A stretch of 64,000 nucleotides of DNA from an uncultured archaeon. GTDB taxonomy: Archaea > Thermoplasmatota > Thermoplasmata > Thermoplasmatales > Thermoplasmataceae. A model generated the notes under the pieces. It was not told the origin of the DNA. It saw only the letters and a list, made by a program, of their open reading frames with translations, and did not search any database. Made by a program: the position numbers and the translations under genes. How positions within the stretch are numbered: position 1 is the stretch's first letter; each line of letters starts with the position of its first letter. Shown piece after piece: positions 1-64,000 of the stretch. Where the stretch lies: assembly GCA_000965745.1 (NCBI GenBank), contig CP009479.1, positions 1,560,457-1,624,456 on the forward strand, in the 5' to 3' direction.

Positions 1-701
1 TTTCCTGATCCCGTCTCTCCGAATATCAGCACGTTGTGGGAATTCTTGTTAAAAATATCCAGAAAGACTGGTTTTTCCGTGATGTCATCAACCCCAAGAG
101 CAACTCCTCCCGCTTTGGGAACAGGGGTGAACGAAAGTGGGAAAATTGAGGATGCTGAATGAGTATCCATCAGGTACGGCTTACCCACATTATCCTTTGG
201 CGACGACATCTCCTTGAGCCTGTTTGTTGAGATATACTCAACGGGTCGGACGATGAGGCCCATAAGCTTCATCACAGACGAAAATGTAGCAGCACTCTCC
301 CTTAATTTTACTGGATGTTCCGAAGATACCCTGAAGGAAGCAAAAAGGTTCACCAGAAGTGATCTCCTGGCCCCAATTCTTGAGGACATGTTCTCAAGGT
401 CGTATATCTGGCGGTTCAGCTTCTCGCGTTCGGAGTCCCCCATTGTCCTGCTGTACCTGATTTCAGACTTTCTGTCTGCGATGTATTTGCCAAGTGTGGA
501 TGAGCTGACTTTCTCCGGAACAGGCCTGATTATGAATTTCATCAGAACAGGAAAGCTGAGAGATTCCAGTAATGGCAGGTAATCTGTCCCACCCCCGTAG
601 TCTGAATCCACGAGAGTAAAAACCTGGTGGTGCTGATCAGTCGTGTAATACGCTTTCCCAATCTTGAAATTTGTGTTTCTCAACCTTCTACTATCATTCA
701 T
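1..701 (-). CDS. VirB4/CedB-like conjugation ATPase, N-terminal part (cut by window edge)
   Basis: The minus strand is open from an ATG at 701 (or 707) to the window edge. The last residues before the edge form a P-loop, GETGSGK, preceded by a hydrophobic strand ending NVLIF. About 215 residues come before the P-loop, which fits the N-terminal domain found before the motor domain in VirB4/TraC and archaeal CedB/HerA-like ATPases. GAGGT stands just upstream, and the gene follows the stop of its neighbour at 721 by about 20 bases. The last of four co-oriented genes whose order (pilin-like, VirB6-like, VirB3-like, ATPase) resembles a type IV secretion core. Inference: it powers DNA transfer or uptake across the membrane. 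Any HerA/FtsK-type ATPase with a P-loop remains possible, because Walker B and the rest lie outside the window. Confidence 0.72.
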   Translation of the reverse strand, partial: MNDSRRLRNTNFKIGKAYYTTDQHHQVFTLVDSDYGGGTDYLPLLESLSFPVLMKFIIRPVPEKVSSSTLGKYIADRKSEIRYSRTMGDSEREKLNRQIYDLENMSSRIGARRSLLVNLFASFRVSSEHPVKLRESAATFSSVMKLMGLIVRPVEYISTNRLKEMSSPKDNVGKPYLMDTHSASSIFPLSFTPVPKAGGVALGVDDITEKPVFLDIFNKNSHNVLIFGETGSG

Positions 702-720
702 AAACATACCTCATATACAA

Positions 721-1398
721 TCATGAAAGTGATTCAAGAATCAAGCTGAGCGTTTTCCCGTCCTCCACAAGTTCGCAGTTCCCCGCAACCCCAGAGAGGG
801 CAGACCTTATCGTATTCAAGTCATCCATGAGGCCTCTGCCCGAAATCTCGCTGTTTCTCCCATTCCCCCACACGATGATGAAGGATCTGTAGTAATATTG
901 ATCCTCAAACAGATAATCCAGGAATCTGTTGTAATTTTCTGATAACCTGTCAGCTTCCTCTACATGATACATTTTGGAGTCCACAGAAAAGGGTATGGCA
1001 AGGAAACTGGCCGCCCTTCCCATGGAAGAAAAGGCATTTGAAACCGCTTTTTCAAAATCTTTCCTGCTTTCAGGATTCAACGTGTGGACGTCTGCCCCTT
1101 TAACCTCAAGGCAGTATCCTTTACTTGCGCCCTTAAGGAAGAAGTGATTATCATTTACGGCATCCACCTTCACCCCGTTTGGCGGAATCCCGCGATGCGA
1201 TGAAGCTTTCCAGAGGATGCTCCTTGCCACCAGAGTTCCTATGGAAGACCCTTTCCTTACAGGAACAAAGAAAACAAGGGCAAAAACCAGTGCAAGCAGA
1301 GAGTAAAACAATGATATCTCTGACACCATGGCCGCCAGTGAAACAGAAACAAGAATCAGCACAGCATTCCTCGCTTCCAGTCCTGCAATTTTAGGCAT
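721..1398 (-). CDS. VirB3/PrgI-like membrane protein with soluble domain
   Basis: A 225-residue protein. A hydrophobic N-terminus (about residues 10-47) can form two membrane helices and is followed by about 170 residues of soluble alpha/beta sequence. The open frame extends upstream to 1569, but that part overlaps the previous gene. The first ATG after that gene's stop (1436) is at 1398, so it is taken as the start, although no clear Shine-Dalgarno site precedes it. A short two-helix membrane part before a cytoplasmic region, encoded directly before a VirB4-like ATPase, is typical of VirB3 and PrgI proteins. Its soluble part may stand in for the VirB4 N-terminal domain, as in fused VirB3-VirB4 proteins. 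Family assignment rests mainly on topology and position. Confidence 0.6.
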   Translation of the reverse strand: MPKIAGLEARNAVLILVSVSLAAMVSEISLFYSLLALVFALVFFVPVRKGSSIGTLVARSILWKASSHRGIPPNGVKVDAVNDNHFFLKGASKGYCLEVKGADVHTLNPESRKDFEKAVSNAFSSMGRAASFLAIPFSVDSKMYHVEEADRLSENYNRFLDYLFEDQYYYRSFIIVWGNGRNSEISGRGLMDDLNTIRSALSGVAGNCELVEDGKTLSLILESLS

Positions 1399-1435
1399 GA
1401 AAGTGTTTATGTTTGCAGGTATCCTGTTATTGCCC

Positions 1436-2476
1436 TTACTCCTCGTATGAATCCACCTCGAAGCGGTTATATTCAAGATCCCGTGCCAGGGCGAAATCCT
1501 GCATCGACGTCTTTTTTGCACGGGAGGCGAAAGTGCCTGATTTTCCTGCAGTGCCGAACACATCCCCAACTGAATTCTTTACGCTTCCTGACGCAAACTT
1601 ACCTATTGCCCCCGCAGGACCTGAAACAGAAGATCCCAGAAAATCCCCGGTATTCATAAGGGAAGTTGCCGAAGAACTGAGTATCGAGCTGGCGGTAACT
1701 AGAAGGTACGGGCTGGATGCGGCCAAGATAATAAATGCAGCCTGAAGAAGGAAGTTTCCATAGAAAATATGGGCATTATACAGTATTATCAGGATAAAGA
1801 AGGGGAGCGCATTTATCTCTATGAAAAGTTTCCAGAATTTGACGGCAAGGCTATCAAACCCCTTTATAACGAAAAAAAGGGAGAACAGTGGAAGTGTGGA
1901 CACAAGAAAAATGGCAAGGGCCTGTCTTATTTCAAGAACTGCCAGGAGCGCTCCTGTTCCGACGAAGTAAAGTGAAAGAAGGAGAAATTCCATGACCTGG
2001 AAAAATGGATTTTCAGAGTAGCTTGCCTTGATTTGGGCAACTGAATTCGAAACAGACAAGAGTGAATACCAGTCTACGGACCCATAGTTCCATACCTGGA
2101 GGAATATGGCCTGAAATATCTTCATTACAAAAATTGAAGTCTGCAGGGAGAAGAATGACAAGATGACAGCAAAAACGGACCTGTAGAGCAGGGAGGAAGG
2201 GAATTGTATTTTCCCCAGTGAGTTAGAAGCCATGAGTGCAAACGAGCCGGCTAGAAGCAGGGCCCCTGCGATTGTCAGGTATATACTGTTGTAGAGGGCG
2301 TTGAAAAATGCCATAAACGAACTATTTGCCGCTATCCCAACGGGGAATGAGTACTGCGGAGTCAACCCGTAATACACAACGTAATACCAAATGGCAGCAA
2401 CTAACGCTATGTAGGCATGGTTAATAAGCGAAATAAGTGCTGAAAGCGTTCCAGGCAGAGTGGAAAGCAACGACAT
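1436..2476 (-). CDS. VirB6/CedA-like polytopic membrane protein
   Basis: A 346-residue protein with about seven or eight hydrophobic helices between residues 15 and 275. A polar tail of about 70 residues follows, rich in Gly, Ser and Ala and then in charged residues. VirB6/TrbL and the archaeal DNA-import channel CedA have this architecture: many helices followed by a low-complexity Gly/Ser C-terminus. It starts at an ATG four bases after the stop of the pilin-like gene and ends shortly before the VirB3-like gene, so the genes are probably co-transcribed. Inference: the channel or assembly platform of the DNA-transfer apparatus. Sequence similarity to known VirB6 proteins was not tested. Confidence 0.62.
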   Translation of the reverse strand: MSLLSTLPGTLSALISLINHAYIALVAAIWYYVVYYGLTPQYSFPVGIAANSSFMAFFNALYNSIYLTIAGALLLAGSFALMASNSLGKIQFPSSLLYRSVFAVILSFFSLQTSIFVMKIFQAIFLQVWNYGSVDWYSLLSVSNSVAQIKASYSENPFFQVMEFLLLSLYFVGTGALLAVLEIRQALAIFLVSTLPLFSLFFVIKGFDSLAVKFWKLFIEINALPFFILIILYNAHIFYGNFLLQAAFIILAASSPYLLVTASSILSSSATSLMNTGDFLGSSVSGPAGAIGKFASGSVKNSVGDVFGTAGKSGTFASRAKKTSMQDFALARDLEYNRFEVDSYEE

Positions 2477-2480
2477 TTTT

Positions 2481-2771
2481 CTACGATCCGGAAACTATGA
2501 ACTTGAAGATTGCATAAAGCGTACCGCTGAGGGCAAGCACATAGATCAGTGTACCAATGAATGCATTCTTAAGCCTGATTTTTGCGTCATATCGCCTATC
2601 TTCGTCTCCGCTGAAAAAAGAAATCGCGATGGGAACCCACAGAAGCCCGATTATTACGGCGGAAACAGAAGCCACAACTTCATAGATCCGGTTTACCACA
2701 CCTGACAGCTGTGAACTAATGACCAAAACGGTATTAGAGAGAAAATGAAACTCAATAGCACTTAATACCAT
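2481..2771 (-). CDS. small two-helix pilin-like (VirB2/CedA1-like) protein
   Basis: A 96-residue protein. After a mildly hydrophobic N-terminus it has two strong membrane helices (about residues 30-54 and 70-93). They are joined by a charged loop, GDEDRRYDAKIRLKNA, rich in Lys and Arg. VirB2-type conjugative pilins and the archaeal CedA1 subunit are small proteins with two hydrophobic helices and a short basic loop. This is the first gene of the four-gene cluster. A TATA-like element lies about 24 bases before its ATG (2791-2799), so the message is probably leaderless. Family assignment is by architecture and gene order. Confidence 0.6.
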   Translation of the reverse strand: MVLSAIEFHFLSNTVLVISSQLSGVVNRIYEVVASVSAVIIGLLWVPIAISFFSGDEDRRYDAKIRLKNAFIGTLIYVLALSGTLYAIFKFIVSGS

Positions 2772-2790
2772 TTTTGAATGATATTAATGT

Positions 2791-2820
2791 AATATTTAAC
2801 AACTTGCCATTTTGTGGCAA
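2791..2820 (-). promoter_or_regulatory. TATA box and adjacent palindrome before the type-IV-like operon
   Basis: Read on the minus strand, TTAAATATT (2791-2799) lies about 24 bases before the pilin-like ATG, the spacing of an archaeal TATA box on a leaderless transcript. Just upstream is a perfect inverted repeat, TTGCCA-n5-TGGCAA (2804-2820), where the B recognition element or a regulator could bind. It might instead be a weak terminator stem of the convergent region, but no T-run follows. Confidence 0.5.
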
Positions 2821-2833
2821 ATTCAATAATGTT

Positions 2834-3328
2834 TCAGGGAGACCCCTTCGCCTCCTCTTTTATCTTGTGAAGAAGTCTCATCCTCTCCTTGCTTCTCTCT
2901 TCCCCATTGCTGAACCTCAGTTTTTCCTCGTCAGTCTCAAGCAGTAAGGGTGGAACCTCGGTTGGCCTGCCACTCTGGTCAACTGCAACGTAAGTGAGAT
3001 AAGCTTTGGTAGTGAAGCTTGTAGTTCCCGTCAGGCCCTCCTGGGAAAACACGTCAACTTCAATTTCCATTGTTGATCTTGTCACATGGTTTATCCTCCC
3101 CTCCAATCTTACAATGTCACCGAGCTGTATTGGGGAAAGGAAGAACAGGCTGTCAATGCTCCCTGTCACTGCCCGCCGCCTGCCATGTTTGATGGCAACT
3201 ATGGAGGCGACATTGTCGATCCACTCCATCAGGTGCCCACCATAAAGGGCATTGAAAATGTTTGTATCAGCCGGCAGGACAAGTCGCTCAATCTCCGTCA
3301 ATGATTCCTTCGGTGATTTCTTCTTCAT
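2834..3328 (-). CDS. acyl-CoA thioesterase, hotdog fold
   Basis: A 164-residue hotdog-fold acyl-CoA hydrolase of the YciA/BACH type. It would cleave fatty acyl-CoA to free acid and CoA in the cytosol. The family signature is clear: a segment beginning NIFNALYGGHLMEWID carries the Asn-Gly-Gly-His-Asp pattern that lines the active site, followed by strands typical of the fold. The open frame reaches 3424, but homology starts near the ATG at 3328, so the first 32 codons are probably untranslated. The gene diverges from rpiA. The physiological substrate cannot be read from the sequence. Confidence 0.88.
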   Translation of the reverse strand: MKKKSPKESLTEIERLVLPADTNIFNALYGGHLMEWIDNVASIVAIKHGRRRAVTGSIDSLFFLSPIQLGDIVRLEGRINHVTRSTMEIEVDVFSQEGLTGTTSFTTKAYLTYVAVDQSGRPTEVPPLLLETDEEKLRFSNGEERSKERMRLLHKIKEEAKGSP

Positions 3329-3453
3329 GGTACTCCAACGTTTAACCCGAGAAAATACATTCGGTTTGCCGATATCTGGGTGAGAAACCTCCTCTCGAAA
3401 GGGGCTGGCGGATGTCACGATCATCTATTATACACAAGACCTATTCATCGTCC

Positions 3454-4131
3454 ATGGCTGACTTGGAGGCAGAGAAAAAGGCGGCTGCACTTGAAGCTAT
3501 CAAGCATGTCAGGAATGGAATGCTATTGGGAATCGGTACCGGCTCGACCGTATCTTATTTCATGGAAGCTCTTGCCACAAAAGTCTCAGAGGGGTTGAAA
3601 ATAACCGGGGTTCCAACTTCTAAGGCAACCGAATTAAAATCCCTGGAACTTGGCATCCCCATCACAAACAATCCCACGAGGAAGATGGATATCACATTCG
3701 ATGGCGCCGATGAGGCAGATGCGAACGGCGATCTTATCAAGGGAGGTGGTGGAGCCCTTCTGAGAGAAAAGATAATCGCCTTCAACAGCAATGAGATGTA
3801 TGTGATGGTGGACGGATCAAAACTTAAGGCTGCCGGTGAGCTTGGAGACTTTCCGCTGCCGGTAGAGGTAATACCATTCCTGGAGGACAGGACAAAGCTG
3901 AACATTGAAAACCTAGGCGCATCATGCTCATTCAGGTCAGGCAAAAGATTCATCACTGATAACGGAAACTACATTCTTGACTGCAAATTCGGCAAAATAG
4001 AAGACCCGAAGCTTCTCGAGTCTCAAGTCAAAGATATACCGGGCATTGTAGAAGTTGGCCTGTTCTGTGGATACGCAAACAAGATATTCGAAGGCACCTC
4101 AGTAGGATGCAGGGTTCATGAAATCAAATAG
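3454..4131 (+). CDS. rpiA: ribose-5-phosphate isomerase A
   Basis: Interconverts ribose 5-phosphate and ribulose 5-phosphate for nucleotide and aromatic precursor supply. The family motifs are present: the phosphate-binding GIGTGSTV near the N-terminus, the catalytic FDGADEAD segment and the KGGGGALLREK loop. The frame is open from 3412. However, TTATAC at 3428-3433 lies about 24 bases before the ATG at 3454, which fits a leaderless start giving 225 residues, the usual RpiA length. It converges on the HTH regulator that follows, with only two bases between the two stop codons. Confidence 0.95.
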   Translation: MADLEAEKKAAALEAIKHVRNGMLLGIGTGSTVSYFMEALATKVSEGLKITGVPTSKATELKSLELGIPITNNPTRKMDITFDGADEADANGDLIKGGGGALLREKIIAFNSNEMYVMVDGSKLKAAGELGDFPLPVEVIPFLEDRTKLNIENLGASCSFRSGKRFITDNGNYILDCKFGKIEDPKLLESQVKDIPGIVEVGLFCGYANKIFEGTSVGCRVHEIK

Positions 4132-4133
4132 AA

Positions 4134-4499
4134 TTATTGTTTGAAGGTCTTAAGCTGTTTTATATTTGAATTTATTTCGCTGATTTTGCTTTCAAGGTCC
4201 TGGATTATTTCTTCAAGAATCTCGTTGAAGTCCTTGGACAGCTTATACCCATGAATAGGCCTGCCTTTACCTTCCTTCTTCATGTTTCTCTTGTTGATCC
4301 ATCCCTTTCTCCTGAGCCACTGCATGGCTATCGAAACCTCAGGCTGTCTCAGTCCTGTCTCTCTCTCGATTTCAACACTGGTTATTTCCCCTTTGTTTCT
4401 GATATATACAAGAGTGTATGCAACGCTCCTCGGTATATCTGAAATTATCAGATATTTCGCCAGGCGTTCGTTCTCCTCGGATAGGGTCATATCGTTCAA
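4134..4499 (-). CDS. winged-helix transcriptional regulator
   Basis: A 121-residue protein with a winged helix-turn-helix domain. A recognition segment (VEIERETGLRQPEVSIAMQ, about residues 40-58) is followed by a basic wing (RRKGWINKR, KKEGKGRP) and a C-terminal coiled coil (about residues 90-118) that probably mediates dimerisation. This form is common in Thermoplasmatales and related to TrmB/MarR-like proteins. The start is a TTG at 4499 or an ATG at 4490. A TATTTATAG element about 26 bases before the TTG favours the TTG as a leaderless start. Targets cannot be told from the context. Confidence 0.8.
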   Translation of the reverse strand: MNDMTLSEENERLAKYLIISDIPRSVAYTLVYIRNKGEITSVEIERETGLRQPEVSIAMQWLRRKGWINKRNMKKEGKGRPIHGYKLSKDFNEILEEIIQDLESKISEINSNIKQLKTFKQ

Positions 4500-4615
4500 T
4501 AATATTATAATTCTATAAATATGTAATGGTTGCCAAAAAATACTAAAATCGCAAGTCCCTAGATTAAGAATTTGATTTTTTTCTCTTATGTAATTTTAAT
4601 GAAATCGGCAATAGA

Positions 4616-4873
4616 CTAAGTCTTTGCAAGTGCTTCGAGCCTGCTGATGATCGTATACAATGAAGCTCTTCCATGAGCTGGAACATTGGGATCATTTGCA
4701 ATTTCATCCAGAAGAGATACGGCTGTAGCACATCTCAAGTCGAGGCTGTCCTCTTCCTTGGACAATGCTGACCTTGAATCTGTTGCCGTCTTTCGCACAT
4801 TCTTTGGTACGGATGTATCCTGTGAAAGCTCGTCCAACAGAAACACTACTTCTTCTAACATTTTTTCATCCAT
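4616..4873 (-). CDS. UPF0147 family protein
   Basis: An 85-residue all-helical archaeal protein of the UPF0147 family. It is recognised from the two-fold repeat 'LLDELSQDTSVPKNVRK' and 'LLDEIANDPNVPAHGR'. Function unknown. The frame can begin at a GTG (4882) overlapping the upstream stop, but GGGAG lies about ten bases before the ATG at 4873, so the ATG is preferred. It follows the Lrp-type ligand-binding protein and is probably translated from the same mRNA. Confidence 0.87.
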   Translation of the reverse strand: MDEKMLEEVVFLLDELSQDTSVPKNVRKTATDSRSALSKEEDSLDLRCATAVSLLDEIANDPNVPAHGRASLYTIISRLEALAKT

Positions 4874-4878
4874 AATTT

Positions 4879-5193
4879 TCACTCTCCCATTAGTTGGCCC
4901 ATGTCTTTCTTTATTGTGAGCACCATCATAGTCTTTGACCCCCTGATGCCTGAAATCTGGCTCATCTTGTTTACCAGGAAATCCTGCAACCCATCGTAAT
5001 TGGGGAATCTCACCTTGAGGATGATGTCGTAGTCTCCTGTTACGATAAAGACATCTTCTGTAAAATTTTCTTTTGCGAGTTCACCGCCTATGGCTTCTAC
5101 CCTGCTGACATCGGCTTCTATCCCGATCAGCGCTGTTACTATTTTGTTGGTATAATATTCATCAAGTTCTTTCGATATCTCAACATCGCTCAT
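4879..5193 (-). CDS. stand-alone Lrp/AsnC ligand-binding (RAM) domain protein
   Basis: A 104-residue protein. The central part (ALIGIEAD..., VFIVTGDYDIILKV, LVNKMSQISGIRGSKTMMVLTI) has the beta-alpha-beta-beta-alpha-beta pattern of the Lrp/AsnC effector-binding domain. There is no DNA-binding helix-turn-helix. Such proteins form small-molecule-binding oligomers and may modulate full-length Lrp regulators or sense amino acids. The gene overlaps or abuts the UPF0147 gene, so the pair is probably one transcription unit. The ligand is unknown. Confidence 0.85.
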   Translation of the reverse strand: MSDVEISKELDEYYTNKIVTALIGIEADVSRVEAIGGELAKENFTEDVFIVTGDYDIILKVRFPNYDGLQDFLVNKMSQISGIRGSKTMMVLTIKKDMGQLMGE

Positions 5194-5351
5194 ACAACTC
5201 TCCCCCAGCTCCGCGGTTTAGCAACTTATTGGGCCATAATCTGCCAACCGAAGCCTACAATCATGCCTCGCCGTCTATAGCACAAATCAAAATAAGAGTT
5301 TCGCCGAAGCTGAATTCACAGTCAAAAAAATTGGGAAGGGCAGTTGTTGGA

Positions 5352-5513
5352 CTAGACAAACTCTTCTTCGAGTTCCATCATGACCTGGTTCAAAACTTCT
5401 TCGAACGTCCTGCCGGAATACTCCCTTAGACCTCCTATTTCGGTTCTGAGTTTGGCCAGGTATGTTCCGTCATCTTCGAGATCAAATTCAATATTGCAAA
5501 TAAGTTCCTGCAT
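5352..5513 (-). CDS. small acidic hypothetical protein (53 aa)
   Basis: An ATG-to-TAG frame of 53 codons, rich in Glu and Asp. A short beta strand (ICNIEFDLEDDGTYLAKLR) is followed by a helix ending MMELEEEF. GGAG lies upstream of the ATG on the minus strand. It sits alone between the Lrp-like gene and the reductase. The pattern resembles small conserved Thermoplasmatales proteins (HicB-like or type II antitoxin-like strand-helix folds), but no family is recognised and no partner toxin is adjacent. Confidence 0.55.
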   Translation of the reverse strand: MQELICNIEFDLEDDGTYLAKLRTEIGGLREYSGRTFEEVLNQVMMELEEEFV

Positions 5514-5588
5514 TTTTATTTCAACTCCTGACGCCTTATTTATTTGTTGTTATAAATCTTTCCCGGATATCTACTTATTCATTTTGAC

Positions 5589-6608
5589 TCACTGTGACAG
5601 ATCCAGGTATACCCTTCCGAATACCTTTCTCTCAAGCATGTCACTATAAGCTTCATTAATCCGCTCTAGGGGAACTTTCTTCCCTATAATAGGTTTTATC
5701 TTTCCCTGTGAGGTCAGTTCCAGAGCTTTTTGCATATCCTTTCTTGTGGAACTTATGCTTCCTGAGATGCTGTTGCCCTTGAGTATGATCAGGCCCAGCG
5801 GTAGGTTTACAGGTTCAGGAGTGACATTTCCTATAACCACCATCCTGCCTCCTGTCCTTAAGCTCCTCAATGAACTATCAAATGTATGGATCCCGACATT
5901 TTCAAGAGCCACGTGTACACCGTCCCCTAAAATTTCTTTGATCTCCTTGTCGAATCTTCCTCCTGAATGAACTATGTGATCGGCACCCAAATTTCGTATC
6001 TGTTCTTCCTTCCACGCAGAGCTGGTTTCAGCAATAACTTCTGCCCCTATTGCCTTAGCGATCTGAATCGCATGCGCACCAACTCCTCCTCCGGCTCCAG
6101 TTATAAGAACCCTCATTCCACTCTTTAGTCCACCAACCTCATGCAGAGCATGGTAAACCATCCCCGTAACGCAGGCAGAGATTGCTGCACCTTCATGGGT
6201 AACATTTTCCGGAACTTTTACAACACTTCTTTCAGTGACCTTGATATATTGTGCATAACCGCCATTCAGCAATTCTCCGTAGGTTCTCTTGTTCAGGCAG
6301 AGATTTTCGTTCCCTGATAGGCAGAACTCACATTTGCCGCATGGATCATATATGAGGCTTGCCACCCTGTCACCGTTCTTGAAATCTTTGACGTCGGGCC
6401 CTGTTTCCACAATTACTCCAGATATCTCGTGCCCGGGCACTATCGGAGTTTTTACTCTTGGAAAAAAGCCATCTCTGGTGAGGATATCCCTGAAGCAGAT
6501 CCCTGTCAGCTCCTGTTTGATGAGGATCTCGTTTCCTGACACCTCGGGCTTATCCAGATCTACAACTTCAAGAGGCTCCTTTATATTGTTGAGAACCGCA
6601 GCCTTCAT
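5589..6608 (-). CDS. zinc-type medium-chain alcohol dehydrogenase / acryloyl-CoA reductase-like
   Basis: A 339-residue NAD(P)H-dependent MDR oxidoreductase. Visible motifs are the zinc-site GHEISGVIVETG, a structural zinc loop CGKCEFCLSGNENLC, and the Rossmann glycine motif GAGGGVGAHAIQIAKA. The profile resembles archaeal alcohol dehydrogenases and acryloyl-CoA reductase-like enzymes. The substrate cannot be decided from the sequence. The open frame runs to 6836, but TTATAT about 25 bases before the ATG at 6608 and the canonical N-terminus MKAAVL set the start. The gene diverges from the ThiF-like gene. Confidence 0.87.
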   Translation of the reverse strand: MKAAVLNNIKEPLEVVDLDKPEVSGNEILIKQELTGICFRDILTRDGFFPRVKTPIVPGHEISGVIVETGPDVKDFKNGDRVASLIYDPCGKCEFCLSGNENLCLNKRTYGELLNGGYAQYIKVTERSVVKVPENVTHEGAAISACVTGMVYHALHEVGGLKSGMRVLITGAGGGVGAHAIQIAKAIGAEVIAETSSAWKEEQIRNLGADHIVHSGGRFDKEIKEILGDGVHVALENVGIHTFDSSLRSLRTGGRMVVIGNVTPEPVNLPLGLIILKGNSISGSISSTRKDMQKALELTSQGKIKPIIGKKVPLERINEAYSDMLERKVFGRVYLDLSQ

Positions 6609-6753
6609 AGATTGAAATAAACTCGGGATATAAGCCATCTTTGATAGTGGAATTAAGGTCCAATATTCTGCCATCTTTGAATCTCTACCATCATAGGGCG
6701 TATTTTCAAAGAACTCATAAAAAGGTTTTATTGCCTGTAGTGTTTGAGGATTG

Positions 6754-7533
6754 ATGGTTGATGCCAGATATTCAAGGCAGTCAATTCTGCGAGTTTTTGA
6801 ACCTGGCGACTTTGACAGGATCAGGGAATCCACCATAGTGGTTGTAGGGATTGGCGGAACAGGGTCGATGGCGGCAGACCTCTTTGCCAGGGTCGGGGTT
6901 AAGAAGCTGAAAATAGTCGACAGAGATTTTGTCTCAATTTCGAATCTTCACAGGCAGATCCTCTACGATGACGATGATATTGGCGAACCGAAGGTGGCAG
7001 TCGCCAAAAGAAAACTGAACAGGATCAACCCGGACGTTTCCATCGAAGAATGCAATGCTGCATTTGATGCATCGAATGCGGAGGACTTGATATCCGATGC
7101 AGATTTGGTGTTTGACGGAACTGATAATTTTACAACGAGGCTCATAATAAACGACGCGTGTGTAAAACTGCGAAAGCCATGGATTTACACATCTGCAATA
7201 GAAACCTATGGGGAAGTAAAAACAATCATCCCGGGAAAAACCTCCTGTCTTGCCTGTTATGTAACGATGCCCAATCAGAGGCAGCCTGTCTGCTCAGAGG
7301 TTGGTGTGTTCCCGTCCGTTCCGAACATGGTGGCATCCTTTGCTTTTACAATGGCGATTAAGGCTTTGACCGGTCACGAGGTCTCCGGAGATCTCTTTTT
7401 TTTCGATCCATGGAAGGGCGATACCCAGAAGCTGGCCATAAAGAGAAACGATAGCTGCAAATCGTGCTCAAGGAATGAATTTGAATATCTCGACAAAAAA
7501 TATTCCTCTCTCGGTATAAGGCCGTTGATCTAG
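6754..7533 (+). CDS. E1-like ThiF/MoeB/HesA adenylyltransferase (UbaA type)
   Basis: A 259-residue E1-like enzyme that adenylates the C-terminus of small ubiquitin-like sulfur carriers (MoaD, ThiS or archaeal SAMP proteins). Motifs: the ATP-binding GIGGTGS (about residues 32-38), the DRDFVSISNLHRQ segment, and two zinc-binding cysteine pairs (SCLACY and CKSC). A CSEVGVF segment corresponds to the crossover loop of MoeB. The ATG at 6754 follows an in-frame TTG at 6751, and a TTTTATT element about 27 bases upstream suits a leaderless message. Its partner carrier is not in this window. Confidence 0.88.
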   Translation: MVDARYSRQSILRVFEPGDFDRIRESTIVVVGIGGTGSMAADLFARVGVKKLKIVDRDFVSISNLHRQILYDDDDIGEPKVAVAKRKLNRINPDVSIEECNAAFDASNAEDLISDADLVFDGTDNFTTRLIINDACVKLRKPWIYTSAIETYGEVKTIIPGKTSCLACYVTMPNQRQPVCSEVGVFPSVPNMVASFAFTMAIKALTGHEVSGDLFFFDPWKGDTQKLAIKRNDSCKSCSRNEFEYLDKKYSSLGIRPLI

Positions 7534-7590
7534 ACAGGGTGTGGCTTGGATTAGTTTTTTTAACAACCTGAATATGTGGTCAGGGATCTG

Positions 7591-8211
7591 ATGATTAAAG
7601 GAGTCATATTTGATCTTGACGGAACAATTCTGGATTCGGTTGATCTTCGGGTAAAAGCTTGGAGATACGCGTTCCAGATGGTTGACATCAGTGTGCCGGG
7701 CGATGAAATACGACCGCTGATCGGGCTTCCGGGGGAAAATCTCGCAGGCAGGTATTACAAGTACCCTGACGAAGTTGAGAAAATGGAAGAGCAGTTCTTC
7801 AAGAGCCACCTGTCAGAAGCAAGTTTCTACTCTGATGTAGGAGACACCTTCACTTCTCTGTCTTCAAGAGACATAAATACTGTTATAGTCACATCTTCAA
7901 GGAAAGACCTGACCAAGAGGCTGGACATTCCGGTCAACAGGATCGTGACAATCGACGATGTCACAAACGGTAAGCCTGATACTGAACCATATCTCAAAGC
8001 TCTTGCTTACATGAAGATTGAGCCTTCTGAGCTCATGGTCGTGGGGGATTCTGAATCTGACCTGATGCCGGCCAAAAAACTGGGGGCGCTTTCTGTTATG
8101 GTTCTCCACGGCAGGGACGTTGAAAGCAAGTACGCGGACTACTACGTTGACGAGATAGGGGACGTAGTCCAGCTTATAGACAAAGTGACCGCGGTTAAAT
8201 ACAGCTTCTAG
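7591..8211 (+). CDS. HAD-superfamily phosphatase
   Basis: A 206-residue haloacid dehalogenase-type hydrolase. Motif I, FDLDGTILDS, holds the nucleophilic Asp. Motif II is VIVTSSRKD, and motif III/IV is VVGDSESDL, which binds magnesium. The short helical cap after motif I resembles phosphoglycolate phosphatase/PGMB-type (C1 cap) enzymes. The substrate is undetermined. A T-rich TATA-like stretch about 30 bases upstream supports the ATG at 7591 over the in-frame GTG at 7576. Confidence 0.85.
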   Translation: MIKGVIFDLDGTILDSVDLRVKAWRYAFQMVDISVPGDEIRPLIGLPGENLAGRYYKYPDEVEKMEEQFFKSHLSEASFYSDVGDTFTSLSSRDINTVIVTSSRKDLTKRLDIPVNRIVTIDDVTNGKPDTEPYLKALAYMKIEPSELMVVGDSESDLMPAKKLGALSVMVLHGRDVESKYADYYVDEIGDVVQLIDKVTAVKYSF

Positions 8212-8300
8212 AGTCAAGCTTCTGCAGGTTAACCGCAGCAACTCTTTTTTTGCCGACTCCGTTCGGGCTAAGATAATCTATCTGGAATCAATACAGTCAT

Positions 8301-8597
8301 ATGATATTGGCAGAAGTCACCTTCATACCAGTCGATGTTGGAACATCCGGTTCCAGGTATGTAAAGATTGCACTGGGCATATTCAAGGATGAAGGGATAA
8401 GTTACTATCCCAACAGCATGGGGACAGTACTCGAAGATGAGAGCATGGACAGGATCCTGGACGTGATCAAAAAGGCGGAAAGCGAGATCATCAGAAATGG
8501 TGTAAAGCGACTCGAAACGGCAATCAAAATCGATCATAGGGTGGATGTTGAAAACAGCGTATCGAGAAAACTGAAATCCATAGGCGTGGGAAATTAA
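8301..8597 (+). CDS. MTH1187/YkoF family thiamine-binding protein
   Basis: A 98-residue protein of the MTH1187 (UPF0045/DUF77) family, a ferredoxin-like fold that binds thiamine or its pyrimidine part. Diagnostic segments are AEVTFIPVDVGTSGSRYV at the N-terminus, YYPNSMGTVLE in the middle and RLETAIKIDHR near the end. It may act as a cytosolic thiamine buffer or help uptake. A TATA-like GATAATCTA lies about 30 bases before the ATG. Confidence 0.88.
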   Translation: MILAEVTFIPVDVGTSGSRYVKIALGIFKDEGISYYPNSMGTVLEDESMDRILDVIKKAESEIIRNGVKRLETAIKIDHRVDVENSVSRKLKSIGVGN

Positions 8598-8604
8598 GGT
8601 TTCC

Positions 8605-8620
8605 GTATAGAAATCGCTAC
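8605..8620. promoter_or_regulatory. candidate operator before the first PadR gene
   Basis: The imperfect dyad GTATAGAAATCGCTAC lies directly upstream of the TATA-like CGTTAATAAT of the PadR gene. It matches 12 of 16 positions of the perfect dyad that overlaps the start of the ABC operon at 9349-9364. A shared site before regulator and target fits autoregulation by PadR. Confidence 0.4.
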
Positions 8621-8674
8621 AAAACGTTAATAATTAAGAATTGTTAGAAGGTGAGGGAAGGAGGATATAAACTG

Positions 8675-9118
8675 GTGTCCAAGACGGAAACTGTCACCAG
8701 GGAAGCACTCAGCCATCTGCTTATCCTGGAACAGTTAAAAAGTGGGGATAAATATCCTTATCAGATAATACAGGGAATAACTTCCAAATTCAGCTCTAAC
8801 TACAAACCCAGCACAGGTGTAGTCTATCCGTCACTGTACAGGATGCTGGAAAAAGGTTACATAGTAAAGCGCAAGAGATTCTACCACATAACTGACGAGG
8901 GGCTGAAGGTATTCACAGAACAGTATGAAGATTTTCTGGCCAGGATTGAAGATTTTTACGAGGAAAAACAGTTTCTCAAGCAGTACCATGAATCTCTGAA
9001 AAGATTATCCAGGGTGATTTACCAGACAGACAGGAATTTCATGCATGAATATGAGAAAAATATTGTTTCAAAGCTTAACGAGATAGCGGACAAAATCGAA
9101 AACATGGATCCCATCTAA
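8675..9118 (+). CDS. PadR family transcriptional regulator
   Basis: A PadR-type winged-helix repressor of about 147 residues. The N-terminal domain has the family order: REALSHLLILEQL, then YQIIQGI, then the recognition and wing region GVVYPSLYRMLEKGYIVKRKR and YHITDEG. A long C-terminal helical region (residues 85-147) forms the dimer coiled coil. The frame is open from a GTG at 8651. GGAGG ten bases before the GTG at 8675 marks that codon as the start. PadR proteins usually repress adjacent multidrug transporters, and an ABC/MFS export operon follows. Confidence 0.87.
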   Translation: MSKTETVTREALSHLLILEQLKSGDKYPYQIIQGITSKFSSNYKPSTGVVYPSLYRMLEKGYIVKRKRFYHITDEGLKVFTEQYEDFLARIEDFYEEKQFLKQYHESLKRLSRVIYQTDRNFMHEYEKNIVSKLNEIADKIENMDPI

Positions 9119-9138
9119 AACTTTCTTTCAACTCCAGT

Positions 9139-9330
9139 GGGCGAGAAATCTCATTCAGAAAGGAGGGGATGAACACGGATATTTATTTACGGCATTCAGA
9201 TCTAATGGATGTCCACATGCAGACATAAGTGAAGGTGGTCGATTCAAGCCCATGGAGATTCCGCCAGCAACCGTTGAAGTGGAAACCTCCCTTCTAGAGA
9301 TGGGGGAGGAGATCACCCATTTAGTAAACC
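9139..9330 (+). mobile_element. IS200/IS605 deletion derivative (left end + TnpB tail + right end)
   Basis: The left part (about 9139-9175) matches the left end of the complete IS605 element at 16.1 kb: a GAAATC...GAAAGG-AGGGGAT hairpin. The right part (9206-9330) encodes a TnpB C-terminal tail, including GCPHADISEGGRFKPMEIPP, and contains the right-end form GGGGGAGGAGATCACC. The core of TnpB and all of TnpA are missing, so this is a roughly 190-base internal deletion derivative that could only move in trans. The TnpB tail belongs to a different subfamily from the intact TnpB in this window. Its stop codon lies within the TATA box of the ABC operon. Confidence 0.7.
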
Positions 9331-9364
9331 TATAAATATCAAGTTCAACTATCGAAATCGATAG
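9331..9364 (+). promoter_or_regulatory. ABC-operon TATA box and dyad operator
   Basis: TATAAATATC at 9331-9340 lies about 30 bases before the TTG at 9367. Between them is a perfect dyad, CTATCG-AAAT-CGATAG (9349-9364), placed over the expected transcription start, where a bound repressor would block initiation. The PadR protein encoded just upstream is the obvious candidate. Confidence 0.6.
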
Positions 9365-9366
9365 AT

Positions 9367-10362
9367 TTGCCGGGCAATATTATAGAAACAAAAGATCTGA
9401 CCAAGATTTACAAGGGAAATATCAGGGCAGTAGACTCACTCAATATTCAAATAAAGGAAGGTGAAGTTTATGGCTTGCTTGGCCCAAACGGTGCGGGAAA
9501 GAGGACTACCATCAACATGCTTATCACCAGAATATCCCCCACATCCGGTACAGCATCCGTTGACGGCTTTGATATCGTCAAGGAATCCCTGCAGGTTAGA
9601 AAAACCATAGGTGTAGTGCCTCAGGACTTAACTGCTGATGAAGATCTTACCGGAAGGGAGAATCTTGTCATGGTTTCACAATTCTATGATGTACCCAAGC
9701 CAACGGCAGAGGACAGGATCAGGCAGCTACTCAAGCTTGTAGACCTTGAAGATGCGGCCGACAGATATGTAAACACTTATTCTGGCGGGATGAGAAAGAG
9801 GCTGGAGCTTATACTGGGGCTAGTGCACGACCCAAAGATACTTTTTCTTGATGAGCCAACCCTGGGGCTTGACATTCAGACCAGGACACAAATGTGGGAT
9901 TACGTCAGGGAGATACAGGAAAGGCTGAATGTAACGATTATTCTAACCTCCCATTATCTGGAGGAAATAGATGCACTGGCAGATATGGTATCAATTATAG
10001 ATCATGGGAAAGTGCTTATAACGGGAACACCCGAGGAGCTGAAGGAATCGCTAAAAGGGGATATTATAACAATCACACTGAAGGACGAGGCGAATGTAGA
10101 AGTGATGAAGAAAGTTCCTAATGTTGTGGAGGTCACAGAACATGGCCCCAACACGCTTCGGATAAAGGTTGTAAACGCAGACGAATCACTGCCCGATATA
10201 ATCAACTACATTTCAAAGAACGGCCTTTCAACCAACAAACTGACTGTTCAGAAGCCAACACTCGATGAAGTTTTCCTTGAGTACACGGGAAGGAACATAA
10301 GGTCAGAGGAACCTGCAGACGCCAGAAAAATGATGATGAATATGAGGAGGATGAGAAGATGA
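9367..10362 (+). CDS. ABC-2 type exporter ATP-binding protein (DrrA-like)
   Basis: A 331-residue ATPase of a drug/antibiotic exporter of the DrrA/CcmA family. The order is Walker A GPNGAGKRTT (about 39-48), Q-loop VVPQD, signature YSGGMRKRLEL, Walker B ILFLDEPTLGLD, and switch His in TSHYLEE, then a DrrA-like C-terminal extension. The residue after the Walker A lysine is Arg instead of the usual Ser or Thr, although Thr follows. The start is probably TTG at 9367, placed correctly after the TATA box for a leaderless mRNA. It overlaps the permease gene by four bases. Confidence 0.92.
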   Translation: MPGNIIETKDLTKIYKGNIRAVDSLNIQIKEGEVYGLLGPNGAGKRTTINMLITRISPTSGTASVDGFDIVKESLQVRKTIGVVPQDLTADEDLTGRENLVMVSQFYDVPKPTAEDRIRQLLKLVDLEDAADRYVNTYSGGMRKRLELILGLVHDPKILFLDEPTLGLDIQTRTQMWDYVREIQERLNVTIILTSHYLEEIDALADMVSIIDHGKVLITGTPEELKESLKGDIITITLKDEANVEVMKKVPNVVEVTEHGPNTLRIKVVNADESLPDIINYISKNGLSTNKLTVQKPTLDEVFLEYTGRNIRSEEPADARKMMMNMRRMRR

Positions 10363-11165
10363 GTGGAATCGGGCCCTTAACCGTAAGGGAACTGAAGAAA
10401 TGGTACAGGAATCCTGTCTTTTTCGTTACCGGGCTACTGCAGCCGTTTTTCTGGATCGCCCTGTTTGGAAGTGCATTTGACATCACTAAGTTCTTCCCGC
10501 AGGCAAGCGAACTTGTTCTTGGAGGGGCTCCAAACTACATAACATACATAGTGGGAGGTGTCCTGACAATTTCCGGTTTATTCACTGCAATGTTTGCAGG
10601 GACAAATATAATTTTCGACAGGAGGCTCGGGCCAATGGGGAGGTTCCTGTCTTCCCCAATAAGGAGAAGTTCAATAGTCTTCTCAAAGGTCTTTTCATCG
10701 GTCATAAGAATACTTCCTCAGATACTGATCCTAATTGCTGCGGCGATCATCATACCCAACGGCCTCAAATTTGCGAACGGGTTTACCGTCCCTGACGCGC
10801 TGGTTCTGCTTACTGCCATAATTCTCATATCCCTGATTTTCTCGTCAATCTTCAGTGCCATCGCCATCCGGATGACCAACATGAACTCCATCTTCGGAAT
10901 CGTTAACCTTGTCAATCTGCCGCTTCTATTCGTGAGCTATGCCATGTTTTCGTCAGAAATGATGGCAGGTTGGCTTGCAGACATTGCGAAATACAATCCG
11001 GTTTCATGGTCTGCCGAGTCAATAAGAATGGTCATCATAAACGGCAGTAATATGACCATGTCACAATGGGGGCAGATAGGAGAATGGCTTGGGGGACTCG
11101 CAGTGCTTGCTGTAAGCCTGACTCTTCTTACTGCTTATCTGGCAGAGAAGGAGATTAGAGACTAG
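10359..11165 (+). CDS. ABC-2 type exporter permease
   Basis: A 268-residue integral membrane protein with six predicted helices. It opens with the typical ABC-2 start, LTVRELKKWYRNPVFFVTGLLQP. A central FDRRLGPMGRFLSSPIRR coupling region is characteristic of DrrB/NodJ-type permeases. Its ATG overlaps the stop of the ATPase, so the two subunits are translationally coupled. Transported substrate unknown; PadR control suggests toxic compounds. Confidence 0.92.
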   Translation: MSGIGPLTVRELKKWYRNPVFFVTGLLQPFFWIALFGSAFDITKFFPQASELVLGGAPNYITYIVGGVLTISGLFTAMFAGTNIIFDRRLGPMGRFLSSPIRRSSIVFSKVFSSVIRILPQILILIAAAIIIPNGLKFANGFTVPDALVLLTAIILISLIFSSIFSAIAIRMTNMNSIFGIVNLVNLPLLFVSYAMFSSEMMAGWLADIAKYNPVSWSAESIRMVIINGSNMTMSQWGQIGEWLGGLAVLAVSLTLLTAYLAEKEIRD

Positions 11166-11191
11166 AATATCAGAAACTTCAGGTGCAGTGA

Positions 11192-11668
11192 TTGAAAGAG
11201 AGGGATTATGCCAACAGGGTCATGTTCATGCTTTCGTTCAGGGAGATGTCTGGCTATCAGCTCTCCAAGAACATACATCACCATGGGGAACAGATATCCA
11301 GCGGAACCCTGGTACCCATACTTAGAAACCTTGAATCTGCAGGTCTGATCACTTACAGGAGAAGTGGCAAACGAAAAATTTACGGCCTCACTGACAAGGG
11401 AAGGATATACACCCAATCCCTTAGAGAGATAGGCGACGAGCTCAAGAAAAAGATGTTCGTTGAGAGCGTGGATCAGAACCTGCTTTACTACGATATACTC
11501 ACGAACTATGAGGACGTAGAGGCAATAAAGAAAGTCCTGGATAAGCTCGGGGATTTGCTGCTTGAGGTTATTCGAGCAGGATTCAGGTTGGAGAAGAAAA
11601 GTTCACCTGATGAACTGGACAAGCTTGAAAGGGAGATAAGATACGTGCTGGAGACGAAGAAAACATGA
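11192..11668 (+). CDS. second PadR family regulator
   Basis: A PadR-type winged-helix protein of up to 158 residues: FREMSGYQLSKNI, then SSGTLVPILRNLESAGLITYRR, then the wing KRKIYGLTDKG, then a helical dimerisation tail. The start is a TTG at 11192 with AGGTG upstream, or an ATG at 11222. It lies between the ABC permease and the MFS gene and overlaps the latter by four bases (ATGA), so it is part of the same operon. It may sense a second ligand or regulate the internal MFS/surface-protein part. Confidence 0.87.
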   Translation: MKERDYANRVMFMLSFREMSGYQLSKNIHHHGEQISSGTLVPILRNLESAGLITYRRSGKRKIYGLTDKGRIYTQSLREIGDELKKKMFVESVDQNLLYYDILTNYEDVEAIKKVLDKLGDLLLEVIRAGFRLEKKSSPDELDKLEREIRYVLETKKT

Positions 11669-13131
11669 GTTACGGCTACCCTGAAATGAAATCTCCAAAA
11701 GTAGAGAACCATGAGGGCATAACTATCGGAATCCTGGCGTTCATGGGGATACTCATCACTTATGTCGAGACAATGATAACGCCTGCTCTCCCTGTTTTTG
11801 TAAACGTATTCAATACAAATTATGACACGCTCTCATGGGTCCTAACCGCTTACATAATTACAGGAACCACTGCAGCGGCCTTGTTCGGTAAGCTCGCAGA
11901 CATAGTGGGCAAGAAAAAGATCTTTCTGTCTCTCGCAATAGTCTACGCACTGGCAGTCAGTTTCGGGGGGTTCGTCAACACGATCGGCGAGCTTATTGCG
12001 GTCAGGGCAGTACAAGGCCTGGGTTTTGGGATGTTCCCCATCGCATTTGCAGTACTTAACGATCAGGTGCCCAGGGAAAGGCTTGCCCTGGCCCAGGGCA
12101 TCATCAGCTCAACATTCGCGGGCGGATCAGCAGTCGGCCTGGTGGGCGGAGCATACATAACACAGAATTTTGGCTGGGAGTGGTCCTATCACTCCGCAAT
12201 ACCCCTTGCTTTCGGCCTTGTCATTTTCGCCGCATTGTTCCTCAAGGATTATTCTGTCCCGAGGAAGGAAAAAATAGATTTTCTGGGAATAGGGTCACTT
12301 GCTATTGGCCTTACAACCCTGATTTTCGGCCTGTCGGAAGGCCAGTATCTTGGATGGTCATCTCCTGAAATCATTGGAATTTTTTCAGGCTCGCTGTTAT
12401 CATTCATCGTGTTTGCATGGGCGGAGTCACACGTTGAGAAACCGTTCATAGACATTAATCTGCTCAAGATCAGGAATGTGTTCCTTGCGAACTTTACCGG
12501 GCTGTTTGCGCTTGCGGCCCTCTTCTTCTTGTTCTACTCAATACCCCCGTTGCTTCAGGACCCATCTCCAGCAGGTTTTGGCCAATCAATATTCAGGTCC
12601 GGGCTGGTTCTTCTTCCAGCATCAATACTGACCATGGTTTTTGCTTCGGTTGCTGCAAAGGTAACGACAAACCGCGGGCCAAAAGTGGCAATTCTCATCG
12701 GGAGCATCATCCTTTTCTTTGCATACCTGGGGCTCCTCTTCAATAGAGGCTCAATAGTATCAATTTCTGAGGATTCCGCAATTCTTGGCATCGGAATGTC
12801 ATTCATATTTGTGGGCGTGATAAACATACTGCTAATCTCCATACCTGTTTCAAGGTCGGGAGAGGCAACGGGAATGAACGTAGTCTTCAGGAACATAGGG
12901 ATGTCAATCGCTCCGGCAATAGGCGGCGTTCTTGAAACAGTTTACACAACCAACGTTGTGGTGGGGTATCTTCCATACAAACTGGGGCAGCTTCCTGTTG
13001 TTCCTATAATGACTTCGTTCCCATCCACAAGGGCTTTTGACTCCATATATCTCGTGGGCATTGTGTTTCTTGTAGCCGCAATAATATTTACACTGATGAT
13101 GAAAAACATCATAGTTGGAAAAGGTAGGTAA
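11665..13131 (+). CDS. MFS multidrug exporter, DHA2 (14-helix) type
   Basis: A 488-residue transporter with about 14 membrane helices, the size of the DHA2/EmrB drug:proton antiporters. The motif A loop GKLADIVGKKK follows helix 2. The antiporter-type motif on helix 5 reads GGSAVGLVGGAYITQNFGWEW. It is translated from an ATG overlapping the PadR stop. Its place with an ABC exporter and two PadR repressors indicates a toxic-compound efflux operon. Confidence 0.92.
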   Translation: MSYGYPEMKSPKVENHEGITIGILAFMGILITYVETMITPALPVFVNVFNTNYDTLSWVLTAYIITGTTAAALFGKLADIVGKKKIFLSLAIVYALAVSFGGFVNTIGELIAVRAVQGLGFGMFPIAFAVLNDQVPRERLALAQGIISSTFAGGSAVGLVGGAYITQNFGWEWSYHSAIPLAFGLVIFAALFLKDYSVPRKEKIDFLGIGSLAIGLTTLIFGLSEGQYLGWSSPEIIGIFSGSLLSFIVFAWAESHVEKPFIDINLLKIRNVFLANFTGLFALAALFFLFYSIPPLLQDPSPAGFGQSIFRSGLVLLPASILTMVFASVAAKVTTNRGPKVAILIGSIILFFAYLGLLFNRGSIVSISEDSAILGIGMSFIFVGVINILLISIPVSRSGEATGMNVVFRNIGMSIAPAIGGVLETVYTTNVVVGYLPYKLGQLPVVPIMTSFPSTRAFDSIYLVGIVFLVAAIIFTLMMKNIIVGKGR

Positions 13132-13133
13132 AA

Positions 13134-14873
13134 ATGAAAAAAAGTATAGTATCTCTGGTTTTAGTAATGCTGGCATCCACTGCATTTTTTGGACTGGCAG
13201 GACATGCTGAAGCTGCAACTGCCCCATCCGGGACAGTTAGTGTGACGGGCGTGTCATGGTTTTCGCCAAATTCCACAAATCAGGCAGTCCCCGGTATGGA
13301 TAACATCCCGCTCTTTGTAACATTCTTCAACGCCCAGGCTCTCACAAACGTGTCTGTGCACGTCAACCTGACTGCCTATGCAGCTGGAGTTTTCAGCTAC
13401 AGTTACATCATCGGCCCGGACAAACAGGTGAATGAAGTCTACAATTTTCCTGCACTCCCTGCTCAGAGCACAACAACGGTTGAACAGACAGTGAACATAT
13501 CCGGCAACGCGCCTAATGGAATCTACGTGGAGAACCTGAGCTTCTCATACGGAAACTCCACCACAACATACTATGGGAATGCATCATTCAATCTTCCACT
13601 TGCGGGATCTGTAAACATTGTTTCACCGACCGCATATTTCGGATCGCAGTCTTCACCTATTGCAGGAACTCCAGGAATGAGCAATGTGCCAGTGACAGTA
13701 ATGCTGGAGAACACCGGGACTGCGGCTGCAACCAATGTAACTGTCTCCTACGCGCCATCAGGGAGCCTTTCCGGATTGGCACAGCATACCACAATTTCCG
13801 CTATACCTTCATTCGGCGTGATTCCGGTTACATTCATCGCGTCCGTCTCGGATAACGCCACAGTAACGCAGGCCTATAGCCAGAATCTCACAGTCTCATA
13901 CTACGGAACATCCCACAAAGTTCAATTCCTGCTGCCCATAACCGGCTCATCAAAGCTGTCAATAATCAACTACTTCACAAACCCGCCCGTGATATTCCAG
14001 GATGAGAAATTCATAAGCCTCACACTTGTCACAGAGAACTCAGGAAGCTCCTTCGCAAAGAACGTATCGGTATCTTTGGCTTCCAGCAGGTTCGATGTGC
14101 TGACGAACCCTTACAACCTGTCATACTACCCTTCAGGCAGCATCCAGCATTTCACTTTCCTGATAAGCGCAAAGAACTACACCGGGATGTCGGATCTAAC
14201 CGTAACCCTCGGTAAGACAACACTGGGAATATCACTCAATCTGCGTTCACATGGAAGCTTTGGAATCGCAGCAAGCATACCCGACCTTCATACAGGGGTG
14301 AATAACCAGCTTCTGTCATTCAACATAACCAATACCGGCGTCACTACCCTTTACGACTTCTCTCTGCACCTGCTCTCCCCCAGTGTCATATCACTCCATA
14401 TCCCGACTTCCAACCCACTTGCAGCACTCACTGAAACAAACGTGACATTCGCCCAGATCAATCCGGGCCAGACTGTGACGGCGACATTCCTCGTGGATAC
14501 AAGCGGCTCTGCCCAGTTTGAGACATATCCGGCGCAGCTCGCAATAAGCTGGAGGTTGAACAACTCTGTTAGCCCGTTCTACCACACCTACAATTTCAAC
14601 GAGAAAGTGACGCCTACAGGCATACAGAACCTGCAGGGTGTTTTCACATTCACTCCGTTGAACATCGCAGTTCTGGCTCTCATAGTCGCTCTCGTCATTG
14701 GCCTGGTCGCATTTGCAGGTAGGAGCAGAAAACTAAAGAAAGAAGCCGATCAGCTCAGGAAAGAAAAGAAGAGCGAGGAACTTAAGCAGCTCCCCCACAA
14801 AGACTCAAACGGAAATGATCAGCTCTCCAGAATAATCGGGAGCGCGGACGAAAATCAGAAAAGGGGCAGGTAA
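13134..14873 (+). CDS. secreted, membrane-anchored surface protein (COG1361/CARDB-like repeats)
   Basis: A 579-residue exported protein. A signal peptide (residues 1-28, ending GHAEA) is followed by about 480 extracellular residues made of several CARDB-like beta-sandwich units with repeating 'N-V-T-V-S' strands and many N-glycosylation sequons. A C-terminal membrane helix (about 500-525) and a basic cytoplasmic tail complete it. It is the last gene of the efflux operon, two bases after the MFS stop, with AGGT before the ATG. It may be an envelope partner of the transporters, comparable in position to adaptor proteins, but that role is inferred from context only. Confidence 0.8.
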   Translation: MKKSIVSLVLVMLASTAFFGLAGHAEAATAPSGTVSVTGVSWFSPNSTNQAVPGMDNIPLFVTFFNAQALTNVSVHVNLTAYAAGVFSYSYIIGPDKQVNEVYNFPALPAQSTTTVEQTVNISGNAPNGIYVENLSFSYGNSTTTYYGNASFNLPLAGSVNIVSPTAYFGSQSSPIAGTPGMSNVPVTVMLENTGTAAATNVTVSYAPSGSLSGLAQHTTISAIPSFGVIPVTFIASVSDNATVTQAYSQNLTVSYYGTSHKVQFLLPITGSSKLSIINYFTNPPVIFQDEKFISLTLVTENSGSSFAKNVSVSLASSRFDVLTNPYNLSYYPSGSIQHFTFLISAKNYTGMSDLTVTLGKTTLGISLNLRSHGSFGIAASIPDLHTGVNNQLLSFNITNTGVTTLYDFSLHLLSPSVISLHIPTSNPLAALTETNVTFAQINPGQTVTATFLVDTSGSAQFETYPAQLAISWRLNNSVSPFYHTYNFNEKVTPTGIQNLQGVFTFTPLNIAVLALIVALVIGLVAFAGRSRKLKKEADQLRKEKKSEELKQLPHKDSNGNDQLSRIIGSADENQKRGR

Positions 14874-14918
14874 GATTTTCCTGCCAACATTTATTACGCA
14901 CTGAAAATAGGGGTATAT

Positions 14919-16073
14919 ATGAGCGAGGTTCAGGGCAAGGCATCCAACGGCATGATCAGCATTGAAAGGTCAGGCAGCGAAGTAATCGCCATGGACTCTG
15001 AGGGGAGGCTTCTTTACTTCAGCAGTGGTTCCGAGACCTGGAAACGGTCCTTGGGCAACAGGTATACACAGATCGGCTGGGAGGGTGAAAAACGGATAAT
15101 CAGGAAATTGTCCGAAGAAGAAGGTGCCGGGGTTTACAGCAAAGCAATGAATTTCCTCCGGGAAGTCTCGCATGAAATAGATCAGGCAGATCTTTCCCGG
15201 GCAGTTTCATATATTCTGTCCAAGGACGAGAAATGGATGGCAGAAGACTCCAGGAAGTTTGAGGAAATCTACGGCGGGAAGTTTCCCATTATACCGCAGG
15301 ATCAGAGGTTCTCAGCATATTTTCAACTGACCGCAGGCTCCACCTGGAATAACTGCACATTTGCGTCTCCTGGTGTTGAGATCTCACAGCGGGATGAGGA
15401 TGACTTCATTAGCCACATAAACAGGGTCAAGGATCAGTTCGGAAAGGGTATGGAACTACGAAGGGGAGCATTCCTGGGCGATGTGTCTGCATTGAACTCT
15501 GAGCAGAAACCGCTTCTGAAGGCTATGGACATAATAAGGGAGCAGACCTCGCTTCCATTGTACACATTTGTAGAGGCGTTCTCTGTGCCAAAGAAAAAGA
15601 ACATGATACATTATCAGGACATGAAAAGGCATGGGCTTTCAAGGGTTTACGTAGGAGTCCAGTCAGGGAGCGTCAGCCTGCTCAGGCACTTTGAGGCGCT
15701 CAAGAATGTATCCGAAATACTGAATCTTGTCAACAACCTCAAGAATTCAGGAATAAGTGTTGGCCTGATTGTCCTTGCAGGCTATGGTGGATTCAAGCAC
15801 TCGAACGATCATATAAACGAAACTGCTGCAATAATTTCCCAGATGGATCTGGATGAAGGTGATATCATCTATATCTCCCCCATGGACGAGCAGGATGATC
15901 CAAGGTATGCTGCACTTGTCAAGGAGGGAACATTTGATGTAATGGACCATGAAGCAATGAAGGATCAAGCTGATATGCTTGAAAATAAGATAAAAGAGGA
16001 ATTCCAAGCTTCAAACAGGATCGAGTTGAAAACACAGATCTCGAGGCACGACATAAGGGAAGGAATTTATTGA
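14919..16073 (+). CDS. radical-SAM-like protein lacking two cluster cysteines
   Basis: A 384-residue protein with the layout of a radical SAM TIM-barrel enzyme of the 'GCSWNKCTFC' type. It has the first strand FSAYFQLTAG, a following FLGDVSAL, then HGLSRVYVGVQSGS, and a late GLIVLAGYGGFKHSNDHINETA. At the cluster site (about residues 140-150) it reads GSTWNNCTFA, so only the middle of the three cysteines remains. A canonical 4Fe-4S cluster is not expected, and the usual Glu of the GxESG motif is Gln. It may be a non-catalytic paralogue or use another cofactor. A TATA-like TTTATTACG lies about 30 bases before the ATG. The IS605 element follows directly. Confidence 0.7.
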   Translation: MSEVQGKASNGMISIERSGSEVIAMDSEGRLLYFSSGSETWKRSLGNRYTQIGWEGEKRIIRKLSEEEGAGVYSKAMNFLREVSHEIDQADLSRAVSYILSKDEKWMAEDSRKFEEIYGGKFPIIPQDQRFSAYFQLTAGSTWNNCTFASPGVEISQRDEDDFISHINRVKDQFGKGMELRRGAFLGDVSALNSEQKPLLKAMDIIREQTSLPLYTFVEAFSVPKKKNMIHYQDMKRHGLSRVYVGVQSGSVSLLRHFEALKNVSEILNLVNNLKNSGISVGLIVLAGYGGFKHSNDHINETAAIISQMDLDEGDIIYISPMDEQDDPRYAALVKEGTFDVMDHEAMKDQADMLENKIKEEFQASNRIELKTQISRHDIREGIY

Positions 16074-16177
16074 AAGGGACTTGTTCCAGACTTTAACAAA
16101 ATTGAGCGGGAAATCCCCTTCCGAAAGGGAGGGGATTAAAGCGAAATCCTTATGGTTGATAAGGAAATAGTATAACT

Positions 16178-16600
16178 ATGTCCCATGACCTCGACAGGGG
16201 GGCTCATTCGGTTTACTCCCTATATTACCACTTCATTCAGGTGGTGAAGTACCGGAGGGAAGTTTTCGTAAATGATGAGCTTGTGGATTTCCTCAAAACA
16301 AAGGTCAGGGAGATAGCGGATAGATTCAGTGTCGAGGTTGTTTCAATAGAATGCGACAGAGATCATTTCCACATGCTCTTCAAGGGAACGCCCGTTCTGA
16401 GGATCACTGAATTTGTGAATGCAGTGAAGACCATCACATCGAGGGAAATACAGAGAAGATTCCCCGAAGTGAAGAAGGTTCTGTGGAAGGGCAAAATGTG
16501 GGCGCCATCTTACTTTCTGGCGACATCGGGGCAGGTAACATTGCCTGTAATGATGAAGTATGTTGAATCGCAGGAGGCTAAGAGAACTGAAAGCGTATAG
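16178..16600 (+). CDS. tnpA: IS200/IS605 Y1 HUH transposase TnpA
   Basis: A 140-residue single-strand transposase. The HUH metal site is DHFHMLF, and the catalytic tyrosine lies in LPVMMKYVESQ near the C-terminus. It nicks and joins single-stranded DNA at the terminal hairpins. Length and motif order are complete, so the protein is probably active. It overlaps the start of tnpB by about 40 bases. Confidence 0.93.
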   Translation: MSHDLDRGAHSVYSLYYHFIQVVKYRREVFVNDELVDFLKTKVREIADRFSVEVVSIECDRDHFHMLFKGTPVLRITEFVNAVKTITSREIQRRFPEVKKVLWKGKMWAPSYFLATSGQVTLPVMMKYVESQEAKRTESV

Positions 16601-17792
16601 GTTCAGGCTGTACCCGTCTGCGGAGCAGGAAGAAATGCTCAACGAACAGCTGAAACTCTGCAGAGATCTATACAACGCATTCCTGCTTGAGAGGAGGTAC
16701 GCATACGGGGGATCAAGGAAATCCCTCACGTACAATCATCAGCAGAACGAGATACCTGAACTGAAGAATGCTTTTGAAGAATACAAAGAGATTCACTCAC
16801 AGGTACTGCAGGATGTTGCCAGAAGAGTGGACAGAGCGTACCAGAACTTCTATAGAAGAATCAGAGAGAAAAAACAGGGAATCAAAAAGAAGGCCGGATT
16901 CCCAAGACTGAAAGGGAAAGGCCAGTACAAGTCTCTCACATACCCTCAGTCAGGATTCCGCCTGATGAATAACGGTCACCTGAAACTCTCAAAGATCGGA
17001 AGAGTGAGAATGTTCATGCACCGTGATATTGAGGGCGAGATCAGGACACTCAACATCTCACGTGACAGCACAGGAAAATGGTATGCTTCATTCTCCGTGA
17101 AGCAGGAGATTGTTGCCCTTCAGCCAGAGAAGACGGGCAACAGCATCGGGATCGATGCTGGGCTGTTGCATCTTGCAACGATGAGTGACGGTAACACTGT
17201 GAAACCTCCTCAATTCCTGAAGAAGGGAGAGAAGAGGATCAAAAAGGCACAGAGGAAACTGTCACGCAGGAAGAAAGGTTCAAACAACAGACGGAAAGCA
17301 AAGATCAATCTCTCGAAGCAACATGAAAGAGTGAAAAATCAGAGAGAGGACTTTGCACACAAGCTGTCAAGCCAGATCGTGAAGAACAACGATCTGATCG
17401 CCTTCGAGGATCTGTATGTAACAGGAATGATGAAGAACCATCATCTGGCAAAGAGCATAGCGGATGCTTCATGGAGCACCATCGTACAGTACACAACCTA
17501 CAAGGCTGGGAGTGCCGGTAAGAGTGTGGTGATGGTTGATCCAGGAAACACATCTATGGAATGCTCAAATTATGGATATAAGAAGAAAGAGCTGAAACTC
17601 TCAACAAGAGTGTTCAGGTGCGATAATTGTGGCTATGAGATCGACAGGGATCTCAATGCAGCGATCAACATCCATAACAGAGGATTGGAAAAGGTAGGGA
17701 GGGGCACTCCCGAAGTTACGCCTGTGGAGACTGGAGTCCAACTATCCTTCCGGATGGTTCAGCCGGTCAGGGAAGCAGGAAGCCCCGTCTGA
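16560..17792 (+). CDS. tnpB: TnpB RNA-guided nuclease of IS605
   Basis: A 410-residue TnpB. The N-terminal part starts KAYRFRLYPS. The RuvC-like active-site acids are in GIDAGL, FEDLYV and DRDLNAA, all present. The zinc ribbon is damaged: its first pair reads CSNYG where CSxCG is expected, while the second, CDNCG, is intact. TnpB cuts DNA guided by the RNA from the element's right end and helps keep the element in place. The lost cysteine may weaken folding, so activity is uncertain. Confidence 0.92.
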   Translation: MLNRRRLRELKAYRFRLYPSAEQEEMLNEQLKLCRDLYNAFLLERRYAYGGSRKSLTYNHQQNEIPELKNAFEEYKEIHSQVLQDVARRVDRAYQNFYRRIREKKQGIKKKAGFPRLKGKGQYKSLTYPQSGFRLMNNGHLKLSKIGRVRMFMHRDIEGEIRTLNISRDSTGKWYASFSVKQEIVALQPEKTGNSIGIDAGLLHLATMSDGNTVKPPQFLKKGEKRIKKAQRKLSRRKKGSNNRRKAKINLSKQHERVKNQREDFAHKLSSQIVKNNDLIAFEDLYVTGMMKNHHLAKSIADASWSTIVQYTTYKAGSAGKSVVMVDPGNTSMECSNYGYKKKELKLSTRVFRCDNCGYEIDRDLNAAINIHNRGLEKVGRGTPEVTPVETGVQLSFRMVQPVREAGSPV

Positions 17793-17808
17793 TAGGGCGG
17801 GGAGGATG

Positions 17809-18486
17809 TCACTCTATCACGGTTCCTGAGATGCTTTTCCCTTCCATTACTTTCTCATATTCTTCCATATTGGTGCCGTCAATGACACAGACTTTCAGTT
17901 TTGACCTTTTTGCAATGTTGAGGGCGGTTATATCCATGAAAACATTGGGGCCGGCTCCAATTGACTTGTCAACCGCGAGCTTGATAGCTTCGTCGTAGGA
18001 AAGATGATCGAATTTTCTGGCGTTTTTAACTTTCTTCGGGTCGTCACTGTAAACGCCATCGACTGAGGTTGCGTTAATCAGTGTCCTGGCGCCTATTCTC
18101 TCTGCCAGAAGCGTGGCCACAGTATCCGTCGTGTGCCCTGGCTCAGTTCCGCCCATGACAACGTGCCTGTACACCGCAACAAGTTCCGAGGCATCATTTA
18201 CAGTTGTAGGTATCTTTGAGTTGACCCCTTCAAGGAATGTTGATACTGTGAGGGCATTCATTCTCGTAGCATTAATGCCTATCTCATCCAGTACATTGTC
18301 ATTAATGTTGTACTCTTTCAATGAGGATATATAGGTTCTCGCAAGCCTCCCTCCTCCGACGACAATACCGAATTTGTCAAACTTCTCCGTATTCTTCAGC
18401 ATCCTGCTGAACTTTTGTATGAACTCTAGCTCGAGGGTCTCCTTGGAGATGATCGAACCTCCGAGCGAAATTACGATAGGTTTCAT
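17809..18486 (-). CDS. pyrH: UMP kinase (archaeal type)
   Basis: A 225-residue amino-acid-kinase-fold enzyme that phosphorylates UMP to UDP. It begins [14 protein letters not shown]. It has the [10 protein letters not shown] segment, the [12 protein letters not shown] substrate loop, and the late [11 protein letters not shown] typical of archaeal UMP kinases, and the length is normal. The stop codon TGA lies inside the right end of the IS605 element, so the last residues may have been altered by that insertion. The gene diverges from aRF1. Confidence 0.94.
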
Positions 18487-18533
18487 TGAATTCTATCGAT
18501 TAAGATTAAATACCATTATAAATTTTCTTAAAC

Positions 18534-19790
18534 GTGGCGTCAGAAGATCCCCAATTAAGAAAATACGAATTCAAAAAAGCATTACAGGAGCTTGGGAACC
18601 TCAAAGGACGGGGTACTGAGCTTATATCACTGTACATACCGCCAGACAAAATGATCTCTGACGTAGTCCAGTATTTGAGGGAGGAGTTTTCCACTTCATC
18701 CAATATAAAATCAAAGTCGACAAGGAAGAATGTTCTTTCAGCAATAGAATCAATAATGTCCAGGCTTAGAGTCTATAAGTTTCCCCCCGAGACCGGCCTG
18801 GTGTTTTTCGTTGGACATGTTTCAACACGAGGGGACCAGACAGAGATGTACACAAAGATCATTGAGCCACCCGAGCCAATTCAAACCTTCATGTACAAGT
18901 GTGACTCTATTTTCCACCTGGAGCAGTTGCAGGATCAGTTAAAGGTAAAGGAGCTCTATGGCCTCATCGTTATTGACAGGAAGGAGGCTACCATTGGGTT
19001 TCTAAGCGGGACAAACATACAGCTTGTCGCAAACGAGCAATCTCTTGTTCCGAGCAAGCATCATCAGGGTGGGCAGTCATCCCGAAGATATGAGCGCCTA
19101 ATAGAGAGTGCTGCCCATGAATTCTTCAAGAAAGCGGGAGAAATTGCCAATAATTCTTTCATGCCTCTGATAAAGGATATCCAGGCGGTATTTGTCGGTG
19201 GCCCGGGGGCTACGAAGGAATATTTCTTCGATAAGGGTTACCTCAGGAATGAAATCAAGGATAAGGTCAAGGACCTGTTCGATCTCGGATACACAGATGA
19301 AACAGGGCTCAGGGAGCTTGTTGACAAAGCATCCGACTCAATCAAGGATATGCAGATTGCCCGAGAACGCGACCTCATGAACAAGTTCATGTCTGAGATA
19401 AAAAAACCAGACGGCGGACTTGGCATCTATGGAAGCCTGGCCGTAGAGCAGGCTCTGAGGCAGAAGGCAATCGACACCCTTCTTATTTCCGAGGGGCTGA
19501 GCAAGTCAAAATATGTGTATGGATGCTCAAGCTGTGGAAACGTCATGGAAACGCAAAAAGAGTCTGATGGACAGCCGCAATGTGAGAAATGTGGCGCCTC
19601 AATGAGTCTGACCGATGAGTTGGATCTTGTGGAAGTATACTACCAGCTTTCGGAGGAATCAGGCGCAAGAGTTGAAATGATCTCCGAAGACAGCGAGGAA
19701 GGAAAACTCCTGAAAAAAGCATTTAGCGGCATAGCGGGAATTCTCAGGTACGTTCCGACAAATTCCCAGATCCCACAGAAAGCAGCCTGA
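18534..19790 (+). CDS. prf1: peptide chain release factor aRF1
   Basis: A 418-residue archaeal class I release factor that recognises all three stop codons and releases the peptide. Domain 1 carries the stop-decoding NIKS motif ([12 protein letters not shown], about residue 60). Domain 2 carries the catalytic GGQ in [12 protein letters not shown]. Domain 3 contains a zinc ribbon (CSSCG...CEKCG). It starts at GTG, with TATA-like elements at about -20 and -30 (ATTATAAATT, GATTAAATAC). It shares a short divergent promoter region with pyrH. Confidence 0.96.
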
Positions 19791-19802
19791 TGAAGGCCGA
19801 AC

Positions 19803-20060
19803 TTACTGTACGGACATGCTTCTGCTGTTGTCCACTACAAAAACGTCTTTGAATGACTTCATCGACATCAGCGGGATCATATACCTTCCCTTGGAATCTT
19901 TCTGAAAACTCTGGAGCGTAACGCTGCCGGATGTTTTGACAAGAACCGTTCTGATCTCTCCAGAATCAGTGTCTATGACAAAATTGTCAACGATGCCGAT
20001 TAGCTCACCGTCGGAAGTCATGACTTCCTTTTTAACGAGATCAGAAACAAATTTCTTCAT
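19803..20060 (-). CDS. PRC-barrel domain protein
   Basis: An 85-residue single PRC-barrel: VKKEVMTSDGELIGIVDNFV at the N-terminus, then GEIRTVLVK. Archaeal members are small beta-barrels thought to take part in RNA metabolism or division (CdpB-like). It converges on aRF1 and lies downstream of VAT on the same strand. Function not established. Confidence 0.88.
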   Translation of the reverse strand: MKKFVSDLVKKEVMTSDGELIGIVDNFVIDTDSGEIRTVLVKTSGSVTLQSFQKDSKGRYMIPLMSMKSFKDVFVVDNSRSMSVQ

Positions 20061-20164
20061 AGGAGTCTCACGATTGATGCCAAAACCACTTCTCTTGATA
20101 TAAATCTTTAGATGAAAATTAAACGCTGCCTGTATTTGAAAATAAAAAAGAATGGTTTAAGGAT

Positions 20165-22402
20165 TTACTGGTAAAGCCCCAGTTCCTCCACGGATTTCTT
20201 TCTCTCCTTCGGGCTCTTCCCGAGGGTGTCTGCTATATTCTTGTAGAACTTCAGCACTTCATCGTCTACTGAAGCCCTTATTGATTTCATGGCTTCTATG
20301 AAGTGCCTCTCGAACACAAGCGTAGCTTCTGGATCCTCACGGTATGCGGTCATTCCCGCCTCACGGCACAGGTTCTCGAGGTCAGCTCCCACATAACCTT
20401 CTGTTCTTTCGGCTACAGCTTCAAGGTTAACATCCTCCGCAAGCGGCATGTTCTTCGTATGGACCTTCAGGATCTGTAACCTGCTTTCCTTATCCGGGGA
20501 TGGAATGTATATCAGCTTGTCGAATCTCCCGGCCCTCGTTAGCGCCGGGTCCATAATATCCGGACGGTTGGTTGCAGCAATAACCACAACTCCCTGAAGG
20601 ACTTCCATGCCATCAAGGGATGTAAGGAGCTGGTTCACCATTCTTTCGGTTACGCCTGAATCGCCATAGGTTCCCCTGCGGGGGGCAATAGAATCAATTT
20701 CATCAAGAAATACGATTGTGGGCGCTACCTGCTTGGCTTTCTTGAATATCTCGCGAATTGCCTTTTCGCTTTCGCCAACCCATTTGCTGAGAACCTCAGG
20801 GCCTTTTACAGATATGAAATTTGCTTTGCTCTCATTTGCAACAGCTTTCGCCAGCAGAGTCTTGCCCACTCCCGGAGGACCGTAAAGGAGGAATCCCTTT
20901 GATGCCCTTATCCCAAGCCTCTTGAAAACATCAGGCTTGATGAGGGGCAGTTCTACAGTTTCCCTCAGCTCTCTCTTGACGTCCTCGAGCCCTCCTACAT
21001 CTGCCCAAGTTATGCTTGGTACCTCGATGGTAACCTCTCTCAGGCTGCTTGGCTCAATAGTCTTTAGCGCCTCCCTGAAATCTTCTGCGGTAACCTGCAT
21101 TTTTTCAAGAACTTCAGTTGGAATGGGCTTGTCAAGGTCGATCTCCGGAAGGTATCTTCTCAGGGCATTCATAGCACTCTCCCTGGCGAGCGCTGCGAGA
21201 TCTGCACCTACGAAACCATATGTGTAGTTGGCAATATCCTCGAGAAATTCATTCTTCTCCTCTTCTTCCATGCCAAGGGGCATTCCTCTGGCATGGATCG
21301 AAAGGATCTCTTTCCTGCCGTATCTGTCTGGTACTCCTATGTTGATCTCCCTGTCAAACCTTCCCGGCCTTCTCAACGCGGGATCGACGGCGTCTATCCT
21401 GTTTGATGCACCTATAACTATGACGTGTCCCCTCTCTTTGAGGCCGTCCATCAGAGTGAGAAGCTGGGCGACTACTCTCCTTTCGACTTCTCCCTGTACT
21501 TCCTCCCTCTTGGGGGCGATTGAATCAATCTCATCAATGAATATGATTGATGGTTCCGAGTCTTCGGCTTTCATGAAGATTTCCCTGAGCTTCTGTTCAC
21601 TCTGCCCGTAGTATTTGCTCATTATTTCAGGGCCATTTATTGAGAAGAAATTTGCTCCCGACTCGTTGGCAACAGCCCTGGCGATCAGGGTCTTACCTGT
21701 GCCTGGAGGGCCATGGAGAAGAACTCCCTTTGGTGGCCTTATCCCGAGCCTTTCAAACAGTTCAGGATGCTTAAGCGGAAGCTCAATAATCTCCCTGACT
21801 TTGCTTAATTGGTCAGATAAACCACCAATGTCTTCATAACTTATCCTGGATACTTCCTCAAGAACCTCAGATGCTGGCTCTTCCCGTATCTCAATCTTTG
21901 TCTCTTCCCCCACCTCTACAGGTATTTTGCTGGGGGTGGTCTTAATAACCTTGAACAGTAGTCCTGAATGCCCTGCCAGTGTAAGGCCCGGGACACTGAT
22001 GTTATCGGCCTCGAGCATGGGCCTCCTGATGAGGGCTTTCTGCACAAATTCATCAATGCCCTCTCCGAATTTCAACCTCTGGTCTTTTCTGATAATGGGT
22101 GCAAGAACAACCTTTTTGGCCTCTTCTGCTCTCACCTTTCTTACTTTAACCTTATCTCCTATTGAACATCCACAGTTGTTTCTGAGAACACTATCGATTC
22201 TCACAATACCTTTGTTCTCGTCTTCGGGCCTTGCCCTATAGACTCTTCCGACGGTTTTTTTGGTTTTTTCGATCTCAACAACGTCCCCTATTTCTGCGCC
22301 AATTGCAAGCCTGGAATCTTCATCGAGACGCACTCTTGACATTCCGGGGTCAGTTGAATTAGCCTCAGAAACCCTGAGGATAATTCCGTCATTATGTTGC
22401 AT
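20165..22402 (-). CDS. vat: VCP-like AAA ATPase VAT (Cdc48 homologue)
   Basis: A 745-residue hexameric unfoldase that feeds substrates to the proteasome. The N-domain (residues 1-180) is the double-psi barrel plus clam fold. D1 has Walker A GPPGTGKT and Walker [16 protein letters not shown]2 has Walker A GPPGVGKT and Walker [16 protein letters not shown]. The C-terminus ends GLYQ, not the HbYX motif. The length equals Thermoplasma VAT. TTTTTAATAC about 30 bases before the ATG acts as TATA box. Confidence 0.97.
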
Positions 22403-23116
22403 GGTTCCCCTATTTCGTAATGAGTATTAAAAATTTTATTTTATTTCACATTGCGAAGTACCTTGATATCCCGCTGTACCACAACATTTAAATCCAATAT
22501 TCCGCCATCCCAACTCACACGGTAAATCTACCGAAACTGTTAATAATTTTATTGATTGGCGTCTCACATTTCACAAAATATCAGACAGATGTCGAACGTT
22601 ATTAACATGGAGAGGATTTTGTGATATGCCCGAAAAACATATCCTGCTGATTATGGAAGAGATAGACAACATATTTTGTTTCGGGCTTGTATAACAAATC
22701 TATCCCAGCTGCAACGTTCTTCTCTTGTATAGAAAGGTTGGTCTTTCGAGGCGGCACTCAAAGCGCATGCAACGGGGAACAGGAGCAATCTGCGCATCTG
22801 ATCCTGCGAACGGCATTATTGCGCATGAACTGGTCATGGGAACTCTGTGATATTATGCCCCATCCCCTGGTTTACCACACGTGAAACAGAGAGGACATTG
22901 TATCAGTGGAGTAAATCCCGGGATGTGAGCGCGTCCGGTCCGTGAGGGACCAGGATTATGGCACGGTCTTGGAAGCGAAAATCGTAGTTTACAATATTAT
23001 GGTCTTTGGGAATCAAATATGCCACTGGTCAATAAGAAGGTCATACGTACTGCGGCCTGAGGGATGAATGCACGCCGTACGTAATACTTTTAATTGACTT
23101 ATTTATTCTATAGGCT
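22403..23116. other. 700-base intergenic region with two inverted repeats
   Basis: No convincing reading frame. The first 60 bases hold the vat promoter. Two inverted repeats lie in a row: TCACAAAAT/ATTTTGTGA (22571-22579 with 22616-22624), then a longer imperfect pair, GCCCGAAAAACATAT with ATATTTTGTTTCGGGC (about 22628-22685). A small GGTCC-GTGAG-GGACC hairpin follows at about 22937-22951. The region could hold a structured RNA or a decayed element. It matches no RNA family I can recognise; RNase P RNA and SRP RNA signatures were looked for and not seen. Confidence 0.4.
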
Positions 23117-23746
23117 GTGACTGATGCTTCGGAGACTCTCTGGGATAAGGTATACTCTGAAAAGCCGCATACCTTGCACGGTTGGTACGAGCCGAGTCCA
23201 ACAAGATCTATAGAGCTGATTCAGGAACTATCCGTTCCACTTGACTCAGTTATGGCAGATGTTGGCTGCGGCCAGTCTAACTTCATTTCCGATCTCATTC
23301 AGCATGGTTTCAGGCAGATATATGCAATAGACGTGAGTTCTACAGCTATGGAAAACCTCCGAGGAGCCCTCGGAAAAGATAGCTTGGAGGTAAAATTCAT
23401 TTCGGCAGATGTGTCAACCAAAAATTTCCCCTCACTTGATAAGAAAGTTGATGTCTGGCACGATCGTACTCTGCTCCACTTTTTCACCGGTGAAAAAGAA
23501 AGGAAACAGTACCGCCGGAATCTTTTGACGAATCTCAGGTCTGGTGGCTACGCCATATTCGCGGAGCATTCAAGGACCGGGCCTGAATACTGCAGCGGGC
23601 AGAAACTATTCCGTTACGAAGCGGATGATTACCGCCTGTTGCTTGGCAATGACTTTGAGCTTATCAAGGTGTTCAAGCATGATCAGCCATCGCCTTCAGG
23701 GTCTGTGAGAAACCTTACTTACGCAGTTTTCAGGAAATCATGCTGA
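23117..23746 (+). CDS. class I SAM-dependent methyltransferase
   Basis: A 209-residue protein with the Rossmann-like methyltransferase fold. Motif I is MADVGCGQSNF, an acidic residue follows in IYAIDVSS, and motif IV is VDVWHDRTLLHFF. The GTG start fits a TATA-like TTTAATTGAC/TTTATTCT region upstream. The substrate is unknown. The WHDR...HF pattern resembles small-molecule methyltransferases (thiopurine or thiol methyltransferase-like) more than rRNA enzymes. Confidence 0.85.
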   Translation: MTDASETLWDKVYSEKPHTLHGWYEPSPTRSIELIQELSVPLDSVMADVGCGQSNFISDLIQHGFRQIYAIDVSSTAMENLRGALGKDSLEVKFISADVSTKNFPSLDKKVDVWHDRTLLHFFTGEKERKQYRRNLLTNLRSGGYAIFAEHSRTGPEYCSGQKLFRYEADDYRLLLGNDFELIKVFKHDQPSPSGSVRNLTYAVFRKSC

Positions 23747-24033
23747 TTTGCCTGCAGCTTGGTGGCATAGCTGGATAGATAACGTGAATATGGGGGAAGA
23801 TGGAAAATGGATAAAACAAAGCGCCCAGGATGCGATGCTGATTAACTCAAGAGACTGGCGTCTAATCCCATGGTGGTATTGAACAAGAAAGTGGGAGGGA
23901 AGCCAAGGGAGATAATGAAAATCGTCACATGCCAAATTATGATCCCTCCAGTTTTATTAAAAAGTCTTCAGTCTCGTGCTAAAAATGTGATCGAATCGAG
24001 AGCGTTTTATGCAAGGGTGACGATCTGGGTGCC

Positions 24034-25308
24034 ATGTCCGAAATAAGATACGATCTCGCTGTCATAGGATCGGGCATAGTTGGGCTTACATCAGCATTCT
24101 ATATCAAAAAGGGCAACCCGGACCTTAAAATTGTCGTGATAGACAAGCAGCATACATTTGCCCAGGGACAGACGGGGAGAAGCGCTGCTGCTTTCAGGGA
24201 TCTATTCTCTTCGGACACAAATTACAATCTGGCTGCCTCGAGCATAGATTTCTACAGCCACATCCAGAAGGAACTCGGGTATGACATAGGAATGAGATAC
24301 ACCGGCTATATGTTCCTACTCACAGAAGGCAATGAAAAACTGCCTGTTCTTGAAGAGCTGAGCAAGAAAACAAGGACAAGGACATTGGGAAGGGATGAGC
24401 TGGAAAACAATGGCAACATAAAACTTGTTCCCGACAGGGATGTATCTGAGATTATGGGGCTGAAAGAGATCGTAGGCGGCTTCATTGGCCTTAACTGCGG
24501 AATAATTGAACCCGATCTCCTGTCCAAATATTACTATGAGGAATTAATTCATATGGGGGTCGAATTCATGTTCAACACCCCGGTCGAGAGCATATCTCTG
24601 GAACCTTTTGACAAGCTAGATTTCCCGGGTGAGCCATTCCTCTGGCAGAAGAAGACTATTGGCTCACTTAAGACGCCAAGAGGAGATATAGTCGCAGACA
24701 CCTATGTTGTTGCCACCGATGTATGGAGCTCCGAGCTGCTTGATCCCATAGGAATCGATTGCCATATAAGGCCTAAGAAGAGGCAAGTATTCCAGGTTTC
24801 GGGGGAGGAGATTGAAAAAATGCTCTTTTCTTCCAGGTTCAGCGAGTCTGAAATATTCCCATTCACAGTCCTTCCGTCAAACAGTGTATATATGAGGCCA
24901 GCACCAAGGGAAAAGTCATTCTGGGTAGGAGTAGCCGATGACATAGGGAGGGATTTCTCCTTTCAGGACGACCCCATGGCAGAAAGGAGGTACTACGATT
25001 ACAACATCATACAGGTTATTCAGTCATACATCCCTGCATTCTCTAACTCAAGGGTAACAGGAATGTGGGCGGGCTATTACTCATACAATACTATCGACAT
25101 GAATCCGTATGTTTTTCAGACCCTCAATCTGATAGTTGCAACAGGGACGAGCGGAAGTGGAATACTCAAGGGAGATTCTGTGGGAAGGACTGTGGCTGCC
25201 CTATATAACCAGGAAGAATATGTCAATCTCACTAATAATCGCAAAATAAAAACATCAGATTTGGGAGTAAGCGAAAGAAATGTTGACAGGGAACGGTTTG
25301 TTCTCTGA
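24034..25308 (+). CDS. FAD-dependent amine/amino acid oxidoreductase (DAO family)
   Basis: A 424-residue flavoenzyme with the FAD-binding VIGSGIVGLTSAFYI at the N-terminus and GQTGRSAAAFRDLF further on, as in sarcosine/glycine oxidases and related dehydrogenases. A late ATGTSGSGILKGDSVGR is the second FAD contact of the family. It probably oxidises an amine, amino acid or hydroxy acid. The specific substrate cannot be determined. It stands alone between the methyltransferase and thrB. Confidence 0.85.
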   Translation: MSEIRYDLAVIGSGIVGLTSAFYIKKGNPDLKIVVIDKQHTFAQGQTGRSAAAFRDLFSSDTNYNLAASSIDFYSHIQKELGYDIGMRYTGYMFLLTEGNEKLPVLEELSKKTRTRTLGRDELENNGNIKLVPDRDVSEIMGLKEIVGGFIGLNCGIIEPDLLSKYYYEELIHMGVEFMFNTPVESISLEPFDKLDFPGEPFLWQKKTIGSLKTPRGDIVADTYVVATDVWSSELLDPIGIDCHIRPKKRQVFQVSGEEIEKMLFSSRFSESEIFPFTVLPSNSVYMRPAPREKSFWVGVADDIGRDFSFQDDPMAERRYYDYNIIQVIQSYIPAFSNSRVTGMWAGYYSYNTIDMNPYVFQTLNLIVATGTSGSGILKGDSVGRTVAALYNQEEYVNLTNNRKIKTSDLGVSERNVDRERFVL

Positions 25309-25386
25309 AATTTGTCCTATCGTTTATTACTTAGGATAATATCCTATTAGAAAATTATATTATTTAGGAAATTTCTCTGCAATTAA

Positions 25387-26328
25387 ATGAAGGCGATCTC
25401 ATCCATAGCTTACAGCTCCTCAGCAAATCTCGGGCCGGGTTATGACGTCCTCGCAATATCCCACAATGCTTATTATGACAGGGTGACTGTTTCCCAGGAC
25501 GACAGGACCGGCGGACAGCAAATCAGGATATTGTCTGACAACACCCCCCTTAAGACGGAGAATAATACTGCCGGCCTGGCACTTATAAATCTTTTCGAAG
25601 GTGAGGGCATAAAGGACAGTGTATCAGTTAAGATAGAGAAGGGGATTCCGTTCGGCCTTGGCCTGGGCAGCAGCGGTGCCTCATCGGCGGCTGCTATCTT
25701 TTCCGCAAACACACTCTTCGAATTAGGCCTCTCCCTCGAAAAAATCACATATTATGCGATGAGGGGGGAAATCGCCTCCTCTGGAAGCCCTCATGCGGAC
25801 AACGTTTCAGCATCGATATACGGTGACATGGTAATAGTAAATTCTGTAGATCCGCTCAGGGTGAGGAAACTCAAAATCTCCGAGAAGTTCTCTTTCCTGA
25901 CAATAATTCCACACGTATTCATTCCCAACAAAACTAAAATGGCCAGGGAAATGCTGCCGAAAACTGTTGAGATGAACAGGGTGATCCAGAACACAAGAAA
26001 CCTCTCATCCCTTATGGCGGGCCTTGTATCTGGAGAAAGGGACCTGGTAAGGGGCGGAATGAATGACTGCATAGTTGAATATTCCAGGGCACCTCTGTTC
26101 CCCTTTTATAATGAGATAAAGGAGCTTGCCTTGAACTGTGAAGCAGCAGGGGTGTCAATTAGCGGTGCCGGCCCGTCAATACTCGTGGTATGTGATGAGC
26201 TTACAAACAGTGAAGATATAGAGAAGCAGACATCTGCAGTAATGGAGAAATATGGGTACAAATGGTCATCAGTCCGCTCTGATGTATGTGGAGGTGTGAT
26301 CAACGAAAACGTCGACGCATATAGTTAA
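25387..26328 (+). CDS. thrB: homoserine kinase
   Basis: A 313-residue GHMP-family kinase that phosphorylates homoserine, the step before threonine synthase. It begins with the substrate segment SSANLGPGYDVL. It carries the ATP-loop PFGLGLGSSGASSAAA and the late GVSISGAGPS motif. The aspartokinase and semialdehyde dehydrogenase of the same pathway are at 55.5-57.4 kb. Its 3' end overlaps in another frame with the N-terminal coding region of the next gene. Confidence 0.93.
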   Translation: MKAISSIAYSSSANLGPGYDVLAISHNAYYDRVTVSQDDRTGGQQIRILSDNTPLKTENNTAGLALINLFEGEGIKDSVSVKIEKGIPFGLGLGSSGASSAAAIFSANTLFELGLSLEKITYYAMRGEIASSGSPHADNVSASIYGDMVIVNSVDPLRVRKLKISEKFSFLTIIPHVFIPNKTKMAREMLPKTVEMNRVIQNTRNLSSLMAGLVSGERDLVRGGMNDCIVEYSRAPLFPFYNEIKELALNCEAAGVSISGAGPSILVVCDELTNSEDIEKQTSAVMEKYGYKWSSVRSDVCGGVINENVDAYS

Positions 26329-27418
26329 TGAGAGCATTGACCCTGAGACAGGTGCACTGACCTATCCAATATACCAGACAAGCGCCTATCTGCTTCCCAA
26401 GGGGGAAAGGTACAGGTACACAAGGGAAAGCAACCCTACAGTGGAAGAGCTCTCGAGAAAAGTCTCTTTGATAGAGGGATGCCCGTCAGGCTCATCCTTT
26501 TCATCCGGAATGGGGGCAATAACAAGCACTCTTCTATCTCTCCTTGAACCGGGATCCAACCTTCTTGTTGCAAGTGACATATTTGCCAGGAGCTTCAGGT
26601 TTGCAAGCGAGTTCCTGTCCAGATGGGGGGTAAATGTGACCGTGGCTGAACCTGGGACTGAGAACATAGTTTCTGCCATCGGGGGCAGAACCGATCTTAT
26701 CTTTCTTGAAGGACTGTCGAACCCGACATTGAGAGTTAATGACATACGGGAGATCTCAAGGGCAGCAAAGGAGAATGATTCTGCGCTCTTAGTTGATTCC
26801 ACTTTCACGACCCCGGTAAACCAGAAACCGTACCTGCTTGGTGCGGACCTAGTGGTTCACAGCGCTTCCAAGTTTCTCGCAGGGCACAACGATGTAATAG
26901 CCGGTGTAGTGTCAGGAAGATCTGAACTCGTAGAAAAAGTGGATGTTATGAGGCGGACTATGGGCTCGTCTCTCGATCCGCACGCCGCATTCCTTGTTCT
27001 TAGGGGACTGAAAACACTGCGTGTAAGAATGGATGCAATCAACAAGACGGCAATGGAGATTGCAAAGTATCTCGAGGAAAACCAGAAAATTTCCCGCGTG
27101 TATTACCCGGGGCTTAAATCACACCCGGACCATGATGTTGCCCAGCAGATACTTGATGGATTCGGCGGAGTGGTTTCATTCGACATAAAAGGGGGATCAA
27201 AGGATGCCCTTGAATTTCTGTCGAAACTCAAGCTTGTAATGCCCGCAAACACTCTTGGAGGGGTAAATTCGACTATATCTCATCCCAAGACAATGTCTCA
27301 CCGCGGCCTCAATGACCAGGAACGCGCAAGGGCCGGCATAAATGAAAGCATGCTGAGATTGTCAGTCGGCCTTGAGCACTACGAGGACATTGTCAGCGAT
27401 CTCACCTGTGCACTTTAG
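26300..27418 (+). CDS. cystathionine gamma-synthase/lyase family PLP enzyme (start codon unclear)
   Basis: A Cys/Met-metabolism PLP enzyme (MetB/MetC/methionine-gamma-lyase family). Family landmarks are ESIDPETGALTYPIYQTS, the Tyr-Arg motif RYRYTRESNPT that contacts PLP of the neighbouring subunit, and the lysine in VVHSASKFLAGHND that binds PLP. The reading frame opens at 26300 just after a TGA. It has no ATG, GTG or TTG until the GTG at 26441, which would drop about 45 conserved residues, including the YxR motif. Translation may begin at a rare codon (ATA or ATT), by reinitiation or frameshift from thrB, or the sequence may hold an error. Confidence 0.8.
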   Translation, partial: STKTSTHIVNESIDPETGALTYPIYQTSAYLLPKGERYRYTRESNPTVEELSRKVSLIEGCPSGSSFSSGMGAITSTLLSLLEPGSNLLVASDIFARSFRFASEFLSRWGVNVTVAEPGTENIVSAIGGRTDLIFLEGLSNPTLRVNDIREISRAAKENDSALLVDSTFTTPVNQKPYLLGADLVVHSASKFLAGHNDVIAGVVSGRSELVEKVDVMRRTMGSSLDPHAAFLVLRGLKTLRVRMDAINKTAMEIAKYLEENQKISRVYYPGLKSHPDHDVAQQILDGFGGVVSFDIKGGSKDALEFLSKLKLVMPANTLGGVNSTISHPKTMSHRGLNDQERARAGINESMLRLSVGLEHYEDIVSDLTCAL

Positions 27419-27427
27419 CCCGGCAGA

Positions 27428-28177
27428 TCAGACTATTAGCTCTCCATCCTCGGTAAGAAAGAACCTCACTTTCTCCTTTCCACTTTCGGTTTCAGCGTAT
27501 AGCGTGACGTAATCTGCTGCGTTTGCTTCTGTCCTCGCAATTTCGCACAGATCTTTATAGTGCGAAACACCAAGTTGTGCAACGAATATAGGAACGGACT
27601 CACCCTTCCTGGCTGCTATCCTGTATCTGCTGCTGGACGAGTCAAAAGCCCTGACATAATCCCTTAGTTTTCCGGGTGCCGGGACATTGTGAAACCTCTC
27701 CACCCATTCCCTCCTTACACACAGGTTCACTTTCTTCTCAAACTTGTAAATTGTGGTCTGGCCCGAAACGGGGAGTCCAGAATAATCATTTGAAAATGTC
27801 TTCCTGTGGCACTCCTCGCAAAGTGTTATAAGATTCCTGAAAGTATTTTTCCCGCCATCCTTCCTTGGAACTATGTGATGAACCTGGACCGCCAGATGAA
27901 GCTTGTTGTACTGATCCGCTGTGGAGAAATTGGAAAGCTCGCTTCGGCCGCATATCCTGCATGAGTAGTTATCCCTTATGAGGACAGCCTTTGAAGCCAT
28001 GGGCCACTTCATCGATCTGCCTGAAGAATCGCCTGCGGGATCAAAATCAGCAACTTCAGTAATTCGTGATATGCCGGAAATTTCCTCAAGCCTGGATTCT
28101 GGAAGCTTAGGAACTTCTTTGTACGGGTTGTTCTGAATCAGTTTTTCAAGTTGAGGGTCCAAGGCGAACAATGCCAT
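27428..28177 (-). CDS. HNH endonuclease domain protein
   Basis: A 249-residue protein with a central HNH nuclease: CRICG, then VQVHHIVPRKDGGKNTFRNLITLCEECH cut into the usual His-His, Asn and CxxC positions (about residues 85-140). The flanking N- and C-terminal parts are unassigned. It is the last gene of the minus-strand mevalonate operon, five bases from its neighbour, which is an unexpected location. It is not inside a visible intron or phage. Confidence 0.82.
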   Translation of the reverse strand: MALFALDPQLEKLIQNNPYKEVPKLPESRLEEISGISRITEVADFDPAGDSSGRSMKWPMASKAVLIRDNYSCRICGRSELSNFSTADQYNKLHLAVQVHHIVPRKDGGKNTFRNLITLCEECHRKTFSNDYSGLPVSGQTTIYKFEKKVNLCVRREWVERFHNVPAPGKLRDYVRAFDSSSSRYRIAARKGESVPIFVAQLGVSHYKDLCEIARTEANAADYVTLYAETESGKEKVRFFLTEDGELIV

Positions 28178-28182
28178 ATGAT

Positions 28183-29277
28183 CTATTCAGACAAATATTC
28201 TTCCGCTTCCTTCATGAATTCCGCATCCGGTTTTGTGTTAAAGGAGGTTACAACTTTCCCCCAGAGTGGACTTCCACCAGCGGATTCTGCAAACTCCTCG
28301 AGCATCTTCCTGTCTCTGGACATGACCACCAATGATGGTCCCGTATCTGCAGTGTAATAGATACCCTCATTTTCCTCCCTGAATTTCTTGAGACTGTTGA
28401 TCAGCTCAAGGCTAGCGGGGGTATGTATTACTGTTCCCCTGGACATTAGCAGTGAGTGCATCAGATACATGTCCTCTTCTGCGTGTTTCATCATGTCTTC
28501 CATGGGAAATCCCGAATCGAGCAGGTCAATTATTTTCTGGAATTTGTTGATCATCCACCTGGGGTAGAACGGTGATGAAAGTGCAATGTCATGTGCACCC
28601 TCTGTCCGAATCTCGTGAACTGCAGGAAAAGTCATGAAGCTGAAATCTTTGAAGTCCACCGGTATATTGACCCCATGGCATCTGTCCTCCCTGATCCATG
28701 GGTATGAAAGCCAGAGGGAAAAGCCGCCCATAGCCGATCTTGTTCCGGATCCTGAGACAAGCCTCGCCAGTCTTGAGACAAAGGCATTATCTTTCACCGC
28801 CTCTTTTCCAAAGACATTGGCCGCCACAGCCCTTGCAGTAGAGGAAGCCACCGCTGCAGACTCCCCCAGCCCTTTGGCCTCGTCATAGCGCTTGATCCGC
28901 CTTATGTAGAACCTGAATGAGCCTCTTATGCCGAACAGCCCCTTGAAATAATTGACTGCCTTCCCCGCCCTGTTGATATACTTCTCACTGGTTTCGCCGT
29001 CCAGTGCCACTGAATCTATACCAGGTTCAGTCGAGTACCTGCACGCGGTGAGCGTCCTGGAAAAGTCCGTGTTGAATGAAATAGAAGGAAAGTTTGCGAT
29101 ATTTACCTGTTTGTCAAAATACCCCAGGAATTTCTCAATTGCTGTAATGGGAAAGCCTTCGCCGTATGTGATTTTTCCATCTTCAAGTATGGGCTCGTAT
29201 TTCTCAGGCTCCTTAAAGAGACCCTGTCCGACAAGACGGTCATATATCTCTTCCCCTCTGTCCTTTAGCTCAACCAT
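28183..29277 (-). CDS. mevalonate-3,5-bisphosphate decarboxylase-like GHMP enzyme
   Basis: A 364-residue member of the diphosphomevalonate decarboxylase superfamily. The signature is VSGSGTRSAMGGFSLWLS, equivalent to the SGSACRS...GGF motif of decarboxylases, and GLGESAAVASSTARAVA forms the helical phosphate region. Thermoplasmata use a mevalonate 3-kinase, a mevalonate-3-phosphate 5-kinase and a bisphosphomevalonate decarboxylase, and length and neighbours fit the last enzyme. It produces isopentenyl phosphate for lipid synthesis. Mevalonate 3-kinase is a less likely alternative, being usually near 320 residues. Confidence 0.8.
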   Translation of the reverse strand: MVELKDRGEEIYDRLVGQGLFKEPEKYEPILEDGKITYGEGFPITAIEKFLGYFDKQVNIANFPSISFNTDFSRTLTACRYSTEPGIDSVALDGETSEKYINRAGKAVNYFKGLFGIRGSFRFYIRRIKRYDEAKGLGESAAVASSTARAVAANVFGKEAVKDNAFVSRLARLVSGSGTRSAMGGFSLWLSYPWIREDRCHGVNIPVDFKDFSFMTFPAVHEIRTEGAHDIALSSPFYPRWMINKFQKIIDLLDSGFPMEDMMKHAEEDMYLMHSLLMSRGTVIHTPASLELINSLKKFREENEGIYYTADTGPSLVVMSRDRKMLEEFAESAGGSPLWGKVVTSFNTKPDAEFMKEAEEYLSE

Positions 29278-29283
29278 TGGAAA

Positions 29284-29898
29284 TCATCCCATTTTTTCTT
29301 TGATGTGTTTTAGTATTCTCTCACGGGTATTTAAATAATCTATGTTGTCAAATGTAGCCACGTTGAACTTTTTGCACTCCCTCAGGGAGTAGTCCATCAT
29401 AACCCTGTATACGTCAAGTTGCCTGGAAAGCCTCTGCCCTGGTGACTTGAAGTGTGTGAATTCCTGCCGTTCGTTCAATCTTTTTTCATGCAATGTTCTG
29501 TCCGAAATGAAGAGGTATACCGGAAGAATTTCGTCTAATATTTCCGAATCCAGTTGGCTGGGAACAAAGTAAAGCGATTCCACTATGAGAGGTTCCCCAT
29601 TGTCAAGGCTTCTTCGCAGAATGGCTGATACCCCTCTGTTGATAACCTCAGCCTGTGATAAAAAACCTCTTTCTATGTTTTCCCTGGTCTTCTCTCCAAA
29701 CATGGACCATGACTCGTAAACACTGCTTTTCAGCACATTAAATGAATCAAAATCCGAAAATGGCCTGATAAATTCCCTAAGATAGTCTCCGGAGAGAACT
29801 ATGTCTATGCCAGTGTTGCTGGCGATATATCCGGAAATGCTGCTCTTTCCTACTCCCGGTATTCCGCCAATCAGTATTGTTGGGGATTTACCCGGCAT
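29284..29898 (-). CDS. mevalonate-3-phosphate 5-kinase-like P-loop kinase
   Basis: A P-loop kinase of about 204 residues, with GGIPGVGKSS near the start and VLSGDYLREF, SVYESW and LIVESLYFVP as further landmarks. It is related to 2-phosphoglycerate kinases. The mevalonate-3-phosphate 5-kinase of Thermoplasma belongs to this group, and the gene directly precedes the decarboxylase. The ATG at 29898 comes just after the upstream stop (TGAGATG) with a G-rich site before it. The in-frame ATG at 29925 would overlap the upstream gene. Confidence 0.78.
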   Translation of the reverse strand: MPGKSPTILIGGIPGVGKSSISGYIASNTGIDIVLSGDYLREFIRPFSDFDSFNVLKSSVYESWSMFGEKTRENIERGFLSQAEVINRGVSAILRRSLDNGEPLIVESLYFVPSQLDSEILDEILPVYLFISDRTLHEKRLNERQEFTHFKSPGQRLSRQLDVYRVMMDYSLRECKKFNVATFDNIDYLNTRERILKHIKEKMG

Positions 29899-29899
29899 C

Positions 29900-30514
29900 T
29901 CATTCAACCCCCCAAATCTTTTCAAGATCTCTTGTGTCTATAACTTCCACTACCTGCGAGATCATGTCAAGCGACTGGAAGAATACTCTCTCAGAAAATG
30001 TGGAGGTCGCATCTGAGATCACAACGCTGTAAAAATCGTGCATTAGGGCCTCTGCAGCAGTTATGAAAACATCAACTTCAGTATAGAATCCGGCAATCAT
30101 GACGGTGGTCTTGCCCATTTTCCTGATTTTCTCCGCCAATCCTGAACTGAAAAAGGCATCTTCCCTTTTCACCTCAATGGATGTGGAGTTTTTGTCCGGC
30201 AGGTATTTCTGAAATTCGTTCATGAATTTTGCATCAAGTGACGACTTTGGGGCAGAATGTGCAGACCTGTTGAAGATCTTGCTGTCCCTGTATTCTGCCA
30301 GGTCTTCCGGGATGTCCGGGTCTTCGGCCAGATTTGCAAATATGGTCGGGATCTCGAATTTCCTGATCGCCCAGGAAAGGTAATCCATCCCCATTGTGAG
30401 TTCCATCTTGCTGAAACACTTCTCGAAGTTGTCCTCTGTGAAGTTCAGAAAAAGGATTGCGGCATGAGATGGTTCGACTATTCTTTCGATAGGGACCTTT
30501 CTCTGGAATTCCAT
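29900..30514 (-). CDS. isochorismatase-like protein lacking catalytic residues
   Basis: A 204-residue protein with the isochorismatase/cysteine hydrolase fold. The Lys region is VKREDAFFSSGL. The first strand reads AILFLNFTEDN, where the catalytic Asp is normally found (Asn here). The nucleophile loop reads IAGFYTEVDVFITAAEAL, with Asp where the Cys should be. Two of the three catalytic residues are therefore changed, as in some non-hydrolytic or lyase-like relatives. It heads the mevalonate operon, with AAAATAAATAC about 25 bases before the ATG. Its role there is unknown. Confidence 0.75.
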   Translation of the reverse strand: MEFQRKVPIERIVEPSHAAILFLNFTEDNFEKCFSKMELTMGMDYLSWAIRKFEIPTIFANLAEDPDIPEDLAEYRDSKIFNRSAHSAPKSSLDAKFMNEFQKYLPDKNSTSIEVKREDAFFSSGLAEKIRKMGKTTVMIAGFYTEVDVFITAAEALMHDFYSVVISDATSTFSERVFFQSLDMISQVVEVIDTRDLEKIWGVE

Positions 30515-30696
30515 AAGGGGTAAAGGGCAGTATTTATTTTTAATTTAGTGCACATGGTTGCCATTTATAGGCGTAAATTCGGAGAATGCTGGGGTTGATG
30601 ACTTATTATAGTCAGCGGCTCTGAAACTGGCCAATAAGCCGTTACAACTGATATGATTGTAATTCAGAAGTTCAAGCACACGCCGTATAATTCAGC

Positions 30697-31248
30697 CTAC
30701 TTGTGATATTTATCTGTTATCTCATCCATTGTAAGCCCGCTTACAGCTGAATAATCATAATTCCTGGCATCGTATCCTTCTTCGCAAAACTCATCCTTGT
30801 GCTTGATCAGCAGCCATGCCTCCTTTCCACCAATCCCCTTTGTTCTCACGAGGGCGAAAGATCCGCGTAGTTTGCTGCCATAGAGCCGGAATTTAAGGTT
30901 CCCTTCCTCAAGGCTTCTGGCTGCAACTTCATGAGCTTCCGAGATATCGGTGATCTCTCTTCTTACACCTTTGCTTATCTCTGTCTCCGGCCAGTACGTC
31001 CCTTCATCCCATACCATGACAGTCCCAGAACCGTACTTGCTTTCCGGTATCACTCCCTCGAAATGTCGGTAATCCATTTCGTGGTCACCGGTAACCATTG
31101 CAAGCCGTTTTACCTTGTTGTCAAGGGTGGGACCTTTGGGCACCGACCAGGAGGGCATTACTCCCCCTATTTCCAGCCTGAAGTCATAGTGCAGCGAAGT
31201 GGCTTTGTGTTTTTGGACAACAAAAACAAGTTTCTGACTCTCACTCAA
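30697..31248 (-). CDS. stand-alone DNA ligase D 3'-phosphoesterase (PE) domain protein
   Basis: A protein of about 183 residues matching the PE domain of LigD. KHKATSLHYDFRLEI, PSWSVPKGP, and DHEMDYRHFEGVIPESKYGSG hold the metal-binding His, Asp and Arg residues. Such enzymes remove 3'-phosphates and ribonucleotides from damaged DNA ends. The TTG at 31248 is preferred over upstream codons, since TTATATTTT lies about 25 bases before it. The matching polymerase and ligase domains are not in the window. Confidence 0.9.
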   Translation of the reverse strand: MSESQKLVFVVQKHKATSLHYDFRLEIGGVMPSWSVPKGPTLDNKVKRLAMVTGDHEMDYRHFEGVIPESKYGSGTVMVWDEGTYWPETEISKGVRREITDISEAHEVAARSLEEGNLKFRLYGSKLRGSFALVRTKGIGGKEAWLLIKHKDEFCEEGYDARNYDYSAVSGLTMDEITDKYHK

Positions 31249-31361
31249 TGTATTTAGAAATGCAATTGAAAATATAACAGTATTCGGTTGCAAATACAAC
31301 CCTGAGCTATCAGTCAATGGCTCCATTTATGGAATGGGGTTTATTCGTTGTGGAATAGCAG

Positions 31362-32612
31362 TCAGTTCAGGTATCTGCCCCATCCGTCAGGCATCTGCCT
31401 GCCGTATTCAACCTTTTCAGCATCCAGAAATCTGGCAAAATCATCAATGGTTATTCCAAGATGGTCGGGTATTTCGCGGTCTGATTCAAAACCCTGCTCT
31501 GCATGCACGGAATTTATCCTCAACACCTTATTCTCCTTGTCCAATTTGGCGTCGATCCTTCCCACAAGTCTGTCTTTCCAGAGTACGGGCAGAACATATG
31601 TCCCATACTTTCTTTTTTCTTTAGGAACGAACTGTTCCAGGATATAATCAAAATTGAACATTCTTCTGGCTCTTTCCCTTATTGTAATCAAGTTGTCGAA
31701 AGGAGACAGAAGTTTCATGGGACTATCATATTTTCCGGAATCAATGGAATCCACCAACGGGATATCATCCGCATGAATGTACGACTGCTTCCCTCTTTTC
31801 TCGCCTTCTATTTTCACCTTAATGATTCTTGACCCCGACTCAAGATCTTTCAGTGTGTTCTCCAAGTTCCAGTAACGACCTCTGACGAAGTACCTGACAA
31901 TGTCGAAGGCAGGAGCAATGCCCAATGCCCGGATTGATTTCTGTGCAGTCTGCTGTTCCAGCTCATCCCAGTCCAGTTCATTCCTCTCTGCCCACTGAGG
32001 AAGGAATTGGTCGGTGAGTGACCACAAATTCTGGTTGCCTGCATGCCCGGACACCATAACCTGACCCATCATATGGAGGTGGTGCAGCATTGTGGTAACC
32101 TCGTTTCCCGATGACCAGCCGTCCTCACTCTTCCTCCTGGCACCAATCCCTTTGAATTGCTTAATCTCGGCCGGACCCTCCTTGAGTTTCCTAACAACCT
32201 TTTCACTCAGCTTCCTGTGGTTTCCGATGAAATCCTCTGCATCCTTTATGTGTGACTTCCACCATCTGCCAAGTGATTTGGGGTATCCTTTCATCAGAGT
32301 GTAGAAGAGAGGGTAATCTTCAGTGAGTACAAGAACTGCGATTGGAGTCCAGTGCAGGAATGCATTCTTCTCTTCCCACATAATCTTATCCAAATCGGAC
32401 CAGTTAAAGTGCCCCAATCTGCTCCAGATGGATATCAGGTGCGATGGTGCAACTACTGTGACAGGGTCCCACTGGATGTAGGACAGATCTTTTATGAGGG
32501 CTGTAATCTGTCCTTTAAAATCGCCTTTTATTGCATCGCCGGCAAGGTGCTGTTTGGCTATGAAAAGCCTCCTTGCTTTCTCAGGAGTAAGTGTGAGGGT
32601 TTCACTATTCAT
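31362..32612 (-). CDS. winged-helix DNA glycosylase of the YcaQ/AlkX (HTH_42) family
   Basis: A 416-residue protein of the HTH_42 superfamily, whose studied bacterial members (YcaQ, AlkX) unhook DNA interstrand crosslinks and alkylated bases. The catalytic QxD/QxQ motif is in LSYIQWDPVTVV. The following SHLISIWSRLGHF and the late DNLITIRERARRMFNFDY are family landmarks. TATATATAAAAGG lies about 30 bases before the ATG. It lies next to the PE phosphoesterase, so both could act in DNA repair. Confidence 0.85.
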   Translation of the reverse strand: MNSETLTLTPEKARRLFIAKQHLAGDAIKGDFKGQITALIKDLSYIQWDPVTVVAPSHLISIWSRLGHFNWSDLDKIMWEEKNAFLHWTPIAVLVLTEDYPLFYTLMKGYPKSLGRWWKSHIKDAEDFIGNHRKLSEKVVRKLKEGPAEIKQFKGIGARRKSEDGWSSGNEVTTMLHHLHMMGQVMVSGHAGNQNLWSLTDQFLPQWAERNELDWDELEQQTAQKSIRALGIAPAFDIVRYFVRGRYWNLENTLKDLESGSRIIKVKIEGEKRGKQSYIHADDIPLVDSIDSGKYDSPMKLLSPFDNLITIRERARRMFNFDYILEQFVPKEKRKYGTYVLPVLWKDRLVGRIDAKLDKENKVLRINSVHAEQGFESDREIPDHLGITIDDFARFLDAEKVEYGRQMPDGWGRYLN

Positions 32613-32753
32613 TAGGGAGCAATCTGTTCATAATCACCTTTTATATATACTTACTTAATAGTAATTCAAACCTCTAACTTCTATATTGAAGCATGTGGTC
32701 GGTTGGCCTACTTGTCGACGTGATATTGTTAGCCACTCCATTCTATACATGAT

Positions 32754-32945
32754 TCATTTCGGCAACGGAGTTTCCAGTTGTTCTACGAAAGCGCGGCCCT
32801 TGTCGCTACCAAAGGTCCTTATCGTCCATCTCGGTAAATCTCGTGAAGATTCAACCATGACTGAATCACTCGCAAATCTAACAAGCACCGCATATGCGTA
32901 AGCTAATGTTACTGCAGTTGCCAGAGGTTCTACCGCGAATTCCAT
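32754..32945 (-). CDS. small hypothetical ORF (63 aa) overlapping the metallo-hydrolase stop
   Basis: An ATG-initiated frame that begins inside the last codons of the upstream gene (overlap of about 16 bases) and ends at 32754. It contains one hydrophobic helix (PLATAVTLAYAYAVLV) and an Arg/Asp-rich end. No family is recognised. It could be a translationally coupled small protein or simply chance. Confidence 0.3.
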   Translation of the reverse strand: MEFAVEPLATAVTLAYAYAVLVRFASDSVMVESSRDLPRWTIRTFGSDKGRAFVEQLETPLPK

Positions 32946-33577
32946 CTGAAAGGTGGCAATGTGAGAGCTTTCTCGAAATCGGAACGCGAGTGTATCGGGC
33001 TGTCGGTGAAATGTGATACAATCACTCTCTCGAATGGAAGAATCAGCATTTCCCTTAGTGCCGGAATTTCTCTCTCCTTGTGCCATGGTGAGTCCCAGAC
33101 TCTCAATTCTCCCCCATGTTCTGTAAGGGCGTCCCCAAACACGATAGTTCGATGTTCCGGAAAGTATATTGGCGTTTCTGCCCGTCCTCTGGCATCATAC
33201 AACGGCATAAGCCTGCCCGGAAGCTCTGTACCCGCTGTAACCGGCTTAAGGTCTGTATCTGGAACCTGGTCGCGGAAAAAGAACATTGGGCCGTAAGCTT
33301 CTACCGAATGCTGTGCAAAGAACATGTCTATGTCACGCACATGGTCGGGCATGGTGACTACAGCCATGGTTGGCGGCCTGGAATCAAGCCTATCCCAGAG
33401 TCCTATGCAATCTAGTGACGGTGCAATTGGATCAATCAATATCCTTTCACCACCTGATTCGACAAAAGTTGAGGCCACCACTTGGGGGTAATCATCATCT
33501 TTTGTCCAGAACGGATGCCTTGCACACCATATCCATAATCCGGGTAGCAATTCTTGAATGCCAACTTTTGTTTTCAC
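32930..33577 (-). CDS. metallo-beta-lactamase-like protein with degenerate metal site
   Basis: A 215-residue protein whose layout suggests the metallo-beta-lactamase fold: a first strand pair, then GGERILIDP, AVVTMPDHVRDIDMF, YFPEHRTIVFGDALT and VIVSHFTDSP. The diagnostic HxHxDH reads MPDHVRD, so two of the usual metal ligands are missing, although later Asp and His motifs remain. The enzyme may bind one metal or none. The GTG start has a TATATAAT-like element upstream. The frame looks intact. Confidence 0.6.
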   Translation of the reverse strand: MKTKVGIQELLPGLWIWCARHPFWTKDDDYPQVVASTFVESGGERILIDPIAPSLDCIGLWDRLDSRPPTMAVVTMPDHVRDIDMFFAQHSVEAYGPMFFFRDQVPDTDLKPVTAGTELPGRLMPLYDARGRAETPIYFPEHRTIVFGDALTEHGGELRVWDSPWHKEREIPALREMLILPFERVIVSHFTDSPIHSRSDFEKALTLPPFRWNSR

Positions 33578-33958
33578 AAGGTAATTATATCACATCAGTT
33601 ATGAAATATCGTATTCAATGAAGTCAAATATTTCATTTTCCGCAATCATAACTTGTGCCCCACCTCTCTTTCCCAAATTCTGCATCCTGAAGTTAGAAAG
33701 GGTGGATGAGGATCTAGGCCCATTCAAAGGGCTCAATTGTTTCTTGAAGGAATGGAATGAAATCTGAGTAAACTCTCTTTGTGACGTCATTAGCTGGGAT
33801 TCTGCCTCAGGGCAAAAAATAACTCTACTTGTGCAATGCCACCCGAGGTTCTCACACTCTCCATTATTCGAAAATAATTATTGGATTTCAAAAATATCGT
33901 CCAATCGCATATTTGTGCCAGGGACATCGAGAATTCAGTGGATAGGTCAGGTCAGGCA
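33578..33958. other. intergenic gap without recognised features
   Basis: A minus-strand frame of 63 codons (33599-33790) occurs here but shows no family signature or plausible promoter. The rest is AT-rich spacer between two convergently placed minus-strand genes. Confidence 0.4.
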
Positions 33959-34921
33959 TCACTTACCAAGCAGGAATTCCAAGTTTCTTTCTACCAACTG
34001 CTGGAAATTTTCTGGATATTCATGGGCTATTCCTGGAATTATGTCGATCCTGCAGCCTATTCCGTTGCCTTCCAACATTCTGTATAACTGCTTTGTCCCT
34101 TCTAGGCATTCCGAATCATTTTCCCCTACAATCAGGTATCCTCTTCCTTTTTCCGAACTGAAAGTCTGTACCGGGGTTTCCAGTTCAGAGGGGTTATCCA
34201 GGTAAGGCCCCATAAGAATGAATTTCTTGAATGGTATGATTTGGCCTAGGCACAATTTTGCAGCAAGTGCACCGCCCATAGAGAATCCCGCAATGATGGA
34301 CTTTTCGTCATCAATGCTGTACTTTTCATGAATATACTCCAAATGAGCCTTAATTTCAGGAATGGATATCATGAAGTCGTTCCAGACATAGGCACCTGAA
34401 AGGACCTCCTGGCTGGATTGAGGAGTCGCTACAAGCCACCCTTTATCAGCCATGAACTTCCATTCTTCAATCGCATCCTCTGCTGATTGATTGTTTCCAT
34501 GCAGGGCAATTATCAAAGGCAAGGGCTGAGATGAACCCGGGTTATAGTCTGAAGGTTCAAGAATCTTCAACACCGGTTTACTTTTTATCCTGCATTCTTC
34601 AGCAAGATCAGAGTTCTTTTTCACTACCGCCTTGAATCTTGCATCACCACGCAGGCTCTGAAGGTCCGGCTCTTCCTGAAGCTGTTTGGGGTCTGCCCAG
34701 TACCCGTTTTGGACTGCCTCTTCCATGAGTGCCAATGCCTCTTCCCTGTCACCCATCAGATTTTGAATGCAATAGGCATAATAGTAGAGAATCCCTTCTT
34801 TTCCGGGGTTATTGCGCAATAGCTCATTTGCTGTCGCTAAGGCTTCTCCGTATCTCTTCTGGCTGTAGAGATTCAATATCTGCTTCTCTTTTTCTTGAAA
34901 TTCAGTCGATATATAAGGCAC
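33959..34921 (-). CDS. alpha/beta hydrolase (esterase) with N-terminal TPR-like helices
   Basis: A 320-residue protein. The first 110 residues form TPR-like helical pairs (YGEALATANELLRNNPGKEG, EEALALMEEAVQNGYW). The C-terminal domain is an esterase/dienelactone-hydrolase fold with nucleophile motif GFSMGG, oxyanion region IIALHGNNQS, a likely catalytic Asp in VGENDSE and His in GIAHEYP. No signal peptide is seen, so it is cytosolic. TPR plus hydrolase resembles predicted phospholipase/carboxylesterase proteins. The substrate is unknown. Confidence 0.8.
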   Translation of the reverse strand: MPYISTEFQEKEKQILNLYSQKRYGEALATANELLRNNPGKEGILYYYAYCIQNLMGDREEALALMEEAVQNGYWADPKQLQEEPDLQSLRGDARFKAVVKKNSDLAEECRIKSKPVLKILEPSDYNPGSSQPLPLIIALHGNNQSAEDAIEEWKFMADKGWLVATPQSSQEVLSGAYVWNDFMISIPEIKAHLEYIHEKYSIDDEKSIIAGFSMGGALAAKLCLGQIIPFKKFILMGPYLDNPSELETPVQTFSSEKGRGYLIVGENDSECLEGTKQLYRMLEGNGIGCRIDIIPGIAHEYPENFQQLVERNLEFLLGK

Positions 34922-35120
34922 CCTCTGGACTTAATTTACCTATTATCATTAAAAGGCTTACCCCATCACTTAAGCGTCAAATCATCAGGGACTAGTCTTT
35001 GTTAGCGGGTCATTGTTAATTTATCCCATTTTGCAAGGAATAGGATCCCGCCCAAGAGGTCCAAATCCGCTCTGACAACATTAAGGAATGTCGCCGTAAA
35101 TGTTATCTCATTAACTCGCA
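34922..35120. other. AT-rich spacer before the decayed mazEF locus
   Basis: About 200 bases with no gene. They precede the remnant of an antitoxin end at about 35121-35146 and may hold further decayed parts of it. Confidence 0.4.
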
Positions 35121-35495
35121 GTGACATCCAGGATTTTGTGGATTGAGGGAGAGAGTTGAATCAAGGAGAAATCTGGTTAGTGAATCTTACAACAACTGTT
35201 GGTGATGAGATCACAAAAACTAGGCCTTGTGTGATTGTTAGCAGCAACGAGTTAGGAATATTGCCCTTGAAGGTAATTGCTCCAATTAGATTATGAGACG
35301 CATTATGGTTCTGTACCCTGGATCGTGGAATTGCCTCCAGACTGTGTAAATAACTTGTCCAGGAGGTCAGTGGTAGATTTATTTCAATTAAGGTCAGTTT
35401 CACAGGTGAGATTAATCCGGGAATTAGGAAAAGTGACCGACGAGGAATTTCAAAAAATCATAGAAGCTACTAAGATTATTTTTGGGATTTATTGA
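35121..35495 (+). pseudogene. decayed mazEF-like toxin-antitoxin locus
   Basis: At 35121-35146 the end of an antitoxin survives (SDIQDFVD then stop), matching the end of the intact antitoxin at 39.4 kb. From the TTG at 35156 a MazF/PemK-type toxin reads QGEIWLVN...KTRPCVIVSSNE like the intact copy at 39451, until a two-base deletion near 35285 (compare ATAACAGATTAT with ATTAGATTAT). The rest continues in another frame to 35495. The toxin is therefore inactivated. Confidence 0.8.
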
Positions 35496-35537
35496 TCTAT
35501 CGTTACAAACCTTGAAAAATTAACCATCTTAGGACGT

Positions 35538-35942
35538 CTATCCAACAACCCTGAAACTGTCCCTGCTTTTGAAATCCTTATCAAATGTGGCCAATTTATC
35601 TATATGGTTACTTTCGACAACCTCTAGAATGGTGCAATCTGTGAAACTGAACTTTGTAACTTTTTGATTTCTGAACCTGTTCCAGGATGCTTCAAATGTA
35701 TCGCTGCCAACATCGAGTACTGGCATCGACTCCTTGATCAAGGCCCCAGTCTTAACCGCTGAATCCAATGATTTAGAACGTACCAGAACAACAGTCACAG
35801 TCTCATCAAACACGTACTCTGATGTGATTGCAGGACCATGTTTTCCACTTACTATCTCCTCCATTATCGAAACGGCATTTTCATGATTGGAGTCCTTGTC
35901 AACAATAAATGCAACCAGCACACTTGTATCGAGGAAGATCAA
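35538..35942 (-). CDS. vapC: VapC-type PIN domain toxin
   Basis: A 134-residue PIN-fold ribonuclease: MIFLDTSVLVAFI with the first Asp, EYVFDETV with the acidic residue, and FTDCTILEV and LATFDKDF for the remaining acidic residues. It starts at an ATG overlapping the antitoxin stop by four bases, the usual VapBC arrangement. Its target is probably tRNA or rRNA. Confidence 0.9.
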   Translation of the reverse strand: MIFLDTSVLVAFIVDKDSNHENAVSIMEEIVSGKHGPAITSEYVFDETVTVVLVRSKSLDSAVKTGALIKESMPVLDVGSDTFEASWNRFRNQKVTKFSFTDCTILEVVESNHIDKLATFDKDFKSRDSFRVVG

Positions 35943-36214
35943 GCAGACTCACCGTAAAGGGTCTCATCAACTTCTTCACTCCATCTTACTGCCTTCTCGG
36001 TCTTGACTATTCCATTCAGGCTCAATATTCTCTCAATATGTGGCTTTCCCCGTTCTTCCAGTTTATCTAGCCATTCAGCCATTGCCTGATTGAGTGCATC
36101 TCCAACATTCCTATGCTCTTCTAAGGCTCTTTCCTTGAATTTATTGTAAATGGCTTTGTTGATCTTTCTAACAACAAGGACATCACTTTCCCCTTTCCTT
36201 TTCCCATCATGCAT
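35939..36214 (-). CDS. vapB: VapB-type antitoxin
   Basis: A 91-residue protein. The N-terminal part, DVLVVRKINKAIYNKFKERALEEHRNVGDALNQAM taken in sections, has the ribbon-helix-helix pattern of DNA-binding antitoxins. The C-terminal part is acidic and would wrap the PIN toxin encoded directly downstream. Its upstream region holds two TTATACAT direct repeats next to TATTATATTC, likely autorepressor sites around the TATA box. Confidence 0.85.
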   Translation of the reverse strand: MHDGKRKGESDVLVVRKINKAIYNKFKERALEEHRNVGDALNQAMAEWLDKLEERGKPHIERILSLNGIVKTEKAVRWSEEVDETLYGESA

Positions 36215-36580
36215 ATGTATAACATGTATAACAGAATATAATACTTTATCTAATGCTTATAACCACGAGGACCATTTGACCTGCTATGCTATTCATTAAG
36301 ATTTGAAATACAAACTATGAGCATTCTCAATGAGCTTTGGCCCCATCGTGATCCATTTCTTCCTTATTTCTTTCCTTATGGCTGTCTGTTCCTGCGTTTA
36401 AATTTTAGGCTGTAACTTTGCTGTAAATAATAATTCACAATTGATATTTAAACCGTTATTTTTTAACGCTGGACGGAGATCAAATATGTCTGCATTCCAA
36501 ATACTGTGGACATAGTAACGTTGGTGGGTATGTAGGCGAAGAATTTCGCATTGCCGCCGAAGGGGAAAGATGAATAGTAC
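36215..36580. other. spacer with promoter-like duplicated sequence
   Basis: No gene seen. At 36416-36475 the sequence resembles the stretch at 38708-38770 (AATTCACAATTGATATTTAA versus AATTTACAATCGATATATAA, and following bases). The second copy is the promoter of a decayed small gene on the minus strand, so this one is probably a remnant of a duplicated promoter and gene start. Confidence 0.4.
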
Positions 36581-36991
36581 GTGCACTCTCATTTAATTAT
36601 GAGGAAAATGAATCTTAAGGGAATGAGAAAGAGGGATTACGCATTTCTTGGAACATGGGCATTTTATCTCTACACTTTCAGCGTATTCTTCAACTCATGG
36701 GCCTATGGCGGTTCACCACCGTCCTACTTCGTAGGCAGATACTACCTATTGTTTTACCCGACCTACATGGGCTATGACAGAACTGTTACTGATCCCGGGC
36801 CTTCGTTCTATCATTTGCTGCCAGCCACCATGCCCTATTACGAGAAGATATTGGTCAACTTCGAATGGAACTTATTGCATAACCCACTGGTCATACACAT
36901 ATTATCCATCTTAGTTGTGGCGTTTGGTGCCTATATATTTGTAAGCCTTGCCATGCAGAAAAGAAGAGTAGCTCCTGCTTCCATTAGCTGA
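36581..36991 (+). CDS. hypothetical membrane protein (136 aa)
   Basis: Two hydrophobic segments (about residues 20-42 and 105-125) flank an aromatic-rich loop with many Tyr and Pro (YYLLFYPTYMGYDRTV, FYHLLPATMPYYEK), probably outside the membrane. The start is uncertain: GTG or ATG at 36581, or the ATG at 36599. No family is recognised. Its location in an island of decayed genes suggests acquired cargo. Confidence 0.5.
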   Translation: MHSHLIMRKMNLKGMRKRDYAFLGTWAFYLYTFSVFFNSWAYGGSPPSYFVGRYYLLFYPTYMGYDRTVTDPGPSFYHLLPATMPYYEKILVNFEWNLLHNPLVIHILSILVVAFGAYIFVSLAMQKRRVAPASIS

Positions 36992-37428
36992 TACTTATGC
37001 TTTTTGAATTAGGCAGATTGGGACGAAACATCCATTTAAATTTGTCTTTAAACGTTATTTACCGTTATTTACGATTATTCACTGAAAAATTTACTTCCAA
37101 AGGTAAACCAAGTTTCTCCCACAGTACAAATTTAGTGAAGGATACATTCACCACATTCATCGAAAATTCAGTATGTTTCATATATCACAGGAAGCTCTGA
37201 AAGACGATAAAGATGCCCATTGAAGATATACAAGGAGTCACACGTTCAGGAATGCAGGAGGGCGTTCATTTATTTGATTTCAGGAGAACTATTTTATTTT
37301 GGGTTCACAAAAAACATAGATGCTATAGTTTTCTACTTTTTCGATAGTGATCCTGTTTAACAGAGGTTCGTAAAGCCGTATGATATATCAAACGAGACTT
37401 AATATAGAAATAGGAATATTTACATGTA
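36992..37428. other. gap of about 430 bases, no recognised gene
   Basis: AT-rich with a few short frames that show no protein pattern. Repeated CGTTATTTACCGTTATTTACG sections near 37058-37080 form a small direct repeat. Confidence 0.35.
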
Positions 37429-37677
37429 TTGTCCCGTAAAAAAGTTCATAACGTCAAAGAATTTATGGGCGAGGATTGCGCAAGCGAGACTTACGTAAAG
37501 GAATATAAAAAATCAATTAGCTTTGTGAGACCTCGTTATTTTGACAGACTACTGTCTTTTGTTGTGAATACTTTCTTCATATTTTCCATAATATCTGTGG
37601 TACTTTCCCATTCTTTTGAACGAGGCACTATTTCATCCTTCCTTTCTGATTCTCCTGATCTTTATCATATAAAATAG
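37429..37677 (+). CDS. hypothetical protein with one hydrophobic helix
   Basis: An 82-codon frame from a TTG at 37429. The N-terminal half is charged, the second half hydrophobic (VNTFFIFSIISVVL). No family is recognised. The codon pattern is weak and the 3' end overlaps a convergent membrane-protein gene by about 45 bases, so one of the two may not be real. Confidence 0.3.
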   Translation: MSRKKVHNVKEFMGEDCASETYVKEYKKSISFVRPRYFDRLLSFVVNTFFIFSIISVVLSHSFERGTISSFLSDSPDLYHIK

Positions 37678-37863
37678 GCCAGTGAAGCCTATGAACATAA
37701 GAACATAGAAAATAATAGCGCCCTCTAATGGGGCATCTCTGTGCAAGTACTCTGCCGCATAGTAAACAACTATTGCAAGAGGTACAGATACTATCCCGCC
37801 AAATATGAAACCCAAATAACCAAGCCTTATACTTTTTCTATGAGGGGCATCGCTATCTGTCAT
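37633..37863 (-). CDS. small two-helix membrane protein (76 aa)
   Basis: Two clear membrane helices (LGFIFGGIVSVPLAIVVYY and GAIIFYVLMFIGFTGLFYMI) with a short loop and a basic C-terminus KIRRIRKEG, giving both ends on the inside. An AT-rich TATA-like stretch (TTTAAATATC) precedes the ATG. No family recognised. Confidence 0.5.
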   Translation of the reverse strand: MTDSDAPHRKSIRLGYLGFIFGGIVSVPLAIVVYYAAEYLHRDAPLEGAIIFYVLMFIGFTGLFYMIKIRRIRKEG

Positions 37864-38059
37864 CGAAATAGTTATTATTATAGATATTTAAAATATGGCT
37901 TCTTTCTTGCTCTGTTTAACAATTCTTCCAATTGCCTGCCTGTAACCGGATTATCTCCCATTTTCCTGTTTTTTCTGATCAGTTCATTGCTTTAACCACC
38001 TTTTTCGCTCCCTGATTAATATAGTCATATATCCAGAGCCTCTGGTACCCCTCCGTCTC

Positions 38060-38392
38060 CAGGCCTTGCATAAAGAGTTCATGAAAGATACCCTGAACAC
38101 ATTACTCAGAAAATACACCAGATATCCGCTGATGATCATCGATGAGATTGGTTGTCTGCCGCTGAATCGCGAAGAGTCGAATCTCCTGTTCCAGCTTGTC
38201 TCGTACAGGTATGAAAAGTGCTCAACAATATTCACCTCAAACAAGTCCTTCTATGAGTGGGGTGAGGTCATGGGTGACCAGGTCATGGCATCAGCCATCC
38301 TGGACAGGATACTGCATCACTGCACAGTGCTGAACATCAAGGGTGAGTCATACAAAGGCTCAAGGACCGGAGGAAGGGCAATCCTCCGCTGA
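38060..38392 (+). pseudogene. IstB-like ATPase fragment of an IS21 family element
   Basis: Encodes the C-terminal half of an IS21 IstB helper ATPase: TRYPLMIIDEIGCLPL (Walker B), FQLVSYRYEKCSTIFTSNK, GDQVMASAILDRILHH and the end KGESYKGSR. The N-terminal half with Walker A, and the IstA transposase, are absent upstream. The right end of the IS probably reaches about 38488, where TTTTGGACAATTTTCAGTTGG occurs in IS21-like ends. Confidence 0.8.
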
Positions 38393-38509
38393 ATAAGGAG
38401 AAGTGAAAGGAAAATGGAAAGCATAAATATGGGTGGACAGATTTCGTTTGCCGATTTTGGACAATTTTCAGTTGGCGTTTACAAGTTGTCACCAAAAGCC
38501 CAAAAAAAT

Positions 38510-38713
38510 TACTGTTTATCGAAATGCTTGCTCAGGTTGGCAATTCTCGATTTAAGCCAAATGTAGTCCTTGTTCTCAATGCAACCTGCATCTTCAAGCT
38601 TATGTGCCATGGTAATCAGTTGAGGCTCAATATCGTTCCATGACTTTCTAATCTCCTGTTTTACTTTCTGCTGCTCTTACGTTTCCTTTGTTACAGGCTT
38701 TTCCTTTGCCATA
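38510..38713 (-). pseudogene. small coiled-coil-like gene interrupted by a stop codon
   Basis: An ATG at 38713 follows a TATATAAA-like promoter and starts MAKEKPVTKET. A TAA then interrupts the frame. The frame continues for about 50 residues rich in Lys, Glu and Ile (EIRKSWNDIEPQLITMAHKL, WLKSRIANLSKHFDKQ). It looks like a small helical protein with a recent nonsense mutation. No family is recognised. Confidence 0.5.
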
Positions 38714-38910
38714 AAAGATAATTTACAATCGATATATAAACCATTATTTCACTGGGTTGGACAAATTATCGAGAAGTTCGCATAATAATTTGCTTCCCAA
38801 TTTGTATTACACGTATTACATGTATTACAACAAAAATATACTTGAAGGGTTAACCCAAGATTCTCCTAATTAAATTTCTAAGAGAAAGATACTCTTCCTC
38901 AACTCGACCT

Positions 38911-39001
38911 ATTTTGAATACTTTTAATATACTCCCCCTTAAATGTAGGATACCATTGCGGAGGTTGTCGAGCTAGGTCAAAGGCGATGGATTTAGGGTC
39001 C
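38911..39001 (+). repeat. duplicated promoter and 5' half of tRNA-Leu (left copy)
   Basis: About 90 bases that nearly match 40003-40091: TATA region, TAGGATACCATT leader and the tRNA-Leu sequence from GCGGAGG through the anticodon loop to GGGTCC. After that point the two copies diverge completely. The fragment lacks the 3' half, so it is not a functional tRNA gene. This looks like an attachment-site scar of an element that integrated at the anticodon loop. Confidence 0.85.
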
Positions 39002-39216
39002 GACTTACTTCTGGAAGTATTTCTGACCAATTTGTCCAGCGATTATGACACCACAATGAGTATTGAACCGAAGCGAAAAGTTTGTGAAAAATTTGCCCTT
39101 AAGAACTTAGAAAGTAACTTTCTCTTAAACAGTAATTTTAACAATCCCCTGTAAAGATAGTTCAGCAGATTTTATGAACACCAAAAAGTATGTATATTTA
39201 ATACACATAATTATGC

Positions 39217-39441
39217 GTGTCAACTCAAAGACTCAATGTAACTGTGCCTGATGACGTATCCGACATTCTTAAGACTAAGAAGAATAAGTCAGAGTTTCTG
39301 GCTGAGGCTGTCAGGGAGAAAGCTATCAATGATAAGAAAAAGGAAATTATGGAGAAAGCACGAAAACTAAGGAAATACTATGATTCTGACGTGGATCTGA
39401 CTTCTCTGAACTCTCTGGATTCTCAGGATTTTGTGGATTGA
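39217..39441 (+). CDS. MazE-like ribbon-helix-helix antitoxin
   Basis: A 74-residue protein: RLNVTVPDDVSDILKTKKNKSEFLAEAV is a ribbon-helix-helix N-terminus, followed by an acidic tail (YYDSDVDLTSLNSLDSQDF) suited to neutralise a toxin. The GTG start is preceded by TATATTTAATAC at leaderless spacing. Nine bases downstream is the MazF-type toxin. The decayed copy at 35.1 kb preserves the same C-terminal residues. Confidence 0.85.
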   Translation: MSTQRLNVTVPDDVSDILKTKKNKSEFLAEAVREKAINDKKKEIMEKARKLRKYYDSDVDLTSLNSLDSQDFVD

Positions 39442-39450
39442 GGGAAAGAG

Positions 39451-39792
39451 TTGAAACAAGGAGAAATCTGGTTGGTGAATCTCTCGCCAACAGTTGGTGC
39501 TGAAATTACCAAAACAAGGCCTTGTGTGATTACAAGCAGCAACGAGATCGGAATTCTACCATTGAAGGTAATCGCACCCATAACAGATTATAAAACACAT
39601 TATGATTCGGTGCCTTGGATGGTAGAGTTATCTCCTGATGGGCTTAACAACTTATCCAAGAGATCTGTTGTGGATTTATTCCAATTGAGATCAGTATCTC
39701 AGGCAAGGTTAATTAGAAACATTGGTTTAGTGATGGATGAGGAATTTCAACAGATCTTGGATGCCATAAAGATAGTTTTTGGGATTTATTGA
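39451..39792 (+). CDS. mazF: MazF/PemK-type mRNA interferase toxin
   Basis: A 113-residue toxin of the MazF/PemK/CcdB-like fold. It opens QGEIWLVNLSPTVGAEITKTRPCVI with the conserved Arg-Pro. PLKVIAPITD and DLFQLRSVSQARL are further landmarks. It probably cleaves mRNA at short sequences. It begins at a TTG directly after the antitoxin and is intact, unlike the paralogue at 35.2 kb. Confidence 0.9.
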   Translation: MKQGEIWLVNLSPTVGAEITKTRPCVITSSNEIGILPLKVIAPITDYKTHYDSVPWMVELSPDGLNNLSKRSVVDLFQLRSVSQARLIRNIGLVMDEEFQQILDAIKIVFGIY

Positions 39793-39816
39793 TCTATATC
39801 TTTTGGAATACAGATC

Positions 39817-40002
39817 TTAATTTTCGAACACGATTTCCATCACTTCTTTCAACTTTTGTGTGACTCTTACCCCTTTCTCCGTTATTCCTATCATATTCTT
39901 CATTGGGTGTGAACTGTTATCTTTCCTTGATGTTATCATATTCCAATTCTCACCCAATTCAATAATAGAATATGCCTGATGACTATTTACTACTTCAACC
40001 AA
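39817..40002 (-). CDS. short winged-helix-like protein or fragment (61 aa)
   Basis: A TTG-started frame reading IIELGENWNMITSRKDNSSH, then MIGITEKGVRVTQKLKEVME. The second part resembles the wing and following helix of MarR-type or archaeal winged-helix regulators. The N-terminal recognition helices are missing or very short, so it may be a truncated regulator carried on the same insert as the toxin-antitoxin pair. Confidence 0.45.
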   Translation of the reverse strand: MVEVVNSHQAYSIIELGENWNMITSRKDNSSHPMKNMIGITEKGVRVTQKLKEVMEIVFEN

Positions 40003-40047
40003 TTTTGAATATCTTTATTATACTCACCGTAAATGTAGGATACCATT
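40003..40047 (+). promoter_or_regulatory. promoter region of tRNA-Leu
   Basis: TTTATTATAC about 30 bases before the tRNA serves as TATA box, and a TAGGATACCATT leader lies between. The same region is duplicated at 38911-38957. Confidence 0.6.
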
Positions 40048-40132
40048 GCGGAGGTTGTCGAGCTAGGTTAAAGGCGATGGATTTAGGGTCCATTCCCGTA
40101 GGGGTTCGCCGGTTCGAATCCGGCCCTCCGCA
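40048..40132 (+). tRNA. tRNA-Leu (anticodon UAG)
   Basis: The acceptor stem GCGGAGG pairs with CCTCCGC and is followed by discriminator A. The anticodon stem ATGGA/TCCAT closes a seven-base loop TTTAGGG, giving anticodon TAG, which reads CUN leucine codons. The long variable arm is typical of class II tRNAs. The T arm is CCGGTTCGAATCCGG. CCA is not encoded. The 5' half is duplicated at 38958-39001. Confidence 0.95.
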
Positions 40133-40305
40133 CTTTTATTGATATTAGCGGTTTTGTGAAAGGTCTGGGTGTTGTTGATAACATCAAAATTTGCTATGTA
40201 ATTTTCAACCGGGGTCTCAAAGTATCGGCTCAAATTCAGGCCTAACCGCTTACCCCGTTCTATCAGGCTTTCATCAACCAACAAGGTCAATTTTCTTTTC
40301 ATCAT
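40063..40305 (-). CDS. ribbon-helix-helix (CcdA/VapB-like) antitoxin running into tRNA antisense
   Basis: The N-terminal 50 residues (MKRKLTLLVDESLIERGKRL, then NLSRYFETPVENYI) look like a ribbon-helix-helix antitoxin with a leaderless TATA box (TATATATTTAC) before the ATG. The last 25 residues (EGRIRTGEPL...) are simply the antisense translation of the tRNA-Leu. The natural C-terminus is therefore unclear and no toxin gene lies downstream. It may be an orphan or damaged by the tRNA-linked insertion. Confidence 0.5.
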   Translation of the reverse strand: MMKRKLTLLVDESLIERGKRLGLNLSRYFETPVENYIANFDVINNTQTFHKTANINKSAEGRIRTGEPLREWTLNPSPLT

Positions 40306-40458
40306 AGTAAATATATATAAGTATAGAAATTATATTAAATTTTGGAGGCTATTCGTGTAATATGCAAGTTCATGCATTAGTCCAACTATGGTGACCTGTT
40401 GGGAGAATTATCGTCAAATGCATTCTCCCTTTATCCTTCCCTTTGTTTATGCCCTCCA

Positions 40459-40995
40459 TCAGATCACTTCCAGAGGTATGTCGACCGTCACAATTTGGTT
40501 TTGAGAAGGAATATGATAAATAGAGATATCCCAAGCCGGGGTGAATGAAATGTACATCTGCATGGTAATGTTCCCGCTTTTAACGTATGTTTGAGAGTTG
40601 AATACAAGTTCAATCATGGTCTGATTTACTTGATGAACCTGGAAAGATGTTGACGAAGTACCATCTGGGAATCTAAGAGTAGCATTGTTGATGTAGAACG
40701 AAGAGTCAGTGTAGGGACTGGATAGAATCTGCCTAGTCTTTTGAATAGATACACCCACTGCAAAGCTGGAAGATGTGCCAATAGGTATGTTCGGGGCTTT
40801 TCCGGTCAAATTGTACGTGGAACTCATGTGCCCATTCGTGAACTCAACTTGCTCATATGCCACTCCTCTATTTTTGTAGTCGCTCTGCGCAAGGGTGTGA
40901 GGTGGCGCGAAAATAGAAAAGAGGGTGTAGCCCAAAAATACTACTACTAAAGCAATTACCACAAAAACTGCCTTTTTATGTCTCATTCTGATCAT
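40459..40995 (-). CDS. secreted or membrane-anchored hypothetical protein (178 aa)
   Basis: An N-terminal membrane helix (AVFVVIALVVVFLGYTLFSIF) is followed by about 150 extracellular residues with beta-strand pattern and N-glycosylation sequons (YNLTG, NATLRF, VNQTM, GNITM). The ATG overlaps the stop of the truncated upstream gene (ATGA), so the two were once an operon. No family is recognised. Confidence 0.6.
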   Translation of the reverse strand: MIRMRHKKAVFVVIALVVVFLGYTLFSIFAPPHTLAQSDYKNRGVAYEQVEFTNGHMSSTYNLTGKAPNIPIGTSSSFAVGVSIQKTRQILSSPYTDSSFYINNATLRFPDGTSSTSFQVHQVNQTMIELVFNSQTYVKSGNITMQMYISFTPAWDISIYHIPSQNQIVTVDIPLEVI

Positions 40996-41165
40996 GCATA
41001 GAGCCCCATGTTAAAATCTATAGTACTACTCCCTTCATACAGCGGTGCATGGTTGTATCCCTCTGTGATGGTGACTGTCGATGAATATGTGAAATATTCT
41101 ATTGCGTAGCTCGAAGGATAGTAATTGAATTAGTTTGTGTTTGTGTCTATGCCGAAAATCATTGA
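40992..41165 (-). pseudogene. remnant of a secreted-protein gene
   Basis: The last 40 or so codons of a gene (FNYYPSSYAIEYFTYSS, then EGYNHAPLYEGSSTIDF) overlapping the start of the next gene by ATGA. A TAA interrupts the frame at about 41130 and everything upstream is replaced by the Cas1 fragment on the other strand. The protein resembles a beta-rich exported protein. Confidence 0.55.
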
Positions 41166-41174
41166 ATATTTTGT

Positions 41175-41552
41175 ATGTGGGATTATGAGGTCCGTGTAAT
41201 AGACGGTCGAAAGAATATTGGGCGACTCATAGCCGTTGGGTCAAAACGAATAACCTCACGCAACATTGACTTCGGGAATGTCGTTATAGCCAATACGGAA
41301 GGAAGCATTACTTACTCCGCTATTAAGTGGCTTTCGATGAACAGCATCCCTGTTGTATCTCTGGATTGGGATGGAGAGATAATAAGCATAAAAGATCCTC
41401 CTTATCTGGAAGGAATCAAGAGATTAAGGCAGTATGATGCCTATCTGAATAATCGTATTGAGGTGGGCAGGGATATAATAACTGGAAAATAAAACCACAC
41501 CAAAGACTTCCTCTTATGGCTAAAGGACAGATACGAGATGCGCTTAAAAAGA
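41175..41552 (+). pseudogene. cas1: N-terminal fragment of Cas1 CRISPR integrase
   Basis: The first 105 codons match the Cas1 N-terminal beta domain. VRVIDGRKNIGRLIAV, FGNVVIANTEGSITYSAI, WLSMNSIPVVSLDWDGEII and YLNNRIEVGRDIITGK follow the family order. A TAA then interrupts. The same frame continues as NHTKDFLLWLKDRYEMRLKR, which fits the linker helix, before stopping at about 41552. The C-terminal catalytic domain with its Glu, His and Asp residues is absent, so the gene is dead. No CRISPR array or cas2 is nearby. Confidence 0.7.
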
Positions 41553-41596
41553 TAATTTACTTAAGTTATGTTATTAGATAATATTGTCATTCATTG

Positions 41597-42433
41597 GTGA
41601 TTAAGTTGAAGGAGAGAACTATTGTGATAACCGGGGCAAGTGACGGAATAGGCCGTGCTGCAGCAACACACCTAAAATCTAGCGGTGCTAATGTTATAAT
41701 AACTGGAAGATCCAGAGAAAAGACTAAAGCTGTGGCTGAAGAACTAAAAGTGCCTTATTACATAGCAGACTACTCAAGTTTGGCTGAAGTGCGGCAGCTT
41801 GGATCAGACTTAAAAGGGGATTACTCTACAATCGATGTTCTCGCGAACAATGCAGGAGGAATTATGGGTTCCCAGAGAACTGTCACAGATGACGGCTATG
41901 ACAGAGCAATCCAGGTGAACCATCTTGCTGGATTTCTGCTTACAAACATCTTATTGGACACTCTTTGTGCTTCAAAGGCAAGTGTGATCAACACATCCAG
42001 TGCTGCTCAGCAATTTTCAGGGCTTACAGACTTAAGTGATCTGAAACTTGATATTGGCTATAGCAGCATGGGAGCATATGGCAAGAGTAAACTAATGAAC
42101 GTTCTCTTTACTAAGGAGCTCCACAGACGTTACAATTCTCTAGGAATTTCGGCAGCTGCGTTCCATCCGGGGGTTGTAAGAACAAATTTTGGGGAAGAGT
42201 TCGGAGGCAGGACCAAACTCCTCTATTCAGGACCCATAAAGTATGTATTGAAGACACCTGAGAAGGGTGCAGATACATTGATCTGGCTAGCAACATCTCA
42301 ACCAGGTAAAGACTGGATCCCAGGGGAATATTACAGCAAGAGGCACATAAAGCGCCCCAATAGGCAGGCTGAAGATGCTGAAAACGCAAAGATCCTTTGG
42401 GAAGCTTCATCAAAGGCAACTGGATTGCCCTGA
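41597..42433 (+). CDS. short-chain dehydrogenase/reductase (WWOX/retinol dehydrogenase-like)
   Basis: A 278-residue SDR. Cofactor motif TGASDGIG near the N-terminus, NNAGG in the middle, and catalytic YGKSK preceded by a Ser in INTSSAAQQ. The size and the PGVVRTNF segment match the retinol-dehydrogenase-like group, so NADP is the likely cofactor. The GTG at 41597 (next to a TTG at 41594) follows a TTATTAGATAATATTG promoter. A second SDR of the same group lies at 53.5 kb. Confidence 0.87.
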   Translation: MIKLKERTIVITGASDGIGRAAATHLKSSGANVIITGRSREKTKAVAEELKVPYYIADYSSLAEVRQLGSDLKGDYSTIDVLANNAGGIMGSQRTVTDDGYDRAIQVNHLAGFLLTNILLDTLCASKASVINTSSAAQQFSGLTDLSDLKLDIGYSSMGAYGKSKLMNVLFTKELHRRYNSLGISAAAFHPGVVRTNFGEEFGGRTKLLYSGPIKYVLKTPEKGADTLIWLATSQPGKDWIPGEYYSKRHIKRPNRQAEDAENAKILWEASSKATGLP

Positions 42434-42629
42434 GATTCAACTATTTGGTTCCTATCTTAAACTGGGTAGGCTACTTTTCTTGAGTATTCAGATTAAGTTC
42501 TAATCAGTTTCAGGGAATTTTGCATAGGTTCACCTGTAAAATTAGTGAGAATTGGGTCCAAATATCGCCAGCAATGAATAAGTTGCGATAAAGGTATGAA
42601 TTAAATGAGTGCAAATTATGCCTTTAATG

Positions 42630-43466
42630 TCATCGTTTGTAGAAAATCATCTCTTTGTGATCAATGTCGTATGAAACGATGTATCTCTTCAGGAAGTCAT
42701 GACCTATCAAACCATCATGTATTATGTCCTGAAAGATCACTTTTGGTTTTTCCTGCATTAAATCTGGGTACCCATCTAGTGCAATTGCTCCCTTCATCTC
42801 CGCAAGAAATCGCTCGTAATCATGTCCTGTTTCGTCTGTTCCCTTGAATGATTCAACATTCGGGTCATCGTGGGTTACTCCCAATTCAGCCATTAGCTTT
42901 GAGTTGAGTATTAGCAGATCTGATCCGGTGTCAACTTCAAATTTTCCCAGTCTTCCGCTTGGGAGCTTTATTTTGACATATAATGAAACTGAGGGTCCAT
43001 TGTATTCAATTTCAACTGGAACTCTAGTTCCATGATCAAATTGACTTTCTCTGGCAGTGGTATCGGTAATTTCGAGAAAAGGACCAGAATAGTTCATTGT
43101 TAAGACACTTCCTTTGAAAAATCCTATGGAAAGGATACCCTTAATTTCTTCCAGAACAGGGGGAAAACTTGAGGTGTCAAATATACCAACTTCAAGGTTT
43201 TCTCTCACTAAGTTACCTGCCTCAATGGATGGTACCTTAACCAGTGGTAATTCCAGTTCTTGGCCAGACATCCTCTTCCCAATCATTGTTCCAACTTTTT
43301 TCAGGGATAGTTCTTCCACGAAATCTCTGGACAGAACCGTTGGACCTATTCCAGTGTCCATCAGAAATTTGACCTCATTTCCGTTGACTTTAACGGGGAT
43401 TTGCATTATGTGGTTGCCAATTATCGAAAAGGGTATTTTTTCCATATGTGAGAAATATACGCTCAT
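42630..43466 (-). CDS. two-lobed retropepsin-like aspartic protease
   Basis: A 278-residue protein with two DTG active-site motifs: FLMDTGIGPTVLS near residue 37 and FEVDTGSDLLILN near residue 179. Each lobe ends in a hydrophobic-Gly segment (KGILSIGFF; HDGLIGHDFL). This matches a tandem fusion of retropepsin/DDI-type aspartyl protease domains, forming an internal dimer as pepsins do. No signal peptide or membrane helix is seen, so it is probably cytosolic. The two lobes have only limited similarity. Host range suggests a rare occurrence in archaea. Confidence 0.8.
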   Translation of the reverse strand: MSVYFSHMEKIPFSIIGNHIMQIPVKVNGNEVKFLMDTGIGPTVLSRDFVEELSLKKVGTMIGKRMSGQELELPLVKVPSIEAGNLVRENLEVGIFDTSSFPPVLEEIKGILSIGFFKGSVLTMNYSGPFLEITDTTARESQFDHGTRVPVEIEYNGPSVSLYVKIKLPSGRLGKFEVDTGSDLLILNSKLMAELGVTHDDPNVESFKGTDETGHDYERFLAEMKGAIALDGYPDLMQEKPKVIFQDIIHDGLIGHDFLKRYIVSYDIDHKEMIFYKR

Positions 43467-43681
43467 ATTATACTTATATTGGCACTCCTGGAGGCTGGTG
43501 CTATATGACTATGTTTTTTGATCTGAAGTTCTGTTACCAGAATTTCTCAGAACCTTGAATTTTCAAAAAAATTTTAGAATGAATTAGGCAAATTCTTAAA
43601 CAAAACTGTGGGCTCAGCTAAACCACTACCAATCCTGGCTTATTATCTTGATAATGGGGATGGGTTTAGAGTCAAACCATC
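43467..43681. other. spacer, no feature seen
   Basis: Contains the AT-rich upstream region of the protease gene and the 3' flank of the PIN toxin. No recognised gene. Confidence 0.4.
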
Positions 43682-44098
43682 TCATTTTGTAATAGGTATC
43701 CTTTTGATTTCCTTTATGCCTTCAAAATCCGGATCATCTGTTATAATTTCAGATATATTCCGCTCAATTGCACAGGATAAGTGAATTGAATCTCGTGGAT
43801 TAAGATTGTATTTTTCACGGATAACCTGGCTTCTTCTAATTATCTCATCGTCAACCGATATAAATCTTAGGAAGGGAAAATTCAGGAACTTCTTGCCGAC
43901 TTCAATAGCATCTGTTTTTCCCAGGGTTAGTTCAACAACATAGGAGACCTCGTCCCAAGTTAAGGTCGAGGCATATGCCTGTATATCTTTTCCCTCTATT
44001 TTGGAGAGAATTTCTCTTGCTGTTTCAGATTCTTTCAGTTCATTGTAAAGAACAGGGTATAAGAAAACGTTAGAATCAATGTAAAATGTTCCTTTCAT
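43682..44098 (-). CDS. PIN domain toxin separated from its antitoxin by an IS
   Basis: A 138-residue PIN-fold nuclease: GTFYIDSNVFLYPV with the first acidic site, TLTWDEVSYVV, NPRDSIHLSCAI and IITDDPDF with the other acidic residues. CAGAGGAACA precedes the ATG. Its antitoxin gene lay directly upstream but is now split off by the IS256-type element at 44130-45360. Confidence 0.87.
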   Translation of the reverse strand: MKGTFYIDSNVFLYPVLYNELKESETAREILSKIEGKDIQAYASTLTWDEVSYVVELTLGKTDAIEVGKKFLNFPFLRFISVDDEIIRRSQVIREKYNLNPRDSIHLSCAIERNISEIITDDPDFEGIKEIKRIPITK

Positions 44099-44129
44099 AT
44101 TGTTCCTCTGTTATTTGGTCATGTGCACC

Positions 44130-45360
44130 AAGTGCTGTAAATTAAAGAGGGACTCCCCCACCGTGCAACTCCTCCATTCTCAAATACTTTCGCCCAGTGA
44201 TCCACTCCTCATTCACGTCCATCAACACCGCTCCTGCCAACCTGATCAACGCTTTCTCAGATGGAAACGCACCCACTTTCTTTGTACGACGCTTGATCTC
44301 GTAATTGAGACGCTCCATCATGTTTGTTGTTCTTATCCTGCGCCAGTGCTGCTGTGGACAGGACTGATAGTTGTACAGTGAATCCGACCATCGCTCGTAC
44401 ATCTCAGCAGCCCTGTCCATTCCATGATCCATCAATGCCTGCTGTGCCAGAGGCATGAGTGAAGGATTCTCAAGTGATTCCTTCACTATGAGTGATACTG
44501 ACCCCCATCTTTTCTTTGGAATCTTCTTCATCAGGTTCCTGATGAAATGCACATGGCAGAACTGCCATGATGCACCCGGAAAAGATCGGAGTACAGCCTC
44601 CCTGATTCCCTTATGGCCATCTGATATCACCAGCTCTAAGCCTCTCAGACCGCGATCCTTAAGATCATCGAAGAATGATTCGTAGTCGATTTCTGTCTCA
44701 GAGTCATAAAGCCTTGCTCCCAGGATTTCCCTGTATCCATCCTCTCTCACGCCAGCAGCAATGTACAGCGCCATGCTTTTGTACCTTGAATCCTGGCGTA
44801 CCTTGATGTATGTGGCATCCACATACATGTACCTGATCTCCTTTTCTATGGGACGCTCAAGGAATTCCTTCACCTTTTGATCCAGATCGGAGGAGAGTGA
44901 TGAGACATAGGACGGGGATACTTTTCGTATCCCAAGGGTCTCAACAATGCTCTTCACTCTCCTTGTTGAGACACCCTGTATGTACGATTCCAGGATTGCT
45001 GATTCAACTGCTCTCTCGACTCTGCTGTACCGGTTAAATACCTGAGTTTCGAATGGAAACTCACGTATCTGGGGCTTCTCCAGAGTGAGATCGCCGTCCG
45101 ATGTCTTCAGTGATCTCTTCCTCTTGCCATTCCTGTGTGCTTTCCTCTGATCAGATCTCTCGTACCATTTCGCCCTGATCTGATCCATAGCTTCCCTGTC
45201 CATGACTTCGTTCAGAAACCATTCGATCAGCTGTTTCTTCCCTTCCTGATTGTCATTCAGGAAATTGCTTATTAATTCCTCTACCATGTTCAACTGGTCC
45301 TGCATCTTTTGGTCCTCCTAATTCCAAATTTTGCGGGACCTCTTTAAAATTACATCACTT
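44130..45360 (-). mobile_element. IS256 family insertion sequence
   Basis: A 1.23-kb element with one transposase gene. The two ends carry inverted repeats reading inward AAGTGCTGTAAATTAAAGAGG and AAGTGATGTAATTTTAAAGAGG. Flanking bases TGTGCACC and TATGCACA are a near-match 8-base target duplication, expected for this family. It inserted in the last codons of the AbrB antitoxin gene. Confidence 0.82.
44142..45305 (-). CDS. IS256 family DDE transposase
   Basis: A 387-residue mutator-type transposase: MYVDATYIKVR holds the first Asp, VISDGHKGIREAV the second, WQFCHVHFIRN is the conserved C/H segment, and TNMMERLNYEIKRRTK carries the Glu. Complete in length and motifs, therefore probably functional. 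AGGAGG lies about ten bases before the ATG. Confidence 0.93.
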   Translation of the reverse strand: MQDQLNMVEELISNFLNDNQEGKKQLIEWFLNEVMDREAMDQIRAKWYERSDQRKAHRNGKRKRSLKTSDGDLTLEKPQIREFPFETQVFNRYSRVERAVESAILESYIQGVSTRRVKSIVETLGIRKVSPSYVSSLSSDLDQKVKEFLERPIEKEIRYMYVDATYIKVRQDSRYKSMALYIAAGVREDGYREILGARLYDSETEIDYESFFDDLKDRGLRGLELVISDGHKGIREAVLRSFPGASWQFCHVHFIRNLMKKIPKKRWGSVSLIVKESLENPSLMPLAQQALMDHGMDRAAEMYERWSDSLYNYQSCPQQHWRRIRTTNMMERLNYEIKRRTKKVGAFPSEKALIRLAGAVLMDVNEEWITGRKYLRMEELHGGGVPL

Positions 45361-45594
45361 TATGCACACGATCTGTTATTTTCTTTATATCAATTCTTTT
45401 GGTGAGCTTCTTTGAATAAGTTGTGCAATAATAGTCCACATATGATACGGATTCTGGCTTGATTTTCTTTATTATAACTGAATCATCAATAACATCAACG
45501 ATAACCTCAGAGTATTCCTTGATCCCGATCTTATCTCTGATATCTTTTGGTACGACTACCTGGCCCTTAGGTCCAACAGTGGTCTTCTTTCCAT
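45350..45594 (-). pseudogene. AbrB/SpoVT-type antitoxin, frameshifted and cut by IS256
   Basis: The body reads GPKGQVVVPKDIRDKIGIK, then SEVIVDVIDDSVIIKKI, a classic AbrB swapped-hairpin domain. From the ATG at 45594 the frame ends after 13 codons. One missing A (GGAAAGAAG in place of an expected GGAAAAGAAG) would restore MEKKTTVGPKG. The 3' end was removed by the IS, so its stop TAA is now supplied by the IS end. The original end (VHMTK then stop) survives at 44111-44129. TATATATAAAAG upstream is its promoter. Confidence 0.8.
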
Positions 45595-46065
45595 ATAATA
45601 GTTATATGTATAACTTTTATATATACACCGTTTATTCGAAAAAGTCACTCATTATCAATCTCTGAAATGACCCTCAACAAATCATGTCTAAGAACAATTG
45701 ATGACTAAGCCTTTATTTTATGGATTTGGGCAAGATTTCTGCAACCGATACTGCTGTTGAAATAACTATGAAAACACTGGTAAATCCTCTATTATTCTTC
45801 ATCCTGGCACAGCCCGTTCCCGGCACTTAATGATGCACTCATCTGTATTATTCCATTAGCAATTGAAAAATGTTTTCATGAACCTTGTGGGTGAATTTTC
45901 AGCTGCAGTCGGGAGATGTATACTAGTTATATCGGGCTTTGAACAACATGTTAAGAGGCCCCGGTGCACAATCCGGATCGTATAATAATGAGCAACCCGT
46001 ATGGATACGCAGGGACGGGATGGATTTTGTCTTTCACGACAGGCCTGCCCCGGAGGTTTTGTAAT
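45595..46065. other. gap between antitoxin remnant and OsmC gene
   Basis: Holds the divergent promoters at both ends. No frame with a protein signature was seen in the middle 300 bases. Confidence 0.4.
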
Positions 46066-46506
46066 ATGGCAATTGAAAGAAGATCGAGAGTGGTTTGGGA
46101 AGGAGACCTGCTCAAGGGAAATGGAAACATTGAGTTCCAGTCAAGCGGGTTGCACAGCACGCCTGTCACATGGGCATCAAGAACTGAGGATCCGAACGGA
46201 AAGACCAGTCCAGAGGAGCTCATGGCCGCAGCACACGCAGCATGTTTCTCCATGGCACTCTCAGCTACGCTTGCACGGTCAAAGCATCCGCCAAAAAGCC
46301 TTGATGTAAGTGCAAAATGCACCCTAGACAAGAAGGATGAGGGCTTCAGGATAACAGACATGCACCTCACTCCTCTTGTTGGCGAAGTTGATGGTATGTC
46401 AGAGGATGAATTCATAAAGGCAGCCAATGAAGCAAAGGAAGGTTGCCCAGTGTCCAATGCATTGAAGAATAATGTGAATATCCACCTTGACGCCCGGCTG
46501 AAGTAA
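46066..46506 (+). CDS. OsmC/Ohr family peroxiredoxin-like protein
   Basis: A 146-residue protein of the OsmC group, which reduces organic hydroperoxides through two Cys residues. Landmarks are VVWEGDLLKGNG, SPEELMAAAHAACFSMALSA with the first Cys, and KEGCPVSNAL with the second. The frame opens at 45964, but GGAGG before the ATG at 46066 and the family N-terminus set the start. Confidence 0.9.
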   Translation: MAIERRSRVVWEGDLLKGNGNIEFQSSGLHSTPVTWASRTEDPNGKTSPEELMAAAHAACFSMALSATLARSKHPPKSLDVSAKCTLDKKDEGFRITDMHLTPLVGEVDGMSEDEFIKAANEAKEGCPVSNALKNNVNIHLDARLK

Positions 46507-46535
46507 AACAGCCTTTGAATACATCACTGTTCAGA

Positions 46536-46979
46536 TCACGGCTGTGAGTTCCTGTACCTCTGTGGCTCCCCCTTCCTGCCCATTGCAGTGAGAATAACTG
46601 TGTGCAGGAGAGCAACAACGGAAAAAACGAACGGAATTCCTGCAAGCAGACCCGTGAAGTTGAGGTAATACATGCCGCCAGCCTTCTGCTGGCTTAACGG
46701 GAACAATACGGCGATAAGGACCCATGATACAGCAACAAGAATGCCAAGGGATAAAATCCTGGCATTTTTCCATTTTTCTGTAATTCCTAACAGTCCATAT
46801 GAAAAGAGAAATCCTGCACCAACTGAAAGTCCAGTAACAAGGGCACCAAGAACTCCATAGTGTGAAGCGTAAGTTGATGCTGCATACGCAAATAGAACAG
46901 CAACCCCCAGGACAGGAAACATTGAAGCCAGGAAAATTCGAGCCTGTTTCCTGGTAATTTTCTGGGTGTACACATACAT
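46536..46979 (-). CDS. membrane protein with four helices (147 aa)
   Basis: Four hydrophobic helices with short loops (FLASMFPVLGVAVLFAYAAS, GALVTGLSVGAGFLFSYGLL, ILVAVSWVLIAVLFPL, LLAGIPFVFSVVALLHTVIL) and a basic tail. TTTAAATAA about 26 bases upstream supports the ATG at 46979 as a leaderless start over the ORF beginning at 47099. No family is recognised. Confidence 0.55.
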   Translation of the reverse strand: MYVYTQKITRKQARIFLASMFPVLGVAVLFAYAASTYASHYGVLGALVTGLSVGAGFLFSYGLLGITEKWKNARILSLGILVAVSWVLIAVLFPLSQQKAGGMYYLNFTGLLAGIPFVFSVVALLHTVILTAMGRKGEPQRYRNSQP

Positions 46980-47669
46980 GCAACAGCTGTTATTATTTAA
47001 ATTGAGGCGTGGCGGTTCCCAGAGATGATTTTCTAAAAGTCTCACAGAAAAAGGGGCCTGTAACCACGGGGTATCAGGCTGATACAATTCAGAAATCACT
47101 GTTCGTTCAGTTTGGCGATCCGGCTTCCCTTGACCCAGCCGCCTCTGATGTATTCATAATCCTGCCAGTGATCGCTGTAGGAACAGTTGGCAAACCGGGA
47201 CTCTGTCTTTTCTCTTCTGATTAATATGTGAATATCTCCCTTTTCAACCTCATCCTCATCGCCTTGGTGTGGAAGAAATGGAGTTCCAGGGTCCTGTCAT
47301 CCTCTTCCGAAGCCTCTGACTACATCTGCCCCTTTGTTGGCAACATCACCGACAATTTCTCCGGATTATTCTGCTATGCCTTCCTTTTTCTTCTTATCTT
47401 TCCCTTCTTCCATGCATTTTCCCCTTTAACACATTTGTAAGCACTCTTGCATCCTTTACCCATAGCATCCCACAAGTGGGACCTGATAATCAGCACCCTA
47501 TTGCGATACAATCCAGTTTCAGTCTGACTACTCTGGATTTGTTCCGTTAAATCTTCCAAATCATTTCAGGTCAGAATCAGGATCGTCAAGTGTCCATCAT
47601 CACTGTCAGGTTCAAACCCGGACTGTTGATCCTGTCTGGGCGGAGGATTGGATCGCCACACCAAAACAC
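46980..47669. other. 690-base region of decayed sequence
   Basis: Short fragments occur on both strands (for example DHWQDYEYIRGGWVKGSRIA on the minus strand near 47110-47200 and GKGCKSAYKCVKGENAWKKG near 47390-47450), none with a start, promoter or recognisable family. It looks like the remains of one or more mobile or secreted-protein genes. Confidence 0.4.
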
Positions 47670-48929
47670 TCATGTGGCTTCATTTGCTGGCCGCTCCTTG
47701 TGTACTCTCCCATCTAGCTTCCACAGGCTTCTCATCGATGCAAAAACAAACGTGAAAAGAACCATAAGAATCCCCGAGATTATGAAGTCAACCATTATGC
47801 CATAAAGAGCTATAACTGCTGCTCCGGCTGCAATTGCAACCGGGCTGATTGAGGAAAGGGCACCGTCAATCGCAAAGTAACGGCCCCTCATATTGGGCGG
47901 AACAATGTTGTGTGCAGTAGTAAGCCAGACGTTCACAGATATGCCGAAACATAGCCCAACGATGAAAGTGAAAAGAATAGCTGTATAAATTCCGGGGACT
48001 ATGCCCATCGCGAGAATGCACAACCCTGGTATTCCTCCAAATAGAACCACGTTTATTTTGCCTGAATATTTCAGAAGGTTCAGCCTTCCGCCAATGAGCG
48101 AACCACTCACATCTCCTGCAGCCAGTGCAGACAATATAAGACCATAAACCAGGGATGTAGCATTGATCCCAACTGCAACGTAAATCACGTAATAGGTTAT
48201 GATCATGTCCATGAAGAAGTTGAAGAAAGTGGCCGAAACTGTTAGCAGGAAAAAGCCTTTTCTTGCTACCAGCCATCTGAACCCTTCCTTGAGGTCTTCC
48301 AGCATGGAGGGTTTCTTTTCCTGTCCGGATGGGTGTGTAGCTGTTTTACTTTTCAAGAATGGCAGCAGGATGAAGGCAGCAAACAGTGCAGAGGCAAGAT
48401 ACGCCCCGGCGCTGAAAAGGAACCCAGATAGAACCCCGAGGGCTACTATCAATCCTCCGGCAAGCGCATTTGAAATTGATTCCAGGCTGCTTCTGAGGGC
48501 CCGATAAATGCCGTTGGATTTTGCAATCGTGCCACTTGTTACAACATCGGGCAAGGCAGAAAGTCCCGCCGACCTCGTGATCTCCCTGCTTGCTCCCCAT
48601 ACGACTGCCAGCATGAGCACCGCTGCCATGTCAAAGGAAAAAAAGAGCACGTTGAATGACAAAATCAAGAAGACTGCAAAACCTGCCACTCCGGAAACTG
48701 CAAGAAGCATGCCCTTGTTTAGGCGATCCACCAATGTGCCAACCGGAAGTGAAACAAGAAGTGCAGCAAGCGTCTCCAATATTGCAACAAGGCCAACTGC
48801 AACTGCAGATCCTGTGAAGGAAAAAACATACCATGTAAGGCATACCTGGGCTACACTGAAAGCGGAAATGAACGTGGAACTCTGCCCAAGGAGCCCAAGA
48901 AACTGGGTATTATGCTTTGACTCATTCAT
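47670..48929 (-). CDS. MFS transporter (12 helices, drug-efflux-like)
   Basis: A 419-residue transporter with about twelve helices in two halves linked by a charged loop (KSKTATHPSGQEKKPSMLED). Motif A is present as GTLVDRLNKG. A late NIVPPNMRGRYFAIDG resembles macrolide-efflux and MefE-like MFS proteins. No regulator is adjacent. Substrate unknown. Confidence 0.87.
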   Translation of the reverse strand: MNESKHNTQFLGLLGQSSTFISAFSVAQVCLTWYVFSFTGSAVAVGLVAILETLAALLVSLPVGTLVDRLNKGMLLAVSGVAGFAVFLILSFNVLFFSFDMAAVLMLAVVWGASREITRSAGLSALPDVVTSGTIAKSNGIYRALRSSLESISNALAGGLIVALGVLSGFLFSAGAYLASALFAAFILLPFLKSKTATHPSGQEKKPSMLEDLKEGFRWLVARKGFFLLTVSATFFNFFMDMIITYYVIYVAVGINATSLVYGLILSALAAGDVSGSLIGGRLNLLKYSGKINVVLFGGIPGLCILAMGIVPGIYTAILFTFIVGLCFGISVNVWLTTAHNIVPPNMRGRYFAIDGALSSISPVAIAAGAAVIALYGIMVDFIISGILMVLFTFVFASMRSLWKLDGRVHKERPANEAT

Positions 48930-49090
48930 AAAAACTTCACTTGAATTTTATTACAGGGCATTTTTGAGGGATTCTTGTAGGTATTTGTAAGGCTAAGATC
49001 CTGATGTCATCCAATGAACTGCCCAGACCCTGCTAAGGTGTCGGAGTATTTAACTGCTGCACATCCAGGCTGCAAGGTGACCGCTACACA

Positions 49091-49381
49091 ATGAACCTTC
49101 CAGGCGCAACAACTACCAATTACGCATCCTTTATAACTGAAGCCCCTACTTTCAATAACGTTAAATCAAATCCCAAAATTCAGCTCCGTTTCTTTCACGA
49201 ACATTCAGATGGAATATGATAACAGTGGAACTATTTACAGTGTTATGGGTTCAACTCCATTGGGCTCAGCAGAATGGGTTCAGTTCAAAATGATGCAGGA
49301 CGGCAATGATTTGAATATACAGAACTCATTCACAAGCTCTGCCTCTTCAACTAAAGAAACTTGGTTAAACAGCGATTATTA
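49091..49381 (+). pseudogene. frameshifted remnant of an exported-protein gene
   Basis: Two open stretches join into one protein if a single frameshift near 49165-49180 is allowed: MNLPGATTTNYASFITEAPT, then SVSFTNIQMEYDNSGTIYSV and a Ser/Thr-rich end (QNSFTSSASSTKETWLNSDY). Composition resembles the extracellular beta-rich proteins of this genome. No signal peptide survives. Confidence 0.35.
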
Positions 49382-49513
49382 AGCCCAATTTAAAATCAGA
49401 TCGTAATTAACTGACGGTCTGAAATTTTTCTTTTTATATCTCTGATTGTGATATCTCTGATCGCAAAATCAATCTACTTCTATTGTTTAATAAGTATGCT
49501 GGTGAAGAAGAGC

Positions 49514-49780
49514 ATGGAGCACAAGATATTTTTGGGAATCGTTTACGCGTCGATTGTGGTTGGTGTAGGGCTTATTCTGTACGGACTTTTCTTGTTCCAG
49601 AGTTCTATATTACTTACGTTACCCGGGATGGGAATTCCGGCACATCCGGCAGGTCCCAATATATACCTGTATCCACTTGATGTAATTGGTATAGCTCTGA
49701 CTGTAGTGGGAACAATTGTTTTAGTTCTTGGCATATTCCATCTTATCCGTGGTCAGAAACGCCCCTCTCCCCAATATTAA
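49514..49780 (+). CDS. small membrane protein (88 aa)
   Basis: Two hydrophobic helices (FLGIVYASIVVGVGLILYGLFL and VIGIALTVVGTIVLVLGIFHLI) flank a Pro/Gly-rich loop PGMGIPAHPAGPNIYLYP. Alternative starts are an ATG at 49496 and a GTG at 49448. TTTAATAAG about 25 bases upstream favours the ATG at 49514. Function unknown. Confidence 0.55.
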   Translation: MEHKIFLGIVYASIVVGVGLILYGLFLFQSSILLTLPGMGIPAHPAGPNIYLYPLDVIGIALTVVGTIVLVLGIFHLIRGQKRPSPQY

Positions 49781-49783
49781 GAA

Positions 49784-49810
49784 GGGCGACCACCCGTTAA
49801 GATGATCGCC
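49784..49810 (+). terminator. candidate transcription terminator stem
   Basis: GGGCGA pairs with TCGCCC around a 15-base loop, just past the stop of the small membrane protein, followed by AT-rich sequence without a strong T-run. Confidence 0.35.
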
Positions 49811-50099
49811 CCTCTAAATAATTAGTTTGCACAAACAAAACAAACAGGAATGTGGATTTGTGTATACTGCATATACAAATCCATTTATTTCAGCCCGATA
49901 CGCATGATTGCCTCCAATATCTCTTCATTGCCTCGCTGTCAAGTTGGTACTCGAGTTCCTTGACCGCAAGCAGGCCCCTCTTTATCAGCTTCTGGTACTT
50001 GTCCATTGCATCTTGAAGGAGTTCCTGGATCTTGATCTCCGAAATTTTCAGCCCCTTCCTTACACCATCGTAAAATACCTTTCCCGCGTTGCTCATGCA

Positions 50100-50245
50100 A
50101 CACAATCCGGTTTGAGCACGTGACCTCCTCTCCCAGCTTTCGCAGGGAACCTCCTGTTCCAACGGTTGGAGGAATCTCCACAGGCTTGAATCCCCTCGGT
50201 CCCATGCTAATCCACCTGACTTTACGGACGCAGGCACGCATGGAG
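50100..50245 (-). mobile_element. IS605 right-end remnant with TnpB tail
   Basis: On the minus strand the sequence encodes GFKPVEIPPTVGTGG...LRKLGEE, the C-terminal tail of a TnpB of the same subfamily as the remnant at 9.2 kb. It contains the right-end pattern GGGAGAGGAGGTCACG. No TnpB core or TnpA remains nearby. Overlapping frames from 49890 to 50241 are not genes. Confidence 0.6.
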
Positions 50246-50252
50246 CAATATG

Positions 50253-50438
50253 CTATCTGACCACTTTCACGGCCTTCAGACGTTCCCTTTGGTTCTTCCA
50301 GATCATGTTTATATATCTCTCTGGGCCATGCATGGGATGTTCCACACCATAGCTTGATGTAGGCTTCAACTTCTGCCCGATGATTTGCTCGAGCGTTCCA
50401 CCATTTATCTTCAACCCCGGGGCTTCGATCTGTGACAT
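50253..50438 (-). CDS. small hypothetical ORF (61 aa)
   Basis: An ATG-started frame reading MSQIEAPGLKINGGTLEQII, then YGVEHPMHGPERYINMIWKN and a Lys/Arg-rich end. No family recognised. It abuts the IS605 remnant and may be part of a decayed element. Confidence 0.35.
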   Translation of the reverse strand: MSQIEAPGLKINGGTLEQIIGQKLKPTSSYGVEHPMHGPERYINMIWKNQRERLKAVKVVR

Positions 50439-50523
50439 ATAAAATCCGGGTATGTGTGGAAACTTTTCCCGGGATATTACAGAGGATTAAGTTTATCGTC
50501 TAAGATAAATTCTATAGCGGATC

Positions 50524-52467
50524 ATGAAAATTTACAACGCCGATTCAATTATGAAGAACGTGATCAGCGACGGTTTTAACTGTGACAAGGAGGATTTAAA
50601 CCTGATTATGAGCAGCAAGGAAGAGTTTGTCACTGTTCTTGAGAGTATCATTCAGGACCCTGTGGAGCTTTTGGAAGAGAGAAGTGAGGAAATCAGCGAA
50701 TCAGTATCAATTGCAGCTCTTCTTTCCGGCGCGCTGATGAAAAATAGGAATGTTTCCCCAATAACAGAGTTCATAGACATGTATTACGACTTACTCGAGC
50801 CTGCAGAAGAGTATCTCTCCTCTATAATAGCAGATGTAGCAGGCACTGATTACGAATGCCTGGTAGAAAAACTGGAAGCGGGGGAAGGGTCAGAACACCT
50901 CAAAATGGAGTGCCTGGATGCCCTCTCAATAATTGGGCTCAAGCATCCAAGTACTAGAGCAGCGATCATATCGTATCTTGGAGATCTGCTCTCCGGCGGA
51001 ACTCTAAACCCACATTTGAACGGGTTCGTTGTTATAGCTCTGGAGAGTCTTGTTGCAAAGGAGAAGAAGAACGCCGTCATGGAAGCTTATATTAAAGGCA
51101 CTGTGGACGAACAGATCATAAAGAAGGATGAATTTATAGAACTCATCAAAGAGGAAACACTGGAAGATAATTATCATAGACTTTACTATAATCCGGAAGA
51201 GATACTTTCAGAGAAAGGCATTCAATCTCTTATAAAACGGGAGAGTGGATATGATGATGAATCGTTGAGGGAATTAATCGCTGAGGAGTTGTGGGGTTCA
51301 TACCTTAATGCGGGTAGGAATGATCCTTGTCCATGCGGGAGTGATAAGAAATTCAAGAAATGCTGCCTTCCCTATGTCAGGTCTTTTAAAAACTCAGAAA
51401 CAGCGGTGGACACACTTCGCTATCTTATAGATCAGGAAATCGAGGATCGCCTTGAAAACGCGAACCTTGAGAAGGAATTGGATGCATCATACCGAAACAT
51501 TTCAAACTCAGATAGCGCAGACAGGGACTTCTTGCTGGATTATGCTGTTCATGACCTGGACAGAGAAGGGAATGGGTCCATGTTAAACGAATTTTCAGAG
51601 AAAGAATCTATCAAGTTAGAGCCTGATGAAACTGAACTTATCAAATCCTGGGCAGGTGAATCTTATTCGCTTCTGCGTGTAAAGGGCATTAGGAGAGGTC
51701 TTGGTGTTGTTGCTGAAGATCTGTTCTTTGGAGGGGGGAAGGAAGAATTTATTGTCAGCCCATCAATTTCTGTGAGGGTATCCAATCAGAAATTCATTTT
51801 TTTTAGACCGTACCATGTAAGAGGGATAATTCTGGTGTCCGGGCCGCTTCTTCGCCTTTCCGATATTCCGGCGAAAAGTTTGATCAAAGCCATACTTGAA
51901 TTGTACAAGGGAAACGCTCCGGATGATAATGCGATTGAAAAGGTCATTAATGGTAATTTCCAAGGCGGCAAAGATTTCAGGGATTTCATGAAGAAGAGGT
52001 CACTGGAGGTAATGGATTCAGCGTTCGAAATTCATGATATGGTAAAAAGGACTGTACATGTAACAGCAGAGGGGGATGAGTTGTCCCCGACCAGATCCAT
52101 TGTTTATGTCAGGGACCCGGAAAGTGCAGTAAAAACCTTACTGTCTGATGATGATTTTGATCACTCGCTTGAACATAACGAAGATAAAGATATGCTTGTA
52201 TGGTTTGGTTCGGATCTTCAGGCTGATATTGAACCTGATGATGCTTCTGGAAGCGATGGCGCCATCAGGGAAGTGATTGAGGATAGTGCCCAGGATAAGG
52301 ATGGAGAATCCAGGGGCATAAGGGGAACAATCTTCCTGATGAACAATGCAATGGGTATTGAATGCATGTCCAAGAGAAGACACGATGCCCTGATACAACG
52401 GATAAAGAATCTGTTAGGGGATAATATTGATGAGGTAAAGGACCTCAATATAAACCCTTTCGGATAA
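50524..52467 (+). CDS. large SEC-C motif protein (647 aa)
   Basis: A long cytosolic protein with an alpha-helical N-terminal region (residues 1-260, HEAT-like, similar to DUF1186/YecA-type proteins). A perfect SEC-C zinc motif, [17 protein letters not shown], follows at about residues 263-279. Next comes a 370-residue uncharacterised part with several acidic stretches. SEC-C motifs bind zinc and often mediate contact with ribosomes or SecB/nucleic-acid partners. A TTTATC...GATAAA dyad (50492-50509) and AGATAAATT box precede the ATG. The long C-terminal part matches nothing I recognise. Confidence 0.78.
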
Positions 52468-52903
52468 TATCCAGTAAGCCTGCTATTGAAACATTACGCA
52501 TCAGCTGGAACCGGGTGCAATCTATTCGGTCTTGCATGGGTTGGATGTAGCCAACCTTCTTTGATCGACGTTCCGTTGCTGGCGTCAGGAGACCATCGTT
52601 GTTAATGATTCAGTAATTTTAGTGTTGAAGAGACCGGAAGTGTGAACGAAGTGCTTCTATGAAAAAAGTTCCTTTGAAATTCTGTTTATCTCTCCTCATT
52701 GTTGGTTTTATCGTCTCTTCATAATCAGTCGCCCTAACTGGCCCTTTTGCATTCTGGGACATTGAACTGACTTTCACGTCTGCCAGTTTACCAATGTTAT
52801 CAGGTAACCCTTCCCTTCCTGACAGCATATATCCAATATCCAACGATATTAAGATGTTAGGAAGCTTGCCTGATCACACTGTCCTGCAGAAATGTTGCGG
52901 GTA
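52468..52903. other. gap of about 435 bases with one weak ORF
   Basis: A minus-strand 74-codon frame (52619-52843) has a plausible start but no family signature. Nothing else was seen. Confidence 0.35.
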
Positions 52904-53239
52904 TCATACTTCAGGCCGGGATTCGCTGGCAATATTGGTTTTGATCCTTACCACGAAGTGCTCCGCCACATTCTCAACCCTCGACAGCAACCTGCGTGCT
53001 TCGGGCTCGAACACTGCCACCTCAAAATTCTCGCCTGCAAATTCCTTCACACTGTCCATGGAATCAAAGAAATTTACCACCATGAATTTCGACTCCTTAT
53101 CTCCGTCTTTGCGCATTACCTGTGTCCCAAGATATCCATTAATCTTATTGAGGCTAGGCAGTACCGTCTCCCGGAGAACCTTCTCATACTCACCCGCATC
53201 TTCCAGCTCAGTCCACCCAGTCCATGTTCTTGCTATCAT
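52904..53239 (-). CDS. antibiotic biosynthesis monooxygenase (ABM) domain protein
   Basis: A 111-residue dimeric ferredoxin-like protein. RTWTGWTELEDAGEYEKVLR, YLGTQVMRKDG and FMVVNFFDSMDSVKEFAGE are typical of ABM/EthD-like domains, which include small heme-degrading and quinone monooxygenases. No heme-binding His is obvious. Function undetermined. It lies alone, opposite to the SDR gene that follows. Confidence 0.75.
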   Translation of the reverse strand: MIARTWTGWTELEDAGEYEKVLRETVLPSLNKINGYLGTQVMRKDGDKESKFMVVNFFDSMDSVKEFAGENFEVAVFEPEARRLLSRVENVAEHFVVRIKTNIASESRPEV

Positions 53240-53501
53240 CCTGTCCTCCTCAACCAGTTAAGTGAGAAAACAGTTATTATTTTGTATGCCAGCCCTTCAA
53301 CCACAAAAAAGGCACGATCTCATTCAAAGGTAAGTGTGTCTGATAAGGCACTATTTTGCCAGGGATTTTCCCCGCAGATGACAATAGGATATAAACGAGG
53401 ACCAAATAGCAGGGTGCATTTGAGATCATCGCAAAGAATCACTTCAACCGATGAAATGATTAAGAGATGGTTAAGGAGTAATGGACAACAAAGGTGGAAA
53501 A

Positions 53502-54431
53502 ATGGCAAAAAATGAGTGGACAGCGGAAAACATCCCTTCACAGCAGGGAAAAATTATACTGATAACCGGTGCGAACAGCGGTCTCGGCCTCGAGGCAACA
53601 AGGGTGCTGAGCGCCAAGGACGCCCATGTCATAATGGCAGTTCGCAATATGAACAAGGGGAAGGAGGCAGCATCAAAAATAAGGGAGGAGTATCCGAAAT
53701 CGCAACTGGAGCTGATGCATCTTGACCTTGCCGACTTTGACTCAATTCGCAAATTCTCGGAAGAATTCCATTCAAAACATTCTAAACTTGATGTTTTGAT
53801 AAACAACGCAGGCGTTATGTCTCCACCCAGGAGGGAAGCCACAAAACAGAATTTCGAGCTTCAGTTCGGCACAAATCATCTGGGGCATTTTCTTCTGACT
53901 GGATTATTGCTTAATGTCCTCAAAAATACGCACAATTCAAGGATTACTGTTCAGAGCAGTCTTGTCCACAAAACGAAATTCTACAAGGCCGACATACATT
54001 TTGACGATTTGAACTGGGAGAATAGCTACAATAAAAACCAGTCCTACTCGCAGAGCAAGCTGGCAAATCTGCTGTTTGCCTATGAGCTTGACCGGAGACT
54101 TAAGAGGCACAACATTCAGACCATTGTAACCGCAGCACACCCAGGCTACTCAAGCACAAACCTTCAAAAGAACTTCGGATTTTTTGTATCGTTGATAGGA
54201 AACTCACTCATCGCCCAGAGTGCCAGGATTGGTGCATTGCCAATTCTGAGAGCTTCTACTGAAGAGGGCCTGAAGGGATCAGAATATTTCGGCCCTACAA
54301 GGATGGGTGAAACCAGGGGTTACCCTGAAAAGGTGCAATCCAGTGACAAGTCTTACAATGAAGATCTTGCCAGGAAACTGTGGGATATATCGGAAAAGCT
54401 CACTGGAATAAGTTACAATTTTGAAGAATGA
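53502..54431 (+). CDS. short-chain dehydrogenase/reductase (retinol dehydrogenase-like)
   Basis: A 309-residue SDR (316 if started at the ATG at 53481). Cofactor motif TGANSGLG, NNAGVM, the catalytic Ser in VQSSLVHKT and Tyr-Lys in YSQSKLANL are all present. NADP preference is likely from the MAVRNMNKG loop. AGGTGG precedes the ATG at 53502, and GGAG precedes the one at 53481. A paralogue lies at 41.6 kb. Confidence 0.88.
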   Translation: MAKNEWTAENIPSQQGKIILITGANSGLGLEATRVLSAKDAHVIMAVRNMNKGKEAASKIREEYPKSQLELMHLDLADFDSIRKFSEEFHSKHSKLDVLINNAGVMSPPRREATKQNFELQFGTNHLGHFLLTGLLLNVLKNTHNSRITVQSSLVHKTKFYKADIHFDDLNWENSYNKNQSYSQSKLANLLFAYELDRRLKRHNIQTIVTAAHPGYSSTNLQKNFGFFVSLIGNSLIAQSARIGALPILRASTEEGLKGSEYFGPTRMGETRGYPEKVQSSDKSYNEDLARKLWDISEKLTGISYNFEE

Positions 54432-54859
54432 TGAAGCAGAAGGTCAGGGTTTCTTCATAATTTTTTTCAAACGTTATTCGACACCTTACACTGAAAATAT
54501 CATTTCCAGTATCAATCCTAAATTCTCCTTCAGTACCGCCGGCCGGACTGACAATATCGGGATAAAAAACTATCCTGAAGTGAGTAGGGGGTTTCTTCCT
54601 TCCTTGAGGTAGGGAACTACGTTATAATGTCAAAAAATCAATTTACACTTAAAATTGGAAATGTACGGTTCGTTTACGGCATCGAAAATTGGAAGTATCC
54701 GCCAGGAAGAAATGAAAGGTAATGTGAGGAAATACAGATACATCTCAAACTCTGACACCCTTTGGAAGAGCCGACAATTCCGCAACCGCAAATATTGTCA
54801 AATTCCCGGGCTCAACTGTAAGTACCACAATCTTTATGAGATGAAATACTGAATAAATC
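54432..54859. other. gap of about 430 bases
   Basis: No promoter-linked gene was recognised besides the region just before the cysteine hydrolase at 54860. Two short plus-strand frames show no family pattern. Confidence 0.4.
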
Positions 54860-55543
54860 ATGGATAACAGTACTCCGGTCCTTCTTGTCATTGATATGAC
54901 GAACGATTTTGTTTTTGAAGATTTCAACAAGAATCTGGCATTGAAGAGAGCTAAGGGCCTTATACCCGGAATAAGGGAACTGCAGGAACTCTTCCTGAAG
55001 AAAGGATTCCCGGTGATATTCCTGAGTGACAGGCATCTCGAATCTGATTTCGAGTTAAAAAAATGGGGGCCACACTCCATGAAAGGAACAGAGGGCTCAC
55101 AGATAGTCGACGGTCTCCTGACGAAAGGCATCCTGACTTTTGAAAGGGACTGGGAACAGGAAGACCTTAAGAAAGCAAGAGGGAAAGAACCTCCACTTTA
55201 TGAAGTTGAAAAAGGCTCATACAGTGGCTTCACTGACAACGGAGGCATTCCTACAGCATTGTCATCCCTCCTGAACAAACTCGGGATAGGCCCGGGCAGC
55301 AGTTTATACATTACGGGGCTCCACGCAAACTGTTGCGACAAGCATACCGCAGCAGATGCCTGGTTCAGAGGCTATGAGCCGGTCATGGTAAGTGATTGCG
55401 TTGACTCATTTGACAACACGGAGGGTGTTCTTGGGATGGGAACCACTGAAGCCTTGGCATATGAAAAATACTGGTATGATGCCAGAATAATGACATCAGA
55501 CGAGGTCAAGAAGCATTTGGCGGGACTGCCTGTGAAAGCTTGA
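54860..55543 (+). CDS. isochorismatase-fold cysteine hydrolase (nicotinamidase-like)
   Basis: A 227-residue hydrolase with the full catalytic triad: Asp in VLLVIDMTNDF, Lys in EVEKGSYSGF and Cys in TGLHANCCDKHTA. Nicotinamidases and related amidohydrolases share this pattern, so conversion of nicotinamide to nicotinate is plausible but not certain. It differs from the triad-less homologue at 30 kb. It converges with the aspartokinase gene. Confidence 0.85.
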   Translation: MDNSTPVLLVIDMTNDFVFEDFNKNLALKRAKGLIPGIRELQELFLKKGFPVIFLSDRHLESDFELKKWGPHSMKGTEGSQIVDGLLTKGILTFERDWEQEDLKKARGKEPPLYEVEKGSYSGFTDNGGIPTALSSLLNKLGIGPGSSLYITGLHANCCDKHTAADAWFRGYEPVMVSDCVDSFDNTEGVLGMGTTEALAYEKYWYDARIMTSDEVKKHLAGLPVKA

Positions 55544-55546
55544 GTC

Positions 55547-56338
55547 TCAGCTCGGTGATACAAACTTCTCTTCAGCTGGATACACAATAGTTCCAGGCTC
55601 GTTGGTGAAATTGCTCCTTACGTGGAATGTAACCCGGTTCTCCATAGCCAGGCTCACCGCCTTGTGATGAATCACCCTTGCGCCTGTTTGAGCCATAAGG
55701 AGCAGTTTTCCTGCGGACATCCTGTCAAGAAGCCTGGCATCAGGATCTACCTTGGGGTCTCCGGTCATTACGCCAGGCACATCCTTGAATATCTCAACTC
55801 TCTTGGCCCCCAGCGCAGCCGCGAGAGCTATTGCCGTAATGTCACTTCCACCTCTCCCGAGTGTTGTAACCTCGCCGGTGATAGCCCTTCCCTGAAATCC
55901 GGCCACAACGGGAGTCTTACCTTCGGACAGCACCTCGACAATCCTCCTTCCGTCAAGATTCACTATCGAGCCCTTTCCGTGGTTGTCACTTGTCAATATT
56001 CCAGCCTGGCTCCCGGTCATTGGGAAAGCGGTTACACCATTCGCGGTCAGATAGCTGGAAAGGACAACGGTACTGATGATTTCCCCACATGACATGAGCA
56101 AATCAACGTCACGCGAAGGAACTTTCACGGTCTCGAGAAGCGAAAGAAGGGTGTCGGTGGAGTAGGGGTCTCCCGTTCTACCCATGGCAGAAGCGACCAC
56201 CACGACATCCAGATTGTTTGCCAGATGCTCCCTTATATGCTTGAATGCCCACCTTCTCCCCTCAGGGGTTGAGATTGAGGTGCCTCCGAATTTCAACACA
56301 GCTATGTTCATTCTTGCCATCTCCATTGAATTAGACAC
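55547..56338 (-). CDS. aspartokinase, catalytic domain only
   Basis: Phosphorylates aspartate, the first step toward threonine, methionine and lysine. It starts VLKFGGTSI, with the TTLGRGGSDITAIALAAALGA substrate motif and the late KDVPGVMTGDP. At 263 residues it has no C-terminal ACT domains, so allosteric control by end products is not evident in this protein. The likely start is the ATG at 56311, and the frame overlaps the asd stop by eight bases. Confidence 0.92.
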   Translation of the reverse strand: MSNSMEMARMNIAVLKFGGTSISTPEGRRWAFKHIREHLANNLDVVVVASAMGRTGDPYSTDTLLSLLETVKVPSRDVDLLMSCGEIISTVVLSSYLTANGVTAFPMTGSQAGILTSDNHGKGSIVNLDGRRIVEVLSEGKTPVVAGFQGRAITGEVTTLGRGGSDITAIALAAALGAKRVEIFKDVPGVMTGDPKVDPDARLLDRMSAGKLLLMAQTGARVIHHKAVSLAMENRVTFHVRSNFTNEPGTIVYPAEEKFVSPS

Positions 56339-57377
56339 TCGCAGATTCCTTTCTGCTGGAGGTGAGTAGCTCGGCTATTTGTACGGCGTTCCATGCAGCA
56401 CCCTTCAGCACATTGTCGGCAACAATGAACATAAGGACCGTGGTTGGATCATCGAGATCCTGCCGGATTCTGCCAACAAAGGTCTCCCCACTGCCTTCCG
56501 AGTATCTGGGATGGGGGTAGATTCCATTCTCGGGATCATCCATTACGGTTATGCCGGGTGAAGCCGCCAGAATTCCTCTAACCTGATCTGCGGAGACCTT
56601 GTCCTTGAACTTTACAGCCACAGTCTCGGAGTGCCCATACATGACCGGGACACGAACTGCAGTAACACTCATTTTGAGGTCCGGAGACCCAAGGATCTTT
56701 CTGCTTTCCAGTAGAAGTTTCATTTCCTCCCGGGTGTAACCGTTCTCGAGAAAGTAATCACATTTCGGGACAGCATTGAATGCAAAAGGAACCTCACTTC
56801 CTCCAGCCCTGCTTCTCGAACGACCATCAAGTACGGAGTTTGTTTCTTCCAAAAGCCTGTCTATTCCTTTCTGGCCCATTCCACTCACTGACTGGTAAGT
56901 TGAAACAAAAACATGCTCGATTCCAAGTTTCATCAGCGGCTTAAGCGCCACTACAAGCTGAATAGTGGAGCAGTTTGGATTTGCTATTATTCCACTGTTT
57001 TCAAAAGCCTTCTCCGGGTTGACTTCCGGGACAACAAGCGGAATTTCATCTTTCATCCTGTGCGCACTGCTGTTGTCGATTACTAGCGAACCATGTGCCA
57101 CCGCTATGTCAGAGAATTCAAGGCTAGCGTCAGATCCGGCACTGAAGAGTGATATGTCAACCCCTTCAAAGGAACCTTCCGTGACAGCTTCAACTTCAAC
57201 TTCTTTCTCGTTGTAATAAAGGGTTTTTCCTGCTGATTTTCCGGTTGCCAGGAGTCTAATTCCTGTAATCGGGAAGTTGCGTCTCTCAAGCGTTTTCAGC
57301 ATAGCCCTCCCAACCAGGCCTGTGGCGCCAAGTATTGCCACAGTATAGGATTCCTTCTCCATGACATCCGGTTTCAT
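56331..57377 (-). CDS. asd: aspartate-semialdehyde dehydrogenase
   Basis: Reduces aspartyl phosphate to the semialdehyde with NADPH. The sequence has the cofactor site VAILGATGLVGRA, the catalytic Cys in IIANPNCSTIQLV, and the late STYQSVSGMGQKG and a conserved His in RVPVMYGHSE. The ATG at 57377 follows GTATAAG at about -30 and gives 348 residues, the usual length. It precedes and overlaps the aspartokinase gene, an operon. Confidence 0.95.
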   Translation of the reverse strand: MKPDVMEKESYTVAILGATGLVGRAMLKTLERRNFPITGIRLLATGKSAGKTLYYNEKEVEVEAVTEGSFEGVDISLFSAGSDASLEFSDIAVAHGSLVIDNSSAHRMKDEIPLVVPEVNPEKAFENSGIIANPNCSTIQLVVALKPLMKLGIEHVFVSTYQSVSGMGQKGIDRLLEETNSVLDGRSRSRAGGSEVPFAFNAVPKCDYFLENGYTREEMKLLLESRKILGSPDLKMSVTAVRVPVMYGHSETVAVKFKDKVSADQVRGILAASPGITVMDDPENGIYPHPRYSEGSGETFVGRIRQDLDDPTTVLMFIVADNVLKGAAWNAVQIAELLTSSRKESASV

Positions 57378-57504
57378 GGAGAGCGTTAATTTCGAGGGAG
57401 ACTTATACTTAACGGATAAAAATATTACTCCCATTCATCCAGCAACTGTAAACAAGCAAAGGTGGAGTGTGTCTCCAGATTTGCATATTTACACATGCTA
57501 TGGA

Positions 57505-59040
57505 TCATGAGACAGTGACATCACTGTGTCTTTCCACATCCACACCGGTTGCAGGAGCCGAGGCGTTATAGAGGCTCAAGTTAGTAGTGATCCACATGAG
57601 CGGGAGCAGTGCTGCCCAGGCTGCTATGCTGAACTCCACCTGCTGTGTGATCCCGAACTCAGGCCACAGAAGTACCCTGAAAGTAGAAGAAATGTACAGA
57701 ATTACAACAGGTATCATGCCGAGCATAAGGGCGAGATACTCATCAACAAGCTTTTTTGCTGCTCCAGAGTAATGGGACCTCGCTATTCCGAACAATACCC
57801 CTGAGATGAACAGGGAGATGTTCATGGCTGCAAAAATCTGAGCGTTGTAGAAGGCAGCTGATGCAAAAGCAGGTATGAACCACATTACTCCAATAATGCT
57901 GGCGAGAGCGATCAGAAATGCGGGAATAGTTTTTTTCCCATTGAAATTCAGAAACTGTGAGTATATTATTACATCCGCATACCCGACGAGAACCATCCCA
58001 ATGCCGGTTCCGAAAAAGAAGAATATATTGCCTATCTGGCCCATGTATATTCCTATTACTTCATACAGAGGAAGAAGTACTGTGACGACAGAAACTGTCA
58101 CATAAGATTCACGAAGCTTGTTCAGGCCGGATATCCTGTTCAGGAACCCGACTCTGACATTCTTTCCAAAATAACGGGTGAGAAGGATGTATGTTGCAAG
58201 GAGCAGGATCAGGCTTTCCAGCAGGAGAGGTATCATGGCAACAGTGAGTATCAGCGCAGTCATGGTTGGAAAAAGTGATATGCACCCCTCGCACTGGCAG
58301 CTTAATGCTCCCGCGACACCATACAGCGTGCTATGCAACCCTTTATGATTTCCGCCTTTTGTAAGGCGGTTGAATATTCCGTTGTAGTTTTCTGTAAGAA
58401 GTATGGCTATGATGGTAAACAAAACTATACTGGCTGGGCTGACCATTATAACAAAAAAGGGGGTATAGAAGGCGAAGCCACCCTGAAACAGGAATGGAAT
58501 TCCTTCAAACTGGGTGTCGAAAACGCTCCCGATCTGTACAAAAGTCAAGGGAAAATTTCCGGGTTGAACAGCAAAAATCAGGAGCTTTGAGACAAAGAAC
58601 ATGAAAAGGGTTGCAAGCACGAATATTATGATCTTCCTGGCATTGTCCCGTTCTCCTCTTACGGCAATGTACCAAGTGGCTGCGAATGCCAGAAACGAGA
58701 TTGATGGCATTGGAAGGAGGTAAGGGTAACGGACAGAGGATAAAACAATTCCAAGGTATGACAGGAAAGTCATTGGCAATAAATAGAATCCAAGCTTGGG
58801 AACACGACGGTACAGGATATGAGAGATAGCAGGGGCTAAAACAGGGAAGGCGATTATGATGAACTTCTCTTGCCCAAATCCGTAGTTGAATACCAGCTTT
58901 CCTTCTTGAACCGCAGAAACAAAAAATACAAGAATGGATATGGAAGATGCCAGAATGAGGAGAGCCTGGTGTTTTTTCCAGGTCTCACCTTTACCTGATT
59001 CCGGATCGAGGGTTGAGGCAGCCAACTTAACTCTGTTCAT
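57505..59040 (-). CDS. polytopic membrane protein with CxCxxC motif, paired with a cupredoxin
   Basis: A 511-residue protein with about twelve to fourteen helices. Between two of them, near residues 245-255, it has ALSCQCEGCISLFP, a CxCxxC cluster that could hold copper, iron or an Fe-S centre. Not recognised as any standard oxidase subunit. It starts ten bases after the stop of the cupredoxin gene, so the two proteins are likely co-expressed and may form one membrane electron-transfer or copper-handling unit. Confidence 0.65.
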   Translation of the reverse strand: MNRVKLAASTLDPESGKGETWKKHQALLILASSISILVFFVSAVQEGKLVFNYGFGQEKFIIIAFPVLAPAISHILYRRVPKLGFYLLPMTFLSYLGIVLSSVRYPYLLPMPSISFLAFAATWYIAVRGERDNARKIIIFVLATLFMFFVSKLLIFAVQPGNFPLTFVQIGSVFDTQFEGIPFLFQGGFAFYTPFFVIMVSPASIVLFTIIAILLTENYNGIFNRLTKGGNHKGLHSTLYGVAGALSCQCEGCISLFPTMTALILTVAMIPLLLESLILLLATYILLTRYFGKNVRVGFLNRISGLNKLRESYVTVSVVTVLLPLYEVIGIYMGQIGNIFFFFGTGIGMVLVGYADVIIYSQFLNFNGKKTIPAFLIALASIIGVMWFIPAFASAAFYNAQIFAAMNISLFISGVLFGIARSHYSGAAKKLVDEYLALMLGMIPVVILYISSTFRVLLWPEFGITQQVEFSIAAWAALLPLMWITTNLSLYNASAPATGVDVERHSDVTVS

Positions 59041-59050
59041 TCCCGGACTT

Positions 59051-59719
59051 TCAGGAAACTACAACTGTTCCTGTCATCCATCCGGCTGTTGCCATAGCGC
59101 CGCTCCAGCCGTTACTCCCTGATCCGCAAGGAGCCTGGCATTGCCAGTGGTAAGTTCCTGCCCCGTTAATGTACAGATTGGCATGAACTACAGATGATGG
59201 TGGAATCGGAATGTTGAGGTTCAGGCCGGAGACCGTGAATGTATGCGCAACATTGTCCAGCTGAATGCCCCTTACAGCTTGCCCGCCAGAAACGTTTATC
59301 GAAGCTCCGCTTGGAGAACTGGAATTCACATTCGTGTTATTGACTACTGTTATGACGTTTCCGACAGTGCCGCTAACATTGTAGTAGATAACGCCATTCG
59401 AACCTGCTCCCGGAGGCCCCAGCGGAAACGCCGGGCCATCATCATAGTTTATTATTGTGAGGCTTATTCGCTGGTTCTGCGGAAAATAGAGCACCGATGA
59501 CGACTGCAGTGTGCCATTGGATAATACATAGAAGGAAGGTTGATCGCCTGTGGACTTGTTGAACTGGTTGTTCGTGGTAATCACGAGCGTAATCTTGTCT
59601 GTGCTCGCAGCAGGACTTGATTTGCCATGGACGTAAGAAAGGTTATACGATATCCCGAAAGCTGAAACTGCAACTATTGCAACAACAGCCACTATAAACA
59701 ATCTATTGCTTATTGCCAT
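59051..59719 (-). CDS. secreted cupredoxin with CuA-like CxxxC motif
   Basis: A protein of about 222 residues: an N-terminal membrane anchor (LFIVAVVAIVAVSAFG), then a beta-rich domain. The late part reads NVAHTF (His) and TYHWQCQAPCG (His, Cys, Cys), followed by GWSGAM and AGWMTG (Met). CuA sites read CxxxCG with a His three residues later and a Met after it. Here the His is missing, so the copper site would be unusual. Sulfocyanin-like single-copper binding is possible. The ATG at 59719 is preferred over the GTG at 59728. Confidence 0.75.
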   Translation of the reverse strand: MAISNRLFIVAVVAIVAVSAFGISYNLSYVHGKSSPAASTDKITLVITTNNQFNKSTGDQPSFYVLSNGTLQSSSVLYFPQNQRISLTIINYDDGPAFPLGPPGAGSNGVIYYNVSGTVGNVITVVNNTNVNSSSPSGASINVSGGQAVRGIQLDNVAHTFTVSGLNLNIPIPPSSVVHANLYINGAGTYHWQCQAPCGSGSNGWSGAMATAGWMTGTVVVS

Positions 59720-59725
59720 GTTAAA

Positions 59726-59746
59726 CACTATCTACGTGCGATAGTG
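59726..59746. promoter_or_regulatory. dyad operator before the cupredoxin operon
   Basis: CACTATC-n7-GATAGTG is a perfect inverted repeat covering the probable transcription start, with the TATA-like ACTATAAATTTA (about 59752-59764) next to it on the minus strand. A repressor bound here would block the operon. Its half site resembles the one in the PadR/ABC operon. Confidence 0.5.
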
Positions 59747-59983
59747 CGGTTTACTATAAATTTATTTCCAGAAACAGCTACAAAAACTATACATAGGTAC
59801 AACATCCACACATACTGAATTGTGAGTAAGTACGATTGTGCAAGTTCTTCCCGAGTTTCTGCTCTTTCTGTTCGGGATTTATTTTACGGATTTTAGTTCG
59901 AGAGAAAAATTCTGAAAAAGTTATCAGTACTTATTTTTCATACATGTTGACCTACATTTAACGGCTATTATAAAAGATTAAAA
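59747..59983. other. divergent promoter region
   Basis: Holds the promoters of the cupredoxin operon and, on the other strand, TTATAAAAG before the surface-protein gene. No gene seen. Confidence 0.5.
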
Positions 59984-62599
59984 ATGTTCAAGAACAACAT
60001 TATTGTAATTTTGGTAGTATTTTTAGTAATAGCCAGTTCCCTTACGCTCCTGTTCACTTCGGGGAATAGCCAGGCTAAAAATTTCCAGAGTGAGCCGCTC
60101 ATGACACCCTCTGTATCGTGGAGCGGGAACCTTATAATCTATGCTGATGGAACCGTAAACCTCCTCTCCGCCCCTATAGTCAAGAGTGGGGATTATTATA
60201 ACCTTACAGGTGACATAAACGGGAGCATATCGATTCAAAGGCAAGGGGCCATATTCAACGGCCAGGGCTTCAACGTGACGAATTACCAGTCAACTTCTCC
60301 TGTTCAGCTTAGTGAAGCGGATTACATCACTGTCGAGAACACCAATGTTACAACTATGTGGGCTTCTGGAATTGACCTGTACCAGTCAAGCCATGACACA
60401 ATTTTCAACAATACCGTAACCGGAATGTCTGCGGGAATATTCGTGTATGCCCCGTATGACGGCATATACAATAACACGGTGAACATGGTGCTGACTGATC
60501 CTTACTTTAGCGGAATTCCAACCGGTATAGTCACCCATTCGAGCTACACAACAATAACCGGAAATAGCATCTACATCCCGTCCTCTTCGGATGGTGTAGT
60601 GTCAGATGCCCAGCACGGCCTCATTTCAAGCAATATCATCAACATCTCAGGCGAAAATTCGAGAGCAATATTTCTGTCAAACGGATACAATATTGTAGAA
60701 AACAACAGCATCATCGCCACGGGAATCTCATCATACGGTGCATATTTTTCACCCACCTCCCAGTTCAACACAGTCCAGCACAACCTGGTAAATGTAAACG
60801 GTAACAGGTCATATGCAATTTCCTCTGCAGACGGGTTTAACAATATCTCATTCAACACGATCTCAGTAAACGGATACTGGTCGTACGGAATTGGCATCGC
60901 ATCATCCGGAACAGGTTCATCCTACGTTTTCAGCAATGACCTGTCAGTATCCGGCTCCAACTCTATCGGAGTATACAGCAATAGCTATAATGCATCAATC
61001 CGGTCAAACACAATAACTGTGAGTGGAAACTCAACATACGGAATCGGCAGTTACGCCCTCGGAAACATTATGGACAACACAGTGACTGTCAGCGGTACAC
61101 GTGTGTACGGATTGTATTCCTCACAGAATGACAGGCAGATCTCAGGCAACATCGTAACGGTGAATGGAAACTCTTCATTCGGGCTTTATCTGGAAGGGAG
61201 CAACTACCTGACAGTGAAAGAAAACTCAGTAACGATGAATGGAAATCACGTCAATGCCACATGGCTTGCAGGGACTTACACTACACTAGTGGGCAACACC
61301 ATCAACGCAGGAAAAAACAATGGGACCGCCCTTTACATGCAGAGGTTCTCCGACAACAACAACTTCTTCAACAACTCATTCTTAAACAGTTCAGTTGGTT
61401 TCCAGAACATCATATCCAAGGGAAATACCTTCACAGGCAACAGCCTGGTGAATGACACCCTCGTGTTCAGGATAACGGGCCAGTCATCCAATCTCTACTA
61501 CCACAACAATTTCATCAACTACTCAAGCTACAGCATTGCTCCGAACTCTGTCTCAATATGGGACAACGGCTATCCATCCGGGGGCAACTACTGGTCAGGC
61601 TATGGGGGTATTGACTTCTATTCTGGCCCAGGCCAGAACATTACAGGGCCTGATGGAATCGGCGACACTCAGTTTAACCTGACCGGAAGCAACGTAGACT
61701 ACTATCCTCTGATGAAACCGTGGACGCACCCAAAGGCCATATTCACGGAGACGGGGCTTGAACCAGGAACAACGTGGTCCGTGACATTCAGCGGGACTGT
61801 TCTATCATCTACAGGTGACACTGTGTCCTACGAGATAATGAACGCAACCAATGCATCCTATGATTATGCTGTTTCCGATATATCCGGGTATACCATCTCA
61901 TTGAATGCATCCGGAACTGTCATATTCAACGGGTCGACAATAACTGTAGAGGTTACATTCGCAAAAGTGATTCCACCACCTCCGCCCCCGCCTCCTCCTC
62001 CTGAAACTTACTCTGTCAAGTTTATTGAAAACGGCCTCCCCGATGGAACCACATGGAGCATTACCCTGAACGGGACAACCAAGACATTCACGACATCCAC
62101 AATTCCGTACGATATGGCAAACGGATCTTACAGCTACAGCACAGGGATCGTGCAGGGATACTCCCCGGCGGCTGGAACAGGCACCGTAACAGTGGATGGA
62201 ACCGGTGTCACGGTCAACATACAGTTTTCCGTGGTCACTTACAGTGTCATCTTCACCAACGTGGGGCTACCTTCCGGAATGAAATGGTACGTGAATCTCA
62301 GCAGCGGCCAGTCATTCTCCTCAACAACAAGCTCAATATCCATGGACCTGGCGAACGGAACGTATTCTTACTCGGTTGACAAAGTAGGCAATTACAACCT
62401 GACTCCGGAATCAGGCAACCTGACTGTTGCTGGTGCATCCCCATCTCCCGTGACAATCACGTTCAGCGAAAACACAACCGTACCGCCTCCTCTTGAGCAG
62501 CCCGGTGGATTATCTTTCTGGATTTACATCATAATTGGAATCGTTGCAGGAGCAGCGGCAGTTGGAATCACACTCTCAATATACTACAGGAGAAAGTAG
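59984..62599 (+). CDS. large surface protein with beta-helix (NosD-like) and thermopsin-type repeats
   Basis: An 871-residue exported protein. A signal sequence (residues 1-30) is followed by about 530 residues of right-handed parallel beta-helix repeats with recurring 'I-x-x-N-x-I/V-x-V-x-G-N' turns (NosD/pectate-lyase-like). Three related beta-sandwich repeats follow, beginning FTETGLEPGTTWSVTFSGT, FIENGLPDGTTWSITLNGT and FTNVGLPSGMKWYVNLSSG. A ten-proline linker lies between the first two. One C-terminal membrane helix and a KRR-type tail end it. It is surface-anchored and heavily glycosylatable, probably an adhesin or envelope component. Confidence 0.85.
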   Translation: MFKNNIIVILVVFLVIASSLTLLFTSGNSQAKNFQSEPLMTPSVSWSGNLIIYADGTVNLLSAPIVKSGDYYNLTGDINGSISIQRQGAIFNGQGFNVTNYQSTSPVQLSEADYITVENTNVTTMWASGIDLYQSSHDTIFNNTVTGMSAGIFVYAPYDGIYNNTVNMVLTDPYFSGIPTGIVTHSSYTTITGNSIYIPSSSDGVVSDAQHGLISSNIINISGENSRAIFLSNGYNIVENNSIIATGISSYGAYFSPTSQFNTVQHNLVNVNGNRSYAISSADGFNNISFNTISVNGYWSYGIGIASSGTGSSYVFSNDLSVSGSNSIGVYSNSYNASIRSNTITVSGNSTYGIGSYALGNIMDNTVTVSGTRVYGLYSSQNDRQISGNIVTVNGNSSFGLYLEGSNYLTVKENSVTMNGNHVNATWLAGTYTTLVGNTINAGKNNGTALYMQRFSDNNNFFNNSFLNSSVGFQNIISKGNTFTGNSLVNDTLVFRITGQSSNLYYHNNFINYSSYSIAPNSVSIWDNGYPSGGNYWSGYGGIDFYSGPGQNITGPDGIGDTQFNLTGSNVDYYPLMKPWTHPKAIFTETGLEPGTTWSVTFSGTVLSSTGDTVSYEIMNATNASYDYAVSDISGYTISLNASGTVIFNGSTITVEVTFAKVIPPPPPPPPPPETYSVKFIENGLPDGTTWSITLNGTTKTFTTSTIPYDMANGSYSYSTGIVQGYSPAAGTGTVTVDGTGVTVNIQFSVVTYSVIFTNVGLPSGMKWYVNLSSGQSFSSTTSSISMDLANGTYSYSVDKVGNYNLTPESGNLTVAGASPSPVTITFSENTTVPPPLEQPGGLSFWIYIIIGIVAGAAAVGITLSIYYRRK

Positions 62600-62677
62600 G
62601 TGTAAGATGAAAAGTAAACCAAAGAGGGAAAAAGAAAAGGAAGACTATCGGCTGGCAACAACCATATTCTCTTTGGC

Positions 62678-63991
62678 TTAGAAGCCCGGCTCTTTGAGGT
62701 GCCAGTCTGTAAGCTTCTGGTACTCAATTCCAAGAGACACAGTTCGGGCATCGCAATTCCTCAACGAGACAACCTGGAGGCCAACAGGCAGACCCGCAGA
62801 GAATCCGCAAGGCAGCGACAGCGCAGGCATTCCAAGGTAATTGAACTCCGCCTGGAACATGGCATATTCCGCATGGGCCGCCAGATCCATTTCATCGAAC
62901 TCCTTGACTCTGGGGGCAGTTCTGGGAAGTGTTGGGGAAAGAAGTATGTCCAGTCCTTTCATCTGCCCTTTCATCCTTTCATAAAGGACATCACGCTTCC
63001 TGAGTGCCTGGATGTAATCGACTGCCTTTCGACTGAGACCCGCCTCAATCTGCTCTATGGACGTGCCCATATACATGCTTGGGTCCGATGCATACATATC
63101 CCGGTGAACAGTTGCAATCTCAGCCGTATCAATTATCTCGTGCAATCTTGCAGATTCCTCCAGCGCATCAGACTTGAAATCCACCGTTTCGACAATCCCC
63201 TCGGATTCGAGTGCGTCTATGGAAGAGTACACCACTTTTCGCACCTGTGGATCGGTCTCATCAAGATAGTCACTGATTATGCCCGCTTTCATGGGTACCC
63301 TCGGGGGAGGCACATCCATTGGACTGCCCATGGCTTCCATAACAAGGGGTATATCTTCGGCATACCTCACCATCGGGCCAACATGATCAAGGGACCATGA
63401 CTCGGGAAACACTCCGACCACTGGAACGGAGCCATAGGTAGGTTTAAGGCCGGTAACCCCGCACATCGCAGCTGGAATTCTGATGGAGCCGCCAGTGTCT
63501 GAGCCAAGCGCAAAAACTGCCATTCCTGCTGCAAGTGCAGCTGCTGATCCTCCGCTTGAGCCACCGGGAATTCTATTTGCATCATACGGGTTTACAGTGG
63601 GAGGGCTTTCCATTCCGAGCGCGAACTCATGCGTGTTGGTTTTCCCAAGAATGTAGGCGCCTGCCTTGACAAGCCTGTTAACAACTTCCGCACTTGTTTC
63701 TGGAATGTTGGATGAAAATCTGCTGTTGCCATAGGTGGTCCGTATTCCCTTTGTATCTATCAGATCCTTGGCTGAGACCGGTATGCCGTGCAACGGGCCC
63801 GAAAATTTGCTCTCCCTTGCAAGAGAAGATAATCTCTCCGCGTCCTCCCCGGCATTCCGGCTCAGCGTTGTATAGCTTTTTATTGCCCCGTCAAGCTTAT
63901 CAATATTCGAAACCAGGGCCTCGTAAAATTCACTTGGGATGAGGTCTCCGCTTTTTATTTCTGCTGCTGCCTGTTTAACACTCTTGATCAT
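62678..63991 (-). CDS. amidase (GatA-like amidase signature family)
   Basis: A 437-residue amidase. The Ser-cisSer-Lys triad is visible in VSAKD, in PGGSSGGSAAALAAG and in GSDTGGSIRIPAA. The family includes GatA (Glu-tRNA amidotransferase subunit) and small-molecule amidases. The absence of adjacent gatB or gatC and the aromatic substrate-side residues favour a free amidase, but GatA is not excluded. The start lies close to the window edge, and the ATG at 63991 gives a complete N-terminus. Confidence 0.85.
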   Translation of the reverse strand: MIKSVKQAAAEIKSGDLIPSEFYEALVSNIDKLDGAIKSYTTLSRNAGEDAERLSSLARESKFSGPLHGIPVSAKDLIDTKGIRTTYGNSRFSSNIPETSAEVVNRLVKAGAYILGKTNTHEFALGMESPPTVNPYDANRIPGGSSGGSAAALAAGMAVFALGSDTGGSIRIPAAMCGVTGLKPTYGSVPVVGVFPESWSLDHVGPMVRYAEDIPLVMEAMGSPMDVPPPRVPMKAGIISDYLDETDPQVRKVVYSSIDALESEGIVETVDFKSDALEESARLHEIIDTAEIATVHRDMYASDPSMYMGTSIEQIEAGLSRKAVDYIQALRKRDVLYERMKGQMKGLDILLSPTLPRTAPRVKEFDEMDLAAHAEYAMFQAEFNYLGMPALSLPCGFSAGLPVGLQVVSLRNCDARTVSLGIEYQKLTDWHLKEPGF

Positions 63992-64000
63992 CGGGTTCAG

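What the first reader, a model, noticed from the sequence alone, without database searches (positions are those of the whole stretch)
1..2771. Ced/type-IV-secretion-like DNA transfer module in a Thermoplasmatales-type genome
Seen: four co-directional, tightly spaced genes encode in order a 96-aa two-helix protein with a basic loop, a polytopic protein with a Gly/Ser tail, a protein with two N-terminal helices and a soluble domain, and a P-loop ATPase (GETGSGK). Known: VirB2/CedA1 pilins, VirB6/CedA channels, VirB3/PrgI and VirB4/CedB ATPases have these forms, and Ced imports DNA in Sulfolobales. Inference: a chromosomal DNA-exchange machine in Thermoplasmata, domesticated because ordinary core genes flank it.
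Basis: partly seen in the sequence, partly recalled or inferred. Interest (0 to 1): 0.85.

Follow-up and report, generated by a model that had tools for sequence, protein, structure and literature searches.

The report
Chromosomal mating machine of Thermoplasma-type archaea
Four neighbouring genes encode a stripped-down version of the machine that bacteria use for mating; almost every Thermoplasma- and Ferroplasma-type archaeon examined carries it as an inherited chromosomal part rather than on a plasmid, so it may be how these acid-loving microbes swap DNA.

Summary
The 96-aa protein is a VirB2-type pilin (Pfam T4SS_pilin above its cut-off; 29 of 29 relatives match). The AlphaFold model of the polytopic protein has R388 TrwI/VirB6 as its top four PDB neighbours. 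The ATPase, read past the window edge, is 467 aa and fits VirB4 families (1e-28) far better than CedB (3e-10) or HerA (3e-4).

The third gene needs correcting. It is not just VirB3: it is the missing N-terminal part of VirB4 behind two membrane helices. Its profile aligns with the N-terminus of one-piece VirB4s in sister genera (E 6e-23), and its model's top eight PDB neighbours are R388 VirB4. VirB4 occurs split or joined at this hinge across the family (14 split, 19 joined), with at least four changes.

The pilin is present in 43 of 44 sampled family genomes and reaches a family outside the order. Flanking genes are shared in 19-24 of 33 family loci. No relaxase (one family tested) was found in the genome, and no viral or close plasmid relative. 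Best read as a domesticated minimal T4SS, analogous to crenarchaeal Ced/Ted. Published mentions are only component annotations. DNA transfer itself is inferred, not shown.

The parts
2481..2771 (-). VirB2-type pilin, 96 aa, two TM helices with a charged loop
   Evidence: Pfam PF18895 T4SS_pilin 28.7 bits vs cut-off 26.6; 29/29 orthologues match; 39-58% identity to relatives
1436..2476 (-). VirB6-like polytopic channel protein, 346 aa, disordered Gly/Ser tail
   Evidence: AlphaFold pLDDT 81.5; Foldseek PDB top four hits all R388 TrwI/VirB6, prob 0.82-0.92, E 0.07-0.15; no meaningful Pfam/NCBIfam hit
721..1476 (-). VirB4 N-terminal half: two TM helices (VirB3-like hairpin?) plus VirB4 N-terminal domain; start codon uncertain (TTG 1476 likely)
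   Evidence: Aligns to columns 14-223 of one-piece VirB4s of sister genera, E 6e-23; Foldseek top eight PDB hits all R388 TrwK/VirB4, prob 0.98-1.0, E 0.010-0.035
1..707 (-). VirB4 ATPase half, 467 aa; the last 697 nt lie left of the window
   Evidence: VirB4 families 1e-28 to 2e-16, AAA_10 and TraG P-loop above cut-off; aligns to columns 233-673 of one-piece VirB4s; complete in L002:9304-10707

Best explanation
A domesticated, minimal type IV secretion system. Six VirB4 units (each assembled here from two proteins, an N-domain anchored by two TM helices and a soluble ATPase) power extension of a VirB2-type pilus through a VirB6 platform and drive single-stranded DNA between cells of the same kind. 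The strand would be made by the separately encoded HerA-NurA-Mre11-Rad50 set rather than by a relaxase, and the imported strand would feed homologous recombination. Shown: identity of the four components, gene order, chromosomal inheritance, recurrent splitting or joining of VirB4. Inferred: hexamer, pilus, DNA as cargo, direction, use in repair or recombination.
For: All four proteins match T4SS subunits by independent tests. Pilin in 103/300 class genomes, including 43/44 of the family; VirB6 in 63/390 phylum genomes. Conserved flanks: rpiA 21/33, thioesterase 24/33, dihydroneopterin aldolase-NTPase-Trm1 side 19/33 family loci. No MobA-type relaxase or TraG-D_C protein in the genome; no viral relative; plasmid matches only 24-31% identical among the 15 listed. 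HerA-NurA-Mre11-Rad50 operon present, HerA-NurA being the proposed maker of the transferred strand for Ced/Ted (PMC9905601). A TrwB/VirD4-like ATPase is encoded elsewhere (G000:C1:1838706). Ferroplasma acidarmanus Fer1 carries the cluster, and Ferroplasma populations are mosaic through recombination (PMC2704941).
Against: No experiment. VirB6 and VirB4-N fold matches are specific in ranking but modest in E-value. Cargo could be protein, or the pilus could serve adhesion. No direct sequence link to CedA, CedA1 or Ted proteins could be tested.
Confidence: 0.66

Rival explanations
1. A chromosomal T4SS-derived pilus or secretion machine with a non-DNA job (adhesion, protein delivery, contact with partner cells), as has been argued for the mostly relaxase-less T4SS of Patescibacteria.
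For: No relaxase found; PF18895 was also used to find the Patescibacteria pilins (PMC12102498); large proteins of 1500-1850 aa lie next to the pilin/VirB6 genes in 5 of 12 loci of the second lineage, the one scanned having PKD and Ig-like repeats; tandem pilin-domain proteins in f5 (L138).
Against: HerA-NurA set and TrwB-like ATPase in the same genome; the DNA-carrying Ced/Ted have the same minimal parts; a Ferroplasma with known recombining populations keeps the cluster.
Confidence: 0.2
2. An integrated conjugative element or its recent remnant.
For: Components descend from conjugation machines.
Against: Same locus and flanks across many genera, 43/44 sampled family genomes, single copy, no MobA relaxase, no viral or close plasmid relatives.
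Confidence: 0.04
3. A plain HerA/FtsK-type ATPase with unrelated membrane neighbours.
For: The ATPase belongs to the HerA-FtsK superfamily (PF01935 above cut-off).
Against: The best VirB4 family outscores HerA by over 20 orders of magnitude in E-value; it carries VirB4 N-domain material; a true HerA exists elsewhere in the genome; the neighbours are conserved T4SS subunits.
Confidence: 0.02

Closest known systems
Ted system (Thermoproteales) and Ced system (Sulfolobales)
   Same: Chromosomal minimal set VirB2-VirB4-VirB6, no relaxase, HerA present, archaeal hosts (PMC9905601)
   Different: Different phylum; ATPase is VirB4-type, not CedB/CedD orthologue; compact operon; VirB4 often split into N-domain and ATPase genes. 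In Ced the VirB4 N-domain is shared between CedB and CedD (PMC11868833)
T4SS of Patescibacteria
   Same: Lineage-wide chromosomal T4SS with VirB2-like pilins, mostly without relaxase, T4CP usually far from virB4, pilin arrays (PMC12102498)
   Different: Bacterial; a split VirB4 is not mentioned in the passages read; role thought to be other than conjugation, tied to epibiotic life
Monoderm ICE T4SS (Mbov_0397 and CD1110 families) and TraC
   Same: Best-scoring VirB4 families for the ATPase; weak match of the pilin to the Mbov_0395 family
   Different: Those belong to mobile elements
VirB4 (arCOG04034) and neighbours annotated in Cuniculiplasma and E-plasma genome papers
   Same: Very probably the same genes: PMC5155288 lists a VirB4, membrane proteins and a separate VirD4-type ATPase as type IV secretion components; PMC10354927 mentions a VirB4
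   Different: Annotation only: no pilin identified, no split VirB4, no distribution or domestication argument in the passages read

Membership tests
Type IV secretion system | VirB4 ATPase with its N-terminal domain | tested here: met
Type IV secretion system | VirB6-type polytopic channel protein | tested here: met
   Top four PDB structure matches are TrwI/VirB6, prob 0.82-0.92 but E 0.07-0.15; no sequence-family match
Type IV secretion system | VirB2-type pilin | tested here: met
   PF18895 above cut-off, 29/29 members match
Type IV secretion system | VirB3-type membrane hairpin | tested here: inconclusive
   Two TM helices precede the VirB4 N-domain in the third protein; too short to compare on its own
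Type IV secretion system | VirD4-type coupling ATPase | tested here: inconclusive
   None near; a TrwB_AAD_bind relative is encoded about 275 kb away; its link to the cluster is unknown
Ced system | CedB and CedD ATPases | tested here: not met
   NF041017 39 bits vs cut-off 700; CedD 34 vs 600
Ced system | DNA import, DNA-damage induction | not testable with these tools
   Needs experiments
Ted system | Homology to TedA, TedB, TedC | not tested
   No Ted sequences could be fetched; the part list is the same
Integrative conjugative element | Relaxase | tested here: not met
   PF03432 absent in the genome; other relaxase classes not searched
Integrative conjugative element | Variable, mobile location | tested here: not met
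   Shared flanks in 19-24 of 33 family loci
HerA helicase | HerA equivalog score | tested here: not met
   NF040819 14.5 bits vs cut-off 970

The most novel reading that the evidence does not exclude
An ancient, lineage-wide DNA-exchange machine of the Thermoplasmata, inherited vertically, that causes the frequent recombination and mosaic genomes seen in Ferroplasma, and whose VirB4 motor is built from two proteins, a state switched repeatedly by gene fission and fusion.
Probability: 0.5. Interest if true: 0.82.

Novelty: new variant of a known kind. Interest (0 to 1): 0.66.

Why it matters
Domestication of a conjugation machine for cellular DNA was reported in 2023 for hyperthermophilic crenarchaea, whose authors knew of no other case (PMC9905601), and a December 2025 T4SS review does not mention Thermoplasma. 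A case in another archaeal phylum would suggest that turning a conjugation machine into a sexual one is a recurrent step, and gives a concrete gene set to test for the long-known recombination of Ferroplasma populations. The repeatedly split VirB4 also gives a natural experiment on how the VirB4 N-domain and motor fit together.

Tried and rejected
Plain HerA: rejected on family scores. A VirD4 of its own next to the cluster: the PF02534 hit in the genome is HerA of the NurA-HerA-Mre11-Rad50 operon. Pilin and VirB6 derived from one another, as reported for CedA1/CedA: not seen here (hhalign probability 0.3%). Sequence-profile search of PDB with VirB6, pilin and third-gene alignments: nothing useful (the phaseolin hit is taken as chance). 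Extra DUF87 ATPases in sister genomes (L142-L144): a separate conserved TrwB-like gene beside housekeeping genes, not a second T4SS. Direct comparison with CedA/CedA1/TedA/TedC: no sequences reachable.

Full report
Observation. The four genes at window 1-2771 are real, co-directional and tightly packed. The whole genome (one contig of 2.23 Mb) supplies the missing end of the ATPase: 467 aa, complete, with GETGSGKS and LIDEAH. Genes on both sides are housekeeping: a 4HBT thioesterase and rpiA to the right; dihydroneopterin aldolase, an NTPase_1 family protein, Trm1, a prenyltransferase and purL to the left (rpiA, prenyltransferase and purL named from their sequence, not by a search).

Identity of the parts. 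(1) The 96-aa protein passes the Pfam cut-off for T4SS_pilin, and every one of 29 aligned relatives matches that family. (2) The polytopic protein matches no sequence family, but an AlphaFold model from 38 relatives (pLDDT 81.5) has VirB6 of the R388 system as its four best neighbours among 350,542 PDB chains. E-values are 0.07-0.15, so the evidence is the specificity of the ranking together with the context. (3) The ATPase fits VirB4 models at 1e-28 to 2e-16, against 3e-10 for CedB, 1e-8 for CedD and 3e-4 for HerA. (4) The third protein is the surprise. In 19 of 33 family loci the VirB4 gene is one ORF of about 540-760 aa; in 14, including the window, there are two ORFs. The profile of the third protein aligns with positions 14-223 of the one-piece VirB4 profile (E 6e-23) and the ATPase profile with positions 233-673. 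A model of the third protein (pLDDT 81.3) has R388 TrwK/VirB4 as its eight best PDB neighbours (probability 0.98-1.00, E 0.010-0.035). It is therefore the N-terminal half of VirB4, preceded by two membrane helices that may stand in for VirB3.

Split and joined VirB4. Trees of the ATPase and of pilin + VirB6 + ATPase need six changes between split and joined, at least two and four respectively being forced by well-supported branches. The more distant families sampled in the order (f3, f4, f5) were all scored as split, by gene layout; the third-gene profile itself recognises the separate protein in some f5 and f15 loci. The window genome branches near the base of the family with other split ones, which hints that split is the older state in this group. 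These are 'quick' trees with SH-aLRT support only. The split in L036 could be a sequencing frameshift.

Distribution and inheritance. With the pilin profile, 103 of 300 genomes of the class match, including 43 of 44 of the window's family, and a separate family (f15) outside the order. With the VirB6 profile, 63 of 390 genomes of the phylum match, in largely the same groups. Named hosts include Thermoplasma sp., Ferroplasma acidarmanus Fer1, Acidiplasma aeolicum, Cuniculiplasma sp., E-plasma and I-plasma, and nothing outside Thermoplasmata. The flanks are shared: rpiA in 21, thioesterase in 24, and the dihydroneopterin aldolase-NTPase-Trm1 side in 19 of 33 family loci; a small convergent two-helix protein sits next to the ATPase in 26. 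No relative is found in viral contigs and only remote ones on plasmids. This is the pattern of an inherited chromosomal system, not of a mobile element.

What is missing and what may stand in. No MobA-type relaxase and no TraG-D_C protein were found in the genome. A HerA-NurA-Mre11-Rad50 operon is present; HerA-NurA is the pair proposed to make the transferred strand for Ced/Ted (PMC9905601). A TrwB/VirD4-like ATPase lies at a distant locus of this genome (G000:C1:1838706-1840700), with homologues in 44 of 61 genomes; a relative passes the TrwB_AAD_bind cut-off. In family f3 a 678-aa HerA/VirD4-like ATPase directly follows VirB4. ATPases of the type II secretion/type IV pilus family are also present in the genome, so a Ups-like aggregation partner is possible but untested.

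How it most likely works. By analogy with Ced/Ted and R388: VirB6 and the N-domain/TM half of VirB4 form the membrane platform, the ATPase half docks on it and powers extension of a VirB2-type pilus and strand passage, and the strand is used for homologous recombination. Component identity, order and inheritance are shown; assembly, pilus, DNA cargo, direction and purpose are inferred.

Known or new. The Cuniculiplasma genome paper lists a VirB4, membrane proteins and a VirD4-type ATPase as type IV secretion components (PMC5155288), and the E-plasma paper mentions a VirB4 (PMC10354927). I found no paper that describes the pilin, the conserved locus, the split VirB4 or a domesticated system in Thermoplasmata; the open-access library is not the whole literature. 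The nearest known systems are Ced/Ted and the chromosomal T4SS of Patescibacteria (PMC12102498). Ferroplasma populations are known to be mosaic through recombination (PMC2704941), and the acid-mine Ferroplasma genomes were reported to lack type IV pilus genes (PMC3750248) while Ferroplasma acidarmanus Fer1 carries this cluster. That makes the DNA-exchange reading testable.

Noticed in passing
L002:9047-9301 (+), just left of the window: A convergent 84-aa two-helix protein adjoins the VirB4 end and has homologues there in 26 of 33 family loci, even where genes beyond it have been rearranged; possibly an extra component.
   Followed up: partly
L138:8826-13685: In family f5, five consecutive ORFs carry pilin-like segments, several within 320-405-aa proteins, beside an Ig-repeat protein: a pilin array like those of Patescibacteria.
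   Followed up: partly
L130, L131, L132, L133, L135: In the second lineage (f15) a 1500-1850-aa protein lies next to the pilin/VirB6 genes; the one scanned (L131) has PKD and Ig-like repeats, possibly an adhesin.
   Followed up: no
L094:10500-12536: In family f3 a HerA/VirD4-like ATPase of 678 aa overlaps the end of VirB4, a candidate coupling protein.
   Followed up: partly
L147:4695-6707 and L144:9041-10996: A conserved TrwB-like ATPase gene at a locus away from the T4SS cluster, with homologues in 44 of 61 genomes.
   Followed up: partly
L066:11112-11486: The f3 pilin has an N-terminal signal-peptide-like stretch that the short Ferroplasma-type pilins lack, echoing the TedC versus CedA1 difference.
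   Followed up: no
window 1395-1569: The N-domain gene has no close ATG or GTG start before its conserved P-x-N motif; TTG 1476 within the previous gene is the likely start.
   Followed up: yes

Follow-up and report, generated by a model that had tools for sequence, protein, structure and literature searches.

A probable and apparently recurrent radical SAM pseudoenzyme beside an exporter locus in Thermoplasma-related archaea

Recognition of radical SAM proteins relies on three cysteines, and a member that has lost them can easily be overlooked or taken for an error. The gene considered here lies in a stretch of 64,000 nucleotides of archaeal DNA, referred to in its whole length as the window, and two known groups stand closest to its product. 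The first is an unnamed radical SAM family with a CX4CX2C motif, represented by PF04055 members among the records of Thermoplasma sp. FL, Acidiplasma aeolicum, Nitrososphaeria, Geothermarchaeota and Anaerolineae. The window protein is homologous to this family over its full length (43% identity across residues 3-384 to the Thermoplasma protein, its nearest relative) and is encoded at the same locus in several sister genera, but it lacks two of the three cysteines as well as a conserved Glu, Asn and Lys. The second is MgmA, the MCR glutamine C-methyltransferase (PDB 9ccb; TIGR04014), which is the best solved relative by both profile and fold, yet the window protein lacks the full cluster motif and the matches barely cover its N-terminal beta domain. 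A warning against equating an absent diagnostic residue with absent chemistry comes from the aminoacyl radical enzymes. According to PMC11528403, the glycyl radical family includes members with Ala, Ser or Thr in place of the catalytic Gly, and members without the diagnostic residue are widespread and were previously overlooked. As presented there, such variants stay radical enzymes, whereas the window protein misses the cluster ligands themselves, with no replacement ligand set visible in its sequence. Pseudoenzymes are already a known kind of protein; an earlier description of a radical SAM pseudoenzyme was not found in the open-licence literature, and none is given in the available parts of PMC10754289, PMC4207490, PMC9576991 and PMC11528403.

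The gene occupies positions 14919-16073 of the window on the forward strand and encodes a radical-SAM-like protein of 384 amino acids without a complete cluster motif, as judged from the open reading frame, the homologues and the fold. The frame starts with ATG at 14919, ends with a stop codon at 16071-16073 and contains zero internal stops. Where its relatives carry GC.WN.C.FC (CX4CX2C) and ESG, the window protein carries GSTWNNCTFA (residues 140-149; 15336-15365, forward strand) and QSGS. In this former [4Fe-4S] cluster motif, the first and third cysteines are replaced by Ser141 (codon TCC) and Ala149 (codon GCG), while the second is kept as C146, which is the sole Cys of the whole protein; a gap of two residues is found at the conserved Tyr that follows the third Cys. 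The loss of two of the three cluster cysteines and the change of the ESG Glu to Gln in an intact 384-residue frame, both reported in a preliminary description of this DNA, are thereby confirmed. As for the expected motif, given there as GCxxNxCxFC, the loss stands and the spacing needs restating, the family being characterised by CX4CX2C and not by CX3CX2C.

The rest of the presumed cofactor site is altered in the window protein as well, by the changes E248Q, N190S and K260A. Residue 248, the first of QSGS, is Gln (CAG, 15660-15662, forward strand) where all 44 Cys-intact relatives have the Glu of the ESG motif; residue 190 is Ser (15486-15488, forward strand) where 43 of the 44 have Asn, in a GDAN motif that follows barrel strand 183-187; and residue 260 is Ala (15696-15698, forward strand) where 42 of the 44 have Lys, a position changed in all five Cys-lost lineages. 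The contact of these three residues with SAM is presumed from their position. Gln is usual at the strand of the ESG Glu in HemN/MiaB-type enzymes, and its presence is therefore weak evidence when taken alone. Each of the three cysteines, like the Glu, is conserved in 44/44 intact relatives, which places the pattern of the window protein beyond ordinary variation. Because both the cluster ligands and the presumed SAM-site residues are gone, radical chemistry appears very unlikely for this protein.

The distribution of the family was surveyed with a profile that contains the window protein itself and matches it with an E value of 4.9e-149. Relatives occur in Thermoplasma, Acidiplasma and other Thermoplasmata, in Nitrososphaeria and other archaea, and in Chloroflexi and further bacteria. 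The window protein found matches in 18 of 61 sampled related genomes, its own genome counted. The family profile matched 35 of the 77 genomes of the window's own family (f1), leaving 42 without a match, and 35 of 117 genomes across the order, i.e., none of the 40 from families other than f1. A contig scan with the single protein as query returned 20 pattern matches and no confirmed relative; it was the profile scan that found the relatives. PF08967 and PF13360 matches were recorded in 3 of 47 relatives, and they were not located when nine relatives were re-examined.

The 35 f1 genomes hold 41 family genes in 43 stretches, two genes being split in two pieces. These two, L148 in genome G007 and L136 in G094, are Cys-intact genes divided into two frames, either by real breaks or by assembly errors. 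The motif GC.(4)C.(2)C is present in 31 of the 41 genes; the other ten, spread over five genera, lack one to three of the cluster cysteines. Besides the window gene, they comprise genes in four of the six genomes of g16 (G[TAV].WNRC[TS]IS with QSGS), in both genomes of g7 (GAKWNLST[IV]T with ESGS), the second copy in both genomes of g13 (GSEWNY[CG]NVF with ESGS), and the single copy of g5 (GCKWNRSTLC with ETGD), in which the middle Cys alone is missing. Over loci L051-L129 and L171-L189, drawn from f1 and other groups, the strict motif was found in 92 of 98 matches, the remaining six comprising three Cys-lost genes of f1, a distant relative (L126) that fails the strict pattern with an ordinary CX3CX2C spacing, and two fragments that do not cover the region. 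Cys-lost members were not seen outside f1; an additional census of two classes, with matches in 23/200 and 31/199 genomes, yielded 53 fetched proteins, all 53 intact. Such members may be under-sampled among the named relatives, since the scan patterns required the ESG Glu or a second motif. The homologue search suggested in the preliminary description thus returned relatives both with and without the cysteines, and most are Cys-intact; the contrary outcome that it had named, homologues that all lack the cysteines and belong to a different TIM-barrel family, was not found.

The AlphaFold model obtained with the window protein and 46 relatives reaches a pLDDT of 90.0 and a pTM of 0.89, with the cluster loop (143-148) below 50. 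The model of the intact Thermoplasma protein reaches a pLDDT of 94.3 and has no stretch below 50, block 141-150 averaging 85. N-terminal beta strands and the barrel are present in both, and the models predict that the radical SAM barrel stays while the old cluster loop loses order, although a predicted structure is no proof that a ligand is absent. MgmA (9ccb) is the closest solved structure to the window model (Z 17.5, 3.0 Å over 225 residues) and to the intact Thermoplasma model (Z 19.0), and the matches that follow it are other radical SAM proteins; the first 48-56 residues hardly appear in the VIA-align lists, and these fold matches therefore concern the barrel. A sequence profile searched against solved structures also ranked MgmA best (E 3.2e-10), and the same search with the single protein sequence gave chance-level matches only. 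PF04055 scores 24.8 bits over residues 232-303 alone, below its gathering cut-off of 29.5, and the protein is therefore classed as a relative of the superfamily, on grounds of descent and fold, and not among the radical SAM enzymes. Scores against the equivalog models are 17.9 bits for MgmA (TIGR04014, cut-off 360) and 16 bits for HemW (TIGR00539, cut-off 205.4). No curated family name was found, the NCBIfam matches of the window protein and seven relatives lying far below their cut-offs. Full-length homology to cluster-bearing proteins and a partial TIM barrel whose top Z matches are radical SAM proteins uphold the radical SAM relationship that had been proposed from the sequence.

The locus itself is conserved downstream. 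An amino-acid-kinase-family gene (UMP-kinase-like; 17809-18486, reverse strand) and the aRF1 release factor gene (18534-19790, forward strand), both assigned by Pfam and synteny, mark the same locus in g7, g8, g11, g13, g16 and the window. The window gene is thus an orthologue of the intact genes. It is also the one family member of a complete genome (2.23 Mb, one contig, 99.4% complete), where a search for an intact paralogue gave one weak 58-residue match (E 0.015) and no such gene. For these two reasons the term paralogue, used in the preliminary description, does not apply. Between the gene and the kinase lies an IS200/IS605-type element (16178-17792) with a Y1 transposase and a TnpB that has a Cas12f1-like domain.

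Upstream, Pfam and synteny identify an exporter cassette that begins with a PadR-family regulator (8651-9118, forward strand) and continues with a DrrA-type ABC exporter ATPase (9367-10362, forward strand) and an ABC-2 exporter permease (10359-11165, forward strand). In 16 of the 21 clade members that could be assessed, these three genes immediately precede the radical-SAM gene; two more members, at contig ends, are not counted among the 21. Five genes depart from this arrangement: the pair of intact genes in g16, one of those in g7, that of g5, and the window gene, whose distance from the permease is 3.7 kb. The interval, 11192-14873, holds a second PadR gene, an MFS transporter and a 579-amino-acid protein in which inspection by eye suggests a signal peptide and a membrane segment at the C-terminus; most relatives have nothing at this place. 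In the sister clade, no member has the cassette directly upstream. The Cys-intact g9 genes of that clade (L142-L147), read by eye, adjoin another radical SAM gene and a precorrin-methyltransferase-like gene. A correlation of cluster loss with the cassette was not found: intact g6 and g11 genes have it and intact g16 genes do not. The window's exporter ATPase has the Walker A sequence GPNGAGKRTT, with Arg where Thr or Ser follows Lys; the codon AGG is one base from ACG, and the 15 other readable cassette ATPases all have Thr or Ser at that site. This raises the possibility of an impaired exporter, or else of a sequencing error at this site.

Relationships among 54 proteins were reconstructed by maximum likelihood from an alignment stripped of the motif and Glu columns; pieces shorter than 250 amino acids were left out, and the split gene of G007 is absent from the tree, its motif having been read. 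The sister group of the window gene is a clade of 16 rows in which intact and lost genes are intermingled, and the four lost genes of g16 fall in one group with the two intact genes of that genus (97/97). AU tests reject a single clade of all ten lost rows (p 0.002), of the window gene and the g16 lost genes (p 0.0001), and of the window gene with g7, g13 and g5 (p 0.0105). A Glu-to-Gln change as one event common to the window and g16 was likewise considered and rejected (p 0.0001). The tree, the motifs and the AU tests together establish descent with loss of cofactor residues, one of the marks of a pseudoenzyme. The pattern suggests three to four or more separate losses, unless cysteines were regained. 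Without regain of the three-Cys site, it would imply losses in the window lineage, in g5, in g16, and in g7 with g13, the last two counting as one loss or two because their union is weakly supported (76/33). Under unordered parsimony three changes suffice, so that loss followed by regain is formally possible; a mixed pattern could also arise if an intact copy, acquired by transfer, took the place of a Cys-lost one. Long branches occur among the lost lineages (0.9 for the window's own, 1.38 for the g13 stem, 0.78 for g5, 0.75 for the g7 stem) and among intact ones too (1.01 for the g13 intact stem, 0.92 for g4), and they leave the positions of the window and g5 rows less certain than the result for g16.

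The explanation that we consider probable is that of a radical-SAM pseudoenzyme which arose recurrently, has retained the ancestral pocket and functions through binding, perhaps in concert with the exporter. A different explanation would make the gene a passenger: the enzyme became dispensable several times, its cofactor site was released, and the remainder reflects slow decay or selection for folding only. The long branches of the lost lineages (0.75-1.38), the 42 of 77 f1 genomes without a match, the split copies in G007 and G094 and the changed Walker A of the neighbouring ATPase would all fit this account. However, some intact lineages have long branches as well, both split copies are Cys-intact, and the substitution patterns argue for constraint. 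Pairwise dN/dS, estimated by the Nei-Gojobori method, is 0.052-0.097 among g16 Cys-lost pairs (one of the six pairs has a saturated dS and no value), 0.058 for the g7 pair and 0.068 for the g13 pair, all of which lie among the values for intact pairs with a finite dS (0.045-0.196). The dS values of g16 and g7 approach saturation, and the most reliable comparison is the g13 lost pair, with a dS of 0.87. Region by region, four lost pairs give a pN of 0.043-0.147 against a pS of 0.52-0.78 for the barrel, which in every case is less free to change than the 64-129 linker; the N-terminal domain matches or exceeds the barrel in constraint in g16 and g13 and falls short of it in g7. The Cys-lost pairs of g16, g7 and g13 thus show purifying selection; for the window branch, the one indication is its open frame. 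Relative to its nearest relative, the window gene differs at position 2 in 33% and at position 3 in 66% of codons, and neutral drift simulated to 20% amino-acid divergence introduced a mean of 4.3 stops, and 3 of 200 runs stayed free of them. A passenger is therefore unlikely. Retention in preference to simple decay, as first proposed, fits the sister Cys-lost lineages, with their dN/dS of 0.05-0.10 and a barrel pN far below pS; of the phrase "retained, repurposed use", the first half is upheld by these lineages and the second is interpretation.

The residues that changed and those that were kept bear on what the protein might still do. Of the 48 columns conserved at 85% or more in the 44 intact proteins, 13 are changed in the window protein and 8 in the g16 lost group. 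Columns altered in at least three of the five lost lineages are C141, C146, C149, A189, N190, K260 and, near the C-terminus, P373 and Y377; E248 is altered in two. The position of K260 is already Gln in two intact g16 proteins, a hint that this change preceded Cys loss there. Whether the changes accumulate preferentially in the cofactor site was tested with a set of sites picked after viewing the alignment, and the outcome (p 0.013 for the g16 lost group, p 0.16 for the window protein) is therefore only suggestive. The residues that stay the same in all five lost lineages include Y118, P126, G140, W143, N144, D188, G239, R242, K275, G290, H298 and D315. One may ask whether the protein is instead a non-radical enzyme, whose pocket would use Cys146, a bound metal or a nucleotide for other chemistry. 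C146 is indeed kept in the window protein and in all four g16 lost genes while both partner cysteines change, and GxxWN is kept in all lost lineages. Yet C146 is replaced by Ser in g7 and g5 and by Gly in one g13 copy, the g7 proteins contain no Cys at all, and no Cys chemistry can therefore be common to the lost lineages, which leaves this reading quite unlikely.

Alternatively, the protein could pair with a radical SAM protein that bears a cluster and form the non-catalytic subunit of the resulting heterodimer. The g13 genomes do hold intact and Cys-lost relatives, which lie about 9 kb apart in G012, and the 21 radical SAM matches in the window's genome are partners in principle. The other eight Cys-lost genomes (G000, G015, G086, G087, G089, G006, G024 and G004, several of them incomplete) are nevertheless single-copy; with one family copy per genome no intact family partner is left, and a heterodimer is unlikely in the window and improbable as a general account. 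The G012 locus (L166) offers a direct pair for comparison. A genome-wide loss of radical SAM enzymes was also considered as the cause and rejected, PF04055 matches numbering 21 in the window's genome and 12-23 in 15 others. Finally, a sequencing or assembly error or a wrong frame has nothing in its favour beyond the oddity itself and is of negligible probability, given a single-contig genome that is 99.4% complete, multi-base codon changes (GCG is several base changes away from TGY, so that Ala149 is no single read error) and in-frame Cys-lost versions in nine other genomes.

The pseudoenzyme explanation leads to a model that starts from an ordinary radical SAM enzyme of the CX4CX2C type, encoded behind a PadR/DrrAB-type exporter cassette and presumed active from the conservation of the motif. 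The window lineage and at least two or three other f1 lineages would then have separately lost the cluster and the presumed SAM residues, while keeping the barrel, the N-terminal beta domain and the residues that are unchanged in all Cys-lost lineages. From the constrained barrel and the unchanged polar residues, we infer that a ligand is still bound, and the recurrent exporter neighbour suggests that this ligand is related to the exporter. The ancestral ligand or the exporter's cargo would be the most likely candidate, and binding would be the protein's mode of action, whether it serves the neighbouring exporter as sensor, carrier or scaffold. A more specific version, which we put forward tentatively and regard as possible, is that Thermoplasma-related archaea repeatedly converted an exporter-linked radical SAM enzyme into a cluster-free and SAM-free binder that serves or senses a DrrAB-type exporter, with g16 holding both forms.

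Losses that occurred separately, next to intact relatives within a genus, amount to a natural experiment on which parts of such a protein are worth keeping without the chemistry. If the model is true, a radical SAM barrel would be used as a transport-associated binding protein. Should the cargo of the exporter prove to be what is bound, the Cys-lost proteins would provide a testable model for radical SAM pseudoenzymes and a pointer to the substrate of a widespread and uncharacterised radical SAM family.
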